Shown piece by piece: positions 1 to 33,171 of a DNA stretch of 33,171 nucleotides (positions within the stretch are counted from its first letter, which is position 1; each line of letters opens with the position of its first letter). Both the position numbers and the translations under genes were made by a program. Location of the stretch: assembly GCF_000157915.1 (NCBI RefSeq), contig NZ_EQ973632.1, positions 6,585 through 39,755 of the forward strand. Reading direction: 5' to 3'. Origin of the DNA: Phocaeicola coprophilus DSM 18228 = JCM 13818 (GTDB taxonomy: Bacteria; Bacteroidota; Bacteroidia; Bacteroidales; Bacteroidaceae). Under the pieces are notes generated by a model. That model ran no database searches. It had not been told where the DNA came from and was given only the letters and a program-made list of their open reading frames with translations.

Positions 1-38
1 TTAAGAGTCAGTTGCTCTACCAACTGAGCTAAGAGTGC
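1..38 (-). tRNA. tRNA-Lys (CTT anticodon), 5' part only
   Basis: Read on the minus strand, the first 38 nt of a tRNA are present: a 7-nt acceptor strand, T8-A9, a GCTC/GAGC D-stem, then the anticodon stem and loop with CTT at positions 34-36, flanked by T33 and A37. The 3' part lies beyond the window edge. It is the last visible member of the operon led by the two tRNA-Cys genes. Confidence 0.85.
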
Positions 39-53
39 ATTCAGATTTTCAAG

Positions 54-125
54 AGGTTCCTGGCGGATTCGAACCGCCGTACACGGTTTTGCAGACCGCT
101 GACTAAGCCACTCATCCAAGGAACC
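54..125 (-). tRNA. tRNA-Cys (GCA), copy 2 of the operon
   Basis: The minus strand folds as a complete 72-nt cloverleaf. Acceptor GGTTCCT pairs with AGGAACC, the anticodon loop carries GCA, the T-arm is GGCGG-TTCGAAT-CCGCC and the discriminator is T. CCA is not encoded. The sequence is identical to the copy exactly 100 bp upstream in the transcript. Confidence 0.95.
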
Positions 126-153
126 GGATTGTTTTGATTTATCAGTAAGTTGG

Positions 154-225
154 AGGTTCCTGGCGGATTCGAACCGCCGTACACGGTTTTGCAGACCGCT
201 GACTAAGCCACTCATCCAAGGAACC
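154..225 (-). tRNA. tRNA-Cys (GCA), copy 1 of the operon
   Basis: This is a complete 72-nt cloverleaf with GCA anticodon, identical base for base to the copy at 54-125. The 28-bp spacer between the copies differs from the flanks. It is the promoter-proximal gene of the tRNA operon, about 30 nt downstream of the expected transcription start. Confidence 0.95.
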
Positions 226-261
226 AGTCTCGCTTTGCTATTGTTTTTCTCAATTGCGTTG

Positions 262-291
262 CAAAGGTACAACTATTTTTGGAATCTGCAA
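262..291 (-). promoter_or_regulatory. Promoter of the tRNA-Cys/Cys/Lys operon
   Basis: A minus-strand -7 box TACCTTTG (269 to 262) lies 19 nt from a TTG at 291 to 289. This fits the Bacteroidetes housekeeping consensus (TTTG, about 20 nt, TAnnTTTG). It lies just past the end of the feo operon and faces the tRNA genes. Confidence 0.75.
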
Positions 292-301
292 TACCTGGAC
301 G

Positions 302-484
302 CTATTTTTTTGTTTTCTTTTCCGAACAGGTGTTTTGCTTTGAGGCCATACTGCACCCGGAACATCCGCAGCCACAGCCTGTTGTTGAAGAACTTTTTCT
401 TCTGAAAAATTTTAGAAAATGTTTCCCTGCATACCAGATGCAGAGAAACAAAATAAGATATACAATGAGATCCTGTAAGTTCAT
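302..484 (-). CDS. FeoB-associated Cys-rich membrane protein
   Basis: This 60-residue protein has one N-terminal membrane helix (about residues 5-22), a basic stretch KFFRRK, then a cysteine cluster GCGCGCSGCS near residues 37-46 and one more Cys near 53. That layout is the small FeoB-associated Cys-rich family found beside feoB. It starts 10 bp after the feoAB stop codon and is surely co-transcribed with it. Its biochemical role is not settled; the clustered thiols suggest handling of Fe2+ at the cytoplasmic mouth of the transporter, which is inference. The assignment rests on the Cys pattern, size and position. Confidence 0.88.
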   Translation of the reverse strand: MNLQDLIVYLILFLCIWYAGKHFLKFFRRKSSSTTGCGCGCSGCSMASKQNTCSEKKTKK

Positions 485-494
485 CTTTTCCTGT

Positions 495-2987
495 TTAAAT
501 AATAAAACTTCCTATTTGGTACACGAGGAACGCCACGATCCAGGCCAGTACGGTTGTATAGCAGGCTGCAAAAAGTGGCCATTTCCAGCTTCCGGTTTCC
601 TGCCTGATGGCAGCAAGGGTCGCAATACATGGGAAATAAAGCAGCGTAAAGAGCATGTAGGCAAAAGCAATGAGCGGAGTGATATCCGACTGCTGGGCGA
701 TACGTTCGGGAAGTGCATCGTCGTCCAGATTTCCGTCATTCGTATAGAGAACTCCCAGAGTACTTACAACAAGTTCTTTGGCTCCGACACCGGAAAGAAG
801 TCCGACTCCCATTTTCCAGTCGAAACCTAAAGGCTTGATGATCGGTTCGATGGATTTTCCTATCTGGCCGATATAAGAGTTTTCCTGTTGTTCTGCCGTT
901 GTCTGATAGCTGGAATGGTTGGGATAATATCCCAGGAACCATATAATGATGGAAGCAATCATGATTATGCCTCCCATCTTTTTCAGGTATTGTGCACCTT
1001 TTTCCCATGTGTGGCGCAATACGGACTTGCTGGTAGGCATGCGGTAGGGAGGGAGCTCCATTACAAAAGGAGTATCATCTCCTTTCACCAGGAATTTGCT
1101 GAAGATTCGTGCCATTAATACCGCCAGCAGGATGCCGACAGAATAAATAAGCAGCAGTATCAGGCTTTCCTTGCCGGGGAAAAAGGCTCCTACCAGAACC
1201 AGATAAATGGGAAGACGGGCACTGCATGAAATCAGGGGATTGATCAGAATGGTTACCAGTCGTGACTTGCGGCTTTCAATGATGCGTGAAGACATGATGG
1301 CAGGGACGTTGCAACCGAATCCCATGATTAGCGGGATAAAGGATTTTCCGTGCAGTCCCATCTTATGCATGATCTTGTCCATAATGAAGGCTGCTCTTGC
1401 CATGTAACCGGAATCTTCCATGAAAGAAATGAAAAGATACAGTAACAGGATGTTGGGCAGGAATACAATGACTCCTCCGACACCGCCGATCACCGCGTCA
1501 ATCAGCAGATCCTTGAATGATCCGTCCGGCATGTATGTGTTGACTGCGTTGCCTAACTGTTCTACCAGCCATTCGATGCCTTCTTTCGGGTATTCACCGA
1601 AAATAAAGGTACATTCAAACATTAAATACAGGAAGATAAAGAAAATAGGGTAGCCCCAGACTTTATGCGTAACAATACTGTCTACAATCCGGGTGAACAT
1701 TTCTGTATTCTGGTAGTTGTCGGTATAGGTTTCTTTCAGTGCTCCTGTTATAAAGCCATATTTCGCATCTGTAATAGCCTGTTCGCTGTCTTCGTTGATC
1801 GTTTCGCGCAGACGTTTGACTTCCTGTTCCTTGATCCGTAGAATTTCAGATGCATTCGGCAGGCTGGCAATGACATTTTTCTCGATGTCTTTGTCATTTT
1901 CCAGTAGCTTGATGGCCAGGAAACGCGTAGAATATTTGTGGCGGATGGTTTCTGTCTTTCCGATTTCTTTCTTGACAGCATCTATGCTTCGTTCCAGTTC
2001 CGGTCCGTGATTGATATGGATATGGCGGATGAAGTTACGCGGAGTAAAGCTGTTCTCGTCGTCTTCGTGGCTTTCGAATTTATGGTCTGGGACGTATGCA
2101 TCATGCCATTCACGGAACTCACGCAGAGCTTCGTTCTGTATTTCTTCCTTTTGTCCCATGAAGTCTGCACCTTCATACAGGCCGATAATGACATGGAAAA
2201 GATCATCAACCCCTTCTCCTGTCCGGCTGATCGTGGGAACCATTGGAACCCCGAGGAGCTGACTCAGTTTTTTTATGTTTAAAGTATTGCCGCTATGTTG
2301 GAGGGCATCGTACATGTTGAGTGCAACGACCATGCGGACGTTCATGTCGATGAGCTGGGTAGTCAGATACAGGTTTCGTTCCAGATTACCGGCATCTACG
2401 ACATTTATTATGACATCGGGAGTTTCTTCAATGATGTGTTTTCTGACGTAAAGTTCTTCAGGACTGTAGGCAGACAGGGAATAAGTGCCGGGGAGGTCTA
2501 TTAGCCGGAAGTGATATCCCTGGAATTCAAAGTAACCTTCTTTGGCATCCACTGTCACTCCGCTGTAGTTTCCTACGTGTTCGTGTGATCCTGATGCGAT
2601 GTTGAATAAAGAAGTCTTTCCACAGTTCGGGTTACCGACAAGGGCGACATTGATGGTACGCCGTTTTCCCTGGGCTATAGCCCTCATTTCATTGTCGTTT
2701 ACAGGAATTGTTTCTGAAATACCTCCATGGTAGGTGGTGCCGGTACTCAGGTTGCGGGCCTCTTCTTCGCTTACGACTTCGATCATGGAAGCTTCCTGAC
2801 GCCGCAGGGAGATTTCATATCCCATAATTTTATATTTGATAGGGTCCTTAAGCGGAGCATTGAGCAGCACTTCTACTGTTTTCCCCTTGATGAATCCCAT
2901 TTCGATGATACGGCGGCGGAACCCTCCGTGTCCCAGGACTTTGATGATAACCCCCTTTTCTCCTGTTTTCAGATCAGATAGTTTCAT
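495..2987 (-). CDS. feoB: FeoA-FeoB fusion, ferrous iron transporter
   Basis: This 830-residue inner-membrane protein imports Fe2+. Residues 1-75 are a FeoA-like SH3 domain fused to the front of FeoB. The GTPase domain follows with G1 GNPNCGKTS (118-126), G2 GVTVD (143-147), G3 DLPG (164-167), G4 NMYD (224-227) and a G5-like SRTGEG (254-259). A mostly helical, charged insert spans about 270-435. The membrane part starts near 444 and holds the two gate repeats, with GFGCNVPAI at 556-564 and CSARLPIY at 588-595, and the later motifs GAKELVVS (735-742) and FPCIATL (785-791). All motifs are intact. The FeoA fusion is typical for Bacteroidales. A promoter lies at 3026-3056; I could not identify a convincing Fur operator by eye. 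Confidence 0.97.
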   Translation of the reverse strand: MKLSDLKTGEKGVIIKVLGHGGFRRRIIEMGFIKGKTVEVLLNAPLKDPIKYKIMGYEISLRRQEASMIEVVSEEEARNLSTGTTYHGGISETIPVNDNEMRAIAQGKRRTINVALVGNPNCGKTSLFNIASGSHEHVGNYSGVTVDAKEGYFEFQGYHFRLIDLPGTYSLSAYSPEELYVRKHIIEETPDVIINVVDAGNLERNLYLTTQLIDMNVRMVVALNMYDALQHSGNTLNIKKLSQLLGVPMVPTISRTGEGVDDLFHVIIGLYEGADFMGQKEEIQNEALREFREWHDAYVPDHKFESHEDDENSFTPRNFIRHIHINHGPELERSIDAVKKEIGKTETIRHKYSTRFLAIKLLENDKDIEKNVIASLPNASEILRIKEQEVKRLRETINEDSEQAITDAKYGFITGALKETYTDNYQNTEMFTRIVDSIVTHKVWGYPIFFIFLYLMFECTFIFGEYPKEGIEWLVEQLGNAVNTYMPDGSFKDLLIDAVIGGVGGVIVFLPNILLLYLFISFMEDSGYMARAAFIMDKIMHKMGLHGKSFIPLIMGFGCNVPAIMSSRIIESRKSRLVTILINPLISCSARLPIYLVLVGAFFPGKESLILLLIYSVGILLAVLMARIFSKFLVKGDDTPFVMELPPYRMPTSKSVLRHTWEKGAQYLKKMGGIIMIASIIIWFLGYYPNHSSYQTTAEQQENSYIGQIGKSIEPIIKPLGFDWKMGVGLLSGVGAKELVVSTLGVLYTNDGNLDDDALPERIAQQSDITPLIAFAYMLFTLLYFPCIATLAAIRQETGSWKWPLFAACYTTVLAWIVAFLVYQIGSFII

Positions 2988-3025
2988 ATAGCGATACTTT
3001 ATTTAAAGCAATTCTAAATTCCGTG

Positions 3026-3056
3026 CAAAGATATAGCATTGTCTCCGATTGTGCAA
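3026..3056 (-). promoter_or_regulatory. Promoter of the feoAB operon
   Basis: On the minus strand TATCTTTG (3033 to 3026) fits the -7 box TAnnTTTG, with TTG at 3056 to 3054 and a 20-nt spacer. The expected start of transcription is about 30 nt upstream of the feoAB ATG. Confidence 0.6.
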
Positions 3057-3083
3057 TTAATTTAGATCGTTTTTAAATAATTA

Positions 3084-3120
3084 ATCCGCATCTTGTTCCG
3101 GATGGAAGCAGGATGCGGAT
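3084..3120 (-). terminator. Terminator hairpin after the DUF1847 gene
   Basis: ATCCGCATC at 3084-3092 pairs with GATGCGGAT at 3112-3120, and the stem can extend inward through one wobble pair. On the minus strand it is followed by an A/T-rich tract rather than a clean U run. It separates the DUF1847 gene from the feoAB promoter. Confidence 0.55.
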
Positions 3121-3145
3121 GGAAAAATGTGTTGAATGCTTTTCT

Positions 3146-3790
3146 TTACTTGGAAGGATTCGGGAAGAATTTCTTCTTGTAGTAAGAATTGGCGGTATAG
3201 AGAGCTGCGGCCGGATTGTTTCCCGTAACTCTGTCTTTGGTGACCAGGGTAGTGACGTATACTTCGGAATATTTGTAGAACAGGCTGTCATGTCCCACGC
3301 AAAGTCCGATGACAACATTCAGATCAGTATGTGCTTCATTCAGCAAGCGTGCCTGTAAGATGGGGTTACACATGGAAGCTCCGATGCTTTCACATTGTGG
3401 AGGAATTCCCATGGAAGTCTTGCTTTGTCCGGCCACCTTGCAGATCACAGAATATGGCTCAAAGTTATTTGCGCGGAGAATCTGGGCAAAAATACGTGCT
3501 TCGTTGATGAGTCCGATGCAATTGGCTATTCCGATTTTGTGTGCATTGATCTTACGTGCAAATTCCATGATTTCCTGAACTCTTGTCCATTGGCAATATC
3601 CTTCATATTCCACTTCAGCACTGGCAATCATGATTTCCCGGTTTTTACCTTCGTCATATCGTTCCAGAGCCCATTGTCTGTCGTTTTTTTTCAAATGGGT
3701 TGTCGGACAGAAGGGAGGATAAGTGCGGTCCTTGAATTTGCAGTTTTGTGTTCCGCAGTCTACACAGGTGTGGGTTTGTTCTTTTTCCAT
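3146..3790 (-). CDS. DUF1847 family Cys-rich putative metal-binding protein
   Basis: This 214-residue soluble protein has an N-terminal cysteine motif CVDCGTQNC (C9, C12, C17), then C28, and further Cys at 66, 91, 117, 133, 141 and 164. The segments ANCIGLINEA, CKVAGQSK and GLCVGHDSLF match what I recall of the DUF1847 family, which is annotated as putative metal-binding without a known reaction. The frame stays open for 32 more codons upstream, but a promoter at 3823-3856 lies inside that extension, so I use the ATG at 3790, about 25 nt after the expected transcript start. It is monocistronic, with its own terminator. Being next to feoAB is suggestive of iron, but the two units have separate promoters. 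Confidence 0.82.
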   Translation of the reverse strand: MEKEQTHTCVDCGTQNCKFKDRTYPPFCPTTHLKKNDRQWALERYDEGKNREIMIASAEVEYEGYCQWTRVQEIMEFARKINAHKIGIANCIGLINEARIFAQILRANNFEPYSVICKVAGQSKTSMGIPPQCESIGASMCNPILQARLLNEAHTDLNVVIGLCVGHDSLFYKYSEVYVTTLVTKDRVTGNNPAAALYTANSYYKKKFFPNPSK

Positions 3791-3822
3791 TTTTTGTATG
3801 AATGATTGGTTGTTTCTTTGAA

Positions 3823-3856
3823 CAAAGGTATGTTTTTTTAGCTCAGGATAATCAAA
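3823..3856 (-). promoter_or_regulatory. Promoter of the DUF1847 gene
   Basis: The minus-strand -7 box TACCTTTG (3830 to 3823) and a full TTTG (3856 to 3853) are separated by 22 nt, slightly longer than usual. The site decides the start codon of the gene: upstream in-frame codons would not be transcribed. Confidence 0.7.
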
Positions 3857-4010
3857 TGAGAAGGATATTATCATTAAAAATTTCATCCGGTTTTATGGGA
3901 TTTCAAGTGCAGTTAACCGCGATTTCTCCAAAGATTTCTGTTAATGGAAGTTTATGGGTGTTTGTGAGTTCTTAAAACGTGTTATAAAATAGCGGTTTTT
4001 GCTGATTTTA

Positions 4011-4041
4011 TTTGCGGAATCCCCAAAAGTCCCTACCTTTG
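4011..4041 (+). promoter_or_regulatory. Promoter of a short non-coding transcript
   Basis: TTTG at 4011-4014, a 19-nt spacer and TACCTTTG at 4034-4041 make the best match to the Bacteroidetes consensus in the window. It points toward a terminator only about 60 bp away and not toward any protein gene on the plus strand. Confidence 0.8.
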
Positions 4042-4047
4042 CAATGT

Positions 4048-4109
4048 GTTTTTCATAGTATTAGATTTAAGGTTAACAAAGGTTGGAGTACAGCGGTACT
4101 CCTTTTTTT
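4048..4109 (+). ncRNA. Putative small RNA of about 60 nt
   Basis: A strong promoter ends at 4041 and an intrinsic terminator ends at 4109, so a transcript starting near 4048 would be about 62 nt. The body before the hairpin is about 37 nt of A/T-rich, apparently unstructured sequence (ending TTTAAGGTTAACAAAGGTTG). The 3' end is the terminator stem itself. There is no ATG-led frame of useful length. The layout, unpaired 5' region plus terminator hairpin, is that of a trans-acting small RNA. I believe close relatives of this leader occur at several sites in Bacteroides genomes (possibly the FopS paralogous sRNA family), but that is from memory. The exact 5' end is estimated. Confidence 0.65.
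4085..4109 (+). terminator. Intrinsic terminator of the small RNA
   Basis: GGAGTAC (4085-4091), loop AGCG and GTACTCC (4096-4102) form a perfect 7-bp stem, followed directly by seven T residues (4103-4109). Confidence 0.9.
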
Positions 4110-4136
4110 ATGTCCATACCCCAAGTTTCCGGGTAT

Positions 4137-4173
4137 AAAAAAAGGCTGTCCCACATTTCTGTGAAACAGCCTT
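4137..4173 (-). terminator. Intrinsic terminator of hsp20
   Basis: On the minus strand AAGGCTGT (4173 to 4166) pairs with ACAGCCTT (4149 to 4142) and a run of T residues follows (A run 4137-4143 on the plus strand). It sits 16 bp after the hsp20 stop codon and converges on the small RNA unit. Confidence 0.85.
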
Positions 4174-4188
4174 CTCAAATCAATCAGA

Positions 4189-4626
4189 TTAATGAATTTC
4201 GATAACACGATTAATCTTGGCCTTTTCCTCTGGAGTACGTTTAGGCAGATCAACGGTCAATACACCATCGGTGACATTTGCGCTGATTTTATCTTTTTCA
4301 ACATCGTCCGGAAGGACAAGTGCTTGTTCGAATTTGGAGTATGAGAATTCGCGACGCAAATATTTACGGTTGTTATTGTTTTCTTCTTTGGTCTCATTCT
4401 TCTTTTCCATACTGATGACCAGTTCGTTGTCTTCACTCAGATGAATGTTAAAGTCTTCCTTTGTCATACCTGGAGCGGCAACTTCTACCTTATAATCAGT
4501 ATCACTTTCCAGGACATTGATGGCCGGAGCTGTTGCATTGGCTTTTACCATCCAGTCGTTGTCGAAGAAATCATTGAAAATGCTCGGTAACCAATTCTGA
4601 TTGTAATTTTTTCTAATCGGTGTCAT
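4189..4626 (-). CDS. Small heat shock protein, Hsp20/alpha-crystallin family
   Basis: This 145-residue cytosolic holdase chaperone has a short N-terminal arm (1-31, with WLPSIFNDFF), the alpha-crystallin domain (about 32-128) containing APG at 51-53 and GVLTV at 121-125, and a C-terminal I-x-I motif (I142-E143-I144) used in oligomer assembly. Length and order are standard. The ATG at 4626 is preceded by a GGAG element about 9 nt upstream, unusual in this A/T-rich leader style and supportive of the start. The gene is monocistronic. No CIRCE element and no clear TAnnTTTG box is visible in the 200 bp upstream, so the heat control signal was not found. Confidence 0.95.
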   Translation of the reverse strand: MTPIRKNYNQNWLPSIFNDFFDNDWMVKANATAPAINVLESDTDYKVEVAAPGMTKEDFNIHLSEDNELVISMEKKNETKEENNNNRKYLRREFSYSKFEQALVLPDDVEKDKISANVTDGVLTVDLPKRTPEEKAKINRVIEIH

Positions 4627-4833
4627 AGTTGTAATCTCCTATATTTAGTTTTTTGTTTCTTGTTTCTGAACCTCTCAGCCTTCAGGGCTTTCGTGATTCG
4701 CCTAAGAATGTGCAAGATGTATGCCTGTTGTCAGTTTGTCAGAGAGTATGAACTCTTTTTTAAACGACTGAAAACTATTTTAATCAGAGGCACGGAGATT
4801 TTAAACTATTGAAAGCTTTATTGAAATAAAAGA

Positions 4834-4888
4834 ACTGACATATAAGGGACACTTTGGCAGTGGCTGTCTGGTCTCCTTATATGTCAGT
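4834..4888 (-). terminator. Long hairpin ending the coiled-coil gene
   Basis: ACTGACATATAAGG (4834-4847) and CCTTATATGTCAGT (4875-4888) are a perfect 14-bp inverted repeat with a 27-nt loop. On the minus strand the second arm is followed by TTCTTTTATTTC, so it fits a terminator 20 bp after the stop codon at 4909. Confidence 0.75.
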
Positions 4889-4908
4889 CAAAATAAAGTC
4901 TGTCCGGT

Positions 4909-6762
4909 TCAGGCCGGAATGCATCCGGAAAGGACTTCTGCCAGTTCGGCCTGTCCGTTATCGGTTGCCAGCTGGATACCTTCTTTTAAGGTTTCCAGAC
5001 CTTCCGGAGTCGTTACAAAAGCATCAAAAACCTGAATAGTCTGGATCTGGTTGATGATGAAGGTGCGTGCTTCCGGATGATGGGCGCAGATTGCCGTGAT
5101 GTGGTCTGTGTCCAGATTTTCACTGAACATTTCCTGAAACATCTGTTTGTAAGGCAAGCTGTAGCTGTTTGTTTGTGGCTGGAAACAGATATAATGCAAG
5201 TGCCGTAAGGAGATTCTTCCGTTCTTATCCTTGTAGGTTATGCGTACCGGATGATAGCAGCAGATTGCCGTAAGGAGTGTTTCGGCAACTTCCGGGCCAT
5301 TTCCTTCATTGGAGAAGTCACAGGTGATTTCAGGAGTGGAATACGGATTTTTCATTCCTTCTATCCGGCTGATTTCCTCATTGGGAATGTAAAATTCTTC
5401 ATCCAGAATCAGTTCATGACCTTCGACGCCCCAGTCAAACAGTCCATTCTTGATATGGATGTTTTTGGTTGTGAAGATGTGCTGGCTTTTCCGGACGGTC
5501 GTAATGCGTATATATTCATATTGTTCGCTTAACTCCTGCAGCGTATTCTTTGTATCCTTCTGTGACGGAGCAGACGGTGATGTTTGTTCTTGCTCCAGCG
5601 CTTTGATCGTTTCTTGCAGGATTGTTATTTCGCGGAGGGCTGATGAAAGCTTATCTTCGGTTTCCTTCTGCTGTTTTTCTGCTGTGAGCCGTTTGGATTG
5701 CTCATGCTTCAGTTCTTCAGCAATCGATTTCAGTTTGTTTTCAGAACCGGTCAGTTTTTCTTTTGCTTCGTTGATCTGAGCTTCCAGTTCTTTATTGGCT
5801 GAAAGAGTTTGTGCAAGTTTGTTTTCTGCAACTTGACCTTTCGTTTCGGTCTGGTCCTGCAGTTCTTTCAGCTGGTCTATTTCCTTTTCCAGCTTTTGGG
5901 AGTATGTTTGCGCTTCTTTCAGACTGGAGAGCAGTTCCTGATTCTTGGAAGTATATTCTTCTACCTGGAAAGCCAGCTGGCTGTTTCTGCTTTCGTTTTC
6001 ATCCAGTCGGGTGTTCAGTCCCTTCAGACTGGCTTCTGACTGCTGAAGTTGTTGTTCCAGCTTCTGAATGTTACTCCGAAGAGTAGTCAGTTCTGTTTCG
6101 GCTTCTTTATTCTGGTTTTCACTGTCTTTGTAGCGGATATCCATCTTTTGGATCTGGATAAGAGCTTCATTGAGTGCAGTCTCTGTTGTTTTAAGTCTCT
6201 CTTCTTTTTCTGAAACGGTCTGGGAAAGAGCATCACGTTCAGCTTCAGTACGGCGTATTTTTTCCTGCAGCTCCTGGATGTCTTGCCGGGCATTCAGCAA
6301 GTTCTGCTCCTTTTGCTGTAAAGAAGTGTCAGTATCTTGATGGAGATTCTTTATTTTTTCTTCGTAAGAATCCTGTTGGACCTTCAGACTGTTATTCAGC
6401 TGATTATATTTCTCCTGAAGATCCTCCAAGGCTTTTCCCTTGTCTGAGATATCCTTCTGCAATTGTTTGATCAGCTCATCTTTTTCGTCGATGTGACTGT
6501 TGAGCTCCTTGTTTTGCAGACATATTTCCCCCATGGTCTTCTGGTGTTTTTCCTCGTTTTCCCTGACGCTGGTCTGATAAGCAGTCGCTTCGGCTTCCAG
6601 ACGGCTTATCTGCTTTTCCATGGAACTGATTTTATCTGAAGCGTGGCGTAACTGTGTGGAAATTTTGACATTCTCACCTTGTACCCGATTAAATTCGGCC
6701 TGTAATTCATCAATATCAATTCCTGCAAACTTTTTCAGCAGTTGAAGTACGTATTTGTTCAT
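4909..6762 (-). CDS. Long coiled-coil protein with C-terminal WYL-like domain
   Basis: This 617-residue protein has no signal peptide and no membrane segment. Residues about 18-395 are heptad-rich, with dense Glu/Lys/Gln/Leu and almost no Pro or Gly, a long coiled coil. A short Ser/Pro linker (395-404) leads to a globular C-terminal part. Within that, residues 505-515 (PVRITYKDKNG) and 555-580 (ending ARTFIINQIQTIQVFD) resemble the start and the RTFRLDRI-like end of a WYL domain, a ligand-binding module of bacterial regulators. No helix-turn-helix is visible, so it is not a standard WYL transcription factor. It is divergent from trkH with a 98-bp shared upstream region and has its own terminator. 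Function is unknown; the WYL call is by eye and moderately sure. Confidence 0.72.
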   Translation of the reverse strand: MNKYVLQLLKKFAGIDIDELQAEFNRVQGENVKISTQLRHASDKISSMEKQISRLEAEATAYQTSVRENEEKHQKTMGEICLQNKELNSHIDEKDELIKQLQKDISDKGKALEDLQEKYNQLNNSLKVQQDSYEEKIKNLHQDTDTSLQQKEQNLLNARQDIQELQEKIRRTEAERDALSQTVSEKEERLKTTETALNEALIQIQKMDIRYKDSENQNKEAETELTTLRSNIQKLEQQLQQSEASLKGLNTRLDENESRNSQLAFQVEEYTSKNQELLSSLKEAQTYSQKLEKEIDQLKELQDQTETKGQVAENKLAQTLSANKELEAQINEAKEKLTGSENKLKSIAEELKHEQSKRLTAEKQQKETEDKLSSALREITILQETIKALEQEQTSPSAPSQKDTKNTLQELSEQYEYIRITTVRKSQHIFTTKNIHIKNGLFDWGVEGHELILDEEFYIPNEEISRIEGMKNPYSTPEITCDFSNEGNGPEVAETLLTAICCYHPVRITYKDKNGRISLRHLHYICFQPQTNSYSLPYKQMFQEMFSENLDTDHITAICAHHPEARTFIINQIQTIQVFDAFVTTPEGLETLKEGIQLATDNGQAELAEVLSGCIPA

Positions 6763-6809
6763 TGTTTGTCTGTTTGGTTTAATTATTCCTGCAAATAACG
6801 TGAATTTTA

Positions 6810-6839
6810 TTGAAAAATCCTATCTTTTGATTAAGTTTG
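6810..6839 (+). promoter_or_regulatory. Promoter of trkH
   Basis: TTG at 6810-6812, a 19-nt spacer and TAAGTTTG at 6832-6839 (matches TAnnTTTG). The predicted 5' leader is about 15 nt to the ATG at 6861. Confidence 0.6.
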
Positions 6840-6860
6840 CAGTCCAAAACGAAATGAAAA

Positions 6861-8366
6861 ATGGAAGATTTTGTATCAATCAACGTAAATACAGGAAGAA
6901 GCAGGACAAACAGCTTGATCAATCGTAAAATGATTTTCCGTATATTGGGAATTCTGCTTTTCATGGAAGCTGCCATGTTTTTGGTGTGTGCGAGTGTGTC
7001 GTGGTATTATCGGGAAAAAGAATATATCTATTTCATCTATTCCATATTGATTAATGTGGGAGTAGGGGGAGTACTTTTGCTGTTGGGCCGTAATGCACCG
7101 AATATGGTGACCAGACGGGACGGCTATTGCATTGTGGCTTTTACCTGGCTGCTGTTTACCGCTTTTGGTATGCTGCCTTTTTATTTGAGTGGCGAGATAC
7201 CCTCCATTACGGATGCTTTTTTCGAAACGATGTCTGGTTTCACTACAACTGGAGCTACGATATTGGACGATATTGAAGCGCTTCCTTATGGAATGCTTTT
7301 CTGGAGAAGTTTTACGCAGTGGATTGGCGGATTGGGTATTGTGTTCTTTACCATAGCGGTATTGCCGATTTTTGGAGTCGGTAATCAGGTCCTTTTCTCT
7401 GCTGAGGCCACGGGAGTTACCCATGATAAGATTCATCCCAAAATCAGTGTAATGGCCAAGTGGATCTGGACTGTTTATTTGATCCTGACGCTGACTCTTA
7501 TTGTTTTGCTGGTATGGGGAGGTATGAGTGTCTTTGATGCCGTGTGTCATTCTTTTGCTACGACGGCAACCGGCGGATATTCTACCAAGCAGGATAGCAT
7601 CGCTTATTGGAATTCTCCGTTTATAGAATATGTGACGGCTATTTTCATGATTTTGTCAGGCGTAAACTTTTCTCTTTATTTTATGTGTCTGAAGGGAAAA
7701 TGCAAGCAGCTTTTCCGGGATGATGAATTCAAGTATTACCTGATGTCGATCGGTGGTGTTACTCTCTTGATAACAATCTCCCTGGTCCTTCAGAATCATT
7801 ATGGCATGGAAGTTGCCTTCCGCAAGGCGTTGTTTCAGGTTGCTTCATTACATACTTCCTGTGGATTTGCAACAGATGATTATGTAAAATGGGCACCTTT
7901 TACATGGATGCTGCTGATCTATACAATGCTGGCAGGAGGATGTACTGGTTCGACCGGTGGAGGAATCAAGAATATGCGTCTGCTGATTGTGATCCGTAAT
8001 ATCAAGAATGAGTTTAACCGGTTGATGCATCCCAGGGCAATTTTGTCAGTGAAGGTTAACAGACAGGCTGTTTCTCCGGCCACTATCTCTACGGTATCTA
8101 CGTTTATTCTGTTTTATCTGATCTGTATTTTTGTCAGCTGGACTGTGCTGATGTTTCTGGGTATTGGCTTGACGGAATCTTTCAGTCTTGTTGTTTCCAG
8201 TCTGGGTAATGTCGGCCCTGGACTTGGAGCATTCGGACCGGTCTTTTCCTGGAGTGCACTTCCCGATGTTGCGAAATGGCTTGTATCTTTCCTGATGCTG
8301 ATCGGACGTCTGGAATTGTTTGGAATCTTATTGATGTTTGCTCCCAGTTTCTGGGAGAAGCGGTGA
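6861..8366 (+). CDS. trkH: TrkH family K+ uptake transporter subunit
   Basis: This 501-residue inner-membrane protein is the ion-conducting subunit of a Trk/Ktr-type potassium importer. The four pore-loop filters of the family are visible: SGFTTTG (125-131), TTATGGYS (234-241), TSCGFATD (332-339) and SLGNVGPG (447-454). The intramembrane gating loop region GGCTGSTGGGIK is at 359-370. Length and order are normal. The ATG at 6861 is close behind a promoter box; an ATG at 6854 is out of frame. The regulatory partner TrkA (Rossmann-fold, NAD-binding) is not encoded in the window, so it must be elsewhere. The gene is monocistronic and divergent from the coiled-coil gene. Confidence 0.93.
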   Translation: MEDFVSINVNTGRSRTNSLINRKMIFRILGILLFMEAAMFLVCASVSWYYREKEYIYFIYSILINVGVGGVLLLLGRNAPNMVTRRDGYCIVAFTWLLFTAFGMLPFYLSGEIPSITDAFFETMSGFTTTGATILDDIEALPYGMLFWRSFTQWIGGLGIVFFTIAVLPIFGVGNQVLFSAEATGVTHDKIHPKISVMAKWIWTVYLILTLTLIVLLVWGGMSVFDAVCHSFATTATGGYSTKQDSIAYWNSPFIEYVTAIFMILSGVNFSLYFMCLKGKCKQLFRDDEFKYYLMSIGGVTLLITISLVLQNHYGMEVAFRKALFQVASLHTSCGFATDDYVKWAPFTWMLLIYTMLAGGCTGSTGGGIKNMRLLIVIRNIKNEFNRLMHPRAILSVKVNRQAVSPATISTVSTFILFYLICIFVSWTVLMFLGIGLTESFSLVVSSLGNVGPGLGAFGPVFSWSALPDVAKWLVSFLMLIGRLELFGILLMFAPSFWEKR

Positions 8367-8484
8367 TGGGAAACGCTTGTGTACGGCTGATAGAAGGGCC
8401 GTTGGTGTTTTGTCGGTGAAAGGAGAACACCGGGCACTGTTGCAAAAAAGGTAAAAAAACGATTCGTTGTATTGATGAAAAGAA

Positions 8485-8534
8485 TTCGGCGTTTGCAGCA
8501 AAATGTTTCGGCGTTTTAAAAAAATGTGGCGGCG
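8485..8534 (+). repeat. Imperfect 22-bp tandem repeat with CGGCG core
   Basis: TTCGGCGTTT occurs at 8485-8494 and again at 8507-8516, 22 bp apart, and a third CGGCG follows at 8530-8534. The second copy runs into GCGTTTTAAAAAAA. A very similar word, ACGTTTTAAAAAAA, lies near 26050-26063 behind another gene. Confidence 0.5.
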
Positions 8535-8656
8535 AATGGAGACACCGGTACTTAAATGAATCTGCGGGCCCTGAGAATTGTGATGCAGGGTACTACAGTT
8601 CGTATAAGGAGGAAAAATAGCCGAAATTCCCGGAATGGAACTTGAGGATAAAAAGA

Positions 8657-8705
8657 ATGGCATGTGCAATGAAACAGAAGTATGGATTTCATGAGCACAT
8701 GCCAT
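8657..8705 (-). terminator. Terminator of the tamB-aguA-aguB operon
   Basis: ATGGCATGTGC (8657-8667) and GCACATGCCAT (8695-8705) form an 11-bp perfect stem that can extend with ATGAAA/TTTCAT. On the minus strand it is followed by TCTTTTTATCC. It lies 16 bp after the aguB stop codon. Confidence 0.75.
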
Positions 8706-8721
8706 TATATTTGGAGAACAG

Positions 8722-9609
8722 TTAGTCTATAAATCTTTTGGCCAGATCCTGGAACTGTTCGATTCTTCTGTCGCGCAGGAACGGCCACCAGCGGCGGACG
8801 TTTTCGCTTCGGCTCATATCGATTTCAACCACCAGGTTTTCTTCTTTGAGATTGCTGGCCTGAGCGAGAAGTTCACCTTGAGGACCGGCTACAAAGCTGT
8901 TGCCCCAGAATTGAATGCCATTGGTCTGGCCGGAAGGATCAGGTTCAAGACCAACCCGGTTGACTGAGATGACAGGAAGCCCGTTGGCTACGGCATGTCC
9001 TCTCTGTACGGTTACCCATGCGCCGAGCTGTCTCATCTTTTCTTCCTGCGTATCACTGCTTTCCCAGCCGATGGCAGTCGGATAAATCAGCAGTTCGGCT
9101 CCTTTCAGTGCCATTAGCCGTGCTCCTTCGGGATACCACTGATCCCAACAAACCTGGACGCCCAGTTTTCCGATAGAAGTCTGGATCGGTTCGAAACCTA
9201 AGTCACCGGGAGTGAAATAGAACTTTTCATAATAGGCTGGATCGTCGGGAATGTGCATTTTCCGGTATTTTCCGGCGATGCTTCCGTCGGAGTCAAAAAC
9301 GACGGCTGTATTGTGGTACAACCCCGGCGCCCGGCGTTCAAAAAGTGAAGTGACCAGTACAATGTGATATGCTGCAGCCAATTCACTGTAGAAACCGGTA
9401 GAAGGACCGGGAATGGGCTCTGCCAGATCGAACATGTTGGTGTCTTCAGTCTGGCAAAAATACGGTGTATTGTGCAATTCCTGCAAAACAACCAGTTGTG
9501 CTCCAGCCTGTGCCACAGAGGCAATGTTGCGGTGAAGCTTTTCCAAATTGAATTTGATATCGTTGGAACATGCTTGTTGAACGATACCGACGCGAATGAT
9601 CTTCTTCAT
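8722..9609 (-). CDS. aguB: N-carbamoylputrescine amidase
   Basis: This 295-residue cytosolic nitrilase-family enzyme hydrolyses N-carbamoylputrescine to putrescine, CO2 and ammonia. The Glu-Lys-Cys triad is visible: E44 (VLQELHN), K117 (YRKMHIPDD) and C154 (QVCWDQWYPE). Length matches the AguB branch. The ATG at 9609 is 10 bp after the aguA stop, so the two steps of the agmatine-to-putrescine route are translated from one message. The substrate call depends on this neighbour as well as on the close fit of the motifs; other nitrilase amidases share the triad. Confidence 0.95.
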   Translation of the reverse strand: MKKIIRVGIVQQACSNDIKFNLEKLHRNIASVAQAGAQLVVLQELHNTPYFCQTEDTNMFDLAEPIPGPSTGFYSELAAAYHIVLVTSLFERRAPGLYHNTAVVFDSDGSIAGKYRKMHIPDDPAYYEKFYFTPGDLGFEPIQTSIGKLGVQVCWDQWYPEGARLMALKGAELLIYPTAIGWESSDTQEEKMRQLGAWVTVQRGHAVANGLPVISVNRVGLEPDPSGQTNGIQFWGNSFVAGPQGELLAQASNLKEENLVVEIDMSRSENVRRWWPFLRDRRIEQFQDLAKRFID

Positions 9610-9619
9610 ATTTAACGGT

Positions 9620-10648
9620 TTATTTTACTTCTTTGGGATATTGCATGGTGACACAATGAAGGGAACCATGCTGCTGGATCAGGGCTCTGCAATCAATTCC
9701 GATAATCTCTCTGTCAGGAAAGGCTTGTGCCAGAACATCCTTGGCCTGCATGTCCTTGTCCGGCTGTGCATATGTCGGATATAATACAGCATCGTTCATA
9801 ATCAGGAAATTGGCATAAGTTGCAGGCAGCCGTTCTCCTTCTTCACTGTAAATAGCATCAGGCATGGGGAGAGGAAGCAGCCGGTAGGGAAGACCTTCAA
9901 GAGTACGGAATGTCCGGAGTTGTCTTTCCATAGCCTGCAGACTCTCATAATGTTCATCTTCAGGGTTTGTACATTGTACATATACGATGGTATGGTCCGG
10001 ACAGAGACGCGCCAGAGTATCTACATGGCTGTCTGTATCATCTCCGGCCAGATAACCATGGTCAAGCCACAATATCTGCTGCAAATTAAAGCGTTCCTTC
10101 AGATAATCTTCCAACTGTGCACGGTCCATCGTATCGTTTCTGTTGGGAGCCAGTAAGCAGGTGGAGGTAGTAAGCAGGGTTCCGCATCCGTCGCTTTCAA
10201 TGGATCCGCCTTCCAGAACGATGTTGCGGCAATTGACATAACTGCCCTTTAAGCAATCAGCCTTGATCAGTTCCGAGTTGATCAGGTTGTCTTTATTGGC
10301 AGCAAACTTCATGCCCCATCCGTTGAAACAGAAATCAAGCAGCAACGGAGCTGATTCGTTTTGGAGCAAGGTGATAAATCCATGATCGCGTGCCCAGGTA
10401 TCATTGGTCGGACACGGTATGTAACAGATGTTGTCGCGATAGGCAAAATTTTCCAATACTGCAGGAAACTGAGGCGCGACAAGCAACAAGGGTTGCCGTT
10501 GAGCAATATGAGTGGCTATCTCCAGAAAGCATTTCTCTACTTCTTCCAGCATGTATGCCCAGTCTGTATCCTTGTGAGGCCAGGTTAGCTGAATGTAGCT
10601 TTGAGGATGCCATTCCGCCGGTAAATAATAGTTTTTTATTTCCATCAT
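9620..10648 (-). CDS. aguA: Agmatine deiminase
   Basis: This 342-residue member of the guanidino-group-modifying enzyme family converts agmatine to N-carbamoylputrescine and ammonia. Active-site motifs are present: NDTWARDHG (82-90), LEGGSIE (145-151), GDDTDSHVDT (202-211) with the catalytic His, and HGSLHCVTMQ (327-336) with nucleophile C332. The protein begins Met-Met, so the start could be the first or second ATG. It starts 28 bp after the tamB stop codon with no promoter between, so it appears to be read from the tamB promoter and leads into aguB. Confidence 0.96.
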   Translation of the reverse strand: MMEIKNYYLPAEWHPQSYIQLTWPHKDTDWAYMLEEVEKCFLEIATHIAQRQPLLLVAPQFPAVLENFAYRDNICYIPCPTNDTWARDHGFITLLQNESAPLLLDFCFNGWGMKFAANKDNLINSELIKADCLKGSYVNCRNIVLEGGSIESDGCGTLLTTSTCLLAPNRNDTMDRAQLEDYLKERFNLQQILWLDHGYLAGDDTDSHVDTLARLCPDHTIVYVQCTNPEDEHYESLQAMERQLRTFRTLEGLPYRLLPLPMPDAIYSEEGERLPATYANFLIMNDAVLYPTYAQPDKDMQAKDVLAQAFPDREIIGIDCRALIQQHGSLHCVTMQYPKEVK

Positions 10649-10676
10649 AGCTGTTTGTTATGTATATGTGATTCAC

Positions 10677-13600
10677 TTAATTTTCTTTATTGTCTTTGTC
10701 TGGCGAACTTGTTTTCTCCTCGTCAGCCGGTCGGGCTATTGTCTGTGGCTGAGAGTATTTCTCTTCGTCATTCTTCTTTTGTCTGGAAGTCCGTAGTTTT
10801 CTACGGCGCAGGAACCAGTCGATAAGCTCTTTCCAGTTGCTGAAATCTTTGTTGTACATAATACCGATACCTTGTGTCGTTAAGGTTGATTTAGTAAAGT
10901 ACCGGTCATTTGTCTGGTTGTATCCTCTTAATCGGAAATCTCCGTTTTTACTTAACAGCCAGATGGCTTCAAAGTCTCCCACGAAGTTTGTGTTCCGCAT
11001 GGTATTTTCCCGGTAGCCGAAGTTACCGTTGATGATCAAACGGTTGTTCAGCATTCGTCCGGACAGGATTGCTTCTGCTTCCACATCACTCCATCCTTTT
11101 TCGCCGGTCGTCAGGTTAGTTCCCAGATTCCAGTTCTGGCTGTCAATGACTTGTGAAAGCATGTTGTTCAGTTGTCCCGACAGCGTGCTGAAAGCCAGAG
11201 AGCTGGTTGCGTCAGACTGGCTGGCATTGTTATAGTCGTATGCATAGAACTTACCAACACTCAGCAAGTAAATGATTTGTGTATTCATTTGTTCTTCTGT
11301 ACTGGTAAGACTTCTCACCAACTCCCGGTCTTCTTCATTGACCGTTGGCAGTTCCAGATCGAAGGTCAGATTAGGAGAGGTAAGATTTCCGGTCAGATTC
11401 AGCAGACAGTTGACGCGTACATTTCCTTTTGATGATGTTGCATTGGCAATCAGATCGTTAAGAGATGCTGAATTGACGGTGTATACTGCCTGTACATTTA
11501 AGTTGGCAGCTTTGGGATTTCCGTTGAAAGTAACAATACCTCCCGGCTGGAGCGTAAAGTCTTTGCGGATGACATTTTGCATACTCATTTTATAAATACC
11601 CTGCGCTATATTGTAGTTTCCGAAAATCTGGAAATCGCCTTTATTGAAAAAGTTGATACGCAGGTTTCCTGTTCCGGTAGCTGAAATATAGTCACCCGCA
11701 GCCGGGTCCATGATAATCTTCATGTTCGCTTCGGGCGTAGGCTCGATCTGCAAATTGATGTGAACATCCAGAGGGGTATCATCATCTTCTTCCTCTTCCG
11801 GGCGGTTCAGATAGTGATAAACCTCAGTCTGTATGATTTCCTGTTTGCGCTTGGGGGTACGGTCTACGAATGTAATAAACTGGTTATTGGTGGCTTCAGC
11901 CGCCGTACCCAAAACATAGGCAAAAGCTGTATTTCTGTCCGCCCGCATGTTCCCGTCTACATTCAAAGCATTGTCTCCTCCTCGTATGGATACATCGCCG
12001 GTTGTGTAAATTCTTCCATAGAACGGGAAGTCCGGTGTTTCTCTGCTGGTATTATAAACCAGCATATTATTGGTGTTGAAGGCGAACTGATAGGCTAAGT
12101 TTTTCAGTTTTGTATGTCTTAATGTTCCCTGGGCCGTTCCGTGGTTTCCCTCAGCATCCGTCAACTGCACGTTCTGAAACTTGAATTGTCCGGAAGTGAT
12201 ATGGACAGAGTCTGCCTGCGCTTCGAAGCGGGTATTAAGGATATTAACTTTCATTCCCATATTGGCTTTGACATCTCCTTCCAGGTCAAGTCCTGAGAAT
12301 GGTCCGTATAATCTGACATTTCCGTGGGCTCTTCCTCTTACATCGGTGAAAATACTCTTGACAAAAGGCTGTAGAAAAGCCAAAGTTGTACCTCCGGCTT
12401 GTATATGTAAGTCGAGTCCTTTCAGTTTGGGTGAAACATAGCCGTTTACCATAGTGGTATGGAGACTGTCCTCCCGAATATCAGCAAGCAGGCGTACTCC
12501 TCCCAGCTCTTTGTCCCAACTGCCGGTGATGTCTGCCTGTCCAAGCAAAGCGTCATTCAGGGAGAAATCCTTTACATTCAGTTTTGCCAGCATGACAGGT
12601 TCATCAAGAATATGATAGAGAGAGACTTTTCCGCTGGTCAGTCCATAGAACTTGACAGCATGGAACTGGATCATATCCATAATATAAAGCAGATTAATGT
12701 TTTTCATATTTACCAGACAAGAATCTGCGCTGGTTTTCCCAAGTCTTCCGTTAATCCTTAAATACTGGTCTTGATGTTCAAACAGGAAGTCATTTATTTC
12801 AATGCTGTCCTTGGCTATGCTGATGGCTGCAGGATGAATGTGCCAGGTTGTGTCATTCAGAACGACACGGCTGGGCAGGATATCTATGTAGGTTTGTATT
12901 TGTTTCTTGTCAGCTGATTGATTGAAACTGGCAATTGCATCAATTTCCCCACTGTAAGTTACGTTGGTGTTGTTTCCCCAATTCACTGTAGTGTGCAGAC
13001 GGTCGTCTTTTGCATTGGCATTCAGGCTGAGGTTAAGCATGCTGCCTTTTTTCATCATCATGTTTGCCCGGACCTTACATTGCAGCTGGTTTCCCGGATT
13101 TTCACAGAGAATCGTTCCCGATTCATAGCGGGTATTGTTATAAATGAATTCCGGAAAATATCCGTTTACTTTCAGACGGGTAAGGCTGTCATTGAAGTAG
13201 CCGTTTAAGGTTGCCGGCATTTTGAGATCCAGCGGAATACCAATGACTTTAGACAACAAGTCGCTGTTTTCCATTTTTAAATCAAAACGGAAATCATTGT
13301 TGGATTTGATTTGTTTGGTTTCTGCCGTCAAAAGTGACGGGATGTAACGCTGCACTGTTTTGATGATGCTGGCGGAAATGGTTTGATAAGAATAATTCCC
13401 TTGTATAGTTCCTTGCAAAAAGGGAGAATTGATTTTTATTTCTTTTTCTATACCTTTATTCCCGGCTGTAATGGTCAGATTGGGCATAAAGTAAGATAGA
13501 TTCTCCATCGGATTTCTGACGGACAAGCTGTCCAGTTGGATTCCCCCTTGCATATCGTCAATCGAATGACCGGAGAAATCTGCTGTCAGGTTTAATGAGA

Positions 13601-15233
13601 TATCTGTATTCTGGTATTTATCAGTCAGCCGGAGTGCGTTGGGCCGGAAGTTGCGCATGATAGCCCTCAGATTAAAATCGGGTGTTTTTTGCGCCGTATT
13701 GAAATTTCCTTCAATATTGATCAGCCCATTCTCGTCATCCAGTGCGAGGCGTCCGTTGAAGCTTCCTGGACGGTATTGTCCGTCCAATGTGATATTCTGA
13801 TATTCATAATGATTGTATTCCAGAGAAGAAATCACTCCTTTAATATATGATTCGGGCTGGTTGTTACGATATTTGAGTCCTTTTAGTTCAATGTCGAATG
13901 CAGCATTTCCGAATTTGTTTCCTTTGGCTAACAGTTTTCCTATTCTTAATTCCTTGCTCTTTATCTTTCCGGAATAAGAATGCGCATTTGTCAACGTATC
14001 AGTATGCATGGTTACGTTAGCCTGTACATTTCCGGCTCCACTCCGGATCAGACCGTGCATAGTCAGCAAATGGGGATACCCCGAAACGTCTCCGTTAAAA
14101 TGGAAATAATTGATTCGTTTCAAGATTTCCGGTAAGTCCTTTTTCCCGGTCAGATTCTGATGCAGCCAGTTAAATCCCTTTTCATTGATGTCCAGATGGG
14201 ATACCTTGCCGAATATATATGCAGAAGAATTTTTGCGTTCTCCATTGAAGAGTGCTTCAGCCTGAAGCTGGAGGTCTTTATCCGGATTGGTCAGATAAAA
14301 ATCACTACATTGGATATGCCGGTTATGTCCGTTAATCGAGAATTGTAACTCGAACGGATCGTTGAAGTGCTGAAAGGCTGGCAGAAAGCAGGACAAATCG
14401 GATAGGGTGACTGAAGCCTGTACCTTCCCCATGTAACGTATGTCTTGTGGCATGCCGGACGTTTGCCTGATACTGTCATAGGCAGCAGACAGCGTATCTA
14501 CTCGGAATGTTGTTTTGGGCAGACTTATTTCTATGCCGTTAGCTTGTAATCCCTGATGGTTTGCGGTAGCACGCAAGGTGATACGTTTAAGTTTGAGTCC
14601 GCATTGCTCATTAAAACTCATACGTCGTATCTGCGCATTCAGAGAATCATTTGAGAGGGCTTTTAAGGCTAAAGTTGCCGAAAGGTTTGTAATTCCGATG
14701 TGGTTCGTGTTGAATACACCCGGAGTTTCCGGAGCAGACAACAGGTCATAATGAATTTGTCCACGACGAATAAGGATCGTGTTAATCCTTAAATCAATAT
14801 TGCTTTTTTCTTTCGTACTGTCTTTCTTCGCGAAAGTATTCAGGATGAATTGGAAATTAGCATCTTCATCAGGAGACGGTTTGTTCAGTCTGGCGTTGAG
14901 GCCAAACAATTGTACGCTATTGATGCGTATTTTCCCTTGCAGGAGTGAAGGAATATCCACTTTTGCGGAAAAGCGGGCTATTTTAAGCATATCTTTTCCG
15001 GAGCGGTCCTGAAGTGATACATTCTGAATGATGATGCGGTTGAGAAGACCTAAGTTGATATTTCCTATATTGACTTCAGTGCGAAACAAACGATGCAATT
15101 CCTGGCTGGCATAATGACTGATTTGCTTTTGGACAAAAGGGATGCTCAAAAGTATGATTATTCCGAAGTAGATGACCAGTGTCAGAATAATAAGGGTTCG
15201 TATGGTATGTTTTATTCGCTTGAAATGACTCAT
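10677..15233 (-). CDS. tamB: TamB/AsmA-like inner-membrane-anchored envelope protein
   Basis: This 1518-residue protein has one N-terminal membrane helix (about 12-33) and a very long periplasmic region of beta-rich repeats, as in AsmA-like bridge proteins. The last roughly 350 residues match the TamB/DUF490 C-terminal domain, followed by a charged, disordered tail from about 1475 (rich in Lys, Glu, Ser and Pro). Family members span the periplasm and take part in outer membrane protein assembly or phospholipid transport to the outer membrane. The partner TamA/BamA-like barrel is not in the window. It is the first gene of a minus-strand operon with aguA and aguB, an odd pairing. A -7 box at 15251-15258 leaves a leader of only about 11 nt. 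Confidence 0.9.
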   Translation of the reverse strand: MSHFKRIKHTIRTLIILTLVIYFGIIILLSIPFVQKQISHYASQELHRLFRTEVNIGNINLGLLNRIIIQNVSLQDRSGKDMLKIARFSAKVDIPSLLQGKIRINSVQLFGLNARLNKPSPDEDANFQFILNTFAKKDSTKEKSNIDLRINTILIRRGQIHYDLLSAPETPGVFNTNHIGITNLSATLALKALSNDSLNAQIRRMSFNEQCGLKLKRITLRATANHQGLQANGIEISLPKTTFRVDTLSAAYDSIRQTSGMPQDIRYMGKVQASVTLSDLSCFLPAFQHFNDPFELQFSINGHNRHIQCSDFYLTNPDKDLQLQAEALFNGERKNSSAYIFGKVSHLDINEKGFNWLHQNLTGKKDLPEILKRINYFHFNGDVSGYPHLLTMHGLIRSGAGNVQANVTMHTDTLTNAHSYSGKIKSKELRIGKLLAKGNKFGNAAFDIELKGLKYRNNQPESYIKGVISSLEYNHYEYQNITLDGQYRPGSFNGRLALDDENGLINIEGNFNTAQKTPDFNLRAIMRNFRPNALRLTDKYQNTDISLNLTADFSGHSIDDMQGGIQLDSLSVRNPMENLSYFMPNLTITAGNKGIEKEIKINSPFLQGTIQGNYSYQTISASIIKTVQRYIPSLLTAETKQIKSNNDFRFDLKMENSDLLSKVIGIPLDLKMPATLNGYFNDSLTRLKVNGYFPEFIYNNTRYESGTILCENPGNQLQCKVRANMMMKKGSMLNLSLNANAKDDRLHTTVNWGNNTNVTYSGEIDAIASFNQSADKKQIQTYIDILPSRVVLNDTTWHIHPAAISIAKDSIEINDFLFEHQDQYLRINGRLGKTSADSCLVNMKNINLLYIMDMIQFHAVKFYGLTSGKVSLYHILDEPVMLAKLNVKDFSLNDALLGQADITGSWDKELGGVRLLADIREDSLHTTMVNGYVSPKLKGLDLHIQAGGTTLAFLQPFVKSIFTDVRGRAHGNVRLYGPFSGLDLEGDVKANMGMKVNILNTRFEAQADSVHITSGQFKFQNVQLTDAEGNHGTAQGTLRHTKLKNLAYQFAFNTNNMLVYNTSRETPDFPFYGRIYTTGDVSIRGGDNALNVDGNMRADRNTAFAYVLGTAAEATNNQFITFVDRTPKRKQEIIQTEVYHYLNRPEEEEDDDTPLDVHINLQIEPTPEANMKIIMDPAAGDYISATGTGNLRINFFNKGDFQIFGNYNIAQGIYKMSMQNVIRKDFTLQPGGIVTFNGNPKAANLNVQAVYTVNSASLNDLIANATSSKGNVRVNCLLNLTGNLTSPNLTFDLELPTVNEEDRELVRSLTSTEEQMNTQIIYLLSVGKFYAYDYNNASQSDATSSLAFSTLSGQLNNMLSQVIDSQNWNLGTNLTTGEKGWSDVEAEAILSGRMLNNRLIINGNFGYRENTMRNTNFVGDFEAIWLLSKNGDFRLRGYNQTNDRYFTKSTLTTQGIGIMYNKDFSNWKELIDWFLRRRKLRTSRQKKNDEEKYSQPQTIARPADEEKTSSPDKDNKEN

Positions 15234-15250
15234 TGTTTTATAAAAGTCTA

Positions 15251-15258
15251 CAAAAGTA
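15251..15258 (-). promoter_or_regulatory. -7 box of the tamB operon
   Basis: The minus strand reads TACTTTTG (15258 to 15251), which fits TAnnTTTG, 18 bp before the tamB ATG. No clear TTTG/TTG was seen at the expected distance upstream. Confidence 0.5.
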
Positions 15259-15467
15259 CAATTTTTTTTGTTTTCAGCATGATCCGGCTAGTTAAAGGAA
15301 TTAAAGAACCGGTTATAATATGTATTATTATGCGTAAAATGGAATATATTGGCTTCAAAAACAAATATAAAGCTTTAAATGTTATGTAAAATGAAAAAAT
15401 ATTCGGAATTTTGCACGCGGAAAAGTTGAATATTAAAAATATTATTATTGAAAGAGTAAAAAAAAGT

Positions 15468-16937
15468 ATGTATTACGTAGAGAACAGAAAGTATCCTTCT
15501 CCCTTTGTTTCCTTATTGCCGATTGTGGTTTTGATTATTTTATTGTTTTTCACGATCCGTTTGTTTGGAGCTGATGCTTTGGGAGGTGGCAGTCAAATCT
15601 GTTTGCTGGTGACAACGGCGCTTTGTGCCGGAATAGGCATGGTCGGATACCATATCCCCTGGAAAGATATAGAACATGCCATTGTAAATAATATTGCGGG
15701 GGTAAGCACGGCCCTGATTATTCTGTTGATTATCGGAGCACTCTCTGCTGCCTGGATGTTGAGTGGGGTAGTTCCTACTTTGATCTATTATGGAGTACAG
15801 GTTATTCATCCGAAGTTTTTCCTGGTTTCTTGCTGTATAATCTGTGCTGTTGTGTCAGTAATGACTGGCAGTTCCTGGACTACCATTGCTACTATTGGTA
15901 TTGCTTTGCTGGGAATTGGTAAAGCTCAGGGATTTGAGGAGGGATGGATTGCCGGGGCCATTATATCAGGAGCCTATTTCGGAGATAAGATCTCTCCTTT
16001 GTCAGATACCACAGTATTGGCATCTTCCGTGACAGACACTCCGCTTTTTACGCATATACGTTACATGATATTTACTACTGTTCCGTCTATGCTGATCACT
16101 TTGGCTATTTTTACAACAGTGGGATTTATGAATTCTTCTGAGTTGGGGACTGATGCCGTACTATTTACAGATGGCCTGGCTGAGCGGTTTCATATTTCGC
16201 TCTGGCTCTTGATCGTTCCGGTTATTACCGGAATTTTGATCGCGCGTAAAGTTCCTTCTATTGTTACCCTGTTTATTTCTACAGCCTTGGCGGTGATTTG
16301 TATGTTGTGCTTTCAAACGGATGTCTTGCTGGAAATTGCCGGTACGGTACAGAATAGGGGAGAAGCTTTATATCGGGCCACATTGACTTCTTTGTTCAGT
16401 GCAACTCAATTAACAGCCTCTTCTCCGGAATTAAGTGAATTGATAGCAACTCGTGGCATGGGAGGTATGATGGATACCATTTGGCTGATCCTTTGCGCCA
16501 TGTGTCTGGGCGGTGCAATGACAGCTTGTGGTATGTTGGGAAGTATTACTTCGGTTTTTGTACGTCTGACGCGACGTCTGGTTGGAATGATTGCCTCTAC
16601 GGTAGGAGCCGGTCTGTTTTTGAATCTGGCTACGGCAGATCAGTATATATCCATTATTCTTACCGGAAACATGTTTAAGGAGATTTATCGGAAGAATGGC
16701 TATGAATCCCGTTTGCTGAGCCGTACAACAGAGGATGCTGTTACTGTTACCTCTGTATTAATTCCATGGAATACCTGTGGAATGACACAGGCAACCATTC
16801 TCAGTGTGCCAACACTGACTTATTTGCCTTATTGTTTTTTTAATCTGCTCAGTCCGTTAATGAGTATCCTGGTGGCTAGCTTAGGTTATAAAATATATCG
16901 GATAGGGACAGATGTAAGTGAGAAAAAGAATGTTTAA
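15468..16937 (+). CDS. nhaC: NhaC family Na+/H+ antiporter
   Basis: This 489-residue polytopic inner-membrane protein exchanges Na+ for H+. The family motifs TGSSWTT (133-139) and GAYFGDKISPLSDTT (168-182) are visible among about ten or more membrane segments. The open frame extends to a TTG at 15411, but that codon overlaps a -7-like box (GAATTTTG, 15406-15413), so I start at the ATG at 15468, giving MYYVENRKYP and an immediate first helix. The pepC ATG follows 18 bp after the stop, probably in the same transcript. With nqrABCDEF nearby on the same strand, the region is rich in sodium transport. The exact ion specificity cannot be read from sequence. Confidence 0.9.
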   Translation: MYYVENRKYPSPFVSLLPIVVLIILLFFTIRLFGADALGGGSQICLLVTTALCAGIGMVGYHIPWKDIEHAIVNNIAGVSTALIILLIIGALSAAWMLSGVVPTLIYYGVQVIHPKFFLVSCCIICAVVSVMTGSSWTTIATIGIALLGIGKAQGFEEGWIAGAIISGAYFGDKISPLSDTTVLASSVTDTPLFTHIRYMIFTTVPSMLITLAIFTTVGFMNSSELGTDAVLFTDGLAERFHISLWLLIVPVITGILIARKVPSIVTLFISTALAVICMLCFQTDVLLEIAGTVQNRGEALYRATLTSLFSATQLTASSPELSELIATRGMGGMMDTIWLILCAMCLGGAMTACGMLGSITSVFVRLTRRLVGMIASTVGAGLFLNLATADQYISIILTGNMFKEIYRKNGYESRLLSRTTEDAVTVTSVLIPWNTCGMTQATILSVPTLTYLPYCFFNLLSPLMSILVASLGYKIYRIGTDVSEKKNV

Positions 16938-16955
16938 CCCAATATAATAGATAGC

Positions 16956-18344
16956 ATGAAGAAACATATTACTTTGGCTTGCCTGGCTGCCTTGACTTTG
17001 ACGGTTCAGGCGCAGCAGGGAGGCATTTCCAATGAAATGCTGAAACAGATTCAGTCCTCGTATAAGAATACGTCGGCAGATAAAGCGATTCGCAATGCAA
17101 TAGGAGGTACTGATATCCGGAAACTGTCGTTAAATCAGGAGAATCAGCAAGGACTTGATACTGATTTTTCCATTAAGGTAGAATCAAAAGGTATTACAGA
17201 CCAGCAGTCGTCTGGAAGATGCTGGCTTTTTACAGGTCTGAATGTGATGCGGGCAAAGGCTATCGCCCGATATAATCTTCCTTCTTTGGAGTTTTCTCAG
17301 GCATATTCGTTTTTCTGGGATCAGTTGGAGAAGTCCAATCTGTTTTTGCAGGGAGTAATTGATACGGCAAAAGAGCCGATGAGTAACCAGACAGTAGAAT
17401 GGCTTTTCAAACATCCTTTGAGTGATGGCGGTACATTTACGGGAGTAGCTGATATCGTTTCAAAATATGGATTAGTTCCCAAAGAAGTGATGCCTGAAAC
17501 TTATAGCAGCGAACACACTTCTCAGATGTCGTCTCTGATCGGACTGAAACTGAAAGAATATGGGCTGGAACTGCGCGAAAGCGTACAGAAAGGAATGGAT
17601 GTCAAGAAGATAGAGGCGCGTAAGACCGAAATGCTGGAAACGGTATATCGGATACTGGTGTTGAATCTGGGTGTTCCTCCTACGGAATTTGATTATGTCC
17701 GTAAGGATGTAAAGGGAAATCCTGTTGAGACAGAGCATCACACTCCAATGAGTTTTCTGGAGAAGTACGGAGATAAGAATCTGCTGATCAATTATGTGAT
17801 GGTGATGAATGACCCTTCACGTGAGTATTATAAATGTTATGAAATAGATTTTGACCGTCACCGTTATGACGGTAAGAACTGGACATATGTGAATCTTCCG
17901 GTAGAGGAAATCAAAGAGATGGCCATAGCTTCCTTGAAAGATAGTACACGTATGTATTTTTCCAGTGATGTGACTCAGTTGGACTCTAAGCGAGGATTGC
18001 TGGATGTGAATAATTATGACTTTGGTTCTCTGTTGGGAACGACTTTCGGTATGGATAAAAAACAGCGAATCCAGACTTTTTCCAGTATGTCAGCTCATGC
18101 TATGACTCTAATGGCTGTAGATCTGGATGAAAACGGAAAGCCAAAGAAATGGATGGTAGAAAATAGCTGGGGCGCTCAGTCTGGTTATAAAGGACATTTG
18201 ATCATGACCGATGAATGGTTTAATGAATACATGTTCCGTCTGGTGCTTGAGACCAAGTATGTACCCAAGAAGGTTCTTGACATATTCAAGCAGAAACCAG
18301 TTCGTCTGCCTGCCTGGGATCCGATGTTTGCTCCTGAAGAGTGA
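16956..18344 (+). CDS. pepC: Aminopeptidase C, C1B papain family, exported
   Basis: This 462-residue cysteine aminopeptidase belongs to the bleomycin hydrolase family. An N-terminal signal peptide (KKH, then a hydrophobic core, cleavage likely after VQA at 17-19) precedes the enzyme. The catalytic residues are visible: Gln in TDQQSSGRCW, C89, H381 (SSMSAHAMT) and N403 (ENSWGAQSG). Classical PepC and bleomycin hydrolase are cytosolic, so the signal peptide points to a periplasmic peptide-trimming role, as is seen in Bacteroidales homologues. It follows nhaC by 18 bp and ends in a strong hairpin at 18360-18401. Confidence 0.93.
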   Translation: MKKHITLACLAALTLTVQAQQGGISNEMLKQIQSSYKNTSADKAIRNAIGGTDIRKLSLNQENQQGLDTDFSIKVESKGITDQQSSGRCWLFTGLNVMRAKAIARYNLPSLEFSQAYSFFWDQLEKSNLFLQGVIDTAKEPMSNQTVEWLFKHPLSDGGTFTGVADIVSKYGLVPKEVMPETYSSEHTSQMSSLIGLKLKEYGLELRESVQKGMDVKKIEARKTEMLETVYRILVLNLGVPPTEFDYVRKDVKGNPVETEHHTPMSFLEKYGDKNLLINYVMVMNDPSREYYKCYEIDFDRHRYDGKNWTYVNLPVEEIKEMAIASLKDSTRMYFSSDVTQLDSKRGLLDVNNYDFGSLLGTTFGMDKKQRIQTFSSMSAHAMTLMAVDLDENGKPKKWMVENSWGAQSGYKGHLIMTDEWFNEYMFRLVLETKYVPKKVLDIFKQKPVRLPAWDPMFAPEE

Positions 18345-18359
18345 CAGATGTTTTATGAA

Positions 18360-18401
18360 ATTACCGCTGGTAATAAGCTTGAGACTTATGCCGGCGGTAA
18401 T
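18360..18401 (+). terminator. Hairpin after pepC
   Basis: ATTACCGCTGGTAATAAG pairs with CTTATGCCGGCGGTAAT with one bulge and two wobbles, giving a stem of about 17 bp around a 7-nt loop. The T tract behind it (TTTATTTGTAG) is imperfect. It separates nhaC-pepC from the nqr promoter. Confidence 0.7.
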
Positions 18402-18493
18402 TTATTTGTAGCTTTTGTTGAAGAAAAACAGATTCCCTTTGGCTAAACTCCGCCTTTAAGGAATTATTTCTTTAATTAGCACAGGAATTCTTC

Positions 18494-18522
18494 TTGATTT
18501 CCTTATTTTTTGTTTATTTTTG
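18494..18522 (+). promoter_or_regulatory. Promoter of the nqr operon
   Basis: TATTTTTG at 18515-18522 fits TAnnTTTG, and TTG at 18494-18496 lies 18 nt upstream. Predicted leader is about 28 nt to the nqrA ATG at 18558. Confidence 0.55.
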
Positions 18523-18557
18523 CACGCAAATTATAAAACCATTTTTTATAACCCAAT

Positions 18558-19907
18558 ATGGCAAATTTAATAAAATTGCGTAAAGGCTTGGACATAAACC
18601 TGAAAGGCAAGGCTGCCGCTGAGGTTGTGGCTGTGAAGGAACCGGGATTTTATGCTTTGTGCCCCGATGACTTTACAGGTGTAACTCCTAAGGTGGTCGT
18701 AAAAGAACAGGAATATGTAATGGCCGGAGGTCCTTTGTTTATAGACAAGAACCATCCAGAAGTACAATTCGTTTCGCCGGTAAGTGGCGTAGTAACAAGT
18801 GTGGAGCGTGGAGCTCGCCGTAAAGTGTTGAGCATTACCGTAGAGGCTGCTCAGGAACAGGACTATGAAGAGTTCGGAAAAGAGAATGTGAGCAAGATGG
18901 ATGCCGTCTCAGTAAAGGCTGCTTTGCTGAAGAGCGGCATGTTTGCATTTATCAAACAGCGTCCGTACGATATCGTAGCAGATCCTACCGTTGCTCCGAG
19001 AGCAATTTTTGTTTCTGCTTTCGATACAAATCCGCTGGCTCCAGACTTCGAACTGGCACTGAAAGGTGAAGAAGCAAATTTCCAGACTGGACTTGATGCT
19101 TTGGCTAAGATTGCAAAAACCTATCTGAGCATTAGTGTTAATCAGAAGGCTGTTGCATTGACTCAGGCTAAGAATGTAACCCTGACTGTTTTTGATGGTC
19201 CTCATCCGGCAGGAAATGTGGGTGTACAGATCAACAACATTGCACCTATAAATAAAGGTGAAACTGTATGGACAATTGATCCGCAGGCTGTAATCTTCAT
19301 TGGTCGTCTTTTCAATACAGGTCATGTAGATTTGACCCGTCTGGTTGCAGTAACCGGCTCTGAAGTGAAGAAACCGTCTTATTGTAAGTTGAAAGTAGGT
19401 GCATTGCTTACAAATGTGTTTGCCGGTAATGTTTCTACAGACAAGAATCTGCGTTACATCAGTGGAAACGTTTTGATTGGTAAGCAAATTACTGCTAACG
19501 GATTCTTGGGAGCTTTCCATAGTCAGGTAACCGTCATTCCGGAAGGAGACGATGTACATGAAATGCTGGGTTGGATCATGCCGCGTTTTGATCAGTTCAG
19601 TACCAGTCATTCATACTTCAGCTGGCTGATGGGCAAGAAGGAATATACACTGGATGCCCGCGTAAAAGGAGGCGAACGTCACATGATTATGTCAAACGAA
19701 TACGATCGTGTTCTTCCGATGGACATTATGCCGGAATATCTGATTAAAGCAATCATTGCCGGAGATATTGACCGTATGGAAGCACTGGGTATTTATGAAG
19801 TTGCTCCGGAAGACTTTGCTTTGTGCGAATTCGTTTGCTCTTCTAAGATGGAACTGCAGCGTATTGTACGTGAAGGACTGGATATGCTTCGTCGCGAAAT
19901 GTGCTAA
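18558..19907 (+). CDS. nqrA: Na+-translocating NADH:quinone reductase subunit A
   Basis: This 449-residue peripheral, cytoplasmic subunit of Na+-NQR has no membrane segments and starts with the RKGLDINLKGKA region typical of NqrA. The fold is of the RnfC-like barrel type, and the protein lies near the quinone site of the complex. Normal full length. It is the first gene of six on the plus strand, with nqrB 29 bp downstream. NQR couples NADH oxidation and quinone (menaquinone in Bacteroidetes) reduction to Na+ export. The call is secured by the intact operon. Confidence 0.97.
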   Translation: MANLIKLRKGLDINLKGKAAAEVVAVKEPGFYALCPDDFTGVTPKVVVKEQEYVMAGGPLFIDKNHPEVQFVSPVSGVVTSVERGARRKVLSITVEAAQEQDYEEFGKENVSKMDAVSVKAALLKSGMFAFIKQRPYDIVADPTVAPRAIFVSAFDTNPLAPDFELALKGEEANFQTGLDALAKIAKTYLSISVNQKAVALTQAKNVTLTVFDGPHPAGNVGVQINNIAPINKGETVWTIDPQAVIFIGRLFNTGHVDLTRLVAVTGSEVKKPSYCKLKVGALLTNVFAGNVSTDKNLRYISGNVLIGKQITANGFLGAFHSQVTVIPEGDDVHEMLGWIMPRFDQFSTSHSYFSWLMGKKEYTLDARVKGGERHMIMSNEYDRVLPMDIMPEYLIKAIIAGDIDRMEALGIYEVAPEDFALCEFVCSSKMELQRIVREGLDMLRREMC

Positions 19908-19936
19908 TACTAATTTAAAAAGAATCCATTAAATAA

Positions 19937-21112
19937 ATGAAAGCGTTAAGAAATTATCTAGACAAGATAAAGCCGAACTTTGAAGAGGGAGGCAAATACC
20001 AGGCTCTTCGTTCTGTATTCGACGGTTTCGAAACTTTCTTGTTCGTCCCGAATACAACATCGAAGACAGGTACGCACATTCACGATGCGATTGACAGTAA
20101 ACGTATCATGTCGCTCGTGGTTATTGCTTTGATACCGGCTCTGTTGTTCGGTATGTATAATGTAGGTTACCAGCACTTCCTGGCTACAGGCGCAGAAGGT
20201 AGCTTTATTGAAAAGTTTGTTTACGGTTTTCTGGCTGTACTTCCTAAGATCATCGTATCTTATGTTGTCGGTCTGGGTATTGAGTTTGTTGTAGCTCAGT
20301 GGAAGAAGGAAGAAATTCAGGAAGGTTTCCTGGTGTCAGGTATGTTGATTCCGATGATCGTTCCTGTTGACTGTCCGTTGTGGATGCTGGCTGTAGCTAC
20401 TGCTTTCTCTGTTATCTTTGCAAAGGAAGTATTCGGTGGTACAGGTATGAATATCTTCAACCCTGCATTGATTACTCGTGCATTCCTGTTCTTTGCTTAT
20501 CCGACCAAGATGTCCGGTGATGCTGTATGGGTATCTGGTGACAGCATTTTCGGAATGGGAAAGACTGTTGATGGTTTGACTGCTGCAACAGCACTGGGAC
20601 AGGCTTCTACAGCTACTGATGCGATGGGTTATCCTGCATTCTCATTGGATATGGTAACAGGTTTGATTCCGGGTTCTATCGGTGAAACCAGTGTTATTGC
20701 TATTGCTATTGGTGCAGTTATTTTGTTGTGGAGCGGTGTTGCCAGCTGGAAAACAATGTTGTCTGTATTTGTAGGTGGTGCCTTCATGGGCTGGGTATTC
20801 AATACCATCGGTCCGGATACAGCAATGGCTAACATGCCTTGGTATGAACATCTGTGCTTGGGCGGCTTCTGCTTTGGTGCTGTCTTTATGGCTACAGACC
20901 CTGTAACTTCTTCACGTACAGAAAACGGTAAGTTTGTGTATGGTTTCCTGATCGGTGCTATGGCAATTATTATTCGTGTACTGAATCCGGGTTATCCAGA
21001 AGGTATGATGTTGGCTATTCTGCTGATGAATATCTTTGCTCCGTTGATTGACTACGTTGTAGTTCAGAACAATATTTCCCGTCGTGCAAAACGTGCTATG
21101 TCTAACAAATAA
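19937..21112 (+). CDS. nqrB: Na+-NQR subunit B
   Basis: This 391-residue membrane subunit has about ten helices. It is the Na+ channel-bearing part and carries a covalent FMN plus riboflavin in the known enzyme. The flavinylation site is recognisable as DGLTAAT (212-218), making T218 the likely FMN-phosphothreonine; the usual motif has Gly where A216 stands. N-terminal residues 1-50 are cytoplasmic. nqrC follows after 14 bp. The flavin transferase ApbE needed for attachment is not in the window. Confidence 0.97.
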   Translation: MKALRNYLDKIKPNFEEGGKYQALRSVFDGFETFLFVPNTTSKTGTHIHDAIDSKRIMSLVVIALIPALLFGMYNVGYQHFLATGAEGSFIEKFVYGFLAVLPKIIVSYVVGLGIEFVVAQWKKEEIQEGFLVSGMLIPMIVPVDCPLWMLAVATAFSVIFAKEVFGGTGMNIFNPALITRAFLFFAYPTKMSGDAVWVSGDSIFGMGKTVDGLTAATALGQASTATDAMGYPAFSLDMVTGLIPGSIGETSVIAIAIGAVILLWSGVASWKTMLSVFVGGAFMGWVFNTIGPDTAMANMPWYEHLCLGGFCFGAVFMATDPVTSSRTENGKFVYGFLIGAMAIIIRVLNPGYPEGMMLAILLMNIFAPLIDYVVVQNNISRRAKRAMSNK

Positions 21113-21126
21113 AAACCGAATATACA

Positions 21127-21804
21127 ATGAATACTAATAGTAACTCATATACTATCATTTATGCTTCGGTAATGGTTGTTATCGTAGCGTTCCTGCTTGC
21201 TTTTGTGAACTCTTCTCTTCGTGATTTGCAGGGCAAGAATGTTGAATTGGATACCAAGAAACAGATTCTGTCTTCTTTGGGAATCAAAGAAGTGAAAGAT
21301 GCTGAGGCTACATTCTCTGAAATTGTAAAAGGAGATATGATTGTAGCTGAAGATGGTTCCTTGACTGAATATGACGGTGCTTTCGTTACTGCTTATGAAA
21401 AAGAAGCTAAGGAAAACGGCCGTGTACATGTATTTGTTTGTGAAGTAGACGGACAGACTAAATATGTAATTCCTGTATATGGTGCCGGTTTGTGGGGCGC
21501 TATCTGGGGTTATGTATCTCTGAATGAAGATAAGAATACCGTTTATGGAACTTATTTCTCTCATGCATCAGAAACTCCGGGTCTGGGTGCTGAAATCGCT
21601 ACTGAACATTTTCAGGGTGAATTCAAGGACAAACACGTTCTGGATGGAGAAAACGTTGGCTTGAGCGTTGTAAAGAATGGTAAGGTTGAGAATCCGGAAT
21701 ATCAGGTTGATGGTATTTCTGGAGGTACAATCACTTCTTTGGGTGTGGATGCAATGCTGAAAAACTGCATGGGTCATTACACTAAGTTTTTAACATCTAA
21801 ATAA
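21127..21804 (+). CDS. nqrC: Na+-NQR subunit C
   Basis: This 225-residue subunit has one N-terminal membrane helix (about 9-30) and a periplasmic FMN-binding domain. The covalent flavin site is DGISGGT (195-201), with T201 the acceptor; family members usually have SGAT. The periplasmic segment GLWGAIWGYV (121-130) and the TPGLGAE stretch (150-156) are characteristic. nqrD starts 18 bp downstream, behind an AAGGAGGAG Shine-Dalgarno-like stretch. Confidence 0.96.
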   Translation: MNTNSNSYTIIYASVMVVIVAFLLAFVNSSLRDLQGKNVELDTKKQILSSLGIKEVKDAEATFSEIVKGDMIVAEDGSLTEYDGAFVTAYEKEAKENGRVHVFVCEVDGQTKYVIPVYGAGLWGAIWGYVSLNEDKNTVYGTYFSHASETPGLGAEIATEHFQGEFKDKHVLDGENVGLSVVKNGKVENPEYQVDGISGGTITSLGVDAMLKNCMGHYTKFLTSK

Positions 21805-21822
21805 TTAAGGAGGAGATAATTC

Positions 21823-22461
21823 ATGTCAAGTTTATTTTCAGCTAAGAATAAAGAAGTATTTTCTGCTCCTATCAGCATGAACAACCCTGTGACTGTACAG
21901 GTTTTGGGTATCTGTTCTGCACTGGCCGTAACTTCCAAGCTGGAACCGGCTATCGTGATGGGACTTTCTGTAACGATCATTACTGCTTTTTCAAACGTAG
22001 TAATTTCTTTGATCCGCAAGACAATTCCTAACCGTATTCGTATCATTGTACAGTTGGTGGTTGTTGCTGCTCTGGTAACTATCGTAAGTGAACTGTTGAA
22101 AGCTTTTGCTTACGACGTGAGTGTACAGTTGTCTGTATATGTTGGTTTGATTATTACTAACTGTATCCTGATGGGACGTCTGGAAGCGTTTGCCATGGCA
22201 AACGGACCGTGGGAGTCTTGTTTGGATGGTATTGGTAATGGTCTGGGTTATGCCAAGGTGTTGATTATTGTAGCATTCTTCCGTGAATTGCTGGGATCTG
22301 GTACATTGTTAGGCTTTAATATCCTGAATTATGATGTAATCAAGAATGCAGGTTATGTAAACAATGGTTTGATGTTGATGCCTCCTATGGCGTTGATCAT
22401 TGTAGCGTGTCTTATCTGGTACCAGCGTGCAAAGCATAAAGAATTGCAGGAAAAGGAATAA
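21823..22461 (+). CDS. nqrD: Na+-NQR subunit D
   Basis: This 212-residue integral membrane protein of six helices is homologous to NqrE and RnfA/E. Cysteines C31 (LGICSALAV) and C114 (ITNCILMGR) match the half of the intramembrane iron-sulfur cluster that NqrD supplies. A strong purine-rich site (AAGGAGGAG) lies before the ATG, one of the few clear ribosome binding sites in the window. Confidence 0.96.
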
Positions 22462-22480
22462 TAAATAAGGAAAGAGAATT

Positions 22481-23104
22481 ATGGAACATTTTATAAGTTT
22501 ATTGGTCCGCTCTATCTTTGTGGACAACATGATTTTTGCATTCTTCCTGGGTATGTGTTCATACCTGGCCGTTTCGAAGAATGTGAAGACTGCCTTGGGA
22601 CTGGGTATTGCCGTTACTTTTGTATTGGTAGTAACATTGCCGGTCAACTATTTACTTCAGACAAAGGTTCTGGCTGCTGACGGTATTCTGGGTATTGACT
22701 TGAGCTTCTTGAGCTTTATCCTCTTTATTGCCGTTATTGCTGCTATCGTACAGCTGGTAGAAATGATCGTGGAGCGTTTCAGTCCTTCCTTGTATGCTTC
22801 ACTGGGTATTTTCTTGCCGCTGATTGCCGTTAACTGTGCTATCATGGGTGCGTCTCTGTTTATGCAGCAGCGTATCGGTTTGGGTGAATCTGACCCGAAG
22901 TTCATCGGTGGCGTAGCTGACTCTATTTCTTATGCCCTGGGATCTGGTATCGGATGGTTGCTGGCTATCGTTGGTCTGGCTGCTATTCGTGAAAAGATGG
23001 CTTACTCAGATGTACCTGCTCCTTTGAGAGGATTGGGTATCACCTTCATCACTGTAGGTCTGATGGCCATGGCATTCATGTGTTTCTCTGGTTTGAATAT
23101 CTAA
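22481..23104 (+). CDS. nqrE: Na+-NQR subunit E
   Basis: This 207-residue membrane subunit is paralogous to NqrD in inverted topology. C26 ([10 protein letters not shown]) and C119 ([10 protein letters not shown]) are the matching cluster ligands, so all four cysteines of the NqrD/NqrE iron-sulfur centre are conserved here. Spacers of 19 bp on both sides keep it within the operon. Confidence 0.96.
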
Positions 23105-23123
23105 TAAAGAAAGGAATAAGACA

Positions 23124-24392
23124 ATGGATATGAATTTTATTTTAGCAAGCATTGGAGTATTCCTTGTGACTATTCTGGTGTTGGTTGTTATCCTGTTGGT
23201 AGCCAAGAATTTTCTGGTTGCATCCGGAAAGGTTAAACTGACAGTGAATGGTGAAAACCAGTTGGAAGTAGAATCTGGTTCTACATTGCTGAATACACTG
23301 GCTGTAAACAATGTATTTTTGCCTTCTGCCTGTGGTGGTAAGGGTTCTTGCGGACAGTGTAAATGTCAGGTTCTGGAAGGTGGTGGCGAAATCCTGCCTT
23401 CAGAAGTGAGTCACTTTAGCCGTAAGCAGCAGAAAGACCACTGGCGTCTGGGTTGTCAGGTAAAAGTGAAGAGCGATATGGCTATCAAGGTTCCTGAATC
23501 TGTAATGGGTGTCAAGGAATACGAATGTACTGTTATCTCTAATAAGAACGTGGCTACCTTTATCAAGGAGTTCAAAGTGCAGTTGCCTAAGGGAGCTCAC
23601 ATGGACTTTATTCCGGGTTCTTATGCTCAGATCAAGATTCCTGCATTCTCTATGGATTATGACAAGGATATCGATAAGTCATTGATTGGTGACGAATACT
23701 TGCCGGCATGGCAGAAGTTTGGTTTGTTCGGATTGAAATGTGTGAATCCGGAACCGACTATCCGTGCTTACTCTATGGCCAACTATCCGGCTGAAGGTGA
23801 TGTGTTCATGCTGACTGTACGTATCGCTACTCCTCCGTTTAAGCCTGATCGCAGCGGATTCATGGATGTAAATCCGGGTATCGCTTCTTCTTATATCTTC
23901 ACTCTGAAACCGGGTGATAAGGTATTGATGAGTGGTCCTTACGGTGACTTCCATCCGATCTTCGATTCTAAGAAGGAAATGATCTGGGTCGGTGGTGGTG
24001 CCGGTATGGCTCCGTTGCGTGCACAGATTATGCATATGACTCGTACATTGCATACAACAGACCGCGAACTGCATTACTTCTATGGTGCACGTGCATTGAA
24101 CGAAGTATTCTATCTGCAGGACTTCCTGAGTCTGGAGAAAGATTTCCCGAACTTCCACTTCCACTTGGCGCTTGACCGTCCGGATCCGGCAGCTGATGCA
24201 GCTGGCGTGAAGTATACTCCGGGATTTGTTCATCAGGTAATGTTGAATACATACCTGAAGGATCACGAAGCTCCGGAAGACATCGAATACTACATGTGTG
24301 GTCCTGGCCCGATGTCAAAAGCTGTTGTCGCTATGCTGGATAGCCTCGGCGTAGAAGAATCTTCTATCATGTACGATAACTTCGGCGGATAA
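23124..24392 (+). CDS. nqrF: Na+-NQR subunit F, NADH dehydrogenase part
   Basis: This 422-residue electron entry subunit has an N-terminal membrane anchor (about 6-28), then a 2Fe-2S ferredoxin domain with C70, C76, C79 and C111 (CGGKGSCGQC). A ferredoxin reductase module follows, with the FAD motif RAYSMAN (214-220), the nucleotide-binding loop GGGAGMAPLR (290-299) and CGPGPM (392-397), ending in FGG. Everything needed for NADH oxidation is present. It is the last gene of the operon, with a terminator at 24418-24456. Confidence 0.98.
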   Translation: MDMNFILASIGVFLVTILVLVVILLVAKNFLVASGKVKLTVNGENQLEVESGSTLLNTLAVNNVFLPSACGGKGSCGQCKCQVLEGGGEILPSEVSHFSRKQQKDHWRLGCQVKVKSDMAIKVPESVMGVKEYECTVISNKNVATFIKEFKVQLPKGAHMDFIPGSYAQIKIPAFSMDYDKDIDKSLIGDEYLPAWQKFGLFGLKCVNPEPTIRAYSMANYPAEGDVFMLTVRIATPPFKPDRSGFMDVNPGIASSYIFTLKPGDKVLMSGPYGDFHPIFDSKKEMIWVGGGAGMAPLRAQIMHMTRTLHTTDRELHYFYGARALNEVFYLQDFLSLEKDFPNFHFHLALDRPDPAADAAGVKYTPGFVHQVMLNTYLKDHEAPEDIEYYMCGPGPMSKAVVAMLDSLGVEESSIMYDNFGG

Positions 24393-24417
24393 TCTGATAG
24401 TGATTTGAATAAATAGG

Positions 24418-24456
24418 AGAGGCCGGCTCGTAAAGAGAGTCCGGTCTCTTTTTTTA
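24418..24456 (+). terminator. Intrinsic terminator of the nqr operon
   Basis: AGAGGCCGG and CCGGTCTCT form the lower stem (with one G-T pair), CTC/GAG extends it past a bulged T, and seven to eight T residues follow. Confidence 0.88.
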
Positions 24457-24555
24457 TATGTCCGGTACATTTCTCATTATCGGGGCATTGGCATTTCTTC
24501 AGCAGGAAATATTCAGGTAAACTTATACGGGAATAAGAATTAGACCTGCAAAAAC

Positions 24556-24586
24556 TTGTATATTTAAAAAGAAAGCTATACCTTTG
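24556..24586 (+). promoter_or_regulatory. Promoter of the tRNA-Arg pair
   Basis: TTG at 24556-24558, a 20-nt spacer and TACCTTTG at 24579-24586. Transcription should begin about 10 nt before the first tRNA. Confidence 0.75.
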
Positions 24587-24602
24587 CACCGCAATTAAGG
24601 AT

Positions 24603-24676
<74 letters not shown>

Positions 24677-24701
24677 CTTAAAGCTTTACAATCACAAGGA
24701 T

Positions 24702-24775
24702 GGTTCGGTAGCTCAGCTGGATAGAGCAACAGCCTTCTAAGCTGTGGGTCCCGAGTTCGAATCTCGGCCGAATCA
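24702..24775 (+). tRNA. tRNA-Arg (TCT), isodecoder 2
   Basis: Complete 74-nt cloverleaf: acceptor GGTTCGG/CCGAATC, anticodon arm ACAGC-CTTCTAA-GCTGT, T-arm CCGAG-TTCGAAT-CTCGG, discriminator A. It has the same anticodon as the gene 25 bp upstream, but pair-preserving changes in three stems. CCA is not encoded. Confidence 0.95.
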
Positions 24776-24783
24776 CTTAAGAA

Positions 24784-24829
24784 AGAAGTTGGATACTCTG
24801 TCAGTAGTTGTAGTCAACTTCTTTTTTTT
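24784..24829 (+). terminator. Terminator of the tRNA-Arg operon
   Basis: AGAAGTTG (24784-24791) pairs with CAACTTCT (24815-24822), followed by T residues to 24829. The loop is 23 nt. It lies only about 40 bp before the ATG of the TlpA-like gene. Confidence 0.75.
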
Positions 24830-24867
24830 ATTTAATGCGAACAGTTATATCTTAAAATGTAATAATT

Positions 24868-25956
24868 ATGAGAAATATTGTCTTTGCCGGCTTTATGAGC
24901 ATTTTGTATGCGTGTACCCCTTCTTCTCATTCTACGGAATATTCTGTATCAGGTGTGGTTAGTGATTCGGCAGCTAATGGTAAGAAGATTTATATTCTGC
25001 GTTACGATGACAATCAGTATATAGACAGCACTGTCATTGAAAAGAATCAGTTTACTTTCAAAGGTCAGGTCGATACTGCATCCTATTGCCGCATTGATGT
25101 TGACAGAGGTGTGTATGCTAATTTTATTCTGGAAAATGGGGATATTCGGGTGGATCTGCAAAAACATAACCAGCCATCAGGTACTTTGTTGAATGAGAAA
25201 GTGGCTCAACTGGCACTGGCAGAGGACAGTATTAGTGAACTGATTAACCGCCGGGGGCAAGAGATCAGAGAACAATGTGGAGATGATGAACGAGCTTTTG
25301 ACAGTCAGATGAAAGAATTCATAAGACAGCAGCGTGAATCAGTAGCAAATAAATGTGCTGATTTATACGAAGGCCATTGGGATGATGCTTTTGGATATGC
25401 TCTTCTGTATTCCGAATTTTTTGATTCTACCCCTCTTGCACAACAGAAAGCTCTGATTGCGAAGTTCGGTAACTGGTTGAAATCTACCCGAGCCGTACAA
25501 GAAATAAGCAAAAAAATTGAAGCTCAGGAAAAGACCGCTGAAGGTATGCCGTACACAGATATTACGGGTACTGATGCTGATGGAAAACCCATTGCTCTCT
25601 CTGATTTCATTGGAAAAGGAAATTACGTTCTGATGGACATGTGGGCAAGCTGGTGCGGTCCCTGCAAAGGAGAAATTCCCAACCTGGCCAGACTGCATAA
25701 TCAGTATAAGGATAAAGGATTGACCGTGATAGGTCTATTTGTCTGGGACAAACAGGAGAACCTGAAGAAAGCAATGGAGTCAGAAGGAATAACCTGGCCG
25801 CAAATTGTTGACGAGGAGAGCAAATCCACTCAGGTGTACGGAGTAGATGGTATTCCTCACATTATTTTGTTTTCGCCCGATGGTACTATCCTGAAGCGTA
25901 ATTTGCGTGGAGACGCAATGATTAAAACAGTAGAAGAGATCATGAACCGTAAATAA
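24868..25956 (+). CDS. TlpA-like thiol-disulfide lipoprotein with DUF4369-type N-domain
   Basis: This 362-residue lipoprotein has lipobox LYAC with C16. Residues about 23-105 form a beta-rich domain of the DUF4369 type (VSGVVSDSAANGKKIYILR), 106-225 are helical, and 228-362 are a thioredoxin-fold AhpC/TlpA domain with WCGPC (active C263 and C266) and a cis-Pro at 330 (GIPHII). This is the common Bacteroidetes architecture for envelope thiol redox proteins; the substrate is unknown. No strong promoter is visible: the nearest candidate, TATCTTAA at 24848-24855, matches only 6 of 8 positions, so read-through from the tRNA-Arg unit is possible. A strong terminator follows. Confidence 0.93.
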   Translation: MRNIVFAGFMSILYACTPSSHSTEYSVSGVVSDSAANGKKIYILRYDDNQYIDSTVIEKNQFTFKGQVDTASYCRIDVDRGVYANFILENGDIRVDLQKHNQPSGTLLNEKVAQLALAEDSISELINRRGQEIREQCGDDERAFDSQMKEFIRQQRESVANKCADLYEGHWDDAFGYALLYSEFFDSTPLAQQKALIAKFGNWLKSTRAVQEISKKIEAQEKTAEGMPYTDITGTDADGKPIALSDFIGKGNYVLMDMWASWCGPCKGEIPNLARLHNQYKDKGLTVIGLFVWDKQENLKKAMESEGITWPQIVDEESKSTQVYGVDGIPHIILFSPDGTILKRNLRGDAMIKTVEEIMNRK

Positions 25957-25994
25957 TCAAGGAGGAACGGCCGGAAGGCTATAATTGATGCTCC

Positions 25995-26040
25995 AAAAAC
26001 GTTTCGGCATTTTAATCGAAAGGCCGAAACGTTTTTTTTT
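25995..26040 (+). terminator. Strong terminator between TlpA-like gene and AraC gene
   Basis: AAAAACGTTTCGGC (25995-26008) and GCCGAAACGTTTTT (26023-26036) are a perfect 14-bp stem with a 14-nt loop, followed by T residues to 26040. The A-rich 5' flank lets it work in both directions for the convergent AraC gene. Confidence 0.9.
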
Positions 26041-26099
26041 ATTTGTCGAAACGTTTTAAAAAAAGCCCGCGGCCTGATTGGAAGTTTCTTACCTGGTAC

Positions 26100-27005
26100 T
26101 CAGTTGTACGAAGACGATGTGTGCAGGTGCAGGGAGTTGTACTCTGCAGGCGTATTTCCAGTTAATTGTTTGAACATTCTGCAGAAGAGCTGGCAGTCTG
26201 CATATCCCAGTAAATGTGCAACGGTTGCTGCACTATATTCCGGCTGGCATAACAGACTTCTGGCTATGTCCAGCCGTTTCAGGCTGAGATAATCTTTCCA
26301 GTCTTTGCCTGTTTCCGACTTGATCAGGTCGCAGAGGTAAGCAGAAGAGTGGTCAAGTTTGCCGGCTATCTGTGCAACGGTAGGGGTATTTCTTCCTTTT
26401 GACAGGCCGGAACGGATGCTGGTATCAATGAGTTTTTCTGTTTCTTGCAGAAGAATCTGGTTCTGGTGTTCACGTGTAATGAACTGACGTGCATAATACC
26501 TGCCGACATAATCGAAAAACAGTTGCAGATGATGCGACAGGATTGTTTCTGTACAGTTGTCAACGGGGTGGCGCAGTTCGTGATCCATCAGGTTGAACAA
26601 GGTACGGATCTGGTCTGACTCCCGCAGGGAAAGATGCAGAGCTTCGTCTGTGTGATAATCAAAAAAGCTGGGATGCTGCCGTTTCAGTCCGGACGCAGCA
26701 CGGCACATCAGCTCAGGATGAATGGCTGCCAGATATCCTGAGCCGTACAGACTGAGGCTGGATGCAGGGGAAAAGCAGCCGTTGGGAGGTAGAAAGATAA
26801 GAGTAGCCTCGGAGTAGTCGCATGTATGATTGCAGGTGTTGGTGTTCTGGGTAAAAACAGTCAGATAACATCCTAAAGAGATCTGTTCCGTACTGATTTT
26901 TGTTTCGTCCAGTCTGGCAAGTCCCATCATCGGATGGAGAGGTTTCCGTCCGAACAGAGCCATGCAGGCATATACAGGGTTTTCATTTGTTGTATTGGCT
27001 TTCAT
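26100..27005 (-). CDS. AraC family transcriptional regulator, second of a tandem pair
   Basis: This 301-residue protein has an N-terminal sensing region (about 10-170, cupin-like, with several Cys at 46, 58, 62 and 77) and a C-terminal AraC double helix-turn-helix at about 205-293, with VAQIAGKLDHSSAYLCDLIK as the first and ATVAHLLGYADCQLFCRMFK as the second. It starts 12 bp after the stop of the upstream AraC gene, so both form one transcript. The two share the same layout and segments such as EALHLS, so they look like diverged duplicates. The ligand and target genes are unknown; no adjacent enzyme or transporter gene suggests one. Confidence 0.9.
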   Translation of the reverse strand: MKANTTNENPVYACMALFGRKPLHPMMGLARLDETKISTEQISLGCYLTVFTQNTNTCNHTCDYSEATLIFLPPNGCFSPASSLSLYGSGYLAAIHPELMCRAASGLKRQHPSFFDYHTDEALHLSLRESDQIRTLFNLMDHELRHPVDNCTETILSHHLQLFFDYVGRYYARQFITREHQNQILLQETEKLIDTSIRSGLSKGRNTPTVAQIAGKLDHSSAYLCDLIKSETGKDWKDYLSLKRLDIARSLLCQPEYSAATVAHLLGYADCQLFCRMFKQLTGNTPAEYNSLHLHTSSSYN

Positions 27006-27017
27006 GATTGAGACGGA

Positions 27018-27929
27018 TTACAGTCCAGATGTATTTTGGGCGCGATATTCATTCGGAGTACATCCGACTCTTTTTTTGAACAGCCGGCAGAAATGCTGGG
27101 GATACTGAAAGCCCAGGGAATAGGCAATCATACTGATGCTTGCCGGAGTGTAAGTAAGCCGTTCTTTGGCCAGTTCGATAACTTTTACCTGAATATATTC
27201 CTGTGGAGTCTTTCCGGTCTCCTTCTTGAGCATATCTCCGAAGTAGTTGGGAGACAGGCAGAGCTCGTTTGCAAAATATTTCACGCTGGGCAGACCGAAC
27301 TCTTCAGACAGGCATTCGTCGAAGTATCTGTCCAGTAATTTCTCGAAGCGGGTCAGAATATCACTGTTGACTTTGCTGCGTGTGGTGAACTGCCGTTCAT
27401 AAAAACGCATGCAGTAGTTAAGCAGGAGTTCAATGTAATTGACAAGCAGCGTCTTGCTGTGCTGGTCGATGCCATGTTCCAGTTCTTTGTTGATGATCTG
27501 AAGAGTATGGATGAGGATATCCCTTTCTTCTTCTGAGAGATGAAGGGCTTCGTTGGCTTCATAGGAGAAGAATGAATAGTTGCGGATGTTTTTTCCCAGT
27601 GAAGTGCCGCGCAACAGATCCGGATGGAAAAGAATTCCCAGCACATTCATTTGTGGCCGGTCGGTGGTAGGAGTCGTTTCTGCAGTCTGTCCCGGTGCGA
27701 AGCAGACCACGGTACCTTCCTGATAATCGTATGTCTGACGTCCGTATTTGATGTTGCAGGCTTTCTCCATTTTCAGAAAAAGGGCATAAATTCCATAGTT
27801 GAACCGTTTAAGCCCGATCAGTCTGGTAGCCTGGTTCATGTCAATGACGCTTACGAGAGGATGCAAGGTCTCTAATCCAAATTGTTTGTTGTAAACGTCA
27901 ACGCTGTCTATGTTGATGATTTCATTCAT
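27018..27929 (-). CDS. AraC family transcriptional regulator, first of a tandem pair
   Basis: This 303-residue regulator has a cupin-type N-terminal domain (about 25-110), a helical linker, and the AraC DNA-binding domain at about 210-298: first helix-turn-helix around VKYFANELCLSPNYFGDMLK, second around SMIAYSLGFQYPQHFCRLFK, ending with the family signature TPNEYR (291-296). The upstream region has a -7 box at 27969-27976 and a perfect 9-bp tandem duplication at 27993-28010 in the -31 to -48 region, which may be an operator for self-control (inference). It is divergent from the guanylyltransferase gene by 245 bp. Confidence 0.93.
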   Translation of the reverse strand: MNEIINIDSVDVYNKQFGLETLHPLVSVIDMNQATRLIGLKRFNYGIYALFLKMEKACNIKYGRQTYDYQEGTVVCFAPGQTAETTPTTDRPQMNVLGILFHPDLLRGTSLGKNIRNYSFFSYEANEALHLSEEERDILIHTLQIINKELEHGIDQHSKTLLVNYIELLLNYCMRFYERQFTTRSKVNSDILTRFEKLLDRYFDECLSEEFGLPSVKYFANELCLSPNYFGDMLKKETGKTPQEYIQVKVIELAKERLTYTPASISMIAYSLGFQYPQHFCRLFKKRVGCTPNEYRAQNTSGL

Positions 27930-27968
27930 TGTCTTATTGTAAAAAGTGAGGCACTTATATTACTCTTG

Positions 27969-27976
27969 CAAAGGTA
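27969..27976 (-). promoter_or_regulatory. -7 box of the AraC pair
   Basis: The minus strand reads TACCTTTG (27976 to 27969), 40 bp before the ATG. No TTTG/TTG is present at the proper distance, so the promoter may need an activator. Confidence 0.6.
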
Positions 27977-27992
27977 CGGGATTCTCAGTGAT

Positions 27993-28010
27993 CTTTATTA
28001 CCTTTATTAC
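27993..28010. repeat. Perfect 9-bp tandem duplication in the AraC upstream region
   Basis: CTTTATTAC occurs twice with no gap. It occupies the position where the -33 element of the AraC promoter would be expected. Confidence 0.5.
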
Positions 28011-28111
28011 AGATTCTGTGGCACAAATTACGTATCGGAAGTGGGAAAATGGTTTGTTTCTCGTTTCAGGATTCTTTTCGAAGCTCTTCAGATCGTTAAA
28101 TTATTCTGATT

Positions 28112-28146
28112 TTTGTTTCAAAATTTCAATAGAATCGCTATCTTTG
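28112..28146 (+). promoter_or_regulatory. Promoter of the guanylyltransferase gene
   Basis: TATCTTTG at 28139-28146 fits TAnnTTTG. TTTG at 28112-28115 is 23 nt away, a little far; TTTC at 28116-28119 would give 19 nt. Transcription from here would begin near 28153 and supports the ATG at 28175 as start. Confidence 0.6.
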
Positions 28147-28174
28147 TCACATAACCTTGATAAAAAACAGACTT

Positions 28175-29239
28175 ATGAACCAGAATAATAATCATTTGGT
28201 CATTATGGCAGGCGGTGTGGGAAGCCGCTTCTGGCCAATGAGCACAAGCCAACTTCCGAAACAGTTTATTGATGTACTGGGATGCGGACGTACACTGATC
28301 CAGCTGACGATGGATCGCTTTAAGGGAATCTGCCTGCCCGACAATATATGGATTGTCACTTCAGCAGCTTATGCCGATATTGTGAAGGAACAACTTCCCG
28401 AGGTAGCAGAGGACCATATCCTGCTGGAACCCTGTCGCCGGAACACAGCTCCCTGTATTGCTTATGTAAGCTGGAAGATTAAGGCGAAGAATCCGAAAGC
28501 CAATATCGTTGTAACTCCCAGTGACCATATTGTGATGGATGTGCGTGAGTTTGCCCGTGTCATTACTTCGGCCATGCGTTTTACCGCCGACTCGGATGCA
28601 ATTGTCACTTTAGGTATGAAGGCAACGCGTCCGGAAACCGGTTATGGCTATATCGAGGCAGACCTGACTATACCTTGTCCTTCGAATAAAGAGATATACC
28701 GTGTAGATGCGTTTAAGGAAAAACCTGACCTGGCTACTGCTGAACGCTATTTACGTCGCAATAACTTTTTCTGGAATGCCGGTATCTTCGTATGGAATGT
28801 AAATACCATAGTGAATGCCCTGCGTGTATATCAGCCTGCTATGGCCAATATTTTTGAACAGCTCTTACCTTATTATTATACAGATAAGGAGCAGGAGATG
28901 ATTGACCGTAACTTCCCTCTGTGCGAAAATATATCAGTAGACTATGCCATTATGGAGAAGGCTGATGAGATTTATATTTTCCCTTCATCTTTCGGATGGA
29001 GCGATTTGGGAACATGGGGATCATTGCATGAAAACTCTAAGAAAGATGCGCAGAACAATGTCTGCATCGGTGAAAATATCAAACTGTATGAGACAAGAAA
29101 CTGCGTCGTACATGCTACACAGGAACGGAAGGTCGTAGTTCAGGGACTGGACGGATATATTGTTGCAGAGAAAAACAATACTCTGCTGATCTGCCGGCTG
29201 AGCGAAGAACAGCGTATCAAGGAATTTGCCGGTGACTGA
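28175..29239 (+). CDS. manC: Mannose-1-phosphate guanylyltransferase
   Basis: This 354-residue cytosolic nucleotidyltransferase makes GDP-mannose from GTP and mannose 1-phosphate. The signature MAGGVGSRFWPMS (11-23) with KQF at 29-31, EPCRRNTAPCIAY (85-97), TPSDHIV (114-120) and the later FGWSDLGTW are all present. It is the short form without the phosphomannose isomerase cupin domain of bifunctional enzymes. An in-frame TTG at 28157 would add six residues but lies almost on the predicted transcript start, so the ATG at 28175 is preferred. GDP-mannose feeds capsule and glycoprotein sugars, including GDP-fucose. Two envelope-protein genes follow on the same strand without a visible terminator. 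Confidence 0.93.
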   Translation: MNQNNNHLVIMAGGVGSRFWPMSTSQLPKQFIDVLGCGRTLIQLTMDRFKGICLPDNIWIVTSAAYADIVKEQLPEVAEDHILLEPCRRNTAPCIAYVSWKIKAKNPKANIVVTPSDHIVMDVREFARVITSAMRFTADSDAIVTLGMKATRPETGYGYIEADLTIPCPSNKEIYRVDAFKEKPDLATAERYLRRNNFFWNAGIFVWNVNTIVNALRVYQPAMANIFEQLLPYYYTDKEQEMIDRNFPLCENISVDYAIMEKADEIYIFPSSFGWSDLGTWGSLHENSKKDAQNNVCIGENIKLYETRNCVVHATQERKVVVQGLDGYIVAEKNNTLLICRLSEEQRIKEFAGD

Positions 29240-29289
29240 TTGACCGGTTTTTGCTGAAGAAAAGAAAAATCTTCTGGAGTATTTGTTTT

Positions 29290-30315
29290 ATGGGGAAAGG
29301 ATTGGCTGCATGCTTTATATTGGCATGCATATGTTTATGGGGGCTATGTAGCTGCTCTGCAGAAAAGAATGGTACGTTCAATGAATATGCTGATTTTAAG
29401 GATAAAGCAGAGTTGAAGGCAGACAGGATAGAAGTGCCGCCGGTCTTGTTGTATCCGCGTTCAGTGTATTTGTTGAATGATAGACTTGTTGTTCTGAATG
29501 AAAAAACTGACACTGTATTCTCTGTATATAATTTGCCGGAGTGTAGTTATTGGGGCCAGTTCGGGCAGAAAGGACAGGGACCTGGAGATTTCAATCTGCC
29601 TTTGGTTTATGCTGTCCGTACGGAGAATGATAGTTTTAGTCTTTTCGACTCCGACTGTCTGAAAACAATTGTCTTTGAAGATAACAGGTTCAGTGTGCTC
29701 TCCAGTAAGTTCCCGGTTGAGAATTTTGTAATAAACAATTTGGTATATTTGAAGGACGGGTCTTATGTCTGTAGTGCCGGATTTGAATCAGAGTATGAAC
29801 TAAGATACATTTTTAAAGACGGCACATACAAGGAATCGGGTGCTTACCCTGAAAAGTCAGAAGGCCGGTTTGAAAATGTGCTGTCACGCAATCAGGCTTA
29901 TTCAAATATAATTGTGGCTAAACCCGATGGAAGCCGTCTGGCACTGGTATATCAGTTTATTCGCAGAAACAGAATATACGATGACAGTGGTAATTTGTTA
30001 TCAGACAATGTGATGACTCTTGAACCGGGTTCAAGTGAACCGGCTTTAAATGATGATGAGAGATGTATTCATGCCATTGCAGTTTATGCAACGGACAGAT
30101 ATTTTTATACACTTAATCTGGATATGACTGCTCAGGAACTTGGAACAGCGAATAAATTTCCCAATATTCAGGTTTTTGATTGGAATGGAACACCGGTAAA
30201 ACAATTATATTTGGATTGTTACATCAGTTCGTTTGTCGTAGATGAAACCAATCAGATCATATATGGAGTTTTTGCAGAGGACGACAGTCATATCTATAAA
30301 TTTCGTTTGTCATGA
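29290..30315 (+). CDS. BF3164-type lipoprotein with beta-propeller-like fold
   Basis: This 341-residue lipoprotein has a hydrophobic signal ending in lipobox LCSC (C22). The rest is beta-rich with repeated blade-like segments. GQFGQKGQGPGDF and the ending NQIIYGVFAEDDSHIYKF are typical of the Bacteroides BF3164/TolB-like family, whose function is unknown. The open frame reaches a TTG at 29251, but the ATG at 29290 places the charged residue and hydrophobic core correctly for export, so I prefer it. The stop overlaps the next start by 4 bp (ATGA), so the two products are translationally coupled. Confidence 0.82.
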   Translation: MGKGLAACFILACICLWGLCSCSAEKNGTFNEYADFKDKAELKADRIEVPPVLLYPRSVYLLNDRLVVLNEKTDTVFSVYNLPECSYWGQFGQKGQGPGDFNLPLVYAVRTENDSFSLFDSDCLKTIVFEDNRFSVLSSKFPVENFVINNLVYLKDGSYVCSAGFESEYELRYIFKDGTYKESGAYPEKSEGRFENVLSRNQAYSNIIVAKPDGSRLALVYQFIRRNRIYDDSGNLLSDNVMTLEPGSSEPALNDDERCIHAIAVYATDRYFYTLNLDMTAQELGTANKFPNIQVFDWNGTPVKQLYLDCYISSFVVDETNQIIYGVFAEDDSHIYKFRLS

Positions 30316-30854
30316 AATACTTTTTGAGGATCATACTGTTATGTTGCCTGTTTATTCATCCGGCAGATATTTTTGCTGATCAATGGTTGAAAGGTGACAC
30401 ATATACAATGAAGATATTTGACGGGTGGGTTCCTAGTACAACCGAAAAAATAGAAGGACAGATTGGCCGTAGAAAAATCGGCCGTTATAATGTTACATAC
30501 ACCAGCCGTATAAATATAAAGGAGTCCTGTTCTGTTGAAGTCCTGGAATATTTGAACTGTAAAAACGGAATAAGTGTACTTCAAAGAGATAGCTTAATAT
30601 ATAAGGAGAGTAAAAAGTATCGTACTATAGTGTGGAAAAAAGATAATTTCTCATTGCGTAATGTAGAACTGCACAGCATTCCGGAACGGCATCCCGAAAC
30701 AGGGGAACTGGAATCTCTGAAACAAAAGAAATGGTATATTCAGGGGAAAAAGAGTTTGTATGTAGTGATATTTTCCGCAAACGATGACAAATCTTATGGC
30801 AAATGGGTATCCAAGGTTGAATCTCTGACGAAAACACTTTCGGCTCATTCCTGA
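30312..30854 (+). CDS. Secreted protein of unknown function
   Basis: This 180-residue protein has a cleavable signal peptide (cleavage likely after FA near residue 22). The mature part is beta-strand-rich and basic, with only two Cys (near residues 73 and 82) and a Trp-rich end (KKWYIQGKKSLYVVIFSAND). I recognise no family. The ATG overlaps the TGA of the BF3164-type gene, so it is probably co-made with that lipoprotein and may act with it in the periplasm or at the outer membrane. No terminator is visible behind it. Confidence 0.75.
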   Translation: MKYFLRIILLCCLFIHPADIFADQWLKGDTYTMKIFDGWVPSTTEKIEGQIGRRKIGRYNVTYTSRINIKESCSVEVLEYLNCKNGISVLQRDSLIYKESKKYRTIVWKKDNFSLRNVELHSIPERHPETGELESLKQKKWYIQGKKSLYVVIFSANDDKSYGKWVSKVESLTKTLSAHS

Positions 30855-30937
30855 CAATAGCATGATTGACCGGCAAGCAAACTTGGGGTATACCGATAAG
30901 TATTGATGCGGGTTGGTCTGTCTTTCATAAAAAAGTC

Positions 30938-30980
30938 CATTTATATACTTTTTTCATACATACTTCTGTTTATATAAATG
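30938..30980. promoter_or_regulatory. Inverted repeat upstream of the fucosidase gene, possible operator
   Basis: CATTTATATA (30938-30947) and TATATAAATG (30971-30980) are perfect 10-bp arms with 23 bp between, so arm centres are 33 bp apart, about three helical turns. The right arm lies 3 bp before the -7 box at 30984. Confidence 0.5.
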
Positions 30981-30983
30981 CAC

Positions 30984-30991
30984 TACTTTTG
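30984..30991 (+). promoter_or_regulatory. -7 box of the fucosidase gene
   Basis: TACTTTTG fits TAnnTTTG. No TTTG/TTG lies about 20 nt upstream, where the right arm of the inverted repeat is instead. The expected leader is about 48 nt to the ATG at 31046. Confidence 0.55.
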
Positions 30992-31045
30992 CAACGACAT
31001 AACAGCGTCGTTTGACAGTGTTTTTTATCTTAAATGAAGTAAGGA

Positions 31046-32551
31046 ATGTGTAATAAATTAAGTTATTTCTTTTTATTGTCTGTACTGTTCGTTTCCTGTA
31101 AGAATGAGTATAAACCCGATATCAGTACTGTGAGAACTTCAAAAGGGACTGAGGTTTTTCAGCCGGATTCTGCTTCTATTGCCAGTCATTATAAAATACC
31201 GGACTGGTTTTCGGATAGTAAGTTCGGTATTTTTATCCATTGGGGACCTGCATCAGTGCCTGCCTATGACGGATGGTATGCCCGTAATATGTATGATGTC
31301 AATAGCCATGTATATAAACATCATGTTGAGACGTATGGCCCGGTTACGGAATTTGGCTTCAAAGATTTTATCCCGATGTTTAAGGCTGAAAAATTTGATC
31401 CGCAAGCATGGGCGCGTTTATTTAAGGAAGCGGGAGCACGTTATGTGGTTCCTGTTGCAGAGCATCATGATGGATTTGCGCTTTATAACAGCACGTTTAA
31501 CCCCTGGAATTCAGTTAAGATAGGCCCTAAAAGAGATATTGTGAAGGAACTGCGTGCTGCCATCCTGGCTGAAGGATTGCATTTCGGACTTTCATCTCAT
31601 CGGGCAGAGAATTGTTGGTTCTTTAGTGAAGGAATGAAGATTCCTTCAGATGTTCAGGATACTACTATCACTTTATATGGAGAGCGGATTCAGGAACCGG
31701 ACGGACCGACCCTTTCCCGGGAGGTTGTTCATCAAGATGGTTCTAACGAACATTCTCGCCGTGACTGGCTTACTCATATGTATGAAATCATAGATCAGTA
31801 TCAGCCGGAATTGCTTTATTTTGATTGGACTGTTGGTAAAGAGCCATTTCAGGAAACCTTCTATAAATTTATGGCTTATTATTACAACAATGCCATTGAC
31901 TGGAATAAAGGTGTAGTTGTAAATACGAAATTTGGTTATGGCGACAATATACAGGTCTTTGATATCGAGAGAGGAAAGAGTGACCAGATAAGACCGTATC
32001 CCTGGCAGACAGATACTTCCATTGGAAAGGTTTTCTGGTTCCATCATAAGGATGAAAGTGATTTGAAGTCAGTCAACCATTTGATAGATGATCTGGTTGA
32101 TATTGTCAGCAAGAATGGAAATCTGTTGCTGAATGTAGGTCCTCGTGCGGATGGAACAATTCCGGAAAGTCAGCAGAAAGTGTTGCGTGAAATCGGTCAC
32201 TGGTTGCAGGTCAATGGTGAAGCGATTTATGAAACGCGTCCCTGGATAAAATCGGGAGAGGGTCCGAATAAAGGTACAGCAGGCTATATGACCGACAGCG
32301 AGCAGTCTGTCTATACATCAAAGGACATTCGGTTTACAACACGGAAAGATACCTTGTATGCAACCGTTCTGTCATGGACAGACGGCTTTGTAACGATAGA
32401 GTCTTTAAGTGAAGACGTAAAACCCGTTCACTCTGTTTCTATGCTGGGTTGTGATGAGCAACTTGACTGGATTCAGAATAAAAGTGGACTGACGGTGAAG
32501 TTTCCTGAAGAAAAACCAACGGATTATGCTCATGTATTAAAAATTCAGTGA
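31046..32551 (+). CDS. Alpha-L-fucosidase lipoprotein, GH29
   Basis: This 501-residue lipoprotein (lipobox FVSC, C18) has an N-terminal GH29 catalytic barrel from about 45 to 400 and a beta-sandwich C-terminal domain. Family motifs are visible: GIFIHWGPASVPAY (61-74), EHHDGF (139-144), LLYFDW with the likely nucleophile D260, and NGNLLLNVGPRADG (357-370). It should release terminal L-fucose from host glycans or dietary glycans at the periplasm or cell surface. The general acid cannot be assigned by eye. It is a single gene with its own -7 box, without SusC/SusD, so it is not in a polysaccharide utilization locus here. Confidence 0.93.
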   Translation: MCNKLSYFFLLSVLFVSCKNEYKPDISTVRTSKGTEVFQPDSASIASHYKIPDWFSDSKFGIFIHWGPASVPAYDGWYARNMYDVNSHVYKHHVETYGPVTEFGFKDFIPMFKAEKFDPQAWARLFKEAGARYVVPVAEHHDGFALYNSTFNPWNSVKIGPKRDIVKELRAAILAEGLHFGLSSHRAENCWFFSEGMKIPSDVQDTTITLYGERIQEPDGPTLSREVVHQDGSNEHSRRDWLTHMYEIIDQYQPELLYFDWTVGKEPFQETFYKFMAYYYNNAIDWNKGVVVNTKFGYGDNIQVFDIERGKSDQIRPYPWQTDTSIGKVFWFHHKDESDLKSVNHLIDDLVDIVSKNGNLLLNVGPRADGTIPESQQKVLREIGHWLQVNGEAIYETRPWIKSGEGPNKGTAGYMTDSEQSVYTSKDIRFTTRKDTLYATVLSWTDGFVTIESLSEDVKPVHSVSMLGCDEQLDWIQNKSGLTVKFPEEKPTDYAHVLKIQ

Positions 32552-32584
32552 GAGTAAATTGAAAAATAGGGTTGTTTTAAAATG

Positions 32585-32643
32585 AATCTCCTGCTTTTAG
32601 CCATGTAATCAAGAAAGACAATGGCTGAGGCAGGAGATTTTTA
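32585..32643. terminator. Bidirectional terminator between fucosidase and tpx
   Basis: ATCTCCTGC near 32586-32594 pairs with GCAGGAGAT near 32630-32638, and an inner AGCCAT/ATGGCT stem extends it. T residues follow on the plus strand, and the minus-strand side is also T-rich. It serves the two convergent genes. Confidence 0.8.
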
Positions 32644-32698
32644 TAAAGTAGGTCTGTCCAGTTTTTCTGTTGGGAGACTGTCTTGTTGGGGATTTTGT

Positions 32699-33171
32699 TT
32701 ATCCCTTGAGTGCTGCCAGTGCAGCCTCGTAGTTGGGCTCTTGTGTTATTTCGGGTACCAGTTCCGTATAGATGACTTTTCCTTCCGGATTAATAATGAC
32801 GATGGCACGGGCCAGCAGACCGCATAAGGGGCCGTCAGTCATCAGTACGCCATATTCTTCACCAAAACGGGAACTGTGGCGGAAGTCTGACAGAGCCGTT
32901 ACGTTGCTGATCCCTTCTGTTGTGCAGAATCGTCCCTGTGCGAAAGGAAGGTCTTTGGATATGGCCAGAACAAGTGTGTCAGGCATTTGAGAAGCCATCT
33001 GGTTGAATTTCCGTACGGAAGTGGCACACACTCCGGTGTCCAGACTCGGGAAGATATTCAGCAAGACAAACTTTCCTCTGGCATCATCCAGTGAAAAATT
33101 GCTCAAATCGTTTTTAACCAGTGTAAATGCGGGAGCCTGTGCTCCGGTCTTTATGAATTCTCCTGCAAGTG
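32699..33171 (-). CDS. tpx: Thiol peroxidase, 5' end cut by the window
   Basis: The visible 156 codons cover nearly all of an atypical 2-Cys peroxiredoxin of the Tpx type that reduces hydroperoxides with thioredoxin. In the partial chain, the N-terminal APAFTLV is followed by the peroxidatic segment NIFPSLDTGVCATSVRKF and the resolving Cys in AQGRFCTTEG. The C-terminal NPEGKVIYTELVPEI is also typical. The active-site turn reads TGVC where many Tpx have TPTC. The true start lies past 33171; a TTG at 33106 is internal, since the coding frame continues upstream with Tpx-like sequence. Confidence 0.93.
   Translation of the reverse strand, partial: LAGEFIKTGAQAPAFTLVKNDLSNFSLDDARGKFVLLNIFPSLDTGVCATSVRKFNQMASQMPDTLVLAISKDLPFAQGRFCTTEGISNVTALSDFRHSSRFGEEYGVLMTDGPLCGLLARAIVIINPEGKVIYTELVPEITQEPNYEAALAALKG

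Follow-up and report, generated by a model that had tools for sequence, protein, structure and literature searches.

A FopS-family small-RNA gene of Phocaeicola coprophilus, in a genome without a detected RRM-1 protein, and FopS bodies in viral contigs

FopS is a multicopy family of small RNAs with 14 members in Bacteroides thetaiotaomicron (PMC11697453), which combine a σABfr-type promoter, a single-stranded R1' body and a Rho-independent terminator. Expression with a response to bile salts and the lack of the GibS R2 seed are further traits of the family. In the passages of PMC11697453 on mechanism, FopS-10 represses translation by antisense pairing at the start regions of susC-type mRNAs, compensatory mutations brought back target binding, and RbpB, a protein of the RRM-1 type, binds FopS and counteracts it. 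Its discussion takes the conservation of RRM-1 and FopS across the Bacteroidaceae to mean that the circuit is widespread; it is also the source for a likeness, by description, to the OmrA/B, Qrr and LhrC sibling sRNAs of other phyla, which like FopS are redundant paralogues that share targets. The same paper mentions one Caudovirales phage with FopS and proposes spread by phages. Two further described RNAs resemble FopS at the 5' end, namely GibS (RF04182; PMC7366714), with its R1 stretch, and, more weakly, BTnc231 (RF04180).

The window, the whole stretch of 33,171 nucleotides of Phocaeicola coprophilus analysed here, contains a compact unit that a sequence-only reading had proposed to encode a free small RNA with a single-stranded 5' body, possibly of a FopS-type paralogous family. 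The RF04319 (FopS) covariance model matches the unit over its full length (model positions 1–71 of 71; 78.2 bits, cut-off 56, E 4.6e-10), which bears out both proposals and is the strongest argument against a chance resemblance. By its sequence, the unit is a real, intact FopS gene; it is one more locus of an already described family and of low surprise in itself. It shares with the B. thetaiotaomicron system the promoter type, the single-stranded R1' body, the Rho-independent terminator and the multicopy state, and differs in species, in genomic place, in copy number (8 here, against the 12–15 quoted in PMC11697453) and in that its genome has no detected RRM-1 (RbpB-family) protein. The R1 stretch is common to the window copy and GibS, whereas the GibS model gives 47.5 bits, below its cut-off of 115, and the shorter window RNA, ending at its terminator, probably lacks the R2 seed, judging by length and score; the BTnc231 score of 30.9 bits is far under the cut-off of 80.4.

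The features of the locus are collected in Table 1, in which the R1/R1' seed assignment is taken from PMC11697453. The promoter (TTTG, 19 nt, TACCTTTG) and the terminator (7-bp stem, AGCG loop, seven T residues) were both found where the sequence-only reading had placed them, and the plus strand of the intergenic gap after FopS has, as it had stated, no protein gene, the next gene (Hsp20) being convergent and having its own terminator. Its estimate of a ~60-nt RNA holds as to a short RNA unit and falls slightly short in length, the predicted RNA being about 64–67 nt.

Table 1. Coordinates of the FopS locus and its neighbours, in window positions
Feature	Position	Strand	Basis or detail
Promoter, Bacteroidetes σABfr type	4011..4041	+	TTTG 4011-4014, 19 nt, TACCTTTG 4034-4041; by sequence
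FopS sRNA gene	4046..4112	+	RF04319 match, full length, 78.2 bits
Conserved single-stranded 5' body, nt 1-31, with R1/R1' seed	4046..4076	+	Alignment, fold, 68 copies
Intrinsic terminator	4085..4109	+	7-bp stem 4085-4091/4096-4102, AGCG loop 4092-4095, T7 4103-4109
Terminator of convergent hsp20 gene	about 4137..4173	-	Read from sequence
Hsp20-family chaperone gene, convergent neighbour, outside the sRNA unit	4189..4626	-	PF00011
DUF1847 gene, divergent neighbour	3146..3886	-	PF08901

The pattern TTTG-N18-20-TAnnTTTG has one exact occurrence per strand in the 33-kb window, and the minus-strand one, at 3490, lies inside the DUF1847 gene. The true start of that gene is probably near 3790, because its relatives match from about residue 30. 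A terminator scan of positions 3800–4700 returned three sites, compared with 0.8 ± 0.9 in shuffles; one of the three is the FopS hairpin and another is the same hairpin on the opposite strand. A σ70 promoter scan of the same region, with a model that does not cover σABfr-type promoters, gave one unrelated site, fewer than in shuffles. The whole-RNA fold is no better than that of shuffles (z −1.39), and in the predicted fold the terminator alone is structured while the body is single-stranded. Elsewhere, the window contains two tandem tRNA pairs, tRNA-Cys at 53-225 (minus strand) and tRNA-Arg(tct) at 24603-24776 (plus strand).

The genome (4.04 Mb, 73 contigs, 99.74% complete) holds eight FopS copies above the RF04319 cut-off, including a pair spaced by some 380 nt (C69:114734 and C69:115115). 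Inspection by eye places the −7 box TA[CT]CTTTG ahead of all eight and a TTG at the −33 place in seven; the stem GGAGTAC/GTACTCC, likewise by eye, is present in seven, one of which has a GGCG loop. One copy (L006) has a different stem and G at nt 12, and another (L008) has a body short of one T. The 11 of 19 RF04319 matches at E ≤ 10 that fall under the cut-off were taken as chance, except C69:124628, which is a GibS-like locus. That locus (L020, C69:124524-124658, minus strand) has the R1 stretch, scores 66.9 bits, under the GibS cut-off of 115, and lies about 10 kb from the tandem FopS pair.

Conservation was followed in 68 copies from 41 genomes, a non-random set chosen by score that consists of the eight own copies, the top 30 by score from the family search and 30 taken from the 94 matches that ten selected genus mates yielded. 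The 31-nt body is identical, bar A or G at nt 12, in 63 of the 68; the other five have an extra T (two copies), a final G (two) or one T missing (one). A fully paired stem and then T follows in all 68, in 13 stem-loop forms and about seven stem cores by count, a result on which it bears that the stem script seeks paired stems and permits G-T. FopS thus has a nearly constant body and an exchangeable terminator: the multiple copies, constant in body and covarying in stem, that the sequence-only reading had named as a sign of a family are present, and conservation restricted to the terminator stem, which it had named as a sign against one, is contradicted. At position 12 (window 4057) the family shows either A or G; in the 68-copy sample G occurs in none of 13 copies from RRM-1-bearing genomes and in 27 of 55 from RRM-less genomes, a restriction that may be a clade effect.

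The place of the window copy is not shared. No FopS lies beside Hsp20 at any of 80 other Hsp20 loci, some of which end within 400 nt of the Hsp20 gene, and among them only one from P. vulgatus (L162) has FopS, about 2.3 kb away; FopS is likewise absent at all 29 genus loci fetched for DUF1847, where Hsp20 is not adjacent either. The position of the window copy is therefore lineage-specific. The family itself is common: at E ≤ 1e-4 a FopS match is present in 275 of 301 Bacteroidaceae genomes, 235 of them above the cut-off, and in 158 of the 169 that are at least 90% complete, while none of the rows listed for one genus (g20) holds a match. In a class-wide sample it is found in 14 of 395 genomes, comprising seven family members, six further genomes of the order and a single one from beyond it, at 43.9 bits and so below the cut-off.

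The presumed protein partner is distributed differently. Neither PF00076 nor a 9-row RRM-domain profile has a match in the window's genome, in searches that a strongly diverged RRM, or one inside an assembly gap, could escape. Across the family, RRM_1 is found at E ≤ 0.01 in 50 of 301 genomes, compared with FopS in 275 of the same sample, and in 39 of the 169 genomes that are at least 90% complete. FopS is also present in 49 of the 50 RRM_1 genomes, the exception being G278 (lists compared by eye), and in 226 of the 301 FopS occurs with no RRM_1 match. All 21 sampled members of the genus carry FopS, in 3–14 copies, and four carry RRM_1; the RRM profile applied to 60 genus genomes gave 13 strong matches (E ≤ 2.6e-25) and three weak ones (E 0.04–0.08). 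Bodies do not differ between the 13 copies of seven RRM-bearing genomes and the 55 of 34 RRM-less ones, the nt-12 G excepted. The scarcity of RRM-1 in these genomes limits the idea of a widespread FopS–RbpB circuit, and, if this result holds, the FopS–RbpB picture would call for narrowing because most sampled genomes have FopS without a detectable RRM-1.

Pairing with susC-type mRNAs was assessed in the window's genome as duplex energy with FopS nt 1-31. A search with TIGR04056 gave 47 matches, 21 of them over the cut-off, and 18 start regions were used; three loci were left out (L032, whose open frame has no ATG; L040, which lacks its 5' part; and L043, a fragment), and in two (L028, L030) the sequence ahead of the start contains runs of N. 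The 18 regions average −13.5 kcal/mol and the control set, 263 genes taken from 400 kb of this genome, −11.1 kcal/mol (p 2e-4), with susC starts picked by hand and control starts set by rule. Relative to 200 shuffled seeds the z values are −1.34 and −0.22 respectively (p 2e-5), and against 184 more AT-rich controls, which average 69% AT compared with 74% for susC, p is 2e-5 for z and 1e-4 for energy. The signal is stronger with nt 1-21 alone (p 1.4e-5) than with nt 15-31 (p 0.03). Individually, shuffle p is at most 0.05 in just seven of the 18 regions and exceeds 0.3 in five, and the regions are not independent because they are paralogous. The highest-ranking regions in this pairing test are those of L030, L037, L025, L033 and L027. 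Near-perfect sites for nt 1-16 (ATACTATGAAAAACAC, up to three mismatches) show no genome-wide excess: there are 71, eight of which fall on the FopS and GibS loci, and 59 for a reversed control pattern. The pairing test thus appears to fit the known mechanism, short of proof. Three susC-type genes (L027, L029, L041) have in-frame stops in the match, and are errors or pseudogenes.

By analogy with B. thetaiotaomicron, the window FopS most likely pairs with susC-type start regions and blocks translation. Judging from the experiments in that species and from the pairing test, an RNA of about 65 nt would start near 4046, its unstructured 5' body would pair antisense over the start codons and their surroundings in mRNAs for polysaccharide utilisation, susC-type ones among them, and this pairing would shut out ribosome entry, with the redundant copies contributing dosage. 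Since no RRM-1 (RbpB-type) protein was detected, FopS here probably acts without such a partner. We consider it probable that the unit as a whole is such a gene, with an RNA that pairs with susC-type or other PUL mRNA starts, blocks ribosome entry and probably does so without an RRM-1 partner.

The constant body could instead be a site for RbpB or another protein, or an aid to termination, rather than a seed, so that the RNA titrates a protein or marks 3' ends. RbpB does bind FopS in B. thetaiotaomicron (PMC11697453), and in viral contigs, described below, a T-tailed hairpin follows the body in 36 of 43 cases regardless of the upstream context. A protein site is nonetheless hard to reconcile with RRM-1 in 50 and FopS in 275 of 301 family genomes, with a body unchanged in 34 RRM-less genomes and with the target binding regained by compensatory mutations in the B. 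thetaiotaomicron experiments (PMC11697453), and we regard this explanation as unlikely. It is still less likely that the window copy is silent and decaying, made superfluous by the seven others. In favour of this, its place is not conserved (FopS at 0 of 80 Hsp20 and 0 of 29 DUF1847 loci) and its paralogues are redundant; against it, promoter, body and terminator are all intact.

Least credible, to the point of being nearly negligible, is a short leader peptide in a GTG-initiated frame (VFFIVLDLRL...). That frame does stay open from nt 1 through the window copy; against it, there are no synonymous body changes among the 68 copies, the common change at nt 12 turns ATA into ATG, and the frame is not kept because the spacing after the body varies. 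Another frame offers a 4-codon ORF, MCFS, the ATG of which is lost in paralogues. The coding reading was rejected on the missing synonymous changes, the frame and the MCFS ATG, and sORFs were excluded at the B. thetaiotaomicron loci by the authors of PMC11697453. Antisense pairing at susC-type starts remains the preferred reading of the body.

FopS bodies also occur in viral sequences. Exact-pattern scans of IMG/VR returned 24, 34, 33 and 40 stretches, a union of 43 contigs (L163–L186, L311–L329) in which the identity of the body is partly given by construction and the surroundings are not. The full promoter pattern is present in 12, the −7 box only in nine and neither in 22; in 19 of these 22 an ORF of 60 aa or more ends 3–136 nt upstream of the body. 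In one contig (L321) a tRNA-Arg ends about 3 nt ahead of the body, and in two (L163, L182) tRNA-like stretches precede it by eye, uncalled by ARAGORN and Rfam. The T-tailed hairpins have many forms and are group-specific. Flank similarity sorts the 43 contigs into 19 groups, 13 of them promoter-less, and short flanks may hide links. A PHROGs scan of the proteins of 13 contigs gave a named phage function (terminase, portal, primase, integrase, exonuclease or helicase) in eight (L163, L169, L170, L175, L181, L182, L312, L318); in the other five (L168, L321, L322, L324, L328) matches were of unknown function or absent. The RF04319 cut-off is reached by four of the 19 promoter-less contigs scanned, so that most promoter-less viral bodies are FopS-like and not formal members.

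In a phage collection, four records match at E ≤ 1e-3. The induced temperate phage BX-TP2 (PQ571285) carries a whole FopS unit, promoter and terminator included, at 0.9 kb from the end of its record, and three unannotated faecal phage records also carry FopS bodies. Weak matches beyond the phages of Bacteroidales, in Microviridae, Cellulophaga and crAss-like cr124_1 (E 0.2 to 8), have no visible hairpin after the stretch, and the stretches in phi3:1, cr124_1 and Bog1249_12 are antisense to or abut annotated genes; all were taken as chance.

The viral bodies are identical and not complementary to FopS, which suggests mimics and not sponges, and the promoter-less ones are possible phage mimics of FopS. 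SusC-type and other TonB-dependent receptors are linked to Bacteroides phage susceptibility in passages of PMC8375218 and PMC12118408, and a phage RNA that silences SusC-type receptors could exclude rival phages. A full-text search for FopS together with phage found PMC11697453 alone, and one that combined Bacteroides phages and their SusC-type, TonB-dependent receptors with small RNAs found no literature. Together, the lack of a detected RRM-1 protein and the viral bodies go beyond the passages of PMC11697453 on these subjects, and lift the interest somewhat over that of the window copy itself.

A wider reading, which we put forward as speculative and doubtful, is that FopS is older and wider than the RbpB circuit and works without RRM-1 in most Bacteroidaceae. 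Many Bacteroidales phages would independently have taken up the exact body, often in the form of an RNA released from the 3' end of a gene or from a tRNA trailer, and would use it to silence SusC-type transporters of the host, whether for receptor silencing, for superinfection exclusion or for steering host metabolism. Should the RRM-1 result and the viral bodies hold up, the view of FopS–RbpB as one Bacteroidaceae-wide circuit would need narrowing, RRM-less Phocaeicola would be a natural system in which to study sRNAs that act without a chaperone or with a different helper, and phages whose 3' ends carry the FopS body would be speaking the sRNA language of their hosts.
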